Below, piece after piece: positions 1 to 64,000 of a stretch of DNA of 64,000 bases. The stretch spans positions 1,153,173-1,217,172 of the forward strand of contig FN649728.1 in assembly GCA_000310025.1 (NCBI GenBank). Direction: 5' to 3'. Below the pieces are notes generated by a model, which saw only the letters and a program-made list of their open reading frames with translations, was not told where the DNA came from and searched no databases. Source of the DNA: Ectocarpus siliculosus (lineage: Eukaryota; Sar; Phaeophyceae; Ectocarpales; Ectocarpaceae). The translations under genes were made by a program, and so were the position numbers. Numbering within the stretch: position 1 is the stretch's first letter; each line of letters begins with the position of its first letter.

Positions 1-369
1 GCCACAACCCTCGCGCCATCGCCCAAGCTAAGCGTATCAGACGCGGAAAAATGTCCGCGTTAATTATGCACAGCGTGATTAAAAAAACAAATTGGCGTGC
101 GTGTAGGCGTGTGGTAACAAATTATTCCGAGTTTCTTTGTGAAGCTTTCGGGTGGAGCGAGAAACTCCGGCGACACGAAGAAGCAAGCGCTGACATCGAC
201 CCTCTATAATCTACGAACATCGCATGATCCATTTAAAAGTGTGACGCAGCTAACCACCCGATGCCGATATCTTACTCGCAGCCGGTTGTCCTCAACTAAG
301 AAGCGGCGATGTGGGTGTCTGGCCAGCGGTATTGGTTTTGGCAGGGATCGGTCGAGGACGTGCGCTCAC

Positions 370-3300
370 CATTCGGTTTCCTTTCTGAGACGTGTCGCAA
401 GCTCCGCGCGTGATGGATATGGACCTCTCTGCATTCGCAATCTCCCCGAGCTTTGGTGGGAATTGGAGTGTTGGGGAAGGAAAAGAATACAACCTTAGGC
501 GAGCTGTCGCCGTGTACGGTACGGCGTGCACAAAACTCCCCTACCTACGGAATTGTATATTCCATTGTTAGTGTCACAGCGATAAGTCCCTTGGACATAC
601 GCCCCTTGGTTGGTCAAAGCAACGGCGGGCAGGGAAGTCGACGTCGAAGAAGAGACTAAGACAAAACACATAGGGGGGTGAGAGCTAAATGCGGCTAGTG
701 CACGGTGGGTGTTCGGATGTAGTGGAAGTTTTCCTTGACCCATCCATCTAGAGAAAATGCGTAGAGGCGAGACTTCTCCTCGCGTCAGAGTATTCATTCG
801 TCTTCTCCTGGTGGGGAGATACCGGGATGGACAACGTGGCACGGGTAGCATGCCCACGTTCTGACCTTGATGGCCGCCATCCTTCCCTGCGCCGAGCTTA
901 AATCTAGCGTGTAGAACCCGCTGGGATTTCCCATGATTGCGCGGTAGAGGCCCTTCATGCGTAGCGCTAGTCTCAGCCTCTGCTTGGCGTTGAGGAACGA
1001 TTCTAGGAACTGGGAACGCGGGCAAGATGAACGAATATTGGTTGCGAGAAAAACGAACAAGCCAACGTCAGGGGCAACGAAATATTGAGGTTGGGTCGGG
1101 TTCGTTGACACAATGGGTCGAGTTGAGAGATTAGGTGCCAGAAGTGGGTGGGGTAGATGTTACTTATTTGAAAGGGTCGCACATCCAAAGAGGTCGAGGC
1201 GTTTGACCCTCGAGCAAGTCATGATTGAAGCCGACGAATATGCGTTCTAGACGCAAAGTCTCGCAAACGAGGGTGCTAAAGCCGCATCGGCAGCAACAAC
1301 GCACAACAGGTCTGCCGAACATTTTCATCCAGGTGGACTGACTCCAGGACTGTCCGCGAGGTCCACCCTGTGGCATTGTAATCACCGGCGTCACTTTCAC
1401 CTGGAATCGTTCGTCCGAGTGGACCACCTGGGGCAGCAGTTTCTCCGCCGTCAACACACGATCCTTGCGTTGTCGGTGGAAATAGAAATAATACGTGCCG
1501 GACGGACATCCAGACGAAGAGGGGGAAAATGGCTTCCTGGAAGGATGAAGTGAATTCGCGCTAATAAAACCACCAACCTAATAATCGGGGAGCAACACGT
1601 ACAGAGGGACCACAATGCCGGGTATGGGCAACTTCACGAACGTCAACTACAGCAGGCTCAACATGCCCTCGTTGCTGACTGAAGCAAGACACCAAAGTCC
1701 TTCTGGATGCCCTCGGTTCGCACTCAGACGAACGCATTAACTGCAAGCGCGCGAAACAGATGGCAGGTCGCCCCCAGCATGCGAACCTTCCTTCCTCCTT
1801 GCCAAAAACTCGATATACGCCACAAAGATGTGTTTTCTGTCGGGTATTGCCCAGACTCTCGGATAGATTACCCTGTTGTTGGCATGCCTCCGCGGCAAAC
1901 GAAAAATAGGAATTCCTCGTGCTGCAGTGATCTTAGAAGAGTAGTTTTCAAAATAAGCGTTCACCAGCATACTTGGAGGATCCAAACACACTCAGACCAC
2001 AATGTAGCAGGGTGCGATGTTCTACCCCTTACTTCAGTACGCCGATCGTGATGCTCGGCAAAAACGTTAGCCAAGTATTAGTATTTGCCAGTCTCTCACC
2101 TGGTCCCGTTCGACGAGCGAAGCCATCATCTCGGCCTGCTTAGCCGTCAGCAGCAAGTCTGTGTGCATCGCTGCGTTCTCGAACATCCTCAGGCGCTCCG
2201 TCGCCGTGTTCATCTGGGAACGTCGGAAACGAACAAGCATTAGTGGATGGATGATACGGTAGTGGGCTTCCATCTGTCTGCAAACCTCGTTTCGTCGAGC
2301 AATAAGAGGTTCGGGACCAATGTGTAGAACGGTAGAGGCGGCGTGCTTTGTGCCCTCAAGAATAAGACGGCGATTCTACCTGGTGCCGTCCGGTTACTCT
2401 CGCACTCGTACCCTCTCCCCGTTCACAAGGACTTACCCGCCCTCCCAACCCTACTCAAAAAGGCCTGCTGCAACACGTACCAATCTACGTTTCCCACACG
2501 ACATTTGGACGTCATTCGCCAAGGAGTTTCTGTGGCCTACAGGTTACTTCACCCCAGTTACGACGGTATTTTCGGCACGAACACCCGTAGGGGAGAGCGT
2601 CGCCATCCTCACCATCCTCACCGCCAAAACTCAAACCTAGTGCGGGCTAGATATCTTCACGATGACTTGTTTCCCTATACCCTACTTGTAGCATGTTTTG
2701 GTCACCTGTCGTTCAAGGGCGAGCCCCCGCCATGCACTCCTTTCAGTCCAACTTCACCCGTTTCCTAGCCGAAACGGCAGCAAAACACATATCGCGAACA
2801 TCGTAATATAGGGTTTCGCTGAGTAACACGGAGGTGTTGCTCCACCCTTCCTACTCACATGTCGGATGTTATCCACCATGGCCGCCAGCCCTTCGGCAGA
2901 TTCGACGTTGATCACGTCCCCAGGGTACCTTGAGGCCCTGAAAAAAATAGCATAAGCCCCTTCTCGAGGAACCGGCCATGGTTTTGCTTTGGGGGGTTCC
3001 ATGAGCCTGCCTTTCTGACGCGCGGGGTCCTATATTTCAAGAACATTTTGGGAACGGGTTTCGTAGAGGTAATATCGGCTTGGGGGTTTCGGGGAGGGGA
3101 ATAGATGCCGGAGGTGAGGGGGGTCGGGGGGTGACATACGATACGACTTCGGGTTAAGCGATTGGTGGTTGAGGCAGGATGTGGTACTTGTTCGCGTTCA
3201 TCATTATTGGTGGGAGGAAGGGGCTGTTCCTCAGTTCTTTTCCTGGCATTTTTGTTCTTGGCCGGGCGATCGCGTTGGGGGCATTTGGGATATAGCACTT

Positions 3301-6300
3301 TTTACCAAGGTAGGGAAATTTGCGAAGCCAGTTCGAAGGCAATCACATTGGAACGTTCAATACTGTTCGGAACATTTCCAAATTGTTCAATGACCCCCGA
3401 AGTTTTTCAAGCCAAAACGTTTGAAAACTCCGGCGTGTATGAAACGCTCCTTACGTTGCCAGTCTGGTGATTATCTTTGGTGCTGGTCTTTAGGTTAGAA
3501 CGTGATCTGTCAAAGGCGTCGAAGGGTGCATACGTTTTTGCCGCTAATGCCATTGTTGATGTTGATGCTGTCGCGATTTAATCGTTGATGTTGTTGCTGT
3601 CGTTGTCATGGCTATGATGTTTTCGTTTGTGCTCGATCGATCGTTGTCGATGACGCTACTTGCTGCTGTGCATGATGATGATTCTGACGTTCTTCTTGCT
3701 TTCGTCACTCGACCTACGGACCTTGACATGCTCGAGCATCATCCACGTCACGAACTCCTCGATCTCGAGGAAACCGCTCCTGTCGAGATCGTACACCAAG
3801 GTTAGCGTCCGGCACCTTTCCTCATCCATCTTGCAGCCCAGCCCCTGGTGAACAAAAATAGTTCGTTAGTAATCCAGACACACGGGCTCGAGGTGTTGGC
3901 GGTTGCTGCGTTTCACCTAGGCACAGCAGGCGTAAAATCGTACCGGTCTGCAGAACGAAACGTCCTCTCTCGGAAGGGTCACCTCCGGCGGAGTCTGAAT
4001 GTCAGGAGGCATTTCCTCTGATTTTCACAACTCTCGACTTCGTTGTGTTCTTTGTTGGTCCCTTCCTTACTTTGATTATTCCATATACGCTCTTTTTTTG
4101 GGGGTTGTTTGGCCTCTGACCACGGAAGGCACCTTCGTGAGTTGGACTAGCACGGGTATGGTAGAAGGTATTGAGAAAACATTGGGATGGTTAGACTACT
4201 CATGTGAAATCGGGAACACCAACGTTTTGCACACCGACAGCCAGCGTGGTTGGAATGTTTCGATATTTACTTCACACCTTGAAGAGCTCGAGAAGTTCGC
4301 ACACCTCAAGCGACCCGCTCCTGTCCTTGTCAAACACCCTAGGGCAACAGCGCAAGGAAGTGAACAAGTTCACGTTTAGGTTGTGGAACGTACACATGTT
4401 GTTAATGTTGCGCGCGCACATAGATTCATGCCTCGGCGTCTGCTTCGAGGGAACTTCCGTGTTTTGTGGCAACCACACCATTCGATAGGAACCAACAGTA
4501 TCCCCACAGGATCTTCGATGGTTATCTCCAACGAGTGGAAAGCAGAAAAAATGCATCGTTGCTTGATTACGGGCTCCATGTGTTGATGGAGAGCTTGTAC
4601 GCCACTGCCATTAAATCCCTCATACACACACCCTTACGCTGGCAGCTCCATCTCATCGTTCAAAGTCCGGGTTCGAGTAGAGCGAAAATTAATTGATTTC
4701 ATAAAGTAAGCCACCGGCAGGTGGCCCCGAGAAACACGAAGTTGGCCATACTTCTCTGCCGGCCAGGCTTGCCCTGAGCATTCCATTCCCGATGTGCACA
4801 ATGTTTTAGATTATCCGACAAGCCGAATTTGAGACTAGTGTTGGAAATTCTTGTTTCGCTGTTTTCATCCTCTCTCGCAGTTCGAAACTACGCTGAACGA
4901 AGAATTCCTATCTTTGATGCTCGCTTCTAAGCGTTGATCACGAGAAGGGTTCGACCGTCATCCCCTTCCTTCCAGCTCACTCATGGAAGAGCGCCTTCAC
5001 CACGAGGTACGAAACGCGTGACAAACACATCTCACCGGTATACGAAAACGTACTTTTGAAGTTGCTTACTGGACCACCGGGGCGATAATACAAGCCTACT
5101 TCGGCTTGACAAAAAAAAATATTCACATGAGAAACACATTACTGTCCTTACCGAAACGCGGCCCTGAATACGGCGAAGAAAGCATCACTGTCGGCCTTTA
5201 TCTCTGCCCAGTCCATCTCGTCCAAAGCGCTTTCCATTGCCGTTCGAGAGGGTTGAAGGTTCACGGCATCTAGGAGACCCATCACCTAAAGACCGAGTAG
5301 ACTCGTACTGTGGTAGGGTTCTTTGGATATCTTGCGTTCTATGATGTGGGTTTCGATGGGTTCGTTGAGTGAATCCACCGCGGACTGTTTTCGAATCTTG
5401 TGATCGGTACACGTATTTCCACTTCACAACAAGCGAGGTTCGTGGACTGAGTAGAGTGCCTGATCCTTTCCAAACCACGTAAGAAAACCGAACAACAGGA
5501 CACAAAGGGAAGCGGTAGGGAGAAATAACGCGGTCCCGAAGAAGCACTGCAAGTGGCGTCCGCACCTGCTCCTTGGCCCTAGATCTCTCGTATCCATTGA
5601 GGACGACTCCGCCGCCGTTGCTTCCGCCCCCGCCCATCCCCGCCATCGATTGGGGCACGACCGATCCTGAGCGCTTAGAAAGGTCCAGCGATGCAATGCT
5701 CGCCTTCTGACCAATCTTTGCAATCGAGGCAAAAAAAGAGTGTGATGAGTTGATGGGTTGCATTTAGTTACCACAACACGTGTGGCAAGTTCGTGTCGTT
5801 CTACTCACACCATTGCGGGGCGGTGTTCAGCATATGACAACGCAAAAGTTCAGCAGACCTGGAGCAAAGAGGTGGGGTGTTGGTAGGCACCGATTGAAAT
5901 CCTACCGCAATGACTAAACACGGCCGCACTCCATGGTGAAGTCAGGATCGATCGGCCTTTGGGCATGACGCTAAATACGTTTCGGGCGGAATGAGAGGAT
6001 TGCTCGATCGACCGCCGTAGGTGGAGGCCATCACCATCGAAACGGAGACCAAAAGGAACGTGGCGCACGGCACAATGACCTCCACGCCAAGGGCAAAAGA
6101 GGCACCCACCCGCACAGATGGCACAATCTTTTTTATTCACGGCCAGAATGACACAAACCCATTTTTGTAAAGGGTGGCACCATTATTTCCCCTTCTTTTA
6201 TGTTAAAGCTGAGGTTAACCTCTGAGAGTCATGATCGAGGATAGCTGCTCTCTGGGCAGTGCCCTTCTCAACGTGATATTTTTCGAATGAACATTTATAT

Positions 6301-9300
6301 GGTTGCTACCAGCACGCCTACAAAGTATCTAACAGCTGTGACTGAACTAACCGCGATTGTCTTATGTCGAAACCAATGTACGCCACAAACAGCAAGTAGC
6401 TTACCTCTGCGATCGCCTTCGCAAACGGCTTTGCCAGTTTCAGTCGGCTCACACAGGGGGACGCTTCGCGTTCGGTCTTGACCAGCTCCCGCCTCTCCGG
6501 CCTGTCCAAGGACTCCATGTCCTTGGCGAACCAAATGCTCTCAATCTGTAGCCCCAAACCGAAAGAAGCGTTAGAGACGCGCCGCTGCGCAGTGAAGAAC
6601 ATGCACTGCAACACGCGACGCAGCGGTAGCGAGACACACGAACTACGGTCCTACCTTGCGCAGGTGGGTGTGAGGCGTTCATGGTTTGGGCTGCCTACCT
6701 AGGGCGGTTGCATGGGGACTCCCGCGCTCCTATCGAGACGAGCGTGCTGCGGAGGGTGTTGTCTTCGCTCCAGAACAACCGATCATGGCGAGGGGACTAC
6801 CAGATGCCCTATAGGTATTCTATAGCAGCCATGTCAGAAAGGCAGAGAGCGCTCAAAAAGGCGGCTTCCTACACGAGGGAACCAAGCATCACCACAACCA
6901 AACTGTATTTTTGAGCCTCGCCTCCCGTCCACATCTTCTTTTGTTCGGCATAGACTGGCAGGTTTCTGCAGGCGTTCAAGAGAACGCCATCTACCACAAT
7001 AATCTCCGACGGTGTATCGATTCGTCACCTCGTATCCCTTCTTGGACTCGGACAGCGACAGCAGCTCCGAGGCCAGCATTCTTGAGTAAGGCAGCGACAT
7101 GTCTAGCTTGTACTCCCCCGACGGCTCTTCCACATCGAAAAGGTTAAGCGAGTCCGATTCGCAGTCGCAGCCCTCCAGCCCAAGGATGAGGGGGTCCACC
7201 TAGGGTTCCGAGGTGAGCAGTGTCCAAGACCACGGATGAATGAAAATTATTATTTCATTTGTTGCCTAGGGAGACCATCGGTCTCTTGGGCAAAGTTGCC
7301 GCATGGGTGGTGAATGGGTTGGAAATTGGAAGGCTAGACCGTCTCACTGAGTTGCCGTGGTAGGTGTTGTCAATTGCTGGATACAGGTCAAATGGGCGCA
7401 GGCGGCATCGCTGGACATGGCAAACCGACATGCGCATCACAGAATTTGAGTTATGTATCTGGATAGCGCAGACTAATGGGAAGCAGACAAAGAGGTGCAC
7501 TTGCGGGTAAGGTGTAAGCCCCTCGTCGAGGACGTGCCGATAGATGGTGTCACAACGTTTACCGGGAGTCATCGCACAAGACGTGTTGAGCCATCATGGG
7601 GAGCAGTGCTCGGAAAAGCAAGCGTTTAGTTAGATTGGAGGACTGCTATCCGCCTGACCTTGCGACTCTGACTCGCTGATGTCCTCCTTCGGATGGCGCT
7701 GAGAAGAGCCGCCGAGCCCTGCCGGCCAAGTCGATTGCCGCTCAGGGTCAAGCTGGGAGACGATACGGGTCAAAGGAAGACAAAAAGCAGACAAACGAGG
7801 GTTGGGCGTGGTCCTCACTCGAACCGTCAGTCGTCTCCAGAAGCTTTTCAGGAACAAGACGATTTGAACTTTCACGAGCCCTTCACATCTCGGCCAACTC
7901 GTGGGCGAACTGGCAACCTTACGCGTAGTGGACAGAGGAAAAACGTCATCGGGCGGCTAGGCGAAAGATGTTCACCTCGATCGTGTAACAGGGTTGTCGT
8001 ATGCCAAAATGTTTCCTGCCAATTGAGAAGGAGGTGGAGAAACACCGTAGTAGCCCCGCCCTCGGTACTCAATACGTTAGGTCCGTGACGGTAGACTGCC
8101 GTCAAGACTATATATGTTTCGTCACACAGTTTTCGGCCGGCAGGCGTACACAGAGAAAATCGTGCCGCCATTTTCCCGTGCTACATGCCATAGCCCGTAC
8201 GCATGCATCACATTCTTACCTGGTAAGGGAGGTGTTGGCCTTGCACGCGCTAGCGATGACGATGGCCGCGGCGGGCGTGAGACCGTTATAGGACAGATCA
8301 AGGGACTGCTCGCGTCCGACGCCCAGTACAGTGAGAGGTGCAAGGTTGAGGGCGATACGAACAGGCAAACGAGCATTGCGAAAATCGGAAGGCACGTCAG
8401 GGTGATGACGAGAACAAAGGAGCTAGTTGGAGTGGGTCTCATGGAGCGCCATCGTTCGCCGAACCATCACCAGAATTCTATGGCTGGTGGGAGCATCCTA
8501 TGGCTCAACTTTTCAACATGACTCGTCAGCTTTGCAGGAGTCTTTGGTTGCCACATGTCTACCCAAGAAGCAACGGTGGGCGGGAGCGAGCTCACCATGA
8601 TGACTGTCCTGTGCTTCGTCCTACATCGTTAAGAAAGACTATACCACCACCGAAGCCGGTGCGGAGGAACGTCCTACCCTTGGTTGGGGTTACAGCTTGC
8701 ACATTCAGGCAACACGATCACCACAAGCGGTCTACGTCTACCTGACGGGGTGCAACTTCCTCCCTACCTGCAGCGTCCCGTTCGTCCGAAGCGAGTCGCC
8801 AACTTCCTGGCTGGGCAGGTTGTTGAAGGCGTTGTGCGCCAAGTTGAGCGACACCAGGCCACGGTTGAGACTAAGAGCTCTACCGATTGCTGCCGCGCTC
8901 TCCTGCCGGAGGTTGTTCCAGGAGAGGTTGAGCTCTTTCAAAGCCACGTTGCCTGCTAGCGTCTCAGCAACACCCTGGTCGTGATTGGAAGGAGAGAGGC
9001 GTGTAATATGTACGTCGAGAATATTGGTGGGGTACTTCAAGATAAGGCGCTCTCCCAAATTTCGAAGGCGCGCACTTTAGATATCTTCACCAGTGTTCAG
9101 AAGGCGGTTTTTGTCGTTGTTGTATGAAGCCGAGGTAACAGCTACATGCTGTCCACCAGCGTCAGCTGGCATTCTTTTCCGCGGTGGGATGCGTCATGTC
9201 CTGGCTTCCAAGGCGTGTTGACCCGACGGTTGTCCTACGTAAGAAAATTACGTGTGATGACGGACGCTACGCGCTTTGCACAGGTTCGGGATCATAGCAG

Positions 9301-12300
9301 CCCAAACGAAGTTAAAATATGTGCATGCCACTTAACCAGTACGAATCTAACCGTTCGTGGGGTGTTTTTCAGCAGAACGTTGTTACATGGGTTCGCCAGA
9401 TCGATCCCCGTGGTATACCACCAAGCGCGGGAGGGTCATTCCTTGGTTTGGGGTCTAGCTCAAACATCTCAGAGTTCTGAGACATCGTCGAAAGTAAAGA
9501 ACATTGGGCACCGCCGCATCTGGTTTTGCTACTTGGTTGACGTGCGCACGATCTGAACCATCCGGCTGCAACAAACAAGCGTCATTCCGTGAGAAAACTA
9601 TTTAGCACGCAATTTTGTGGCAAGGAATGATGCGCTTCACACCCGCTGCTTTTGTCACGAGGACAGAAAACAAGGCCCGAGAGATGGCATGACAGATCCC
9701 CACGCACCCCACGTACAATCACGCGACAAGTGAACAGCTGAAACGTAACGTGGAGTACCCTTGCTTCGCACCTCTCCCCCAGTGACGACATCCGGCTGAA
9801 CCGCGTTCAGCATCTCGTTCTGTCCGATTTTATTCTCTGCGGCCCCAGCGCACCACACACATAGATCGCGCATCCATGGGGAAACCAAGAGAACGCGGAC
9901 ATGTGCGAGGCGACGGACATGAGTGAGAGGGCATTGTGGTGGGGTCAGCAGGTTGATGCCATGCGGTAACATATCGTCATCCAAGGAAGAGTGCTTGTGT
10001 GCTACTGCTTCGCATTCATGGACGGTCTGAAAATCAGAGAACAAGCACGATCACCAGGGAAGTGCGTACCTGGGGGACCTTCTCTTACCTTACCTTCTTG
10101 GCTTGCCACACGACTGACTTCTTCACCACTCGCTAATGTTTGGCTGCCCGTCCTACATACTCGTACAAATCCCACGCGTGGGCGTATGACCCACTGCGTT
10201 TGCCAATATCTCAGGCCTCGTCCCCTGCCATCACGCACCTTCCTTACAATACCTTACGTACGACTCTGCCCTGTGCTTGTTTATTTTACTCCCGCTCACC
10301 CTCCTTGCTTGTGTCAGACATCTCCGCCCCCCTTCGAAACCAACAGGTTCTGTGTTCGCGAAGCTAGACGCGCACTCGTCATCCGGACGCCTCACCGGAA
10401 ATATCGAGCCTTGTCAGCGACTGGTTGTGGCTTATTGCCTCCATGAGGTCGCAGCACTCGTTATCGTCGACGTCGGCAGACCTGAGGCTCAGCGTCTGCA
10501 GGGAGCAGCTAGGGTGGGCCAGGTAGCCGCGGATGATTGCTGCCGCCTCGTCCACCTAGAATGGGACACGATTAGCGAGGCAACGATGCGCGGGTGTGAA
10601 GGGGGCGTCCGGAGGGACTCCATGAGAAAAGCTCCAAGTCAACTAGCCGGGACGAGCGGCACCGTACCGGAGAGGATAGAGACCGGAAGCAATAAAATTT
10701 GGCCGCAGGAAGATATGTCCCGCGTTTTCGTTCGCCGTTTCGCTGTGAAGGGGGCGTGGGGAGAAACCGGACTGTCGCTTCGTCAACCACGGGCAGTGAG
10801 ATCTAAGTCTGGTATTGGTCAGGCAAACGTTCCAGCCCCGCGTTCACCTTGTTGCTAGATAGGTCCAAGCTCTTCAGCCCGGGCATCCCAACTACCAGAG
10901 CGCACAGCTTGCACAAAGACCTGTTGAATACGGGGCGCGATGTTTGTGAAGGAGGAACCGTTGAGGTTTCTAGGAGATTCTATAGCAGGAACGATAGCAC
11001 TAAAGACCTACACCGCTCAGATCCTCTTCAGTGTAACCCTGGATCGCGCGGAGTGCCAGAATGTCCGGTATGCTGAATTTACCAGTGATGACGGTCGAAA
11101 TACGTCGGTGGGAACGTTGTAAAACGATATTAAATGTGTCCGGTAGACAATGGCTGTGCGACACGGAACCTGAACGTTGACTGTAGCTTCTCTCTGCTGC
11201 TTGGCACCACGTTCATCGTGGCACGCGGTAGCTTAATCTCGTCACCCCAAGGGAAGGTGGAGTCCTGTCGCCCGGAATCCCTCACTATCAAGGGCATCAC
11301 CTCGCCCTCAAAGGGGAATCGTTCGCTGCGACTCAGGATTATGAAGCCCCAAAAACGTGGTAACTATACTATCACCTGTGATTCACTCAGAACCTGGCAC
11401 AGACAATTCTAACCCTTCACAATATGCGTTGCAATATCCCAACAGGGTAAGGCTTTTCAGGAGGTTCAGAACACACCGGTCCGTGAGTCGGTTGTCCGCC
11501 ACGTTAAGGGTGTTGATGTGCGGTAGCCGGGTCAACACCTGTACGATCGGGAGTAGGAGCAACGGAAGCAGCAACATCAGGCAGCCAGGCGGGCAACCAT
11601 ATCACGGACACAATCAAAGCCAAAACAGTGATGTCACTGCGTGGAAGTGGGTAGTTCTAGGCCATCAACACTTGCTTGATTTCACATATAAGGGATTTGG
11701 TCTAACGAAGAGCCTACTGCGTGCGTGCGCATCCATCGTCAACGGAGGATTTCGTCTACCTCGGCCGCCGCCGACATGACGTCATCCCCCAGCCCCCTGT
11801 GGGCGAGATTCAAGTCCTGGAGCGCCGAAGGGTCGCGGAGGAGGATGGGTACTGGCACGCGCCCCATCTTGAGCATCTTACGAATGAACTCCTGCCGGGG
11901 TGTGTGTCCTTCCTGGCTGAGCGCGCCGGTGTCCCCCACGATTTCCACCTGGCGGGGTCCGCAGCATCCTACCCTTAGTGTTGCATTGTGTGGATATGAA
12001 AGTTGGCTCTGTTCGTAGATGACTGTTTTGTCAGGCTAGTGGTTCCGGCGTAGGCGCCCAGAAACCGCGTGTCTGTGGCACTAGAATCCAGATCTTGAGC
12101 ACTGCAACCGAGTTCCTTACGTACGACTGTTCGACAAGACTAACTCTCATCCAAGAGCTGCTGAAAACACAATTCGCCGGAAAACCATAAGCACGCGGGA
12201 GAGGTTCACCTGCCGCGCCATTCGCCGGTAGAGCTGAAAAAACTGGCGACGGTTGCCCTCGTTCTTTGTGTGTGCCACTAGCGCCCGTCGCCCCAAGCCT

Positions 12301-12337
12301 CCGTCAGGGAGCCCGAGCGGTGGTTCCCCGCTGCTCC
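370..12337 (-). CDS. LRR (RNI-type) and EF-hand protein, at least 19 exons
   Basis: Hand-built exons on the minus strand: 12337-12210, 11948-11760, 11538-11444, 10920-10848, 10555-10396, 8974-8768, 8305-8220, 7752-7659, 7199-7029, 6545-6405, 5715-5566, 5285-5152, 4338-4278, 3844-3722, 2937-2859, 2213-2100, 1463-1401, 1009-866, 450-370. Nearly all junctions are GT-AG and agree in phase. The 10396/8974 join does not, so a small exon may be missing there, and the 3' end of the 3844 exon may be 3714. Exons 2-8 carry 28-residue RNI-type LRRs such as LKELNLSWNNL and SLDLSYNGLTPAAA. Exons 13-14 carry two canonical EF-hand loops, DKDRSGSLEVCE and DLDRSGFLEIEE, both with the position-12 Glu. The exon at 1009 holds the motif NPSGFYTLDLS. 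This order resembles LRRC74-like proteins. Probably a cytosolic or axonemal calcium-responsive scaffold (inference). Neither the start codon nor the true C-terminus is identified. Confidence 0.8.
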
Positions 12338-12427
12338 CTGGTGTCCCATTTTACAGAGAAAAACGACAAGTGCGCGGCCAAGAGAGGGAAGATTAAGAGC
12401 AATATACGTTGAAAGAGGGCAGCGTTG

Positions 12428-15400
12428 TCAGTGCGGCGAGAAGCAGTGACACCGAAGAGCACCGTCATTCAGGAGAGTTATTACGCCTCCGCCCGCTCGT
12501 AAGTGACCGAGAAGAAACGTGAAACGCGGGAATGAGTCCAGGAGGACAGTTGCTGTAGCGACGAGGACCCAGGGTAGCCTCTTTGCACAGAATGCAACCA
12601 TAGACAACTGTCGACCCCGGGGCGGAGTGCCCCCTTCCGACTGTTCTACGCGCCTTACCGTGATCAGGACCACCGACGAGTGCCAATGGTGGCAAATGAT
12701 CACCGTCTCTCTCAGATTGAGGACTCCCAGGAGAAACATTTCGTCTTCCCCCGACAGTATCACCACCACCATTCCCCCCACCCCGTCCGTCGAAGGCAGA
12801 GGGAGACGTTGGGACACCCGTTCCTTGGTGGTGAGCAGACGGGCGTTTTCTGCGGTTCTTGTCATCGCTACCGTGCGCACCCCTCCTGGGTGTTTCGCCA
12901 TCTCGTTCGCTCGTCACGGCGTTTACATGTTCATTGGTAGTGCCGCCACCTGCTGCCGGATGGTCGCTTGATTCGCCCCTGCGGCGGCGGCGCAACGTAC
13001 CGCTCTTTGTCAGCTGGGGACGACATCACGGCTTACTAACCCGTGCCTTGCAGGGTGTTGGGGGCGTGGAACCGGAAACAGCTGAAAACGACTGTGCGTC
13101 CATGTGGCTCAAGAACTATCGTTGCTTACGCGTCTCTGACCTTTTGCTCGTGGGTAGCTTGAACACTAGCCTCGTCTTAATGCATAGAAACGCGCAATCC
13201 TTACCCGAGTCTAGGTTCCCAGCGGCTCCTTGCGCGTGCGAGCGGCTAAATGACGCCAAGGAATCAGCCGGGAGGATGGTTAACAATGTTGATACAGCTA
13301 ATTTTTCCTTTCCCACGACGAGCACTACGGCGCACCTCGGACAGTGGGCGGGAGGATTGTTTTCTGCGTCTTCTTCGTCCCAGAACGTTCCTCGAAAAGG
13401 TGCTGGCGGGGGGTCTTGTTGGGTTCTTCCATCTACCGCCGTCGCCGTGTTCGGCCCAGGCGTCGGAGTACCCGTACCTGCCCCTCCAGCTTCTGCAGCT
13501 TCTGCTTCGTCGTCGGCTTCTTTGGGTGCGGCTGATAATGTCTGCCGTCTCCCATGGGCGGCGTTTTGCCTCCGACCGTGGATACTCTTGCCTGAACTTG
13601 AATCGCCACCGCTGAAACAACCTGTACCCCCGCCGTCAATGTTGATACCGCTGTTGCGCTCTTTACCGATGGCCTGCGACCGGGAATGGTCACCCAACGG
13701 TGGTGTGCGTCCAATAATGGCAGTGATCAGGAGTCTGTGGAGGAGAAGCGTCGCAAAGGTCTCCCGCGCACGATCTTAAAACCTGTTAAGCTATGCGTAG
13801 TGGAAAGCACGAATCTCGTTTCTCAACGTCGCATGCCCGCACTTGACGAGTATGTGGAAACACTCAATGTCAATCATTAGTATGTATGCTGCTGTAAACA
13901 CTTAATTGACCTAGCGAGCATTGCCGGAAAATATGACTCGCCCGACAGAGTGGCCCGGTCCGTACTCACTGATAGCTCTTTTGCCCGCAGTGGAGTCTCG
14001 GAGCCGTGGAGGGCATCGATTCCGCTGTGTCCTGCCGTCCCTTGTCCACCATCAGTTGTCGGAGCCGAGTTGACCACCAAGCGTTGCCCTTGCTTGAGTG
14101 CCGGCAGCATGATTCCCTCTGAGCCCCTCGCGGCCGAACTTCGCCGACTGCCTTCTCGATACGTATCGGCTGTCTTGTTGCCAGCGCCCTCATTTCTACC
14201 ACCATCGCCGCAGTCATCGCCCTGGCCACATCTGCGAACACCATCGCTGCTATCGCTATCCTCTCGACCAGGTAGACCGTTCACCACAGTCACCTGGACG
14301 CTGGTGGTCGTCGAAACGGTCGCGGTCGTACCGCCGCCATCAGCTTCCCTCGCCACTGCTTTACTATCTTTCCAGGCGCGAGACCCGGCGAAACCACCTC
14401 TCGCCGTATTCCCTCCCACTCGCTTGTTACCACTTTTTTTGTTGCTGCTGGAGGTTTTGCTTGTAGTTGGAAGAGTCCTCCCAGTCTTGGAAAGGTATGC
14501 TCTCGTTCTCCTGCCGAGGTTGGAGAACGTGGACCCGTCTCTTGTGACTCAGAACGTGAAGCCAAATAGCGAGAGTGAGAGATGGCATAAGCAGGCATCC
14601 CACCGGGATGGGTGTCCTGTAGAATTTGGCTTTCACAAGAAACCCATGCTCGGGATATCTTCTGTGTTCGCGGAGGTTCGTGTGCGGTGGGCATGGAGGG
14701 TAACCCTTGACGGCTATATGTCACCACTGCGCGTTCCAGAATGACTCTGTCCTCCCCGGTGGCACCAGTGCAATACTCTAGCGGTGAAACAGTCAACTCG
14801 TAAATTGAAGTGCCGTACCTGGATAGTCCGGGGGTCGAAGCCGCGATCAAAGCACTGCTGGTACTGGAAGGGGCGAATGATGCCGCCTCCCGCTCTTCTG
14901 CCGTGTGCCTGGCGCGAACCTCTCTGTGCGTCTGGCGGCGGCGTTTCATCTCCTCCCCGGTCTCCCTCAACGCCTGCAGCAATAGTTTGTTCCGCCAGCT
15001 ATCCCCTTCGCCGGGCAAGGCTCCCTGCACCTGTGTTTACGGCACAACAGAAACCCAACGCGGAAAGGAACGAAGCGGGTTTTGCACTATTATATAGGAA
15101 TGTTCGTGAAAATGAGGGAAGAATTGTCCTGGGAAGTGCCTCTTCAAATAACGGGCTCCTTCATAGACCCTCTGACGTATGTATCTTGTTGGTGGAGCTG
15201 TCACCAAGATCGGGAGAACTTTTCCCGCGCTGTTGCTTCCCTTTGACTGCTGCAGGATTGAGAACAGAAAAACGATTGTTTACCCGAGCACACCTGGTCG
15301 AAAATTGCATTGAAGCACCAGCACCATTACTTCCGCAGATAACACAAGCCAACCCCCCACGGATGAGACATAACACTTGAATTCGCCATTGCGCTCAGCA

Positions 15401-15878
15401 GCGTGTGCGGTTCCAGCGAGGAACACGTTCCTCCCTCCAACTTCCACACGGCAATCACCTCGCAGCTTCTTCCCAAACGGCCACCAAGGGAAGACCACCC
15501 GCTCTCAGCTGAGGCCGTGGACATCTCATGACCACCTGGGTAGGAGGTGGCATCGTCCTTGACCGGTCCCTTTTGTATGCCCGTCCGTTTGGATAGCAGC
15601 CGTTTTCGTTTATTGGTGGCGTTCCGGCTGTCGTTATTGATACTTTTCCCCCGTGGTTGTCGACCGGTAGTATGGATGGTGTACCGGCATTTTCGTCGTT
15701 CTTGCCCTCTGGCCGCCGTCGCCGAGACGTCATCGTCTGGGGCAGCGCTGAACTCAAACCTGCGCTCGATTTGACGTTTGAGTACGGGAGGATAGCGTCG
15801 ACAAAAGAAGCTCATGATAAGCCCTAAGACTTGGGTTACAGCCAGCCTTTTTCGTGTGTTTGATCTTTGGCTGCACAA
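12428..15878 (-). CDS. Low-complexity open segments, possibly N-terminal exons of the LRR/EF-hand gene
   Basis: Long minus-strand open stretches lie at 15878-15327, 15030-14290, 14419-13877, 13697-13116 and 12995-12465. They are rich in Ser, Gly, Arg, Thr and Glu, and I recognise no domain. They lie directly upstream of the first supported LRR exon and in the same direction, so they could be disordered N-terminal exons of that gene or a separate gene. Plausible acceptors exist (for example the CAG before 12974), but I could not fix a phase-consistent chain. Plus-strand ORFs here (such as 13950-14744) are equally long and low in complexity, so ORF length alone proves little in this GC-rich stretch. 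Confidence 0.3.
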
Positions 15879-17237
15879 TGGGAAAGGTCACGCAGTGAAA
15901 CATGCAGCGGTCGAGGGATGTAGCAACAATATGGACAGCTCATTCTGGACAGCTGTGACGTGATGGGCGTCGAGATAAATCTGTCTGTTCACACAACTTT
16001 TTCTTCAATATCCTCCGCCAACATCTAGGTATTTTCTTGGTTGAAAATGATTAATAATCTATATGGGTTTGGGGCGTTGATGAAACACTTCGTTGAAGTC
16101 ATGTTCATCATGAGATTTCTTGGTTGGCCATGATGATTTATCTATATTTATTGGGTTTTGGGTGTTGTTTGTGTTCGTTTTGGATACTGTATTTGTTTCA
16201 CTTTCGGGGACGTAATATGTAATATGTGATGGGACGTGCCTGGTGGCATTCTCGCGCACAGCACTTTGAGTCCTGGTTGGGTTGGATTGCAGATGTTAGT
16301 GGTTGAGTTCGGTCTTCTTCGCTACAGTCATGGCTCTGACACAAAAAACTTGAGTTTCGGGTAAAGGTCCAACCCCATGTTTTGAGCCGGAAACCAGCCT
16401 TGTACATTTTCTGCCTGCTGCTTTCCCTGTGGTGACGTTTCAGTAAGCTTCTGCCCTGAGTATTGTCTAGAAGCATGGAATGCCCGCCATTCTGTACTAT
16501 TTTGGCAACGTTTTTTCTCGAACATTCACCAGGTCTTGTTTCCCCGAGTGTGCGGTATAAAGAGCGCTGGAAACGGGCATTCAACAAGCAGGCTGTGATA
16601 GTAGTTGTGATGCTCTGTTGCCGTGGTTGACCCTCGCGCTACAGTCTTCTGAATAGTGGATGTTTCTGTCACGCAGATGGAAGGCTCTTCACCACCCGCC
16701 AAAATTCCACAGCAGCCACCAAGTTGTGGATACGATACGTCCCAAGAGCTTCTCCACAGTGTCGGACTGGAGGCTAACGTGCACGGTGTACGTCGAAATA
16801 AGACTTCCAAAAAGAAAGCAATGTTCCTAGGACCAGTCCTGGAGTCTCATATTATTCTGGACTCTTGTGACAGCTATTTGTACGGGGCTCGCGCCTATAT
16901 CGTCCCTCGTAGCTCGAAGAAATAGATGTTACGAATCTTAAGGCGTTCGAATTTGTGCACGCGCACACCAGTTCATACATAGTTGGGGTACCATCTCAAG
17001 CGCGGGACACGGTTGTCGGTGTTGATTGTGCAAAACCTGATTGAGAGCACGGGTACTATTTGCATATCCCGTCGCGACGACTCCTCATACACATCCGAGG
17101 AAGGGGTTTCATGAACATCATCAACCTGTCACTCTCGGTACGCATGGAAATTATTGCCGCCAGGAAGGGCACATATTTGTGGTCCTCATTAGCCTGCCTG
17201 TCTATTCATCTACCCTGTTATATTGGTGCTATCTTCC

Positions 17238-17268
<31 letters not shown>

Positions 17269-17302
17269 GTGTCTCTTTCTCTCTCTCTCTTTCGCTCTAT
17301 CT

Positions 17303-17358
<56 letters not shown>

Positions 17359-20300
17359 ACACTCTTCTTTCTGCTCTGTTGCAGTGCTCAGAGACCCAGT
17401 GGGCGTTTCAATCTGCAGAAATTTTCTTGCCGTACACACACGCAGGGTTTGGTCCAGTCCGTGAAGCTCCTCTCCGTGCCTCTAGGACTGGCGAATTTCG
17501 CTTGAAGAATTTTTGGTGGCTAGTTTGTGTTCTTCAGTAGGGCTGGTTCAGCACCTCTGCTTGGTGGGACAGAACGCCCTTGTCAATGGTTTCGAGAGCA
17601 CGCACGGTTCAGGGCGCTCCCACGTAAACTAGACCTTCACTATGTTCTGTTTTCAGATTCTAGTGAAGAAATGTTTCAGGCCGTTCCGCGGAAAAATTTT
17701 CTACGATTGGAACCTTCGCTCGGAAAGACTTGGCTCCTGTCGAAAGTCGGATAAACAGGCAAGTTCTCCCCGCACCCCGCACCACAAACAATCAAGCCAA
17801 ATTTCATCGAGGTAGGTGGACCTTTCCAACCTCTTGACAAATAGCAACATCTCGTTCACCGACAATTCCTAGCCAAACCTACGCAGATCGACCGTTCTCT
17901 GCGCGGTCCTATCATGGACAATGTCCTATGGCACATAACCACCCGTCAGTGGTCACACCAAGCAGAGGAGACATTCATGGTTGGCACTGGCCTTACCGTC
18001 CATGTGTGAAGCCTGTAGGCAAGCTGTAAGCTTGGAGGCCCTTCCGCCCGCTGCTGGCCACAAGTACCGCTGAGATGACGAAAACTCACCTTATTCGATC
18101 TCCAGGAGGACTGGCATCATGACCGTCATAGACAATCGCCCGGTTCTCCTGCTGCCGGTTGTCCCGCTGCTCCGAGAACAATACCGGTGACGACGACGAC
18201 GGTGCACAATGCTGAAAGTCCAACTGACAATCGACATGTCCGGAGCGCCGGCTCTTTCTTGCCTCGTCTTTCCACGGTGGTGGGAACATGTGTTTGGCGA
18301 GGATACTGTACCTTGTCCCCGAACTCCTGCAGACTATGTAGACTAATGTACTATTGCTACAGTCTACTGTAAGACTATACCGTAGATATCACACATCCAC
18401 GCGCACGCGCCCAAGAAACGTAGGGAGGCTTCTCGCAAGACCGGACGGGAGAGAAAGAGCGAGAGAGGTCTCCTCCCTTCGTGAGCGCCTACTCTACCGG
18501 TTCGAGACACATGGTACAAGACCCCGTTTGATGTGTTGCTTTCATGGCGTCGTGACAGCAGACAGCAAGGTAGGACGAGGGGTACTTTTCCGCCGCGGCC
18601 GTCCCGAAACGTAAGCAATCGTACCGCAAATTGTTGGGTTCACTTTCGTAGCATGGTTCTATATTTTTTCGTTCCATTTCTTCGACATTTCGACTGGATT
18701 CTCTATTATATCGTTCTTCCGAGCCTCACACACCCACACTCACTCACACACGCCCTCCTTCATACGTGTGAGAGGACGATGATCAATCGCCAGTACGCCG
18801 CCACCGAACAAGTGACGGACACCAATCAACTTGTGTTTGAGATACGCGACGCACGCATGCCGATTCTCGTGGCCGAATGTAGACTGCTGTACCGTTCCCA
18901 GCAACACGAAACCGTCATATTGCTGGAGAGATCACGCCGACATTATGCTTGTACTCCCTTTTTGTACTGCCGGGCAGGTAGTCCTTTCGCGAGAGGCGGG
19001 AGGAAGTGTTATGATCATGTCATTGCCAGCGCCCTGGGGTCTTGAAAACAACGGCATGGAACTGCACCACTTCGTGCCGACATCCCTGCGCTTGAGAACA
19101 AACAGCTTCATGTTTATTGTTTTTCTTTCGAATTGGAGAAAACACGCTGCTGACAGTACACGTTTCCCGCAGACGCTCTCTGCGCCCATCCTACCGTGTC
19201 TCTGTCCATCAGTACTACTGTCTCCCACTCTCCCCTAAGAATAGCAGCCGGGAATATTCTCTTTCTACTGGTGTGGGAACTCTTCCTACTAACACCTCAG
19301 ACGACCAATTCCCCAAATGGTACTACTCTACCATTCACTTTGTTGTACCCAAATTCCGAGGTCGTCACGAGAGTCTCGCTGCAGTAGGAACGAGCAGCTT
19401 CATCCCACTACAATACCCCACACCATCTTTCCCCCCCTGTCTCACCATTCCTTTTTCTTTGTCGCCAACATAATACTCGACGCACAAGTCGCGAACCCTC
19501 CCCACCACTTACTGCGCAAGGGTTGTGCGCATCTGAATTACACCCTGTCCTCTGGACTACTCCTCCCAACCACAACGGCAGACGCTCCACTCTGAAAGGG
19601 GTGCAAAGCGACATCCTTTTGTTTAGATCCCAACGTTTCGGAAATCTCTCAAAACGCTCGCGGAGCATGACCATGCCTCAACACTCTGACTTCACGGCCG
19701 CCACGGAACAAGGATTGTGGTACGTAACCGGGCAGCGTGGCATGACCAGACATTTCCATCATCATCAAAGCCATAGATCCGCCATGTGCTCTATTGTATT
19801 CCCCGATTGCGTGCCACTACAATAGCTTCCTCCTGTATAAGCCCGTACTCTCTGATCTGGTCATGATCTCCCTTGTGAGCAAAGATGTTCTTAGCTTCAC
19901 ACAACTGTTTGGCCTCCAAACCTGACCAATCGTTAGTATCCCTCTCTCTAGTTGACCTGCTGCTGTGCAGCTATCCTGTTCTACTGTACGCTGCCCAGTG
20001 TGCCTTCTCCTTGCTCGTGAGTTGTCTTACAGAATGATCACTCCAAAGGGTCCTCTCGCAAATCTGGTAGCCCAAAATACAGGAACGAAAACCCCTCTGA
20101 CAAGATCGATGTTTTCAATATTCGACGGTTTCAATAAACAGTGTAGTCTGTGTTCGTGAGGTTGATTATTTCATCATTACGAATACACTACTGCTGTAGT
20201 TACTCATGTGTGATGGTTTCTACCATGGAGCTAAAGTGGCAGCAAGGGGCATAGATCTTCGGGGTATCTTATGACATGTCTAGAATTCTGTATCTTTGAC

Positions 20301-20511
20301 CTGTTGCATAGTGTTCCGAGTTCTGCGTTTTCTTGCTACTGGTGTGCGGCACGGGAGTTCGCCTCCCGTTGCCACTCTCTCCTGTTCCCCTTACGACAAG
20401 GGCAACCTAATCAACGACTTTACCATCTTAACATCTCTTCACGCCTACCAACGGCGCAGCCTTGCTCATCCCAGCAGCACTAGGCTTGGGGCAATCAAGC
20501 AGTCTGCGTCG
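15879..20511. other. Region without a supported gene
   Basis: About 4.6 kb with only short ORFs in all frames, no recognised domain and no phase-consistent exon chain. It holds one microsatellite (17237-17354). The longest open stretches (18533-19045 plus, 16656-16925 plus) show no family signature strong enough to call. It separates the minus-strand LRR gene from the plus-strand duplicated locus. Confidence 0.5.
17237..17354. repeat. Compound microsatellite (CTGT)n then (CT)n
   Basis: Eight CTGT units run from 17237 to about 17268. A short interrupted stretch follows, then an almost pure CT tract to about 17354. Six-frame ORFs crossing it encode only Ser/Leu/Val/Cys or Arg/Glu runs and are not genes. 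Confidence 0.95.
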
Positions 20512-23058
20512 GTTATGTCTACACAAACGTGCTCTCCACAGCACAAGGGCAAGGTATACCACCCTCAGCGGTAAGAAAATGGCCGTCCCGCCTCTGGTAC
20601 GCGCCGTCGCCATAGCAGTGGCCATGTTCGGACGGGAAGCATCAGGAATCAATACATCGGTAGTAGAATCGTTTGGTGGAAACAACTGTGGCAGCGCTTC
20701 AACTGCTGCTCCTACTGATCTTGATGCGAGTTCAATGCCGAACAAACTACTACTACCACGGGTACGAGGGCATGAGGCAGTATCGACCGACACAAGTAAC
20801 AGCAAAGCAGTGGCCCTGGAGACCGAGGTCATGGAATTGGATGCCACCAAACCTTTTCCTACCTCTGGGGTGTCCTCTTCCGTCCGCCGCGGTATGTCTA
20901 AGGGCCGTGGGCGGCGAGCGTCACCGTCCAACACAGAGCGCATGCGAGAGGATGACAGCTTGAACCCCGGGTGTCCCTACGCTGTCCCGACAGAGGCCCT
21001 TGCAAGAGGTGAGAAATGCCAGGAAGAGACCTTCAAACCCCTGAACTGCGCTCCCAACCAAAGTTTTGAGCCTTGACCTGTGTCGCCGGACTCCATCCGT
21101 GCACGTTCCTGGCTAAAGCTGAGCAATCTAAGGCGTTGTACATCATACGAGACCGTCGGTACATGAGGCCAGCAGCACGGCAGTGGCTTCGAAACCAACA
21201 CCGTCACCTAGCCAACATTAGCACATCAGGCAAAGTAGGCTCATTGGCATCACATGTTGACCTCGGTCACGAGCAAGGACGGATATATATTCTGTTGTAC
21301 GGAACGATGTCGACAGCACCATTTTGAAGCGCGTCTCCGATACTACATAAGACGAAGGTATTCCATACCTATCACCCCGTCTGAGGTTTGGGCGAAACAT
21401 CCACACGCTGTTTCCTGGGATACAGTTTCAACCTGCGGATTGGAATGTGCCATGATAGCAGTCTAGTCGAGATGAAAACATAAGACACCACGTCGTTCGA
21501 GGACGGCGTGGAGGGAGAATTGGAGTACCCAAACGCCCACCACTAGCGCGGAACGATAAAACGGCAAGGCAAGTCCATCCGCCAAAACCATCACAACCGC
21601 CACCTCCTTGCATTTTCAACGACACCCGGCGTGTTTGCCTTGGATTTGTTCGGATGATAATGACCATGGTGATATCGGGTGCCCCCACCCCGCGGTAAAA
21701 CCGAGGTAATTGCATGTCATTAACCGCTCCCATTCCCCGCAACACGATTCAGGTTACAGCTCGTCGGATCCCGGCAATGTCATTGAAGTCACGAGCTTCG
21801 AATTTGCGCGCATGGGAAACCGCTTCATCGCTCTCTATCACACCTTCACTCTGGGGTTTTGCTGCAAGTCGAAGATGGTGAGTACGACGCATCGTGAGAC
21901 CGTTTGAAGGACGGTTTTTCGACATTTTGTTTATGTGTCCAGTTTAACCACCAAGTCCAGTTTCAGCAGGTGCTGCAAATAGTTGAAGGAACTCATCCAC
22001 AACATAGTCGTGCAACCGTTGTTCCTCGGCCGCTACCTGTTACCTCGTATTACAGTAGGAGTCAAATAGTCATTGCTGCGATATGGCATTGGTATTGATA
22101 CAGTCTATAAGTTCCAAAGAGGCACAATTTCACGACAAGCACCAGAAATTGCTCACATCCGTGGTCTCGTGAGGCGTCTGTTGACCCCCAACGGTTTGGT
22201 CCACTTGGTTGTTTTGGTTCCATCTCGACTCTAGCTTTCTCCATAGATAGGGTCTGCAAAGCCACGAACTCCGTATCGCAAAGTAAGACACGATCATTTG
22301 GTGTCTGAAATTGCCGTCTTGGCTGGAATTTCACTGCACATTTGCTGCACTGATGAAATGCAGGTAACGTTGCCTCCAAAGGATGACATTTTGGCCCCTG
22401 GAATATTCAACGACGGCACTCCGGGTCCTCGCTGGTTTGACTTCTCCGGCGCCCCCGACGTGGCGGGGTTCAACGCCAGCAGCTGTCTTCCCACCATAAC
22501 GTGGGGCAGGAGAGATTCGTTCCTTCTGACAGGACGTGAGCGAAATTTTTGCATTTGAAACTTCAAAATCACTCGCGTATCCCTACGTCAAGTTTAGTCG
22601 GGTGACGTACTTTTTAGTGTTGTGAAAGAACGCGCGGGTCTGAGTCGTACGCTCTGCGCAGCAACATTCAACAAATGGTGCATGTTTGTCATTGTTAGGA
22701 AAGTGGATGAGCCGGACCATCCGCATTGCACAATAGACTCTCGGAATGCATCCCCGACACGTACCACCCGCGCAGCGCCTCGTCGTGCATGCAGGAGGCA
22801 TGTATTTTTCACCAAAACCAAACCAAACAACCGAATCAAGAATAACGATTGATGTGAACATCGGTTGCACAAATCTCGAGTACCCCGTTGGCCTCACTCT
22901 CTCCAACCGTACTATCCATGCCAGTGGATGAACAGGACCATCCGTACTACACTCCAGGGCTCCGCAAGTGTCTACAATCGGTGAAGCGGCTCATCGAATG
23001 CGAATCCATGTACTATTTCCCGATGGACATCGACGTCTGCAGCAGCTTGTATAACCAC
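20512..23058 (+). repeat. 2.55-kb direct repeat, copy 1
   Basis: This stretch is nearly identical (about 97-98% by eye) to 61363-63905 in the same orientation. Identity starts at GTTATGTCTACACAAACG and stops around ATAACCAC. Outside these points the sequences are unrelated. The unit contains all of exons 1-3 and part of exon 4 of a glycosyltransferase-like gene, including its introns, so it arose by DNA-level duplication rather than retroposition. Confidence 0.95.
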
Positions 23059-23076
23059 TTGTATTCGGCCGTCTGA
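20579..23076 (+). pseudogene. Glycosyltransferase-like secretory protein, copy 1, 3'-truncated
   Basis: Four exons join in phase: 20579-21008 (phase 1), 21753-21877, 22364-22535 (phase 1) and 22925-23076, each with GT-AG borders. The ATG at 20579 begins a hydrophobic signal or anchor (MAVPPLVRAVAIAVAMFG), followed by a Ser/Thr-rich stem with several Cys. Exon 2 holds FARMGNRFIALYHTF, similar to the R-x-G-N nucleotide-sugar-binding motif of fucosyltransferase-fold enzymes. Exon 3 carries VTLPPKDDILAPGIF. A type II Golgi glycosyltransferase-like protein is the best guess; no exact family is recognised. In exon 4 homology to the second copy ends at 23058 and a stop follows six codons later, so the C-terminal half is missing and this copy is probably dead. 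Confidence 0.6.
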
Positions 23077-23975
23077 ACGCCGGCAATCCGGATTGTATCG
23101 TACACTAATCGTGAAAACGCCTTGGAACCAGTGAGCACGATTGAAGCACAATTCAAACTCATAGGACGTATTGTACACTTTTTTGACCTGATACAATGTA
23201 CGATTACTCACCCCCTCTAAGTAGCCCTGAACACACTACACGCAACACACGACTCGAATCTACGGCGGTGTACAGCAAAATAAATACACTGTACGATTCG
23301 ACGCCTCCTCTAAGATACCGATAACGCATTGCACGTGTCTCTCGTGTCACCTGCTTCATTTCAGCTCGACAAAAAGCGGAGGGCGGGTAGAGGGGAGGGG
23401 GTTAACGGCCCGGGCCGCGGATGCGATGTGACAAGGACGGGCGGGCACAGAGCGCCACACACTTCAACTAAAATAGCAACGGTTGAACACGAGGCAGAGG
23501 GCGCAAACTGTGCACACATTTCAAGTCGTTGTGGCGCGGGCGGGAGTTCTTGGGGCCCGTGGGTGCGATTTGACACGGAACGGATGTTACAGATCACCGC
23601 AGGCTTCAGATTGCACCGCAATTTTAGCGGGGATGGCTAGATATGGCCACAACACCCGCGCACGCCAAGTTTGGGGACGATACACGGGTCCTGAGGGCAA
23701 ACCGGCAGGGAAACGTGCTGAAACGGGTAGTTTTGGCGGCTTTTGCTCACATGTACACGCCGTCGAAACTGCTATTATTCGAGGGCAGTGACGCGATATA
23801 GGGAAACGGTAGGTCTATTAAAAAAATAGACAACACCCCCCCCGTGATGATTGCATATTCCGTCCTCCCCAGAGCGTACAGTGGACGCGATGTAGGGAAA
23901 AGGTAGGCCTTTGTGGAATTTGTCAATCGTTGACATTCGACGCCCTGGCCTCACCCCCATTCAACACAACCTACG
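23077..23975. other. Intergenic segment with a short duplicated motif
   Basis: No supported gene. A motif of about 35 bp (cagtg-acgcgat-tagggaaa-ggtaggcct) occurs twice, near 23789 and near 23879. Around 23200-23300 there are two related copies of a gtacgatt...cctctaag pattern. The segment lies between the truncated duplication and the compact two-ORF unit. Confidence 0.5.
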
Positions 23976-24407
23976 ATGAAGAACTGCTCTCGGCTCGCTG
24001 TGCGTTTTCCGTCAGATGCGGTCATTGACGTCGAAGAGATCCACGCAAGTTTGCGTGGTGAATATGATATCGGGTACATCGCGAAGATTTGGCAGCAAAA
24101 GTTCAAGCAGTGCTTTGCTCTATCTGAGGAAAGGGTCGAAGATGGCTGGGAGGGGTCGTTTCAGAGGGGGTTTGCGACATTGTTAATGGAAGTGTTTGGC
24201 AACCCTACGTGTTTTGGGTTTCCAAGCCCGGATGTACGCAAGGAGCGTAGAGACGCCATAGCCCTTGTCGGGGAAAATCATGAAAAGGTGGGGGCAATTT
24301 ACACGTTGACGGGAAAGAGGGTTGTTCGTGTGCTGTCTGAGAGTCAGTGTCGCGGCGAAACGGTATGGCGCGACACATCGTGGGATGCGTTAAGTTCAAC
24401 AATATAA
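23976..24407 (+). CDS. Unknown intronless ORF, 143 aa (ORF 1 of a two-ORF unit)
   Basis: Complete ATG-to-TAA frame of 143 codons with a normal, non-repetitive amino-acid composition, unlike the low-complexity random ORFs elsewhere in the window. It contains blocks such as VIDVEEIHASLRGEYDIGYI and RRDAIALVGENHEKVGAIYT. It looks globular and acidic, with no signal peptide or membrane segment. I do not recognise a family. Its stop lies 23 bp before the ATG of the next ORF on the same strand, in another frame, with no room for a typical intron of this genome. A viral or other horizontally acquired origin is possible but unproven. Confidence 0.5.
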   Translation: MKNCSRLAVRFPSDAVIDVEEIHASLRGEYDIGYIAKIWQQKFKQCFALSEERVEDGWEGSFQRGFATLLMEVFGNPTCFGFPSPDVRKERRDAIALVGENHEKVGAIYTLTGKRVVRVLSESQCRGETVWRDTSWDALSSTI

Positions 24408-24430
24408 TATTGTCTTCAATTTACCGAGTC

Positions 24431-25324
24431 ATGGAGACAAGGCGCCAGAGAAAGGAAAAGGTTCTGAACCTAATACGTCGGGAACCTGGTATTGGCGACA
24501 GAATATCTCAGTACTTAGACCGGCCGCGGGATAGATCGCAGCTCGTTGAAACAAAGAATAGAGGTGGTGCACGTGCCTCCCCGCATGACGGATTTCTTCT
24601 TTTCCCCGATAATAAACACAGGATCTGCCTCCCAACCGACGACGTTTTCCGAACGCACCCGGAAACACAGGGGTGTGCCCCGTTCACAGTACCCGAAAAT
24701 GAAGAAGGCACCTGTTGCGTTCAATCCAATCTTGATTTCTGTGCATCAGTCTCCGCGATCGTGAGGAGCATAATAGAGGACGAGGACTTCTATTCTGTCT
24801 ATTCTCAAGAGATCCCGAGAATCGCGATAGAGAAATACAAGTGGTTGAAGACCACTCGGCCCGAATCGCTCCCTCCAAACCACGAAGTGCGAATTGATAT
24901 GTCGACGAGCGATGGCGAACAACCGCTCAACCTGGCAATGAGATGGTCAACAGACGTCCCTATTCACCTGGCGCTTCACCAGCCGAATCAGACACTGGCC
25001 ACGGACATCTCTGATCTTCGAGGCGCGGTGCGCGTGCACGCCGGCACGAACGGGGCGACGATGGACTTCTCATCACTTCAAGACATCGTAACACGCGGAT
25101 CAAGCCTTCACATATTATCAATTGAATGTGCGGTCGACATACCCGAAGTGGAGAGCAAGGTTGGCGTGGCTGCGATGATCGACAATACTCAATCTTGGAA
25201 TTCAGATACGGATTTCGAATACGACTTCCGTTTGCCTCAAAGAATCCCTGTAGCCTCCGTCGGACAGCAACTGGTGGTTCTAGGGTGGGTTGCGAGACCT
25301 GGACTCTCGGACGGTCCGACATGA
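24431..25324 (+). CDS. Unknown intronless ORF, 297 aa (ORF 2 of a two-ORF unit)
   Basis: The ATG at 24431 opens a 297-codon frame; the frame is also open upstream to 24347. The N-terminus is basic (METRRQRKEKVLNLIRREPG). The middle is rich in acidic and aromatic residues (IIEDEDFYSVYSQEIPRIAI), and the C-terminal half has a beta-rich look. No signal peptide, membrane segment or known motif. The tight head-to-tail packing with the 143-aa ORF is unlike the large-intron genes around it. The unit ends about 520 bp before the target-site duplication of the Mutator-like element and is outside it. Function unknown. Confidence 0.5.
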   Translation: METRRQRKEKVLNLIRREPGIGDRISQYLDRPRDRSQLVETKNRGGARASPHDGFLLFPDNKHRICLPTDDVFRTHPETQGCAPFTVPENEEGTCCVQSNLDFCASVSAIVRSIIEDEDFYSVYSQEIPRIAIEKYKWLKTTRPESLPPNHEVRIDMSTSDGEQPLNLAMRWSTDVPIHLALHQPNQTLATDISDLRGAVRVHAGTNGATMDFSSLQDIVTRGSSLHILSIECAVDIPEVESKVGVAAMIDNTQSWNSDTDFEYDFRLPQRIPVASVGQQLVVLGWVARPGLSDGPT

Positions 25325-25846
25325 GTGGCACATGGTGTAACTGTTGACGTGAGGTACGGCCTGAACCAAAATCGATTTTTTGTGCACGTGGTTGACGTGG
25401 TGGAAGATTGACGCTGTTCGACCACCTCCTTCGCTTGTTGTTGTGTCTTACACCCGAGATGTCAAGCATGCGACCGCAGTGGCTTCCTGCTTTCGGGCGA
25501 GTGTATGTGTGGTGCTGATAATCAATGATCAGTGAAAACGCCTGCAGACTCAAAAGGGTTAACTCTGCCTTGGCTACTTGTATGCTATGCTCGTGATGGC
25601 CATGTCCCCATGGCACCGTAAACGGACGGTGCCAACAACCCACCAGCAGCAAACAGTACGCACCTGATATCTCCTGCTGTCGCCGTGCGCTCCGCCCACT
25701 GCTGCTGTAGCGATGGCTGTAGCGATGGCTGTAAGGCTTTTTGTGTTGTGTCCAGGAGCTGGCGAGGCGCTGGTGGGGGTGGCGCAGATTGGAGTACAAC
25801 GGACAGCCCCGTGAGAGTGTTCCCTTCTGTTGACTTCTGAGGTTCG

Positions 25847-25855
25847 TCGACGGGA
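25847..25855. repeat. 9-bp target-site duplication, left copy
   Basis: TCGACGGGA occurs here just outside the left inverted repeat and again at 33980-33988 just outside the right one. Nine bases is the usual target duplication of Mutator-like elements. Two bases on the left and five on the right separate it from the perfectly matching inverted repeat, so the outermost element bases are imperfectly paired. Confidence 0.85.
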
Positions 25856-25857
25856 CC

Positions 25858-25985
25858 GCCGGTCGTGCATACGCCAAAGCTGGCGAGATAAAAAGGTTCT
25901 CCAGCTGGAAAACGCCTCCCAGAACCACACCCTACAACGCCTCATTTGAATTGAACGGGTCACACCGCCGCAGCAACAACGGCTG
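25858..25985 (+). repeat. MULE left terminal inverted repeat (128 bp)
   Basis: Begins GCCGGTCGTGCATACGCC and ends CAGCAACAACGGCTG. It is the exact reverse complement of 33847-33974. The transposase start codon lies 71 bp inside the inner edge, so promoter signals probably sit in or next to this repeat (inference). Confidence 0.95.
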
Positions 25986-26056
25986 GCGGCCAACGCGATA
26001 GTAGCGGCGTTCCCTTCAGCAGCTCACACCAGCCTCATACCAGTCTACGACAGCAG

Positions 26057-29000
26057 ATGGAGGTTGATTCCGCTGCGGCTGAGGCAAGCTCTTGGCAGCT
26101 GGAGGAGGTGCTGGCTTGTAGCGAGGACGAGACGCTCGATGTTGGTGGGGAGGAGGAAGCTGCTGGGCTTCCTTTCGACGCCGCCGAAGGCGAAGATAGC
26201 GATGACGAGCCCTCGCCTGCAGGTGGTGCAGGCCTCTGGGACCCATCTCTAGGTATGGCAGGCTATAAACGTATGGGTATGGCAGGTTAGTTCGCCGTGT
26301 TGTTGGTACGTTGTTTTGTTGGTACGTTACTCATCCGCGTGCTCCGATGTTTTCACCCGCGCGCACCTGGGTTTGACTCGCTTGCACAGGGGGGATCGCG
26401 ACCCTTGAAGAAGAGATAAAGAAACTAGAGTTCCCCAACCTCGAAGACGGGACCGGCAACTTTGGGGAGAAAACCATGGACAACGCAGTCGCGATGTTGA
26501 TGGCGAAGACCGGACGCGGCTTCAGCCTGAAGAGAGAGAATAAAACAAAGGTGACGTTGCGTGTTTCCATGTGTTGTTGGTGTGTGCGAAAGATGCCTGT
26601 GGGCTCGGCTTTTTCGTCTCGTCCACCGTAATCGCCTTATGATTAGCGACATGCGCAGCCTCTCATGTTGGACATCCGACGGCTGCTGACATCTGAATGT
26701 GTTGCCGCCGCCCCCCTCCAGCTTTTCACGAAAAAGCAGGAAAAGAACTCCCGCATGCGAAACAGATGGAGCTCCGTATGGATCAAGTGCTGCCAGGGGG
26801 GGAAGCCGAGAGCGTGTCAACGTGTCGCGGATCCGAGCGCTCGCCGCAACACAAAGTCACAGAAGGTTTGTCTGCCTGAAGTACGAACCGATGTGGAGCT
26901 CCCGATGTTGAGCTCTCGCCACCGTTGTGTCTCAGCTCCTCTTTTTAGCGCGTCGGGTGACGAGTCATCTGACAAGTCAACGGAGGAGTCGCGATGGGAA
27001 ATGGACATTGGGCGCGCTTTGTTGTTGAACTTCATTTCTTTTTGGCGCCGATTGAACATGATCGCTGCATACATGGACTTTTCGGGACATCGTCCGCGGT
27101 TGAACGTTCTGAGCTGCTGCGCTGTAGTCCCCCTCTCTCTGCAATATGAAGCGCTCGAAAACGCGAGCGTCGACGCAAGGAGTAGTTGTGTGCCGGGTCA
27201 GGACCTTTTGTTGGTCGCACGGCGGCCGCACCTCTTCGCTGTGGTCTCCGTTGTGCGGGCGATGCTCCAACGCGTTCTTCCGGCAAATTTGTTGGCTTTT
27301 CTGTTGTTGCTTGCTTGCTGGTTGCGCACCCTCTGCGCTGTAGTTGTCGAGGAAAGCACCGCAACAAGGGACGTAGGTGAGTCCACCTCCCGTGTGTATG
27401 TGTGTGTGTGTGCGGTTTGTCTTCGTGCGTATGAAACGCATGGAACGCAAATGGCGTAACGCTAAATGGCCATCGCTCTTCGCGCGGACACACATATTTC
27501 TTCTGTACCCTCACAACACTGTCGTGTTGTTTATACCCTGTCCGAATCCCAGGTGGGTTGCGAGTTCCACTTGGGGCTGTGGTGGGGGGCCGACATGAAT
27601 ACACCGCAAGTTGCAAAGGTGAGTTAAGTTGAGGGGAAGTACGTCGGTACAATGGATAGATCGCGTTGGATGCGTTAATGTAGGCAGCCCAAAGCTAGAC
27701 ATTCTTAACAAATGATGTTCACGCGGGTTCGAATCCCAGCTCTGACGCTTTGGACTCAGGAGGCACCCTTGATATATTTTGCCAGCACCGCATGGCGAGG
27801 GGTCCGTCCCCGGACATCACTGCCGACTGCACCTTACCAAATCAACTGCGCGTAGCCTGAGGTATGACAGGAGCGCACCCGCTTGTTTGAACATGGAGAC
27901 CTTGCGATCATGTGCGTACTGTTGACACTGCTTCGCTTGCCTCCCGATACCGGATGCGCAGGGAAAGGTTTGCCTCGCGCATCTTACCCCCGATCCAGAT
28001 TCAGCCGGAATGGAGCACGAGCGCCCACGACGCTACGAAAACGACGTGAGCGAGGAGGACATCGAGAAGGAATCCGAACTCATCCGTCTGCTACACTTCA
28101 AAAATTTGCCAACGATAGAGATCCACAAGGCTTTCGAGGACATCGGAAAGAGGCTGGGGAGAGCCGGAAAGCAAAAGGTGAGTGGGCGAGAGTGTAGTTT
28201 GCGGTAGTAAACGCTACCTAGACGGCGCGACGGGGGGGGGTAAGGGGGGAGTACTCATCGCCGTGCATGCCGCAGTCGTTAGACCGGTGACATGGCATCC
28301 CTACAAAGCCGGGACGGAATCATGCCGGCTTGTCACCGGACCAGTCTGTGACATCACCAAGCGCGAAGCACCGTGAGGTATTCGCCGAGTCGCATGGGGC
28401 GTGCCGCTACATCCAGCTGGGTGTGCGGCGTGTTGGGCTAAGGATGACAGCTGCGAGTAACCCTGAATTTGTTTTCGTGCTGCACTCTTCCAGAGACAGC
28501 AGTAAGGACAGTGTCAATACGTTGAGGGTGCTCGACCAATTCAACAGAAAGTGGTGCCACCATCCCCTTTGCGCAGAGTGAAGGTTGTCCACCCCGCACA
28601 CCATGATGTACTCGACCACCATCATGTTTGCCGCTAACAAACACCAAGGCGACAAAAAGTGGCAACCTTTTTGTCGAGCTCACAAAGCCATCGGCGTGTT
28701 GCCGAGCGACAAAAACCCACGGGAGGAACGGGGGGTAGCCCAAAAGTGGGGTGATGACGAATTATGTAACCGGCGGCATTTTCGTTGAAACCATTCTTGT
28801 TTCGTCTGCATGCTTTCGTCCGAGTACACCCTAACCGAGTTCACTGCCGGGTTGTCCATGTTTCCGTTAGGTGCGAAGCATGAGGGATGCGTTCGACGCA
28901 GAACGTAAGGCCGACAACGGAGTGTTCAACGACGCCCAGCTGTTCGTTTCGCACCTCCAGCAGAGCGAGGCTTTCATGAGGTTCAAGGCAGACGAGCAGG

Positions 29001-32000
29001 GCCGCATCACGTCCATCGCCTGGGCATATCAGCAGCAGAAGTACAACGCCGTACGATACCACTCCGTCATCGTCCAGGACAACACGTTCAACACGAACAT
29101 GTGAGTGTAGTGTTAGACGCTCTTTGTTCAAGTCCCTTGGCACCCCAAGTTGTGGGGGCAATACTGTTGTCGAGAAAAGTGTCGACGGTATCTTCTTCTC
29201 CACCATCTCACGCATGCCACGTCCCTTCTCCACGATCTCATGCACGCCATGTCCATTTCTTGTGCTTGTTGTGCCACGCCTCCTCCAACCAGATACAAGT
29301 TCCATCTTGCATTGATAGTCGTGGTGGACAAGGAGAACCACAGCCAGATTGCGATGCAAGCTCTGCTGTCAGACGAGCGGTCGGAATCCTTCGAGTTCGT
29401 CTTCGAGTCGTTCAAGCAGCTCTGCGAAGGAGGAACCCCGGAGGTAAAACAAAGTATGACAAGGCAATACAGTATGCACTCGCCCATAAATGGCGCCAGT
29501 CAATGTTAGAATAAAGGAACTGAACGCGATTTAGTTGAACACGACATGATCATGCGGTGAACTTCCTCCGGTCTACTGTGCTCGAATGTTGAATAAGGTG
29601 GTCTTCACTGACTGTGACGCAGCCGCGATGTTGGCAATCGCGAAGGTCTATCCATCGGCCCTGAACAAGTTGTGCATCTGGCACACCATGGGGAACATCC
29701 GGGAGCATGGGGGGGGTCTTGAGAAGGGTGTCCTGGGTCAGGTTCTTCAACTTTTCAAGGCAGCGGCGTACGCGCAAACGGAGGAGGTGAGCCATCTTGG
29801 TTGGACATTGAATCATTTTTTTCGTGGGTGATGTTCCGCACGGATCTTCCACTTGCAGGTGTAGGCCGTGTTGTCCAACGCTTGAGAGATCTGCGATCGT
29901 AGAAGCGCGGGAATCGTCGCCGCCGCGTGCGGCTACACCCAACGGCCCGCTCTCCTTGTTTTGTCTATTTCATACGAAAGGTCCTTGGCACCTTCTTTCT
30001 CCCGGTCCATTTTCTTTCATCCCGTCGCGTGCTCCGTTACTTGTCACTCTCGCAGTATTTCCTGCAATGTAAAGGGGCGCTCCTCGACCTCTTGCCCCCG
30101 GAGAGCAAGATGTACGAGTACATGGAGAAGAACATCTTCGGCACAGGGTAAGCACCGACTAGAATGACAGCCGATGCTAAGTAGGCCACGGACGCGTGAC
30201 GTCTTGCTCCTCCTCCGTCGACGATGCCTTTCTCCTGTTTATTCTGTTTGAAGGTTCCGTCAGTTGGTGACGTCGTCCGTCTCGTGCCCACTAAGTTTGA
30301 GCCGTCCCGTAACGTGTGACAGGCGGGCTGGCAAATGGGCGTCGTACGTCCACCCTGGGCTGCACACTCTCGGCATTGCCTCCACGCAGCGTGTTGAGTG
30401 GATGAATGCTGCGGTGAAGAAGCTGGTGACCAGGAAGGGCGACATGGTCGACCTCGGCCGAGCGCTCCTAGGCAAGGTTCAGGATGACATCAACAGGACC
30501 CAAAGGTGGGCGTCCGGTTGTGACATTTGCGTGTACATATTTTGCGACACCAGCTGAGGCAACCCATGGTCCAGTGACCTCGACGCATTGCGTGGTTGAG
30601 TTCTGGCAACCTGTTCAGAAGGAAGGTGGTAGCATTTGAAGGTGGTAGCATTTGAATTTTTGTGCCTGTCTCGTAGGTCGCCTCTCGACAACAAAGAGCA
30701 ATTGACCAACCACGCGGAAGCACGCCCGTTGCATGTGGATGAGGTCAACTCAACGTTCGCGAGGTGGTATGTCGTCGGTAGTGCGTATGCACGACGGACT
30801 CGAGGCTTCCCAGGCGGCCCACACCAGAGATCCTTTGCAATGACGGGGACAAAACACAACCAGAGTAACAATACATTAATAGTCGCCGGCATTTCTACAT
30901 CATGTTGTGTTGTGGCGCGTTTGGTTGACAAGTTTAGTGCTCTGCTCGTTGTGCCCCGTGCTTGCTAGACGAAACCTGGGAGGAACGGTCGCCCGAGTGG
31001 CTGTGCAGGGACACTCGTATGTGGAAAGCTTCAGGACCAAGCACCTGCGAACGTTCAACTTCGTCCTGAACGCAGTGAAGTACGAGCAGTGCAGCCAGCA
31101 CGCCACGGAGGTTAGTTGTGGCGGCCTTCGCTTGCGGCGATGGACGGACCCAGATTTTTTCTCCCCCATTACACCTAACCGTACCCCCCTCAGATGCGGT
31201 GCCTGACCAAGGAAAGTCACAGCGACGCGGCCATGAGTTGTGTCTTTTCCCCCCATTTCCTTCACTCGCCAACCCGACTTCTGCGTGCCCGCTTGTATAG
31301 CACAAGGTTATGTAATGGAGTTGTACTTGCCTTCGAGTTGTGGAAGGCGATCAGTCTTTGTGGGCAGCACCAACGACGCTGCTGGTATTCATGTCAATGC
31401 CGAACCTGACTTCCCTCCCGAACCCCCCCCCCCCCCTGTCGCACACCGCCCTTACCCATGGGCATGCCGTGTTGGCAGGACACTGAAGCACAGATCCTCG
31501 GGGCTCTCAGTTACGAGGCGATACCTGTCGTGCGTGACGAAGAGGCGGCGCGGAGACTGTTCGAGGAGTTGGTGGCAGACCCGACGAAGGCGAACCTCAC
31601 GTACGACACCGGCTCCGGAGAGTTGGTGGACCCTTCAATACCGACGTCCGAAGCCGCTGGTGTCTCCATGGTGTCCCGCACATCCGTGCCTCACTTCGCG
31701 GAGTTACTTCGTGACCAGAACGTCCACACGGTGGTGCGCATCACACCGATGTCTACGGCGTCCGAGTGCGGTCACCTCGTCGCCCTTGGACCGGACGGCT
31801 TCTTCCTCTGCACGTGCCTGCGGCAGCTCGTCTACGGGCTACTTTGCCCGCACGCCATCAAGGCCTTGTGGTACCAGCGTGCCTCCCAATTCAACGGAGC
31901 AACCATTTCACCAAGGTGGCGTGACAGTGAGACGCCATGGACGATGGCAGCGCTGGCCGCTAAGCCTGCCAAGCTATCGACCGGAGCTGCGGGGCTGACG

Positions 32001-32483
32001 GGACCTGCGGGGCCTACCGGACAGATGCCGCCCGTCGACACCAGTCCGATCGTGTCGTCCCACTCCGGACCCAACTTGTCGGCCTACGCGTACGCCAACG
32101 GCGTCGCCTTAGGGAAGGAGCTGGGTGGTATGTTCAAAGAGGTCCCGTCTGTGGCGAGCATCCAACGCTTGATGGAGTCCATGAAGTTCACGCCAAGCAA
32201 CAAATCGAGGTGGAGAAGCGGTCGTTACGAGACGAGTCAACGAGCCGGGTGTTCACGGGAACTCTCCCCCGGCCCACCCCTGCCCTGCCGCAGGGAGACG
32301 CCGGGGACCCTGGTCGGGGGGGACGCGGCCGGGGGGGAAAGGGGTCTACCGGAAGAGGACGGGCAGGGGAAAAGGGTGACCCTGGAAGCAGCAGCCAGGG
32401 AAGCGGTGGCGGTGGAAACGGCGGCCGGCGAAGCGGTGGCAGGGGCGGAGGGACAGGCCACGGGCGCGCAGGGGGGGGCGTAA
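26057..32483 (+). CDS. MULE transposase: FAR1 zinc region, DDE core, SWIM finger
   Basis: Thirteen exons join in frame: 26057-26252, 26390-26550, 26722-26865, 27553-27618, 27962-28177, 28871-29100, 29293-29443, 29598-29786, 30056-30147, 30323-30505, 30677-30763, 30969-31110 and 31479 onward. All are GT-AG and give about 953 codons. After an acidic N-terminus, residues about 109-215 form a FAR1-like Cys/His zinc region (GFSLKRENK, CCQGG, VGCEFHLGLWW). The DDE core shows D331 (VIVQDNTFNTN), D393 (VVFTDCDAAAM) and E507 (TQRVEWMNAAVK). A SWIM finger CTCLRQLVYGLLCPH lies at about 730-744. The tail is Gly/Pro-rich with collagen-like GPAGPTG. From about 32205 two frames are open: this one stops at 32483, while a frame open to 32806 carries more Gly-rich sequence and a basic end (PPPRKKQTGPSKRHK). 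The true C-terminus is uncertain. Confidence 0.88.
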
Positions 32484-33846
32484 ACTCTGCTGGTTTCGCT
32501 ACGGGTTCGCCGAGCGGTACCACGGGGGTTCGCCGAGCGTCCCACCCTCCGGCAGGATCGGACACCACCAGCGCCGCGCCTATCGGCTTCCAGGCGGCAC
32601 CCGTCAACGGGGCGCACACGTCCGAGGGCTTGGCGTTGCCGTTTCGTGCCCTGGACAACGTGGACGTTTCTCGTCGCGGGGGGGGGCAGGCTTCGCCACC
32701 GTTCCAGACGACCGCCCATCTTGTTCAGTTGGGGCGTCTGCAACCACCGCCCCGTAAGAAGCAAACGGGGCCCAGCAAACGACACAAAAGTAGTAGTGCG
32801 CCGTAGTGGAGGAGACCGTTTACCTGTAGGACACGTCAGGAAAATGTAAAGCGTGTTGCCGATGCCTTACTCGGCGTTGCATTCGCTTTGTTACCGTTGG
32901 CGCGTGTTGGTTTGCGCGCGCGTGTGGATGTGTGTTGCGTGTGTTGGGGGGTCTGCCAACAGCATCTGTTGTGTCGGATTGGTATTATTTCCTTCGGTAG
33001 CCGGCCCGCCGCAGCAAGGAGAAGGGGGATTCGCTTGGAAAACCATTGCCGGTTGGCAGGGGTGGAGGGGCAAGAGTCTCTCGACCCCGCGGAGTCTTCG
33101 TTCTTCCCCGTGTCCGATATGTTTTGAGTTTTTTTTTGCGCGTTGGATGAGAGTACCGCTGGTCCCTTTATCATGACCACTCATTGGAATTAAGTTGCAG
33201 CCTTGATTCGGCGTCGTGATGGTGTATCTTCTTTGCCCGTTGACATTTTATGCGGTTTCCCTAGAGCTCTCCGGTTTTGAAAGTACTCGCGTGTTCATGT
33301 TGGCAGTTGTCATGATGCTCCAAGAATCATATGATACAAACCAACTTTTCTTCTCTACGTCGACCGTCCGCACAACACGGAGGCAGCAGCTGCACGGACC
33401 ACCACAAAAACCGCGACCATTTGGGATGACATCCGCGCCGCACCACCACGCTCTCCCCCCTAAAACACACTAAGACACGTCCTCGACTACCGTATACGAC
33501 ACAAGATGACACCCCCTGGACCGATTTTCAAAGCTCGACTACGCCACGACGAAGAAGATGCATAAACGAAACGATACACTTTCGGAGAGCTCTCGACCAG
33601 ACAGCTTCAACGCCCCCGTTTTCGGCGCTGCGACTCTTTCTGCTGTTGATAAATCGAGCTTTCAAAATCGGTCGAGGGGGTGTGTTATCTTGTGTCGTAT
33701 ACGGTACACTAGCACTGGCAAATCAATGTACCTCGATTACACTGCAACATTTCCAAACTACGTCGTCCACATCATCCATGTCCATGTGGGTTGTCTGCTG
33801 CTGTTTTACGTGCGCGGCTACTGCTGCCATAGGTCTCAAGCGGATG

Positions 33847-33974
33847 CAGCCGTTGTTGCTGCGGCGGTGTGACCCGTTCAATTCAAATGAGGCGTTGTAG
33901 GGTGTGGTTCTGGGAGGCGTTTTCCAGCTGGAGAACCTTTTTATCTCGCCAGCTTTGGCGTATGCACGACCGGC
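33847..33974 (-). repeat. MULE right terminal inverted repeat (128 bp)
   Basis: Exact reverse complement of 25858-25985. Its outer end reads ...GCATGCACGACCGGC on the plus strand in approximate form (TATGCACGACCGGC). Five further bases precede the 9-bp target duplication at 33980. Confidence 0.95.
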
Positions 33975-33979
33975 TGTGA

Positions 33980-33988
33980 TCGACGGGA
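33980..33988. repeat. 9-bp target-site duplication, right copy
   Basis: TCGACGGGA, matching 25847-25855. It marks the right junction between the MULE and the original host sequence. Confidence 0.85.
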
Positions 33989-34847
33989 TCGCAGTGCAAC
34001 TGCTTCACTACGTCGAGGGAAGATACCTTCCTGTTGCGCCGCAGCTCCTGTAGCGACGGTGGCAAGGTTTTGCTGTGCGCGTGTGTGAAGTTCATCCAAA
34101 ATCACATGCTGGCTCTCGACCGTGCCGTGAGGATGAAAATAGGGGTGCTTTCTAAATATTATAAAAACAATAAATATTCGTGGGGAGCCATCTCGACACC
34201 TCTGCCCAGCCCACCCTCGCCTCGCCAAACGACCTCCTTGCCCACGATCTGGGATCCTGCAAGCGGATCCGGACTGCTGTAAATGTGAGTTCAGCCTTTT
34301 GGTTGACCGTTGGTGAACATACGAGGTCAGGGTTTGAGCGCATCGTGCGCTCCGTGCCAAGTGCTCATCGGCGGGAGGAAGGAAGACAAGGAGAGGCTGT
34401 TTCAGCGCTTCTCGCCCACGGGGCAAGCGTACCGGGGCAAGCCGCGACCGCCCCAGAGTCGGGCCGTGCAGGGCCGTGCAAGAGCTCCATTTCTGGGAGG
34501 CAGCTCATCGTGCCTCGCGTGTCAAGAACAAAATCAGAATCCCGGAACCGTTCGGCGGATCTTCAACAAGTAATGTTTATTCGCTGTGTGCCGACCAGTC
34601 TCTCACCAGTTCTGAAGAGACCCACACACACCCACCCAACCCAGCAGGCACAGCACGCACAGCACGCGGCATCACGAAGCAAGGTGAGGGAGTGCGTGAC
34701 ACGGAGTGCCGTAGGTGCCCCGTACGCGTGGACAGGGAGGGAGACTGGTAGTGAGACCGATCGGCGCACACCAATGTAGTCATTGTTACTTCTTGTTCGA
34801 ACTTCAACATAGTCCCGTCTCGTTTGCGCCGTTCATATACAGAGAGG
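33989..34847. other. Upstream region of the ankyrin gene
   Basis: No supported gene. An open plus-strand stretch at 34310-34573 contains a basic segment (GGRKEDKERLFQRFSPTG), but its splice context and family are unclear. Short tandem GCACGCACA and CACACACCCA tracts lie near 34620-34670. It probably includes the promoter and leader of the ankyrin gene. Confidence 0.4.
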
Positions 34848-36125
34848 ATGGACCTCAAGAAGGTGGACTTCATGCTGCAATTCGTGAAGCAATACAGGCA
34901 AGCCTTGGGTCAAGAACTTCAACGCCTCCAGGATGGGGGTCGCAGCAGAACCCTTGGCGACTTCGGATGGTTGGACTCCGGGGCACTCGATGCTTTCGCC
35001 GAGAGATACTTCGCCATCGACGCTGACGAGAGAACTACAACACTCGGCTTCGCTGCCTCGGAAGGAAACAATCACATGGTGAGATGTCTGTTAAGGTGGA
35101 AGGACAAGGACGAGCAAGACCAGTTCGGATACACGCCACTCATGAAAGCAGCCGAAAACGGCCACATGCCTGTCATGGAGACCCTGCTGGACCAGGGTGC
35201 CGATGCCACCTTTAGGCACCTCGACGACGGTAGTACTAGTATCATCGCTGCTGCTCTCGGAGGATATAATGAGATAGTCATTGCTCTGTTGAACAAGGGG
35301 GCTGACAAGGACTCTCCAGCCGCAAATGGACGGACACCACTGATGGAGGCGTCCAGAAAAGGCCACCTTCCTGTCGTGAAGACTCTACTGAACGCCGACG
35401 CGGATGTAACTCTCGCTGCCCATGGTCTCACAGACGAAGATTATTGCCTTGGAGACAACTGTACTGCTCTCCACTTTGCTACAGCGGGAGGGCATCTTGG
35501 TGTAGTCAACGCCCTTTTGTCCAAAGGGGGATTGGAAATAGATGCGGTGGATACTGATGGAACCACGGCACTGCATTTGGCAGTAATAATGGGTAGGTCG
35601 CTGCCCATCATGGAGACCCTGCTGGTTGCTGGTGCCGATCCAGATATCCGTATTAATACGGGTGGAGTCCAAGACTGCCCTCTCGAGACGGCCTGCCACT
35701 CTAAGGATAACATCGGCACTTACCATGTGTGTAAAACCCTTATCGACCACGGGGCCGACGTCAACTCTCGTTGTCCTTTTGGTTCGACACCGCTGCATCA
35801 TGCGTGCGATTATAGCCAAAGTGATGCGGTACTGAGACTCCTCTTGCAGGCGGGTGCGGACGAGAACGCGTTGAATGATGATGGCGATACTCCTGGGGTA
35901 CGCGAACTTCTCGCTGACCGAGCGTGGCGTCGCAGGGGCTGGCTTGTCATGCTTCGTTTGCGCACCCTGAAGGCTGGTGGCGACGGTGGTGCTGCGGGAG
36001 CGCGCTCGGCGAAGCAGCGGGGAGGGTCTGGTGGCGGGGAGGAGAGCTTCAACCTGTCTGAGGCGGTGGAGTGGCTTGGGGTGGTGGAAGAAGGCGTATT
36101 CCGCAACGTTGTCAGCTTTCTGTGA
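34848..36125 (+). CDS. Ankyrin-repeat protein, single exon
   Basis: ATG at 34848 and TGA at 36123 give 425 residues. The frame is open slightly upstream but without an earlier ATG. At least seven ankyrin repeats run from about residue 60 to 350, with the classic G-TPLMKAAENGH, G-TALHLAVIMGR and GSTPLHHACDYSQ helices and the turns LLDQGADATF, LLNKGADKDS and LIDHGADVNS. The N-terminal 60 residues are helical, with no signal peptide. The C-terminal tail has a basic segment (WRRRGWLVMLRLRTLK), a Gly/Ser-rich linker and a hydrophobic end (VEWLGVVEEGVFRNVVSFL). Ankyrin repeats mediate protein-protein contacts; the partner is unknown. Lack of introns is unusual here and suggests a retrogene or an expanding single-exon ankyrin family (inference). 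Confidence 0.9.
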   Translation: MDLKKVDFMLQFVKQYRQALGQELQRLQDGGRSRTLGDFGWLDSGALDAFAERYFAIDADERTTTLGFAASEGNNHMVRCLLRWKDKDEQDQFGYTPLMKAAENGHMPVMETLLDQGADATFRHLDDGSTSIIAAALGGYNEIVIALLNKGADKDSPAANGRTPLMEASRKGHLPVVKTLLNADADVTLAAHGLTDEDYCLGDNCTALHFATAGGHLGVVNALLSKGGLEIDAVDTDGTTALHLAVIMGRSLPIMETLLVAGADPDIRINTGGVQDCPLETACHSKDNIGTYHVCKTLIDHGADVNSRCPFGSTPLHHACDYSQSDAVLRLLLQAGADENALNDDGDTPGVRELLADRAWRRRGWLVMLRLRTLKAGGDGGAAGARSAKQRGGSGGGEESFNLSEAVEWLGVVEEGVFRNVVSFL

Positions 36126-36136
36126 GGGCCGGGTCT

Positions 36137-36391
36137 GCGTTTAGGGCGTTGTATTGTTGGTGGACAAGGAGTAGGGTCCAACCCGCATGTCTCTGTGTTT
36201 TGGGTTTCGGCTTCGTGTCGTTGGTGGACAGAGAATAGGGTCCAATTCGCCTGTGCTGTGTCTGTGTTTAGGGCTTTGTGTCGTTCATTGGTGGACAAAG
36301 GAGTACGGCCCAATTCGCCTGTGTCTGTGTTTAGCGTTCTGTGTCATCGGTGGACAAAGGAGTACGGTCCAATTCGCCTGTAGCCGTGTCT
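36137..36391 (+). repeat. 58-69-bp minisatellite, four units
   Basis: Units start at 36137, 36195, 36264 and 36327. They share the core GTGTTTAGGG-TTTGTGTC-TTGGTGGACAAAGGAGTA-GGTCCAATTCGCCTGTG. It begins within 12 bp of the ankyrin stop codon, so it is probably transcribed as the 3' untranslated region. Confidence 0.9.
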
Positions 36392-36773
36392 GTGTTTGTA
36401 GGAGTACCAAATGAAGACCTTTCGTTCGATATACACTCAAGAGGGCGCGGAGCACTCTGTATCTGCGGTGCGGTGTGATTTTTGTGCCGTTTCGACCACA
36501 CATCCCGGTCACATGACAGTCCCTTTGCCGTTTCAAAAAGGTTCAGCGGAAAAGCGGCGCTGCACCGTCACGCCCCGCATACTTGGCGATTCATGTGACT
36601 CTCGCTGTCGATGAGAGAGCGCCTTGAGCCACAATCGGGCAAGTTCACACAAGTTGTTTCGTTTCGGTCGTGCCCGAGAGAAGCGCTGTTGCCTCACGTG
36701 CCTTGTCTTTACCTGACAAAAGGGAGGTGGGGAACCTGCCGCAAACGCGGGCTCCCACACAATCTTGTATATG

Positions 36774-37137
36774 GATTCACTGTTATAAAAGTGAATATTT
36801 GACTGTTATAACAGTCGGCTCACTCCTATAACAGTCATCGTTATTTCACTGTTATGACAGTCAGTTCATTCACTTTCATAAGAGTCAGCTGACTCTTATG
36901 AAAGTGAGGTGTCAGTTCACACACTGTTATAGCAGTCAGCTGACTATTATGAAAGTGAGGTGGGTGCACATTACTAGCAGTCAGTTTGGGGACTTTTATA
37001 AAAGTGAAACGACTGTCAGCTGACCATTATGAAATTTCAAACACTGTTGTTACAGTCAGCTGACTCTTATGAAAGTGACGGTGGGTGCACATTACTAACA
37101 GTCAGTTTGGGGACTTTTATAAAAGTATAACGACTGT
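36774..37137. repeat. Quasi-palindrome array A
   Basis: Dense series of 14-18-bp imperfect palindromes of the form ACTnTTATAAnAGT, for example CACTGTTATAACAGTC, CACTTTCATAAGAGTC and GACTCTTATGAAAGTG. Longer composite units begin with CAGCTGAC at 36886, 36937, 37017 and 37057. Two of these share a 45-bp block starting GTGGGTGCACATTACTA. The outer arms vary (TTT, TGT, CTC, TAT), while the TTAT/ATAA centre and the ACT/AGT ends are kept. Confidence 0.85.
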
Positions 37138-38102
37138 CGTGCAAGTCACCTTTAACAGCCAGGCGGTAAAAATGACTTTGATTTTGGAGCAGTTCTGCAG
37201 CTCTCATCAAGAAACGGAACGATGGAACGAGCACATACTTGCCCAGGCGCATCATTGCGTAATAGAAATGTGCAACTTCAGTTACAGGTTCCAGGCGCAT
37301 GACGAGACGAAGGTAATTGCGATATGGCGATCCTCGGGTAGGAAAGCCCGTACGTGTTGTGCACCGCATAAATAAGACGAACCCCCTGTGCAGCTAGAAC
37401 GATTCTCACGGGTGTGTACGGCTGGTTCACCTAGGTTCGCACATACCGCGAGCAAGACGTAAAGGGATAAAGGCACACTACACCCGCCGACAACACCTTT
37501 GATACCACCGCGGGCCTTCCTCCGACGAAATGAGCCCCACGGCAGATGAACAACCTCGACGAAGGTCGTTGAGTGAACCACTCAACCTATGACAGTAACC
37601 ACTCAACCCGTGACAGTAGGTCTCTATCGGGGGTCCTATCCGACGATCGGTGAATGCCAATCTAGACCCGCAAAAACAGCGCTGAACTGCTGACCAAACG
37701 CAAAGGTTACACCACAACCAGAACATGTACAGCATCTCTCCACCACCGATCTCAACCATCGAAGTTAGGGTGCTGGCTCATCAGTTTGGACCTGAGAAGG
37801 GTCTCATTCCGAACAAGGATGGCGTGGTTGAGGAAGAAGTCCCTCAGCACTTGAGGCATCTGTTTGACGACGACCCCAAAGCCTAGAAAAGCAGGGGAAA
37901 AGCATGCCTACAACAAAAAAAAAAAAACACGACGTGGGCGCGAAAATCGGTATTTTGATGGTGTGGGCGTGCATGTTGGCAAGACAGTCGGAAGACAAGA
38001 GACAGACCAGATCGCACAAGAACATGTATACCCTGGACGTTTCGTGTGTGCTGTCTCGCATTAATGAAAACACCCTGTTGTGCCGTCGCCAGGGAAACGC
38101 CA
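37138..38102. other. Segment between arrays A and B, only a weak small ORF
   Basis: An ATG frame at 37172-37375 encodes 67 residues (MTLILEQFCSSHQETERWNE...), Cys- and His-containing, ending CCAPHK. It is the only ORF here with non-repetitive composition, but it matches no family I recognise and may be chance. The rest (37376-38102) shows no supported gene. Confidence 0.25.
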
Positions 38103-38190
38103 AGTCTCTGTCATGAAAGTGAGAATCACTTGTTACAAAAGTGAACTAACTGTTATAAAAGTGAACCAACAATTATAAAAAGTGAACTCT
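38103..38190. repeat. Quasi-palindrome array B
   Basis: Three units of about 21 bp of the type ACTGTTATAAAAGTGAACCAA (acttgttacaaaagtgaa, actgttataaaagtgaa, aattataaaaagtgaa). Same core as arrays A and C but in direct tandem order. Confidence 0.75.
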
Positions 38191-38629
38191 TTTTCCGGGT
38201 CAACACAAAAGACAAGAGGGCGGGTGAGAACACATGTACATTTTGACGCTCTACCTTCAAGCCAGCTGTTGCTGCTTTCCGCCCGACTTGAGTTCAACCG
38301 AAAATCTTCCTGTCCTTCGGGGCTTGTCCGCCAGAGCGTGGGATCGTCGCGGGCCTCCGGCGAATTGAAGATAGCGCAGTTAATCTGTCACAGTATATCG
38401 CAACAACACGTAGCACGTCGGCAGCACTTGGACACCCGCTTGTGGTTGCCTGCGCTAAACCGGACGTACAGGTGTGTCAGCACCTGGACGTGGAAACCGC
38501 TAGCTGCTGTCTTGTGCGTCCATTCCTGCTGCTCCTCGTCGACTCCTTGATTATTTTCGGCTGCTCACGTCCCGTCGTGTCCCCGCGTCCGTCGAATTTT
38601 GTTTGGTTGCAACACAGCTTAGGGTTGGA

Positions 38630-41600
38630 ATGAGACCCTGGATACCGGGGTTCGTGACAGAAGTGCGGTCGGAGGAGGATCGCGATCCCAACCTCTTGCC
38701 CTTCAGTGTCAACAAAATGCAGATGTGAGTGATGAGGTAGCCGGTGGGCACGAACGCATGCCTTTAATTGGCGCAGGGTCAAATCGCCCGTTTGAACCGG
38801 CCGACATTGCGTTGATTTGTTGTATTTTGGGCGGCGCATGGCTACATTCTGGTTGCCGCTTGGCGTAGATGTGTTTGTTCGAGGGGCAGCCTCAAAGCAC
38901 GATTCAAGGATAGGAGACATATGATACCTATGCTCCCGACGCTATCGCATCACCTCCCTGTACAAGTTCCCCGCATGGCTTACCGAACACACAACAGGGG
39001 GCTATGCAGATGACGGAATGACGCTGCTCACACTGTAGTCATCCGAAAATATCATGCCGATTCCCCGCCCGCCCGTTCGTTCTTGCGCCTTGCTACGAAA
39101 GGCCCGACTGCGAATACCCTATCTTTCGGATGGCCATCGTGAAGGGCATATTAACGAAAGGTGAACATCTCGCCTGCTGACCTGTGTCTTACGTTGGTGA
39201 ATGGTGCCTGGGGTTGGTTCCAGTCACGTTGTTTAGTCCGCTGGTGGTAGCCCCGATAGGAGGAATGCCGCGTTAAGCATACCCTATTTGCTATTTGTGG
39301 TGTTCGATGTTCACATCTTTGCACAACATCCTTTCGCCGTGCGTCTGCTCCCCCAAAGAGGAAAGGGGCAACTACCCGGAGTGTTTCGAGTTCGTCCCGG
39401 GTTGTATCCCGGATGGCTCGTACGTTCCAGGCTGCGACCAGCTCGAGAAATTGGTGGCCGACTTCGCAAAGAGTATTCGTGACAAAGGCGCTGGAGCACA
39501 GCTGGTGAGTGAAAAGCATGAAGCAGGATAATCGGAGTACATGTGTAGACCATATTTGACCTGTGTTTTCTTCGAGAATGTGACAAAGTGCCTGCCAGCT
39601 CTGGCAGTTTCCAGCCGCACCACAAGGTGTGGTTCGCGTGCAGCTCTCTCTCCTTCCCGCCTCTCGTGCATTTTGGGTTCCGATTCTCGGCTTCACGGGG
39701 TAAGCTAATTCCACTGGTATGGGAAGTAGGGAAAGGCGACATCACGTTCAAAACTTTTCCGGGGTGTGACCTCCACGTGCCCATGTTTGTAGGCCATTCG
39801 TACGACTAGGCAGGGTTGGCGGTAGGGCAGGTCGACAGAGTGCTCTTCTTTTCGCATTTCAAGGCCAATGCTTGTTAGACTTTGAGCGTTAGGGCTCGCC
39901 TCTCCGGGTCCTCTCGGTGTGGTCGCGCTTACTATGACCTTCGGCGTAACCCACACGATCACCCACGGCTGTGCAACATTCATACGACAGAATTCCTAAA
40001 CTGGAGAGAACGCTGCGCGCTACACCCGCCCTCACCCCCCTGTGCCCATTTGCTCTTGTGCAGCGTGACGACGTGGTTCGTGCTGCAGGCAAGAGGAGAG
40101 CGACGTCGGCTCTCCGGTCTACCACCAGTTTGACCGGCACCACTGCTGCTGCGTTTCCAGACTGGGCGGTGTTGGACGTGGCCAACGAGCCAGATGGAGG
40201 TGTGGACGATAGGTTCTTCCAAGCACCCATCCTTCGAGATTATAGCGACGACAGCGACGACGAAAAAGAACAAGAAGTGGTCCCCTCAACCGCGGCCCCG
40301 GCGCCTAAGAGGCCAACGAGGTCGGCAGTTACCGAGAAGCGCGGCGGCACACCGGGGCTTCCGGGGGCCGCGAAGCCGACCGCGCCGGGTGCTACCAAGA
40401 CGGGCAAGAAGAGAGCGGCAGCGCCGGGGGCCACGAGGCCGAAGCGCGGCGTCACAAAAGGCGCGGCGGCATCGACAGCGACAGCAGGCGACGTCGACCT
40501 GAGAAGACGGCGGCGTCACCACTGTGGCCGGCACCGCGCCGGGTGCTATCAAGAAGGCCAAGAAGAGAGCGGCAGCGCCGGTGGCCGCGAGGCCGAAGCG
40601 CGGCGTCACAAAAGGCGCGGCGGCATCGACAGCGACAGCAGGCGACGTCGACCTGACGCAAGATGACGGCGGCGTCACCGCCGTGGCGGGCGCCGCGCCG
40701 GGTGCTATCAAGAAGGCCAAGAAGAGAGCGGCAGCGCCGGTGGCCGCGAGGCCGAAGCGCGGCGTCACAAAAGGCGCGGCGGCATCGACAGCGACAGCAG
40801 GCAACGTGGACCTCACGCAAGTTGACGGCGGCATCACCGCCGTGGCGGGTGCGGTGCCGGGTGCCAACAAGAGCGAGAAGACGGCACCGTCTATAGCAGC
40901 AGACACATCGGAGGTGACGGCGGGGGCGTCCTCTGCGGCAGTTGGAGCTGCTGTCGCTGCCGCTGTGATGGCGGTGATGGCGGCGGGCGGGGGAGAAGCA
41001 GCCGCCACCGTGGCCGCGGCTACTGCTGGGAAAGCAGCGGCTGCCATGCCTCCGGCGACGGCGGAGGGAGGGGGGGGGGCTGCGGCAGCGCGAGAGGGCC
41101 GTGCGAAGATGCCCCCGAAAAGCAAGAAAGACCAAGACCACGCCGTCAAAACCGCGAGAATCAAGGACGACAAGAAGAAAAAAGCCGAGATAGCAGCCAC
41201 CGCACGCCAGATGTCGGACGCCTCGAAGGCAGCGTGGAGGGCGTCTATGGCGGCACTCGAGAAGCAACAGAAGGCTAGGAGCGAGCGAAAAGCGATCAAG
41301 GAGCACGCCCCCAACTCTGCCGCCTCCGCTGCTATTCAGGTGCGACCCCCCTCACACTGACATGTTTTTTTGTAGCAGCCGTGTGTTTCTTGTCTGGCCG
41401 TGCTTGGATGGGTTGCGTGTTGCACGTTGTGGTTCCGCGTCAAACCTACTCGTCCTTTCCACCATTCTGCCCTCTCCCAGTATTTTTCGCAAGGTTCATT
41501 TTTGCCCGTCCTTCCAGGCGCCGACATGTAGTAATGTAATACTCCGTAACATTTTTTTTTCGTCGGTTGGTCGCTTCCAGCAAGCGAATGAATTCCACGA

Positions 41601-42493
41601 GGCACGAGAGGAGAAGAAGACGGAACGGAAGAACGTTGCAGCGGGAAGCACCGGCGCTGAGGCCACGGCGCGGGCTTCGACGGCGAGTGGGTCAGGGAGC
41701 GGGGGCGTGCCGAATCACGAGGTGGGTTCCCCGCAGTGTTTTCCCTCGTTTGTCTTGGTCGACAGACACTAGGGTCAATCTTTGTGCAGCTCTCCTTCGT
41801 GCTCGTTGTGGAGCTGCGTCTACTTTGGGTGTGCGCATTGATGGAAATGCTAACTACGCCCCCACACGTCATTCTCCATTCTCGCTTCCGCGAAAGATGT
41901 ACCATCTTCCGCAATACTCCATGTGTACCATCATCATGCACGCATTATTCTAACCTACAGTACGCGACAAATGTCCCACTTTTATCGTCGGCGCTTGTCC
42001 CATTTTCATGCACGGGTGTAGAGGATCTTGAGCTTTTCAAAATAGAGAAATTGCTGTTGCGAAAGCGTGTCGAAGAGTAAAGTAGCATGGCCTCGCAAAT
42101 ATATATTGCGTATGTTCGGGCCGACGTACCCCCCCGGTTCACTTGATTGAAAAATATTTGCACGCTGTGCGCGACGCTGCTCTGTCGCAGCTTGCGGAAA
42201 TTCGTTTGCTCCAGGCCCGACTCAAGGTGGCCGAGCACGCGGCCGAGATCAGTCGACTAGAGCGCGCAGTGGCCGGCGGTGTTGATGGCCTCTCTGCCAA
42301 CGGCAATGACGACCACGCCGCCTCCGCGGGGGAGCCGTCGGCTGGAGACGCCCAGGGTGCAAGCGTTGAGAGACTAGGTCTTCAATATAGATGGGCCGCC
42401 ATCCTCGGTACGCTAATCATTACATGGTGGTTCGTTTGTTCGCCTTGTGATATGAGCAGTATCCAGATCCACCGCGTTTGGTTGTTTTCTTAG
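38630..42493 (+). CDS. Lys/Ala-rich repeat protein with coiled coil, multi-exon, frameshifted
   Basis: Probable exons: 38630-38724 (tentative first exon, MRPWIPGFVTEVRSEEDRDP), about 39346-39505 (PECFEFVPGCIPDGSYVPGC, donor GTGAGT), 39613-39699 (HHKVWFACSSLSFPPLVHF), 40089-41339, 41581-41721 and 42191-42493. The last five join in phase. The big exon has a Cys-free, acidic then Lys/Ala-rich sequence with 53-residue repeats (KKAKKRAAAPVAARPKRG), followed by charged helices. The final exons give a coiled coil (LLQARLKVAEHAAEISRLER) and a hydrophobic end. A 5-base deletion near 40512 breaks the frame inside the repeats. Basic repeats suggest a nuclear or DNA-associated protein, perhaps a transposon accessory protein (inference). 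No family is recognised. Confidence 0.5.
40430..40860 (+). repeat. 159-bp (53-codon) tandem repeat inside the Lys/Ala-rich gene
   Basis: The landmark GGCGTCACAAAAGGCGCGG recurs with 154-bp then 159-bp spacing (GCGCGG at 40461, 40615 and 40774). The shorter spacing reflects five missing bases at about 40505-40515 (CTGAGAAGACGG versus CTGACGCAAGATGACGG). Each unit encodes KKRAAAPxAxRPKRGVTKGA plus a linker. Confidence 0.85.
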
Positions 42494-42903
42494 TCATTGG
42501 GAAACCTCGCTTTGGGCACCGGTGTCGGTGCGGGCCCCGGCCCTGCATGTGCTCCCGCCATGTTTGGTCCACCGATTGTAACAGCCGTCCCTTTTGATGG
42601 GTTTCGTTTGTTTGGCTGCGTGGGAATGTTAGGGTCGGTAGGTGTCGAACCTTTGCCTTTTTATGTTTTCGTGCGGTCAGGCGTTGACTTTGCGTCAGGA
42701 GAACAGCTATAGTCATGACACTAGACACCTTTAATCACTTGACCAGACCAGATTTCCCACTGCTTGCGATTGCCCTTCTTGTCGGCTTTGAGACCTTAAT
42801 AATAGTATTAATATTCATAACAATAGACTTATGCGCCAATCCTTACCTCTATATTGTCCTCCAACTTGCATTGATTCTCCAACTTGCAGGGGCAGACGCC
42901 GAC

Positions 42904-43235
42904 ATGGGGGAGGAATGCCGCGGCGAGGGCCGCGGCGGCGACGACGACGGCGACGACGACGACGACCCCCCACTGCGCAAGTTTGCCTCCAGTGTGCCCG
43001 CGTTGAGGAAAGACGGCGGCAGTAGGATGACCTACGGCAAGGTGTCGATCGACAGCATGCGGTTCTGGAAGGAGTGCTACGACGATCTTCAAGGAACCCG
43101 CACTGCTGGTCGTGCCCAGCTCACCGCGATTATGGACGGCTCTACGTCGAGGAAGAAGGGGGCAGATGGTCAGAAGGTCACGACGAAGGTTACTGCCCCG
43201 TTGGTTCCCGGCTGCACCATGTCGACCGCCGGAAG
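42904..43235 (+). CDS. Acidic N-terminal exon of an unknown gene
   Basis: The ATG at 42904 begins MGEECRGEGRGGDDDGDDDD, then a globular-looking stretch with RMTYGKVSIDSMRFWKECYD and a Lys-rich turn. A GTGAGC donor follows TAGR at 43235 (phase 2). A candidate last exon lies near 43935-44039, ending KKRKTGKS, a nuclear-localisation-like tail, but the phases did not match cleanly. Family unknown. The hydrophobic stretch upstream in the same frame (42715-42890) is probably not part of the protein. Confidence 0.4.
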
Positions 43236-44348
43236 GTGAGCAACGGGTTGGGCGAATATGTTGTTGGGATGTAACCTTGTGGTAGGTGTATCCCTGGATG
43301 TGGCAAGCACTGTGTAGAGACAGTGTGCAAAGGCTCACAGAGTGGCTGTTAAGTACACTTGTTGAAAGACCAGATTGATTGATGGTTGAAAGTGGCGCTT
43401 AGTTGGCCAAAAGGTAAGGAAAGAGGAAAGAGAGAGGAGGAGTGATCGAGTGGGAGCGCCACGGGGGGCGAGCGTCCAAGCTATCACGGAAAGATGCACA
43501 CACACGGGACATTGCAATATCCCGGTCACGCTAGCAGGCGATTAATCCGACCTCTAGGAACAACGCAAGAATATTCTAACGGACAATGGTCTCTCCCAAA
43601 TGGTCCGATAATTCTCCTGAGGTGAATACCTACGTGCTGTGTTTACAGTAGTACAAATACTAATGACTGACATTGAATTACCAACATATGTAACGTACAG
43701 ACAACTGCTTTGTTTCAGAGCCCCCAGTCTACTACCCTTCTCCATCAAACATTAATGAAGCCTTTTGGCAATACTCCCCCCCCCTCGGTCTAACGACTAC
43801 GGCATGCACGACTATAAGTACACCCCCCCCCCTCGCGAACAACTGAACTGCTTTGATCAGGTGGCTCACAATCCTCTCGGCGATCAATGTTTGCCACAAG
43901 AAATCCTGCTGTACGAAGGATTCCACGATCGAGAACGCTCTACTGAAGCATCCCATCCCCAACGCCCAGAAGCCCCCCCCCCTCCCCGGCAAGTGTAAGA
44001 CGGGCGGCGCCAAGAAGCGGAAGACGGGCAAGAGTTAGTTTTTTTTTGTTTGCCCTTTATCCTAAGCCTAGCGATATCGTCGGCATATTCGTTGTGACTT
44101 GGAGAATTGTAGCGGCATGTTCGTGTTGTAGGCTGGCCTCCTCTAGACTCGGCGCCAATCAACGGCGCGGGAAGGGGGCGGAAGGAAACAGCGAGGGAAG
44201 AGAGCTAACGAGAAGAGGCCGACCGTGTCGCACGGCATGTTGCGGATTGAAGCTGACTAGTATTTTTATTTTGTTATTTTCTCTCCCCCCCCCCCCCCCC
44301 CTTGCCGTCGCGTTTAGACTGTCTTCGTGGATATTCTGGCCCCTGCGC

Positions 44349-44448
44349 NNNNNNNNNNNNNNNNNNNNNNNNNNNNNNNNNNNNNNNNNNNNNNNNNNNN
44401 NNNNNNNNNNNNNNNNNNNNNNNNNNNNNNNNNNNNNNNNNNNNNNNN
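44349..44448. other. Assembly gap of 100 N
   Basis: Exactly 100 N, the usual filler for a gap of unknown size. ORFs crossing it are meaningless. Confidence 1.
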
Positions 44449-44992
44449 AAAAAGACCCCCCCCCCCCTTGGGAAAAAAAAAAACTGTTTGAAAGGGGGGG
44501 CTCCAAACCTTTTGGGGGGGGGTTTTTTCCCAAAAAAAACCCGGTGGGAGGAGGGTTTCCCGGAGGGGAAAGGTTTTAGGGAGGCTTCCCTCCCCAAAGG
44601 CCCGGAGGCCCCCCCCCCTCCCCGGAAAGTTAAAGAGGGGGGGCCCAAAAAAGGGGAAGGGGGGCAAGATTTTTTTTTTTTTTTTTTTGCCCTTTAGCTA
44701 AAGCCAAGGGATTTGGTGGGAATTTTGGTTGGGATTGGGAAAATGGTAGGGGGATTTTGGTGTTGAAAGGGGGCCTCCTTTGGATTGGGCCCAAATAAAG
44801 GGGGGGGGGGGGGGGGGGAGGGAAACGGGGGGGGAAGGGGGTTAAGGGAAAGGGGCCGCCCGTTTCCCCCGCCATTTTGCAGATTAAAGGTAATTTTTTT
44901 TTTTTTTTTTTTTTTTTTTTCCCCCCCCCCCCCCCCCCTTGCCGTCGCGTTTAGACTGTCTTCGTGGATATTCTGGCCCCTGTGCGAGTTAG
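44449..44992 (+). other. Corrupted duplicate of 43815-44348 (assembly artefact)
   Basis: Read in order, this segment follows 43815-44348 almost base for base, but with homopolymers inflated and single bases overwritten by their neighbours (for example ggcaagtgtaagacgggcggc appears as ggaaagttaaagaggggggg). It regains clean sequence at CTTGCCGTCGCGTTTAGACT (44939), which duplicates 44301. The pattern is that of a poor-quality read end placed next to its own good copy. The true sequence probably joins 44348 directly to about 44990. Confidence 0.9.
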
Positions 44993-44999
44993 TGTTCTC

Positions 45000-46834
45000 G
45001 TTTTTTTTTTTATTATTATTTTTTTGACACTTTTATTTGCTTTGATTTTACCTCACATACATAGCGTGTAGAGGGGAGCGGAGGGCTAAAACATATTTTT
45101 GCTTCTGATTGTATTTTTCTCTCGTATTTTACCGCTCTGCTGACCCTTGGGGTCCATTTCATTTTGGTATACCTTTCCTAGGTATGTTAACCTGTGACCA
45201 CGGAAATTGACCGAGTCAAGTGTTGGATTAGTATGGAGAGAATCAGACAGAAAAGAGGTCCTGGATAGAGAGACCGGGATGTTTTTTTTTACGTGAAGAA
45301 AACAACAACAACAACAACAACACCGACAACATTTCTGTTGACTTGGAGGTTTTTGGTAGCAGCGTGTGTTGCGCATTCGCGATGAGAATATCACGTGAGG
45401 CTTAGGAGATCTAAGGGCTCAGTGGTTGGGGGTTGGGCTTTCGTAGTGATGTCTTGTGCGGGTGTGTGGGAAACAGGTGCTACATCTTCGATTGTGCCCA
45501 AATCGTTGCGAGCTTGCTTTTATGTGCAACAGCAGGGGGGCGGGCTGTTTGCATATTTTTGTTTTTCTATTTGATTCTTCACCAACGGCAGAAACTTCTC
45601 CAACGGTAGAAACACGGATGTCGTGTAGGCGAGTGCGCTCCCTATCGTTTAGTGGATGTCGGATAGTATATTTGGAGGAAGGATCCGACGTGTCGTAGTG
45701 ACTGTACTCGTGGTTGGTGCCCTTATATTTGGAGGTTTGTGTTACTTGTATTTTGGGACATTGAAAGAACACCGTGTGTCATGCGATCTGCGGTTAGTGA
45801 GGCTCAGAATGGAGGTGCATGAGATCATTGACTGGCTGTCGCAGATTGTGTGTTATTATTATGTTCACAAGGAAGGGCGGTTTCTTTTGTGTTGGCGTAC
45901 TGCATACAAGTATCATATGCTATGCCCCTTGTAGCAGTACGATCTTTTCATTTTTTGCGTTTACAAGGTTTTGAATTGCCTTAGGATAACGGCAGATGTC
46001 TGCACTATATATTGTCTGTTCCCGTTTTCTAGTGACTTTATTTAAATCCCACGGAGCGGGGGGGGCGATGGAATGAGAATTATTGATGCAAATGCAACGA
46101 CAGTTGCAAGCGTCATTCTTGTGTTGGGTTTTTGGACGTTATTCTGTCTTTTCAGTCCTGGGTATTTCTGGATGTTGTAGTGAAGGAAGGATTTGGTATG
46201 TGCTGATTAGTAAATGGTTGGGGCCTATGTGCTTTCCGAATAATGATTATGTGCTGACCAAGAGGTTGAAAGGTACGGTGTTGTTTGAGGTTGTTGATTC
46301 TGATTTGATGACGCGTTTCCGGTATTGTCCGTTGTTCTGCAAGACGCAACGCGGATGTGATGTTGAATCTTGTTGGATATTTTTCCAAGAATATTTCTGT
46401 TTTTTTTACGGATTGAGTTTTCTCAAGGGGGTAAGGTAGGCTCTTGGCGTATGAGGTATTTCTTTGATGGTATATTTTTCCATGTTTCAAGTTGCGGTTC
46501 CTGGAACGGTACATGCATGTAGTTCGCTTGGACGACAGTACCTTTATCCAAGCAGGGGGCTGTTTGTGGTACTTGGGTGAAGATACTGGTCTGGATGGAT
46601 TTCGGGGATACGCAGTTGGGGGAGTGGTATGACCATCTGGTATTGCGGGGACCCTTTCACCCTCGCAGAGACCACAACAAAATAACACAAGAGCAAAAAC
46701 AACTTCAAGGGGCGCCTTCGGAGATTGCCGGCAGCGCGCTAAGCATTAGCCCTAGCGCCGCACACAAGCAAAACTTTCATCAAAGGACACGCAGTCACCC
46801 CTATGTTCATATGACGTCACTTGCGTAAAGGTGG
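45000..46834. other. AT-richer segment with one membrane-type ORF
   Basis: Clearly more AT-rich than its surroundings, with T-runs and an AAC repeat near 45300. The ATG frame 45656-45934 encodes 92 residues with a basic N-terminus (MSDSIFGGRIRR) and one clear membrane segment (VVVTVLVVGALIFGGLCYLY), then an aromatic/Cys-rich tail. It could be a small single-pass protein. A second open frame (46083-46439 plus) overlaps an equally long one on the minus strand, and neither has a recognised motif. No intron or family evidence. Confidence 0.25.
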
Positions 46835-47395
46835 CGAAAGTCACGCACATGATATGTACCGTGCACTGATCATGCACTTCAATGAAAGTGACGAAATCGT
46901 TCGTCACTTGTCTTCACTTTCGTAAACGTGACGAAAGTCACGCACGTGATATGTACCGTGCACTGATCATGTGATCATGCACTTTAATGAAAGTGAAGAA
47001 AATGTTCGTCACTTGTCTTCACTTTCGTAGAAGTGACGAAAGTCACGCACGTGATAGTCTCGTGGACTAGTTCTGCACTTTTATAAAAGTGACGTGCAAG
47101 TCACTTTCATAAAAGTATCATTCACTTTCATACCGTGAAATGACTCTCGTAAAAGTGATTTGACTGTTGTAGGAGTGTCTGTGAAAATGAGTGTGGCTTT
47201 CACTTTCATTGTGGGAGGGAGTGACGTTTACAACAGTCAATATCACTTTTGTAAAAGTGACTATTACTTTTATACAAGTAACGGCACTCTTATGAAAGTG
47301 ATGGTCGCTGTTATAAGAGTGCTCTCAACTTTCATAAGAGTGCTCCTCACCGTTGTAAGCGTGACAGTTCACTGTTATAACAGTGAATCCATTTA
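46835..47395. repeat. Quasi-palindrome array C
   Basis: The left part has direct repeats of 97 and 105 bp starting CGAAAGTCACGCAC at 46835, 46932 and 47037, each with nested palindromes (CGTCACTT...AAGTGACG, GTGCACTGATCATGCAC). From 47080 on it is a run of 14-18-bp palindromes with the array A core: CACTTTTATAAAAGTG, CACTTTTGTAAAAGTG, CACTGTTATAACAGTG, CACTCTTATGAAAGTG. It ends where the DDE-like ORF begins. Confidence 0.85.
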
Positions 47396-48030
47396 CACGA
47401 TAATGTGGGAACCCCCGCAAACGTGCTGGTCTGTGTGTCGCCAACCTTGAGCTTCATGTCGTAGACCTCTGCCCCCTCGGTGAACTCCGTGCTCCACATG
47501 CCGTTGGAGAGGTACATCTTCGCCTCTTCCGGTCCCAAACACCCCTCTGTCATGACTGTATCCCGCAACACCTTTTTCTTTCCCCCGTACTTGACGTTCA
47601 TGTTCCCCACATGCAATCCATCCTCTCGCTGCCTTGTGTGCCCCGAAGAGTGGTCGATCTCAACCACCACTTGCATGTCGGGTTCGAAGACGTCCAAGAC
47701 GTCCAGGACGTCCTCGATCTGTTCCTTGAACTCGTCGTATCCCCAGTATCCATCCTTGTTCTTCCCGTACTGGAGAAACCGCAGGTCAGGGCTTCGTGTC
47801 AGGGCTTCCTTGCCCTTCTCCTTGCGACGCGCGTTCACCGCCTGGAGCACGTCGTCCGTCACCGGCAAGCCAAAGCCGTGCCTCTCATCTTGAAAGGCAG
47901 ACACCATCTCTCCCGGGCCCTCATTTTTTCCAGTAACCCGCGTACCCCTTGGACAACCCACTCCTTGCCCTCGCGCGCATACGCCTTGTACAAAGTCGGC
48001 ATTTTTTTTAAGGTATAAGCAGATGAAGTA
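47347..48030 (-). pseudogene. DDE-nuclease-like transposase fragment, frameshifted
   Basis: The frame from the ATG at 47907 down to 47347 encodes GKNKDGYWGYDEFKEQIEDV, VVVEIDHSSGHT and GNMNVKYGGKKKVLRDT. This block order (K-x-GYW, then a hydrophobic strand ending in D-x-S-x-H, then M-N-x-GGK-x-x-RD) is one I associate with DDE-type transposase-like proteins of fungi and algae. Upstream, a segment KKMPTLYKAYAREGKEWVVQ (about 48030-47920) continues the protein in another frame, so a frameshift lies near 47,915. The last 20 codons run into quasi-palindrome array C, so the C-terminus is lost or belongs to the element end. Confidence 0.5.
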
Positions 48031-48087
48031 ACATGCGGCGCAGGTGCATGGATGTTTGGATCAGTTGGGTGATGTGCATTATCCTTA

Positions 48088-48150
48088 TTCGTGCCCATGG
48101 GTACCCATGGTCATGCCCACGGGTACCCATTGGGGCGTGGGTACCTAGAC
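48088..48150. repeat. ATGGGTACCC-type palindromic repeat
   Basis: Contains GCCCATGGGTACCCATGG, CCCACGGGTACCCATTGG and CGTGGGTACC. Each unit is built from the palindromes GGTACC and CCATGG. It belongs to the same family as 58796-59130 and 59660-59735. Confidence 0.85.
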
Positions 48151-49721
48151 TATGGGAACGACGTTGGAAATTGCAAAACTCCCTCTGTGAGATGTATGCA
48201 TACGTACTCCTCGTTGTGGACACTTTGGGTTCGGCACCCGGCATTTTCTTCCTCTCGGCAGCCACTCTCTTTCTCGGGGGCACACAGCGGGTAACGCGAT
48301 GCAACACTGCGCATGGCTGGTACTCGTAAGCCATTCACCTGCGGCGCCTGTCCTTACCGTTCAACCTCGCGTAAACTGGATGCATACCCGCGCTATGCTT
48401 ACCACCCATGACAAAGAAAGGCGATGATCCATCACCTAGCAACATATGAAGGCATAGTCTAAATGACGGAGGATATGCGCATATTATACGATGTGTAAAG
48501 ATCCCAGAGCACGTATTTCAAGCGGAAGGTCATCAGCTATCAAGGGCAGGTAGCCGGAAACGCTACTCTAGTCAGATGGCATTATGGTCGGGGTCGCGTC
48601 CCCCCCAGCGAAGGGGTATCGGGGGCGCGTGAGGGTTAGCGCCCGTGAGTTGCCGCCCCGGTCGCAGTTTACAGCCTTGGTGTACGTACCAACAGCGAAT
48701 AACTCGACTCTCCGCTTTTGTTCATGGCCACAACTTGTACATCATGCTGATTCCATTGCTGCTGCCGCCCCAAGCGTCACCGCAGAGTCCATCGACAGCA
48801 CCGTTGGCCTTTTAGACTTTGCGGCGGGCACGGTGATACGCTGCGCAGCAGTTCAACTAGGCTGAGCGTGTGCACCCAACTTTGGTAATAACGTAGATCA
48901 TGTGTGTGATTGTTCGGGGTTGTGTCGCAGTGTACGGCGAATGGAATAAGTGTGGTGTGTTCTTTGGATAAAACGAGCAAAAAATGAGGTAATGCTCGTG
49001 GTAGAAAATATTTATGCGTGAGGGGCCTTGTCAACGGAGGGTTCTATGCGCCACATCTTCCCAAAGATTGCTTTTGTTGTCCTGGGCACTCTTGTCGTCG
49101 TCCTCGTGCAAGAAGAGGTGGGAGTCCGCTGGCTCAACCTCTCACGGAGGTTGGCAGCCACGGACAGTGTACATGGAATGACGTGTCGCAACACCTCGTG
49201 CGTGAAGCTGTGGGTCAAGTTTTCCTCGTGACCGGCTACAAGGCTGAACCACGTGCTGTGGTACTTACAAGGGACATCGAAAGCTAAATTACTTGTAATA
49301 CGTGCTGTTCGTTGCCGTACGCAGGAGCTGCCGACAAGGATTGGATTTCTTGTCCACACACCGGTGTTAACCCCCTCCTGTGTAGCCTTGGATGGTTGTA
49401 GTTGTACGGAAAAACGATACTGAAAGTGTACATTTTAATACTCTGCGTACAATGAAAAGTGTCGTATACGTCTCACGACGAAAATGAGAGTACTGTCGCC
49501 ATACCAAGTTGGACGCCACCAGTAGAAACCTGGGAAGGCCGTACAAAAATGGTCATGTACGTACGCGGTTGTCGTCACCTTGAAGCCTCTCACCGAAAAC
49601 ACACCCGCGGATGCTCTTGCCGATACATGGTATACGAGAACATGGCAACAGGTAACGACCACTGAAAATTAAGCAGGCAGCCGCAAGGATGTCACTTCCA
49701 TTGTGGCAGAGAATAACCTTG
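48151..49721. other. Region without a supported gene
   Basis: Only short ORFs. One frame from the ATG at 49046 (MRHIFPKIAFVVLGTLVVVL...) resembles a signal anchor followed by about 35 residues, but nothing upstream or downstream supports a gene. It overlaps an equally long minus-strand ORF. Confidence 0.35.
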
Positions 49722-49872
49722 GAGGACCCGCTGAGGGTAGTAAGTCGTTCCATACTTCGATTGAAAACACTAAACAATTGCGAGAGAGAAAAACCCATGA
49801 GGACCCGATGATGGTAATAAGTCGTTCCATACTTCGATTGAAAACGCCAAACAACTGCGAGAAACAAACGTG
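49722..49872. repeat. 77-bp tandem duplication
   Basis: Copies begin at 49722 and 49799 (GAGGACCCGCTGAGGGTAGT and GAGGACCCGATGATGGTAAT) and share TAAGTCGTTCCATACTTCGA. On the minus strand each copy reads FNRSMERL, which resembles a decayed FNIP repeat, in line with the FNIP pseudogene next to it. Confidence 0.85.
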
Positions 49873-50090
49873 GCACAACACGAACGACTTAAGTCCCACA
49901 AAGAAAACCAGGGAATACCCCGCGTCGGAACATGCACGGGGCGCCATTCGCAAACCTCTTCACCCCACCGTGCCAGAGCGAGCTCGAGTGCCCTGGTCTA
50001 CAAAACCACGACCATTCATCACGAAGTATGGAGCTGGCCACCACCAGGCATTTCCCCGCATAGTACTGCGCGCTTCAAGTGTTTATCCTT

Positions 50091-51089
50091 TCAACGAGTC
50101 AAAGATGCATCTCTAAACTGAACCCTCTTCAGCGACCTTGGCCACATGTAACCACACGTAAAACCGTCACCTGTAGACATCCCGTCAAACCTCAGTTCGA
50201 CTATAGCTCTCGGCCAACGTACGCCTGACAGTGGTTGTTGGAAGCGTTTGCCAAACGACAACTCCTTCAGGGTAGGAGCCCAACATGACTCGAGAGTGAT
50301 TGAATGATCCCCCGAAGGCAAGCGACTCCAATCCAGGCGGCCACTGCAAGGTGTAAACCTTCGTGTTGAACTTACCCTCAAGCACCAACGTCTTTAGGCT
50401 CGTAGGCCAGGTGGTGTCGCTTACACGCCACCCGCAGCCTGACCCAAACTCGAAAGCTTCTAGAGTGGACGGCCACTTAGCGCGTTCGACGGAAACCATG
50501 TCGTCGAAATCATCCGGGAACACAACCTATGCAAGTTCCTGGGCCAATGAACGGCATCAACCTTCTGGTTAAATTTTAAGGGAAACGACACCTCCTACAG
50601 CCCGTCAGGCAACTGCATGCCTTGTATTGGGCTGTTGAAACTCCCTCCCAACCGTAGGACCTTGGGCGTGGCAGGGAGTACCACAGGAGGCCTCAGCCCC
50701 CTGTTCCACGCACCCCCCAAGGTGAGATACTGCAGCGAATCAGGCCAGATAACGCCTAGCAGGTTCTGCTGGAACGCATCACCGGCCGTCAGAGCGATCA
50801 ATGCATCCGGCCAATGATAGCCGGTCAACGGCTGGTCAAAGCACGTACCAAACGCCAAACGTTGCAAGCTACTGGGCCACCGGACTGCGGCGATTGGTTG
50901 GTTGAAGCATCCTCCTAGATGAATGTCCTCGATGGAATCTACGAAAGTCACACCTTCGATGGACCTGTTGAATGTGCTTTCTAGCGAAAGTTGCTTCAAA
51001 TTAGGAGGCGTACTGATACTTTCGAGTGGCTGGTTGAAGCGGCTCTCGTAGCCGGATCCTGTTGCATTCTTATCCCTTACCGAGATCAT
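50091..51089 (-). pseudogene. FNIP-repeat protein, broken
   Basis: The ATG at 51089 opens 164 codons of 22-24-residue FNIP repeats: CFNQPIAAVRWPSSLQRLAF, CFDQPLTGYHWPDALIAL, AFQQNLLGVIWPDSLQYL and SFNSPIQGMQLPDGL, then a stop at 50595. The repeats resume in another frame at 50523-50300 (WPTSLKTLVLEGKFN, WPPGLESLAFGGSFN) and return to the first frame at 50300-50091 (FQQPLSGVRWPRAIVELRF). There is thus a stop and at least two frame changes. FNIP repeats form a solenoid related to leucine-rich repeats. No catalytic domain is visible. A small intron could explain the first break, but not the second, which falls within a repeat. Confidence 0.75.
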
Positions 51090-51238
51090 TCGATGTAAGT
51101 ATTGGATTTGGTTGGGTGAGGCCTCCTGCGCCGGCCTGTGGTCCCGCCCATTACTTTCTTGTTAATTATCCGATCTGTCACATCTTAGTTATTGACCACT
51201 CACGCCTCTAAGCTAGGTCTCGCCCACCCAAACTTTCT

Positions 51239-53098
51239 TTATTTTTCGCGGCGAGCACACGCAGAGAAATCGCATGTGAAGTCAGCCGACAACGGCAACG
51301 CGTTTGAGTCTGCGTACCCCTCGCTACGAGTCCTCTTGGAACCCGGTTCCCCCACACTAGTAGTGGCGCCAACATATCGCTTCGCTACACTCTCCGTGCG
51401 CCACCCGGCAATTTTCATGATAGCGTCCATCGCCGTTCCGTCAAGCGACTGCGCTACAGAACCTCCGACGCGGAACGAGTGCATAGTGTAGCGGTGCGGC
51501 AGTCCCGCCGCTCGGAAATGCCCTTGTAGGGCAGCCGTCATCTGAACCGCCGTAAGCGGAGCGCAGCCCCGAGTTCCATCCAGCAGAACGATAGGAAACA
51601 GATGCCCTTGGGACAAGTCCCAGCCAATACGCTCCGCCGCACTGATGTAGGCCGTAAAATTGCTCACCGCACAAATAGACGGGCAAGCGACGTCCGGACG
51701 CACGACCACGGCATCAACAGAGTCCCGGAGGGTCTTGCCAAACTGGAAGTTGAAAATCAGACCCTGCCCCGCGGGCAACCGCAGAACTTGCGATCCCATA
51801 GTGAAGGAGAGATCATGGCCTCGCCGCATGGAGGCGAACGCCAGCGAAAACAAAGCGACGTCCCTGGTGAGCTCAATACGTTCCGCCAAAGAGGACGCAG
51901 TCTGCGCGCGAGAGCGCATGTCCCTCAACAGATCGATGAGGACGTGCGGTAACATAGCCTCTGCCTGGTTGACAGCGACACCCACACGTTTTTGTTCCTC
52001 CCCCGTGAAGACGAGGTAGGAGTCGACGAGAGGACTACAACAGGGGTTGCCCGAGCGCGTGGCAGGGTCCCAGCTGCTGTCTTTTCCCAACTGTTCTTGC
52101 ATCGCCATCTTCAGCTTGGACACGGTCCCTTTCTGCATGGACGCGGCGGCATACCGCTTAGCACATGGCGTGTTTGGAAGACAATCGCGGCCGTGAGTCG
52201 TGCCGACACCAGGGCATGCCCTTGTCGTGCACCCGCTTGGTACCACTACCTTGTGTTTCCAAGAAGCAGAGATAGTCAAACACGTCTCGGTCCGACGCCT
52301 GCTTCCAACCCCGACGTTGTTCAGTCGCCGAAAGTATGAAAGCGTCGAACCCGTCCGCTACGGCGCACTTGCACTGTTGAGCACGACGGTTAGACGCGGC
52401 CGAGAGGACCTGATCACCACGAGCGCGCAGCGCGTCGAAATCGATCGACACCCGAGCCGCTTCAGGGTCACGCGGTACCGGACGCCCGCGGGCAGGCTGA
52501 ACACCGCAGGATCAACAACAGTTGTAATGTCCCACGTTTTCCGTCTGGCACGACGAACACAGCCTTCTGACTGCAGGAGGCGGCCATGGCGGAGCGCGAG
52601 TTCCACAGTGTACTCGGCCAGGAGCTTCTTCGCCTCGGCCTGGCGATAGGCAACTGACTTGTCGCCCGCCCGCGAAGTGGCCACCTTCCTGGCACGCGCC
52701 AAAACTACCGTGTAGGTCTCCACCCCGGGAAGGGGCGGCAGCCGAGTGGCCACCTCACCCAAACGGAGGACCAGCTCCTCCACAGTGCCCTGATCGCAAC
52801 CGAGCCGGTTGCGGTAGAACACCCGCCCAAGGTCCAGCGTTGCCCCTGCTCCCGGCACCAGCGCCGTGTAGCACGGCAGAGCGTAGGCTGCCGTGGTCGC
52901 GTCCACAAACGCGGCCGTCTGGCGGTCGGGCCGGGGAGGCAGCCCAGGTGGGGGCAGGGAAAGCGGTCCCATCAGCGCGCTGGCAGCCGCTGGGGCGGCG
53001 GCAGCCGCCGCCGGGGCAGAAGCCTCTGAGGAAGCCGTTGTAGAAGAAGCAGCCGCCGAAGTCGCCGCCGTGGAGCGCCGCGTGTTGCGAGGCGGCAT
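51239..53098 (-). pseudogene. Tyrosine recombinase (Crypton-like transposon), two frameshifts
   Basis: The ATG at 53098 starts MPPRNTRRSTAATSAAASS with an Ala-rich region and a helical stretch. The frame continues to about 52445, then homology passes to a second frame (52451-52215: FDAFILSATEQRRGWKQASD, VFDYLCFLETQGSGTK, a core-binding-type helical region), then back to the first frame for the catalytic domain (about 52230-51239). The catalytic part has the Arg box (LAFASMRRGHDLSF), H-x-x-R (YTMHSFRVGG), the Trp (IAGWR) and the nucleophile Tyr (VAKRYVG), all in the order expected for phage-integrase-family recombinases. Such genes in protists usually belong to Cryptons, which lack terminal repeats; none are seen here. 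The two compensating frame changes indicate decay. Confidence 0.75.
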
Positions 53099-53644
53099 GT
53101 TACGACTCTCAAATATATCCCTTCTCCTCGATAGCTCCGGCGTATTTCGGGAGAGAAAAGGGGGACTAAACTAGGTGGGGTCATTTTCCAACATCCTTTC
53201 TGGAATACCTGACTCTTCCCGATTTCGTTCCGAAATCTAGATGCGTCTCAAATCCAAGATTACGAACGACATCACCTCAACGGTGGCCGGCCACACCACT
53301 CCGTCCATGGGCGAGTCGAATAAATCCTTGGCCCGAAATACACGCAAGTGACTCGGCGGCAACATGCGAACATGTGATTTGCCCGCTAGCGGACCATAAG
53401 TCCGCGGAAATCGACATCATCCTGACGCCGTGCATGTTGTCGTGGAACTTGTTAAAAGAAGGGGCGGACGTACATGCCGACCAAGTAATCGCAACCGCAG
53501 TCGATGGCTTCAGCTTGGTTAGCCACTCTACCGATTCTCTATCGTATGTCGGCCCCTGGTAAATTTTGTCGCCTAGGGTACTCCTGAGGAGAGGATCCAG
53601 CATCCCTCTGTGGGTTACTGTGGCACACATCGCTGCTACGTTGC

Positions 53645-56600
53645 ATGTCTGACAGGGCGGGCTTCAACTCCTACGCTGAACTGCACTCCAACACGGCCGC
53701 CGCGGACGTCGGCGGCGGCCGGGAGTTGCGCCTCCTGGGTTCAGAGCTCCTGCAGTGCTGGGAGATATACGCCGTGCTTAAGGCCGCAAATGATGTCGAT
53801 AAGAAAGTTGCGTTGTCCCCTTACTGCAACATGTTGTATTCTGTTGTGACAACACAGCAGACCTCTCCCCGCATTGGAATACATTTTCCATCGACGGCGA
53901 ACAAAATTTAGCACCCAATCCCCAATCCGACCGCGTACAGGTTAACAGTAACTTCTCGTAGGAAGGATAAGGGAGCGCCGAGCAGGGGACATGTATGCGA
54001 GCCTTTTATTTGGCAGTAGTCAATCGTTAGTTTCTTCTTGTCTTTCCTCTGTCATTACGCAAGGGGTGGGACACCTACCGGGGGTGGGAGATGTTTGACA
54101 AGCCTTAGCGGTTACACGAACGACCGCGCCTCCTCTACAGCACGGAGGGTTGTTCACACAGAACCGACAACCGATGGCGAGTCGCCTTCAGCTATCGTGC
54201 TGGCAGCTGACTCAAGTTCTTAGTCTTGCTTGCCGTTACTCAAACTTTCTCCGTTATGATTGCGTGCAAGGTCCACACAAGTGGTACGCATTGCCGGGCC
54301 AGGCACTCAAGCCAAGGGATCCCAAGGCTGTCGATGTGTTTGATGAGAGAGGTGAGCAGTCAGGATGCAATAGTTGGGCGGGGGCTACGTCGTGTCGAGG
54401 AGGAGCTCAACGACAGGTACTGGAGGGACTCCCCGTGGGTAGATCACGCTTGTGATCAGTGCCGGAAATACACTCCCATAGAGGGACAGGACTTCTGGAC
54501 GCAGGCGGCCGCGATAGACGGCATACGTCCACGCGATACTTCAAGGTCTGCAAATGTTTTTTTTCGGCGGAGAATGCCTTACTCTTGGCTCGTTTTATTC
54601 TGGTGTCGCAAAACAGTCTCATACTTCGTCGCCGCTATCCATACCTTCCGCTCGTCGGTTTGGGTTTGTCCGCTCCAAACACTGCCAAGGACGTCGCACA
54701 GCGGCGGGTAGATGGTATTATTCTTAAATGATGCGTATTGCCGGGACTTTGTTAGGCGCATTTCGATGTTCTCGCCGTTAGTTGGCGCTGCCGTGTGTTT
54801 CACATGGACCTGCCTTTCGAGGCGCCGTGGGTGGGGGCGCTAAGTGTTACTTGAACGTCCCCGTACACACTCCTTTGTTGTCGCATGGTTCCCGGAATTT
54901 GCCCTGTTTGCCCAGCTCACGCACAGACCAACCATCAACGTCGTTTGTAACGCCTGTTGATCCCACAAAATATAACTCGACACCACCCTCTCCTTCAAAC
55001 GTCCCGCGCCTTCACAAGCCCGTGCTCTTTCAAGTGTGACCGTGACATTAAAGGGCTTCACTCCACGCAGACGTACGTTGCAACTTAGTGTCGAGCGAAG
55101 ACGCGGTTGAGCACGATTCCCTAGTAGCTAACCCTCGTCCGAAGCCCTGTCCCAAGCCCTTGCCGCTAGGCTGCACGTATTCGTGCATCATCACCACAAC
55201 CAACGTTCAATACGTGTCGCTAAAGCTACCTGAATGGTAGCGTCATGCCCAAGTTCATCACGCTTGCTGAGAAACGCGTTAATCGACGTATCGGTATGAG
55301 GAAAAACGATGGTAGCTGCGCCGTCGATTAGCTTTCTGGGATAGTAAGGCGTGCCGCTTGTACAACGCTAGATCGATGGCTGAGGTTTTCGTGACACAGA
55401 GGCTCACCAACAGCATGCATAACGTAACCAGCTACGTCTTCCATACACTGCGAGACCAGTCAAACGGCAACCAACACAAACTGCGTATCGTAGGAAGGCA
55501 ACAATAATCAAGATACGCCGAGGTCTTTTCGTGATCTTTTGTGATATTTGAATGGCAGATACTGCGAGAACCACGCTGCTGTACACGGGCACAAATGCGC
55601 GTTCTGGGTCGCACAACCGCCCTGCGGAAACAATCGCGAGGACAACAGGCTAACGTGCACAGCACACAAGGCACAGGAGGACGAGTTCTACAGAAGGAAC
55701 CGGGAGGCTACGTGGACTGCTACACAGCGAGCGCGCTTCTTGGACCAGGAGGTGTCGTAGAATCAACGCATGCTACGCCCACCCCCCTTTAGGACGAAAC
55801 AGCAAATTACGACGAAGGGTTTTTGATGTCGGGTTTCTGCATAAACAACAATTGCGGCGGTGGCATACTCTGTGATTGGTTACCGACATGATATCGTCTT
55901 TACATCACCAGAGGGTTCGGGAGGGCTTATCAACTACCTATCAAGTACGTGTTTCGTCGTGAGTCTGAATAAAAGTCTTTGGACTTCTTCGAAGGTACAG
56001 AGCTGCTTGGCTCCTCCTCCTTCATCTGGCCCGTTTTACAGAACCCCAACAACTGTTACTCCTTTCCCCTTGCGTTCTTTATTTTTGGCAGTTTTTTTTT
56101 GGAAAACCGCTCCGATAGGGGTGCCGGTTTTTCTTCAGCAAGAACAAATGTTAGAGGTACTCCCGTACGTGATGTGCGCACGTTCCAATCTAAAAAGTCT
56201 CGCACAAGGGCCGTGGTTTTTGCATCGACTGCCCCTCTGCTTCACGGGTGAAAATACCCACCTCAACGTATTTCCTTGAACAGCGCAAGCTATTTTACCC
56301 CTAACTCTACTCCTAACCCCACCACAGCTACAGGACAATAGGCGCGTTCCGGCCGGGATGGTCCCTCCGACATGGGTTCTCAGCCGAGGACGGAACGCGC
56401 CCGGCAGACGACGCGAACGATTTTTCTCACACCGCATGGACTTGAGACAGAAGGTCCACACACCAACATCAGTTGAGGGTGTACATCACCATGTACTCCA
56501 AGAATACACTGTAGGAGGGCCTGCGATTGAAGCCCACTGACACCGCAGGCTTCGGGTTTAACCTATTTTGAACGTGGCGGTATCGAGTGTATCATAACGA

Positions 56601-57722
56601 ATCTGGCGCGCATGGGAGCAGCCGGACTTAAGCCACATTGATCGGCACCATCACAAACCCCTTGCTCCCTTGTCACTGCGTGCGTGTGTGTGCCGACAAC
56701 ATAGCCTGAGGACATGAGGATGCTCCGTGCAGTTCTAGGAAGGAAGATCAGCTGGGGGAGTCTTTCCGCGAGCTGGTCTTGCGGGATCATCTGCGGGATA
56801 GTGCCCCTCTTGCAGGCGGAAGGATGTGCCGATGTGGACGCGGCCCTGAAACATATTTTTCCCGATGAGGATCGACGCCCGACCATCCTCTTTTACGACA
56901 AGGCCTGCGTTCTGGACCGCTACCTGAGCGGCCGAGGGGATATGTCCTGGGTTGGAACGATGCTGATCGTCGACCGGTACGTGACACGTGGGCCGGTGTT
57001 TCCAAAGCACCCGGGGCAATTCAACGAGAGACTACGTACACCTCGGCCTAAAGTAGGGCGTGCTCCCTGATAGTGAGTTACTCACAGCAGCAGGTTGGGC
57101 GTTCTAAGTTGTAGTTGGCGTGGCGTTGGGGGTGACGTGTACAGTGTGTCCGAACTCCAACTTGGAATTAAGTACCGTCGTCGAACACATACCCCGGCCG
57201 TACCCAATACCCGCGTTGTGCGCATATCGTTACTATGGACGCCGGCAGGTTCCATTATCGGGACCATACGGAGCTTGCGTGCTCTATCCTCAACAACCCA
57301 AACGACTACAACAACCCTCTTCTGTGGAACTTGCAGCAAGACCCACCCGAGTTCTACTGGAACTCCTCCATCGCCGAGTCCAACAACGGGTGGCTAAGCG
57401 GTGCGTCAGATACACCCTGCGTCGAACCAATAGCAGTTTCTGGTTAACACCGTCATTACAGACCCCCGTTGGTATCTTTTCCTCGCTGTCTCACTCGTAG
57501 TCCGTGTTGTTTCATCCATTAAGGCTAAGTACCTCGAACTACGTTAACTACCCACACCTGTTCTGAAACGCATGCCTCTCTTGTTGACCAGGGTGTCGAC
57601 ATGTCCTCATGCGCATGCCAAAGGTGCTGAACCGTTTCGTCTTGGACAACAACATCTGCTTCAAGAACGAGCTCCTGCTCACCAAAAAGCTGTTGTCCCA
57701 GCACCCGACCTTTGACCGTTAG
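53645..57722 (+). pseudogene. KDZ-type (Kyakuja-Dileera-Zisupton) transposase remnant, multi-exon
   Basis: Exons that join in phase: about 54358-54545 (RYWRDSPWVDHACDQCRKYT), 55559-55751 (cysteine cluster YCENHAAVHGHKCAFW, PPCGNN, LTCTAHK), about 56735-56976 (RRPTILFYDKACVLDRYL, then TMLIVDR), 57249-57400 (FHYRDHTEL, NPNDYNNPLLW, NSSIAESNNGWL) and 57592-57722, ending in a stop. A first exon at 53645 (MSDRAGFNSYAELHSNTAAA) is likely but not phased. The CxC-type cysteine cluster, FYD-AC, VDRFHY and N-x-x-I-A-E motifs in this order are the signature of KDZ transposases; D of FYD and E of IAE are presumed catalytic. No segment with the first catalytic Asp region was found in the 1-kb gap between 55751 and 56735, so the gene seems internally deleted. 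Confidence 0.7.
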
Positions 57723-58795
57723 TGAAGCACGTACAACACATACATCCGGAACGGCAGATTGTAGACGTCAGGAACCGTAGCTCCCGCTGCCATCTTTTTC
57801 GTCCTCCTACGGTGTGTCGAGAGCGGGCCAACATTCCTACCGATCCGAGTTCCCTGGTGCTCTCTACCTAGCAGAGAGGAATCCCACCCGCACAGATGTC
57901 CTGAAGTGATGGGCTGAAGGATGCACTTGGTTATGGTTACACCATTCGCGCTACCTAATGGGGCTGCTTTACGTACATTCGAGCCGTTTAGGTTGCTTCC
58001 TCTTATCTAGCTGCGTCATCTCACTTTGATCGGCGACGTTTCTTCCTAGAGTGGGTTTACTAGAATGGGTTGACGTTGTTGTCGTTGTTTTTTTGGTCCC
58101 ATTGCACGGTTGACATTGAAAATTGCCAACGTTTCCCGGTATGGGTTTCCTTCCTGGCGGGAGTGTTGTCTGTTCTCGGGACGATATGTGCCGTGTGTAT
58201 GTCAACATCGTGGTTCCGACTTCTTGTCAATATCTTGGTTCCGACGACATCTTTTTTCCTTGTTGCGTCGTACACAGCGTAACGACGATATTTTACAATG
58301 TCCCACGCGGAGTTCGTCGTGAAGGCGTCCAGCGTGGATTTTCTATGGTGCTGTGTTTGGCTTCATGTATTTTTCATAACATCGTCTTTTTGTGGCGTCA
58401 TTACGTATGTTAGTATTTCCTTCGTGGTTCTTCAGGACCGAGCCAAATAGTGCCAAATATGGGGCATATACAGCAAGGGGTAAGGGATTCAGGTCGTGGC
58501 AGAAGCGACCCCGCCCCAAGAAGCGTAAGGGGGTTTCAACCACGTGGACGCGAGATGGTCACGACATACATACCGGGTTTCATATCGTCGCCGAAGCGAA
58601 CCCGCATTGCCAATTGACGTTCTGTTCCTTACTTTATCTCTCCCCGAGGTAGTATACACGCATTCGTGCGTGCCCGTTCAGGTGACAAAAGGGTTTCAAA
58701 CCATACCCGAAGCTTTCCCGCCCCGCGGCCCTCTTCATTGCGTCGGGGTATTCCGTTTATTTCTGTGTCTCGGTGCAGATGTTTGATACATTGGC
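57723..58795. other. Region without a supported gene
   Basis: Short ORFs only. 58050-58300 is T-rich with repeated GGTTCCGAC motifs and hydrophobic chance frames. It sits between the end of the KDZ remnant and the ATGGGTACCC repeat field. Confidence 0.4.
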
Positions 58796-59130
58796 CCATA
58801 CCAAGTGAAATTACCCGGTGGGTACCCACGTGCACCATAGGCAATGCCCATGGGTACCCATGGGTACCCAACCCATACATAACCAAGCGATATTACCCCA
58901 TGGGTACCCACGTGCACCATGGGCAATGCCCATGGGTACCCATGGGTACCCATGGGTTACCACGGGCAATGCCTATGGGTGCCCATGGTGACTCATGGCC
59001 ACACACATGGTGACCCATGGGCACCCAAACTGATGCCTAACGCTAGCCCATGGTCGTCACCGTGGGTAGCCACAGGCACCCGTTGGTGATAACCGTGGGT
59101 AGCGATCCATTGGTATTGGTGGTGTAGCAC
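58796..59130. repeat. ATGGGTACCC palindromic repeat field
   Basis: Two copies of a unit of about 80-90 bp (AAGTGAAATTACC-GGTGGGTACCCACGTGCACCA and AAGCGATATTACCCCATGG...) filled with 10-bp steps of ATGGGTACCC, fading after about 59000 into diverged CCATGGTGACCC, CCATGGGCACCC and CCGTGGGTAGCC forms. Built from overlapping GGTACC and CCATGG palindromes, so it can fold back on itself. ORFs of the type GTHGYPW in six frames are products of the repeat. Confidence 0.9.
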
Positions 59131-59659
59131 CCTACGGGTGCCGACGGGTATTCGGGATGATCACCAAGGGACCTATTCGTCCTGACGAAGGAAAGACGAC
59201 ATGTCTTGGAGCTTTGAAAACAACTAAACCCACCGTACCGTTTAAATTTGAAACAAGTCAGTATGATGAAGAGACGTGCCCAAGGCCTCGGCGTGCGCGT
59301 GCACTGTACGAAACACGGGAGATGCGACTACGCCCTCAGCGTCGCGCCGTGGACCTGGGTGAGCCTAGCGCCGTGGATCTGGGTGAGGCCACACTGACGC
59401 GCTTTCCTCCACGCCCACACCAAGCCAGTTCAGTTGTATCATTTCTTTCTTTACATTCTTGCGCCGAGCTGGAATAATGCTGGACTCACTAACTGCTGTG
59501 CTGTGAGCCTCCCACGGAACCTTGGGTGTACCACCTCGCTGCGGCCGCGCCTTCGTCGACCCCGCCTAATCGATGTTATAGAGTACGCTTAATCTTGGTA
59601 CCCGTTGTGATCCATCCCCGTGGAGGTGAAAGCCATTACGGTCCCCCGTGGGCCGTTGG

Positions 59660-59735
59660 TGGCCGTGTGTGCCCATGGGTACCCATGGGTACCCACGCCC
59701 CATGGGAACCCATGGGTACCCATGGGCACGAATAA
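59660..59735. repeat. ATGGGTACCC repeat, inverted relative to 48088
   Basis: GTGCCCATGGGTACCCATGG, CACGCCCCATGGGAACCC and CCATGGGTACCCATGGGCAC, followed by GAATAA and, about 25 bp on, TTGGATCAGTTG. Read on the minus strand it resembles 48045-48150, which also has TTGGATCAGTTG, then TTATTCGTGCCCATGGGTAC and a GGGCGTGGGTACC end. The core is inverted while the GGATCAGTTG flank is in the same orientation. Confidence 0.75.
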
Positions 59736-59899
59736 CGATAGTGTATATGATTGGATCAGTTGAAGGGGATCGCGAGCACAGATGTCGACTGTACTTATAT
59801 TCGAGCAGGGAGTGTTTTCGGCCCGCAGCAGGGCATCACTGCAGCAGAGTATATGCAGAACACACACGAAGATAAAGTACTAAAACAAAACCATATCTA

Positions 59900-60103
59900 C
59901 AGATGGCGCCCGCACTTAAGAACATCTTAATTTGCGTGAGGCTGGGGTTCTTAGTTGCCTGTTGAGGCTGCGAATGGCCATTATATAGGTTTTAGTGTGA
60001 GGTTCTTAACGGGGACCACTGAAATACGCTCATGTTCATGAGTTTTGGATTTTTTGAGCCTCATGTTCTTAACAGGTAGGTTCTTAAGTGCGGGCGCCAT
60101 CTG
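59900..60103. mobile_element. 204-bp MITE with 24-bp inverted repeats and TA target duplication
   Basis: The left end CAGATGGCGCCCGCACTTAA (59900-59923 for all 24 bp) is the exact reverse complement of 60080-60103. A TA dinucleotide flanks each side (59898-59899, 60104-60105). Internally there are several GTTCTTAAC/GGTTCTTAG motifs repeating the inner end of the terminal repeat. No ORF. TA duplication and CAG-type ends fit a non-autonomous Tc1/mariner-superfamily element (inference). Confidence 0.85.
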
Positions 60104-60550
60104 TACTGCTGTTGTGTCGCCTGGGTCCGGTACTGTCAATATGTGATGATGGCGAAGCACGTGCATGTGGAAATTTGCTCGACAGATTACACTTGTGACG
60201 AGCATCTGCAAGGCCCCACAAGGAGCTGCGCCCACACAGCAGTAGGCATAGAGGTTTAAATATACAGCAGTTGAGGAGTGCATAAAGGCGTGAATGGTGC
60301 GTTCAAACAGCGCTTGCAGCACCGGTGAGTACAACATCGGGACCGGCGAGCCAGCACATGACATGTGCAGTCTTGTACATGAGAATGTTGTGTCAGCTCA
60401 GCTCGTTGCACCTGGTGCACTTTGAACCGAAAAAATATGGAAAATGCTACATATGGGGAAAAAAACATATCGCGACGGTAAAAATGAGCAGAGAGCTTCA
60501 AGTATTGTCCTCACGTACAGATACTGGCCGCCGCCGCCGCTGCAGCTGCC

Positions 60551-60584
<34 letters not shown>

Positions 60585-61362
60585 GCAGCAGCAGCACGGC
60601 GAACGCGGTTTGTTTGTGGATGATCGAAAAAAAAGCCGTTGCGAAATATAAAAAAAAATCAAGGTTTGGACACCAGCAACCTCTCACAAGAGGTGGCACT
60701 CGTTGCAGGCTTCCAAAGATGTTGCTCCCACATCCCTTGCTTACAGTAGACACCAACGAGAGTGAGTGCAGCGCGCAGCAAAGCCTGCTGTAGTGTACGC
60801 ACGCAGCGTGCGCTTTCGACCACTCGCGATGTCCGCAGTCTGCTGCCACGAACAGCACCGATTGGAATTTTGAGAAACATGATTGTGTGCGTACCCAATT
60901 CACGACTTGCCTGCTGGAAGCGCAGTCGCTGCCGCCACAGCTGCTGAGGATGGGACTGGATCTCTGATCGTGCGCTTGTAGAGCTTGCCGCGATGACTGT
61001 ACTCCCTGCCTGTCCTGAAGTCCAAGATGCCGGCAAGCGCTGCCTCTCGAGAAGCAAACCGTGAGGTCTGCTGTCTTTTCGCCTTGTCACCCTTCCGCTA
61101 TGTGAAGTTGAGGAACAGCCGCCACTTGCCAGTGTTCTTCTCTGGATAGCACACGGGCATGGACGTCTTCTCCCACTGGTCTGTGGCTGCGGGCAAGCGA
61201 CTGGAGGCCATGCTGACGCTCTCTACACGGTGCTGCGCAACAGCAATGTGTGCTGCTGCTGTGTTTCTTTTTTTAAAAACCCCTAATTCCGCCGCAAAAA
61301 CAAACGTTTCAAGTTTATTCTGTTAGTCTAGTCTATATCTGCTTCGACGAACAAACCTTCTT
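60104..61362. other. Region with a CAG repeat and a degraded minus-strand ORF
   Basis: 60541-60597 is a CAG trinucleotide tract. On the minus strand, 61213 to about 60912 reads MASSRLPAATDQWEKTSMPV..., broken by a TAG after about 37 codons, then continuing with basic sequence (GKLYKRTIRDPVPSS). This could be a decayed gene fragment; no family is recognised. Confidence 0.3.
60541..60597. repeat. CAG trinucleotide repeat
   Basis: About ten uninterrupted CAG units, with further CAG after a CATG interruption. Chance frames give Ser, Gln or Ala runs. Confidence 0.95.
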
Positions 61363-63905
61363 GTTATGTCTACACAAACGTGCTCTCCACAGCACAAGGG
61401 CAAGGTATACCAACCTGGGCGGTAAAAAAATGACCGTCCCGCCTCTGGTACGCGCCGTCGCCATTGCAGTGGCCATGTTCGGAAGGGAAGCATCAGGAAT
61501 CAGTACATCGGTAGTAGAATCGTTTGGTGGAAACAACTGTGGCAGCGCTTCAACTGCTGCTCCTACTGATCTTGATGAGGGTTCAATGCCGAACAAACTA
61601 CTACTACCACGGGTACGAGGGCATGAGGCAGTATCGACCGACACAAGTAACAGCAAAGCAGCGGCCCTGGAGACCGAGGTCATGGAATTGGATGCCACCA
61701 AACCTTTTCCTACCTCTGGGGTGTCCTCTTCCGTCCGCCGCGGTATGTCTAAGGGCCGTGGGCGGCGAGCGTCAACGTCCACCACAGAGCGCATCCGAGA
61801 GGATGACAGCTTGAACCCCGGGTGTCCCTACGCTGTCCCGACAGAGGCCCTTGCTAGAGGTGAGAAATGCCAGGAAGAGACCTTCAAACCCCTGAACTGC
61901 GCTCCCAACCAAAGTTTTGAGCCTTGACCTGCTGTGTCGCCGAACTCCATCCGTGCACGTTGCCTAAAGCTGGGCAATCTAAGGCGTTGTACATCATACG
62001 AGACCGGCGGTACATGAGGCCAGCAGCACGGCAGTGGCTTCGAAACCAACACCGTCACCTAGCCAACATTAGCACATCAGGCAAAGTAGGCTCATTGCCA
62101 TCACGTGTTGACCTCGGTCACGAGCAAGGACGGATATATATTCTGTTGTACGGAACGATGTCGACAGCACCATTTTGAAGCGCGTCTCCGATACTACATA
62201 AGACGAAGGTATTCCATACCTATCACCCCGTCTGAGGTTTGGGCGAAACATCCACACGCTGTTTCCTGGGATACAGTTTCAACCTGCGGATTGGAATGTG
62301 TCATGATAGCAGTCTAGTCGAGATGAAAACATAAGACACCACGTCGTTCGAGTACGGCGTGGGGGGAGAATTGGAGTACCCAAACGCCCACCACTAGCGC
62401 GGAACGATAAAACGGCAAGGCAAGTCCATCCGCCAAAACCATCTCAACCGCCACCTCCTTGCATTTTCAACGACACCCGGCGTGTTTGCCTTGGATTTGT
62501 TCGGATGATAATGACCATGGTGATATCGGGTGCCCCCACCCCGCGGTAAAACCGAGGTAATTGCATGTCATTAACCGCTCCCATTCCCCGCAACACGATT
62601 CAGGTTACAGCTCGTCGGATCCCGGCAATGTCATTGAAGTCACGAGCTTCGAATTTGCGCGCATGGGAAACCGCTTCATCGCTCTCTATCGCACTTTCAC
62701 TCTGGGGTTTTGCTGCAAGTCGAAGATGGTGAGTACGACGCATCGTGAGGCCGTTTGAAGGAAGATTTTTCGATATTATGTTTATGTGTCCAGTTTAACC
62801 ACCAAGTCCAGTTTCAGTAGGTGCCGCAAATAGTTGAAGGAACTCATCCACAACATAGTCGTGCAACCGTTGTTCCTCGGCCGCTACCTGTTACAACGTA
62901 TTACAGGAGGAGTGAAATAGTCATTGCTGCGATATGGCATTGGGATTGATACAGTCTATAAGTTCCAAAGGCACAATTTTACGACAAGCACCAGAAGTTG
63001 CTCACATTCGTGGTCTCGTGAGGCGTCTGTTGACCCCCAACGGTTTGGTCCACTTGGTTGTTTTGGTTCCATCTCGACTCTAGTTTTCTCCATAGATAGG
63101 GTCTGCAAAGCCACGAACTCCGTATCGCAAAGTAAGACACGATCATTTGGTGTCTGAATTTGCCGTCTTGGCTGGAATTTCACTGCACGTTACTGCACTG
63201 ATGAAATGCAGGTAACGTTGCCTCCAAAGGATGACACTTTGGCCCCTGGAATATTCAACGACGGCACTCCGGGTCCTCGCTGGTTTGACTTCTCCGGCGC
63301 CCCCGACGTGGCGGGGTTCAACGCCAGCAGCTGTCCTCCCACAATAACGTGGGGCAAGAGAGATTCGTTCCTTCTGACAGGACGTGAGCGAGATCTTGGC
63401 ATTTGAAGTTTCAAATCACTCGCGTATCCCTACGTCAAGTTTAGTCGGGTGACGTACTTTTTAGTGTTGTGAAAGAACGCGCGGGTCTGAGTCGTACGCT
63501 CTGCGCAGCAACATTCAACCAATGGTGCATGTTTGTCATTGTTAGGAAAGTGGATGAGCCGGACCATCCACATTGCACAATAGACTCTCGGAATGCATCC
63601 CCGACACGTACCACCCGCGCAGCGCCTCGTCGTGCATGCAGGAGGCATGTATTTTTCACCAAAACCAAACCAAACAACCGAATCAAGAATAACGATTGAT
63701 GTGAACATCGGTTGCACAAATCTCGAGTACCCCGTTGGCCTCACTCTCTCCATCCGTACTATCCATGCCAGTGGATGAACAGGACCATCCGTACTACACT
63801 CCAGGGCTCCGCAAGTGTCTACATTCGGTGAAGCGGCTCATCGAATGCGAAGCCATGTACTATTTCCCGATGGACATCGACGTCTGCAGCAGCTTGAATA
63901 ACCAC
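61363..63905 (+). repeat. 2.55-kb direct repeat, copy 2
   Basis: Near-identical to 20512-23058 in the same orientation, about 40.8 kb away. Differences are scattered single-base changes and a few small indels, mostly in introns. At the 3' end this copy continues the coding frame past the point where copy 1 breaks off, so copy 2 is likely the source. Confidence 0.95.
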
Positions 63906-64000
63906 AACAACGACAATGGCCGTGATGGTGATGGCGGAATGGTCGAAGCGGTGTCAAGCAGTGAGGAGGAGGGGGGGGGGGAGGGGGGGGTTGTCCGCCG
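61430..64000 (+). CDS. Glycosyltransferase-like secretory protein, copy 2, runs off the window
   Basis: Exons 61430-61859, 62604-62728, 63212-63383 and 63772 to beyond 64000, with the same phases as copy 1. The protein starts MTVPPLVRAVAIAVAMFG (signal or anchor), then a Ser/Thr-rich stem, NPGCPYAVPTEALARG, the FARMGNRFIALYRTF motif, VTLPPKDDTLAPGIF and LDEQDHPYYTPGLRKCL. Exon 4 stays open to the window end with an Asn/Asp-rich then Glu/Gly-rich stretch. Probably a Golgi type II protein; the R-x-G-N motif suggests a fucosyltransferase-like fold, but no family can be named. Compared with copy 1, exon 1 carries several amino-acid changes and no frame break. Confidence 0.6.

Follow-up and report, generated by a model that had tools for sequence, protein, structure and literature searches.

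The window analysed here, a 64-kb stretch of Ectocarpus siliculosus DNA, contains an 8.1-kb element with inverted repeats at its ends (TIRs) and a single multi-exon transposase gene (Table 1). Joining the 13 exons in frame (26057-32483) yields a single frame of 953 amino acids followed by a stop, and all 12 introns are of the GT..AG type. The two TIRs are identical to each other over 128 bp, as the sequence-only reading of this DNA had claimed.

Table 1. Features of the element (positions within the window)
Feature	Position	Strand	Remark
Nine-base repeat TCGACGGGA, left copy, read as target-site duplication	25847..25855	.	counted with a tenth base, 10 bp TCGACGGGAC, one mismatch to the right copy
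TIR, left, 128 bp, identical to its right counterpart	25858..25985	+	canonical CGCCGG from 25857
Exon 1	26057..26252	+	found in L017 too
Exon 2	26390..26550	+	kept in L017 and L034
Exon 3, start of Cys/His-rich N-terminal region (IKCC)	26722..26865	+	kept in L034, partly in L036
Exon 4, VGCxFH of Cys/His-rich region	27553..27618	+	kept in L034
Exon 5, CLAHxT, end of Cys/His-rich region	27962..28177	+	kept in L034
Exon 6, putative first catalytic Asp D331	28871..29100	+	homology in L030
Exon 7, MULE domain	29293..29443	+	profile and homology
Exon 8, putative second catalytic Asp D393 and CxxH	29598..29786	+	MULE profile, motif position, homology
Exon 9	30056..30147	+	open frame and splice sites alone
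Exon 10, putative catalytic Glu E507	30323..30505	+	next residue Trp here, Ser in 5/5 copies
Exon 11	30677..30763	+	open frame and splice sites alone
Exon 12	30969..31110	+	12/13 junction matched by L033, one stretch containing a stop
Exon 13 as read in the window copy, SWIM-type CxCx9CxH	31479..32483	+	last 98 codons off the family frame
Remainder of family exon 13	32484..32806	+	L013 and L016 read through it in frame, the window copy does not
Internal inverted repeat near the 3' end, 38-nt arms, 84%	33479..33715	.	also in other copies
TIR, right, 128 bp	33847..33974	-	outermost bases 33975-33979 non-canonical
Nine-base repeat TCGACGGGA, right copy, read as target-site duplication	33980..33988	.	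exact match to the left copy

The spliced protein matches the Pfam MULE domain (PF10551) over the full profile (1-99) with an E-value of 1.8e-19 and 70.4 bits, the cut-off being 27.6 bits, and also matches ZSWIM1-3 RNaseH-like at 7.3e-14. The DDE residues were placed by motif position at D331, D393 and E507, which, going by the family motif, are presumably the catalytic residues. In the NCBIfam collection, IS256 scored 2.5e-6 (26.7 bits against a cut-off of 150) and IS1249 was far under its cut-off, and both were set aside as identities. IS256-type transposases are distantly related to MULEs, and the NCBIfam result is consistent with this kinship. The SWIM pattern CxCx9CxH is complete in the C-terminal part of the protein and its CxC..CxH is retained in the related loci L029, L030 and L033, although the profile score (17.5 bits, E = 0.003) lies below the Pfam cut-off of 19.6 bits. 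A FAR1 zinc region had been proposed in addition. Neither the spliced protein (E<=1) nor its N-terminal region (E<=10) matched the FAR1 domain (PF03101); across the genome, with exons searched singly, nothing exceeded the cut-off and the two candidates (19.3 and 18.8 bits) both lay elsewhere. A FAR1 identity by profile was therefore dropped, while the MULE assignment and the D-D-E core of the sequence-only reading stood. The Cys/His pattern of this region (IKCC, GCxFH, CLAHxT) is retained in L034 and partly in L036, and may still be compatible with a very diverged WRKY-GCM1-type finger. A search of the PDB by sequence returned one meaningless match (E = 0.62), a profile of the N-terminal region returned none, and a place in L035 (E = 0.028) showed nothing convincing on reading.

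The nine bases TCGACGGGA occur exactly twice in the window when both strands are searched, starting at 25847 and 33980, as would be expected of the duplication described by the sequence-only reading. However, this 9-bp repeat is seated off the canonical TIR end of the family, CGCCGG. On the left, one extra base separates the repeat from the canonical end; on the right, TGTGA replaces the last G. In other copies, unlike in the window copy, CGCCGG abuts the flank directly, and perfect duplications lie directly at the ends of L011 (10 bp), L015 (9 bp) and L016 (10 bp). A target duplication is present in four of the five copies that retain both ends (these three and the window copy); in the fifth, L009, both ends are canonical and no target duplication was seen. 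The offset, by a single base at the left end and by several at the right, is what might be expected if the ends came from different insertions, nested or joined into a composite, and the nine-base match arose by chance. Against this, all nine bases match at both ends and are found nowhere else in the 64 kb, and the same full-length layout recurs at other sites in L009 and L016, so that we find such an artefact hardly credible. An arithmetic estimate puts the chance of such a match at about 36 x 4^-9, or 1e-4, and a target-site duplication is therefore by far the best reading of the repeat, despite its offset.

A search of the 189.5-Mb host genome with the TIR, as the sequence-only reading had advised, returned 18 TIR matches at 12 loci, which is a lower bound. 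Of the remaining copies, the seven longest differ from the window copy by 0.18-0.71% (0.18-0.25% for L009, L010, L011, L012 and L013, 0.55% for L015 and 0.71% for L016) and, judged by this divergence, the family has therefore spread recently. The same comparison suggests that the window insertion is young, which bears out the claim of recent insertion, albeit on other grounds: the identity of the TIRs was dropped as a measure of age, because both ends of a DNA transposon are copied from the donor. L012 and L015, on different contigs, carry an identical internal deletion, suggesting that non-autonomous derivatives have moved. One other copy has an open frame of 1,061 amino acids, and a stop after the SWIM motif is common to four (L009, L010, L012 and L015). 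Since four copies share this stop, the exon 13 tail may be dispensable, or these copies may have moved in trans. The empty sites also proposed as a check were not seen in the assembly for the window copy, L011 or L015, whose joined flanks returned their own halves alone in a search that may miss common words. Viral contigs gave six pattern matches for relatives, none of them confirmed, and the TIR had no match in phage records.

The spliced structure and zinc motifs of the gene resemble, at the level of motifs, those of transposase-derived regulators, and could belong to a domesticated FAR1/FHY3-like host gene and not to a transposon. The presence of TIRs and target duplications speaks against this, as do the many copies of nearly identical sequence, and the mobility of the family already contradicts it. 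In addition, no FAR1 domain is found by profile, and a comparison of the lineages reveals no selection acting on the protein, the coding differences between L016 and the other copies being 12 nonsynonymous and 1 synonymous (random expectation 73%/23%). Domestication is therefore extremely improbable, and the gene is best read as that of a transposon.

Clustered changes were observed in one copy of this family and in one of another. In L015, which is non-autonomous, 10 G-to-A changes fall within 390 bases, all of them on one strand and each following an A. L028, a copy of a second transposon family, carries six one-strand G-to-A changes, five of them following a C, with many further differences within one badly aligned stretch; the cluster is absent at eight other loci of that family, four of which are 1.8-kb pieces. 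A common context for the two clusters (10/10 after A vs 5/6 after C) was rejected. The L015 pattern would fit the action of a processive deaminase, or of a RIP-like process that mutates repeats, on the repeated DNA of this alga, but we regard this reading as very unlikely.

A closer comparison of the copies weakens the description of the window copy as intact and possibly active. Its exon 13 is without one base that all seven other covering copies carry. The last 98 residues are consequently off the family frame, and the frame stops at 32483 whereas that of L013 and L016 continues to 32806. In the relatives' frame, the tail aligns to the diverged L034, within a single L034 frame, as far as SKRHK. 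The exons do join as the sequence-only reading predicted, but the uninterrupted appearance of the gene is an accident of this one-base loss. The residue after the putative catalytic Glu is Trp in the window copy, Ser in 5/5 copies and Gly in three related loci (L030, L033 and L029). Both changes are private to the window copy among the copies compared, and they have probably damaged its enzyme. Alternatively, the copy may be fully intact and active, the two differences being assembly errors or harmless. The 953-amino-acid frame is open with every splice site present, the missing base belongs to a short run of C, where errors are typical (it could be an assembly error), and the lineage with a truncated tail occupies at least four loci. 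Conversely, the alternative exon 13 frame is found in 7/7 copies as well as the diverged L034, the Trp stands where a small residue is kept in 5/5 copies and three related loci, and the right terminal bases are non-canonical. Full activity is conceivable, but we consider it unlikely.

Taken together, these data point with high confidence to an 8.1-kb MULE DNA transposon, a member of a small, recently amplified brown-algal family, whose copy in the window is probably not self-sufficient. On its sequence features, the family combines long TIRs and 9-10 bp target duplications with a single transposase gene, which is split into several exons and encodes a DDE domain of the MULE type and, towards the C-terminus, a zinc motif of the SWIM type. 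By analogy with MULE biology, the transposase of a working copy would bind the TIRs, excise the element and reinsert it at a new site, duplicating 9-10 bp of the target, and the window copy would have arrived in this way. The one-base loss in exon 13 and the Ser-to-Trp change beside the Glu would have arisen after insertion or in the immediate donor. The copy, probably no longer self-sufficient, could be mobilised in trans by another. The family includes one open-frame copy, full-length copies that are defective and a deletion derivative common to two loci, and would be suited to the study of trans mobilisation and loss of function.

The element belongs to an already known kind of transposon. 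Like the MULE superfamily (PF10551), it has a DDE domain of the MULE type, long TIRs, duplications of 9-10 bp and a SWIM-type C-terminal motif, the last scoring under the profile cut-off; no feature places it outside, the 13 exons and Gly/Arg-rich tail being details. FHY3/FAR1 transposase-derived proteins and Jittery-type plant MULEs show the same order of N-terminal Cys/His region, DDE core and SWIM-type motif, but have the FAR1 domain PF03101, undetected in the Ectocarpus element. The sequence-only reading had stressed a FAR1 organisation best known from land plants; the profile searches do not support an extension of FAR1-type transposases to algae and, in Dupeyron et al. 2019 (PMC6446971), FAR1-bearing and stramenopile MULEs are already published and FAR1 is tabulated outside land plants, in MULEs of oomycetes, fungi and parabasalids. 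The same paper describes MULE-Diatoms (group 37), which by its description resembles the Ectocarpus family in a stramenopile type of host, a SWIM-type finger and the length of its TIRs (123-124 bp against 128-129 bp here), but is listed as 'No TSD and not indicated' as opposed to 9-10 bp duplications (PMC6446971). Closer to the host, recent work on Ectocarpus sp. 7 reports one DNA/MuDR family, likewise a brown-algal MULE family, with 42/56 copies intact (PMC12477816). A separate MULE family in the present genome, with 28 matches at 52.1-52.6 bits, is, by description, a likelier counterpart of that published family than is the family with 12 loci. The latter adds a well-resolved MULE family for brown algae, where curated transposon work is recent (PMC12477816).

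The window's Mutator-like element (MULE) belongs to a family. A search of the host genome (189.5 Mb, 492 contigs) with the left terminal inverted repeat (TIR), a check proposed in the sequence-only reading, returned at least 18 matches at no fewer than 12 loci, counting the window itself; the other 11 were retrieved for comparison. Three copies (the window copy, L009 and L016) are complete from one end to the other. L013 is almost whole; it contains 158 N, has one end trimmed and is missing one base of exon 8. L011 is without 684 bp on the 5′ side, including exons 1 and 2, and L012 and L015 have a common internal deletion at about window-equivalent positions 27723-30582 (projected onto the window copy); the right end of L012 is absent from the sequence stretch examined. 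Truncation or interruption affects L010 and L014, and three further loci (L017, L018, L019) are short or have diverged. In L014 (G000:C6:95000-104900), roughly 7.6 kb of non-element DNA interrupts the copy after about 215 bp; 5 bp are repeated at the junction, and an assembly gap cuts the copy further on. Divergence of the window copy is 0.175-0.245% from L009-L013, 0.55% from L015 and 0.71% from L016. The greatest pairwise distance is 1.19% (L015 vs L016).

The gene was reconstructed from six-frame translation. Its 13 exons, separated by 12 GT..AG introns, form a single frame from 26057 to 32483 encoding 953 aa and a stop. With a rough join of the exons as query, a Pfam MULE match was obtained at 1.8e-19 and a ZSWIM1-3 RNaseH-like domain match at 7.3e-14. 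The SWIM match was weak, at 0.025 in the rough join and 0.003 for the SWIM stretch alone (17.5 bits; cut-off 19.6). Related loci back exons 2-5, 6-8, 10 and 13, and exons 9 and 11 are predicted from open frame and splice sites. The TIRs (25858-25985 and 33847-33974) are exact inverted repeats of 128 bp. The structure first described, with identical 128-bp ends and 13 exons joining in frame, was right.

The claimed 9-bp duplication, TCGACGGGA, is found twice in the window, each time just beyond a TIR. It is offset from the canonical ends. Family copies terminate in CGCCGG, and perfect duplications abut the ends of L011 (10 bp), L015 (9 bp) and L016 (10 bp); inspection of the ends of L009 revealed no duplication. 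In the window copy, one base lies between duplication and CGCCGG on the left, and on the right TGTGA (33975-33979) replaces the canonical last G. The right flank of L011 likewise starts with TGTGA, perhaps a coincidence. An imperfect inverted repeat with 38-nt arms (33479-33715), retained in other copies, lies near the element's 3′ end; it could be a small element nested there long ago or a 3′-end structure. L017 and L016 differ at 22 of 129 TIR bases and by about 6% across exons 1-4 and introns 1-3, as if the TIRs were turning over faster than the element interior. The TIR end of L019 resembles that of L017.

The sequence-only reading of the window copy as intact is not supported. One exon 13 base near 32186 is missing in this copy alone (compared with L009-L013, L015 and L016, n = 7). 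L009 and L011 carry an extra 11-bp duplication near this point and are each broken in their own way, and L009 is also short of one base in exon 2. The exon 13 frame of L013 and L016 continues uninterrupted to a stop at 32806, giving a Gly/Arg-rich tail with a basic end. The related locus L034 (contig C462), with 59-82% identity across exons 2-5 and its middle absent, aligns with this tail in one frame (38%, EKRS and SKRHK in common), and its own tail has stops. Because of the missing base, the tail frame of L013 and L016 and the L034 alignment, the final 98 residues of the window copy lie outside the family frame. A stop following the SWIM motif is common to four copies (L009, L010, L012, L015). 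Three copies have the full set of 13 exons. Of these, L016 is open throughout (1,061 aa), the frame of L009 closes at a stop 101 aa in, and the window copy stops early in the shifted frame. Moreover, the exon 10 residue after the catalytic Glu is Trp in the window copy and Ser in all five other copies spanning the base (L009, L010, L011, L013, L016). Related loci read VEG (L030, L033) or TEG (L029) at this place, and the matches of L026, L027 and L031 end at VE, before the residue in question.

L016 differs from the remaining copies by 12 nonsynonymous changes and one synonymous change (random expectation 73% and 23%), a comparison without an outgroup in which part of the differences belong to the other branch. 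Measured against L017, an older partial copy, exons 1-4 show changes distributed 8/11/11 over codon positions 1/2/3, with 7 of 10 at position 3 in exon 2 by itself. Protein selection is therefore not clearly visible in these comparisons.

The identical TIRs had been read as a sign of youth, but TIR identity contributes nothing to the age estimate. Four substitutions in about 8.1 kb (29890, 30400, 30666, 32323) are private to the window copy, in that all other copies covering the site agree; 33979 was dropped as lying within the non-canonical end. Allowing one other copy to differ gives seven, and the missing exon 13 base is additional. The Ectocarpus rate in PMC10254074 is 4.07e-10 per site per generation (interval 4.9e-11 to 1.5e-9). 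If the host mutates like Ectocarpus, four substitutions correspond to about 1.2 million generations, with wide error, and near-identity therefore need not mean an age of a few generations.

Two G-to-A clusters were observed. In L015 (G000:C2:6695690-6700953), ten one-strand changes fall within 390 bases (window-equivalent 31488-31877), all ten preceded by A in a region with 20 AG among 122 G (chance about 1e-9, computed post hoc). Two of the ten are also in L009, and the stretch contains one G-to-C and one C-to-G. In L028 (G000:C1:2913000-2922900), of a second MULE family, six one-strand changes lie at L022-equivalent 4715-5226, with C preceding five of them and A the sixth; no such cluster was seen at eight other loci of that family.

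Neighbouring features in the window
Feature	Position	Location or reading	Support
Ankyrin-repeat ORF	34824-36125	immediately downstream of element	Ank_2 2.4e-49
Run of exactly 100 N	44349-44448	probably a scaffolding gap	

The FAR1 region put forward from sequence alone was not recovered. PF03101 was absent from the spliced protein at E<=1 and from the N-terminal region at E<=10, and genome-wide, where exons were searched singly (a weaker test), nothing exceeded the cut-off and the sole two candidates lay elsewhere. A Cys/His-rich region is spread across exons 3-5, retained in L034 and in part in L036, with a layout that we take to be reminiscent of the FAR1/WRKY-GCM1 finger. Even if present, a FAR1 domain would be no novelty for a MULE outside plants, because Dupeyron et al. 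(PMC6446971, Table 1) already list it for parabasalid, oomycete and fungal groups besides plants.

The genome profile search gave 150 of 150 scored matches above the cut-off for EsV_1_7_cys (PF19114), out of 880 candidates. The domain was absent in 14 control genomes, the three named ones being prokaryotes with little bearing on other eukaryotes. PMC12477816 describes it as having proliferated in brown algae and as otherwise known mostly from giant viruses. The host is accordingly judged to be probably a brown alga. The second MULE family, with 28 of 45 profile matches at 52.1-52.6 bits, outnumbers the window family and shows greater uniformity, its copies (e.g. L022, L026, L027, L031, L037-L040) being mostly 99-99.9% alike across nine loci compared. 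The window element is a genuine MULE of a recently active, brown-algal family. Excerpts of PMC3627910 name MuDR elements for fungi and none for Ectocarpus, and PMC12477816 gives DNA/MuDR in Ectocarpus sp. 7 one entry, of one family with 56 copies, 42 of them classed as intact.
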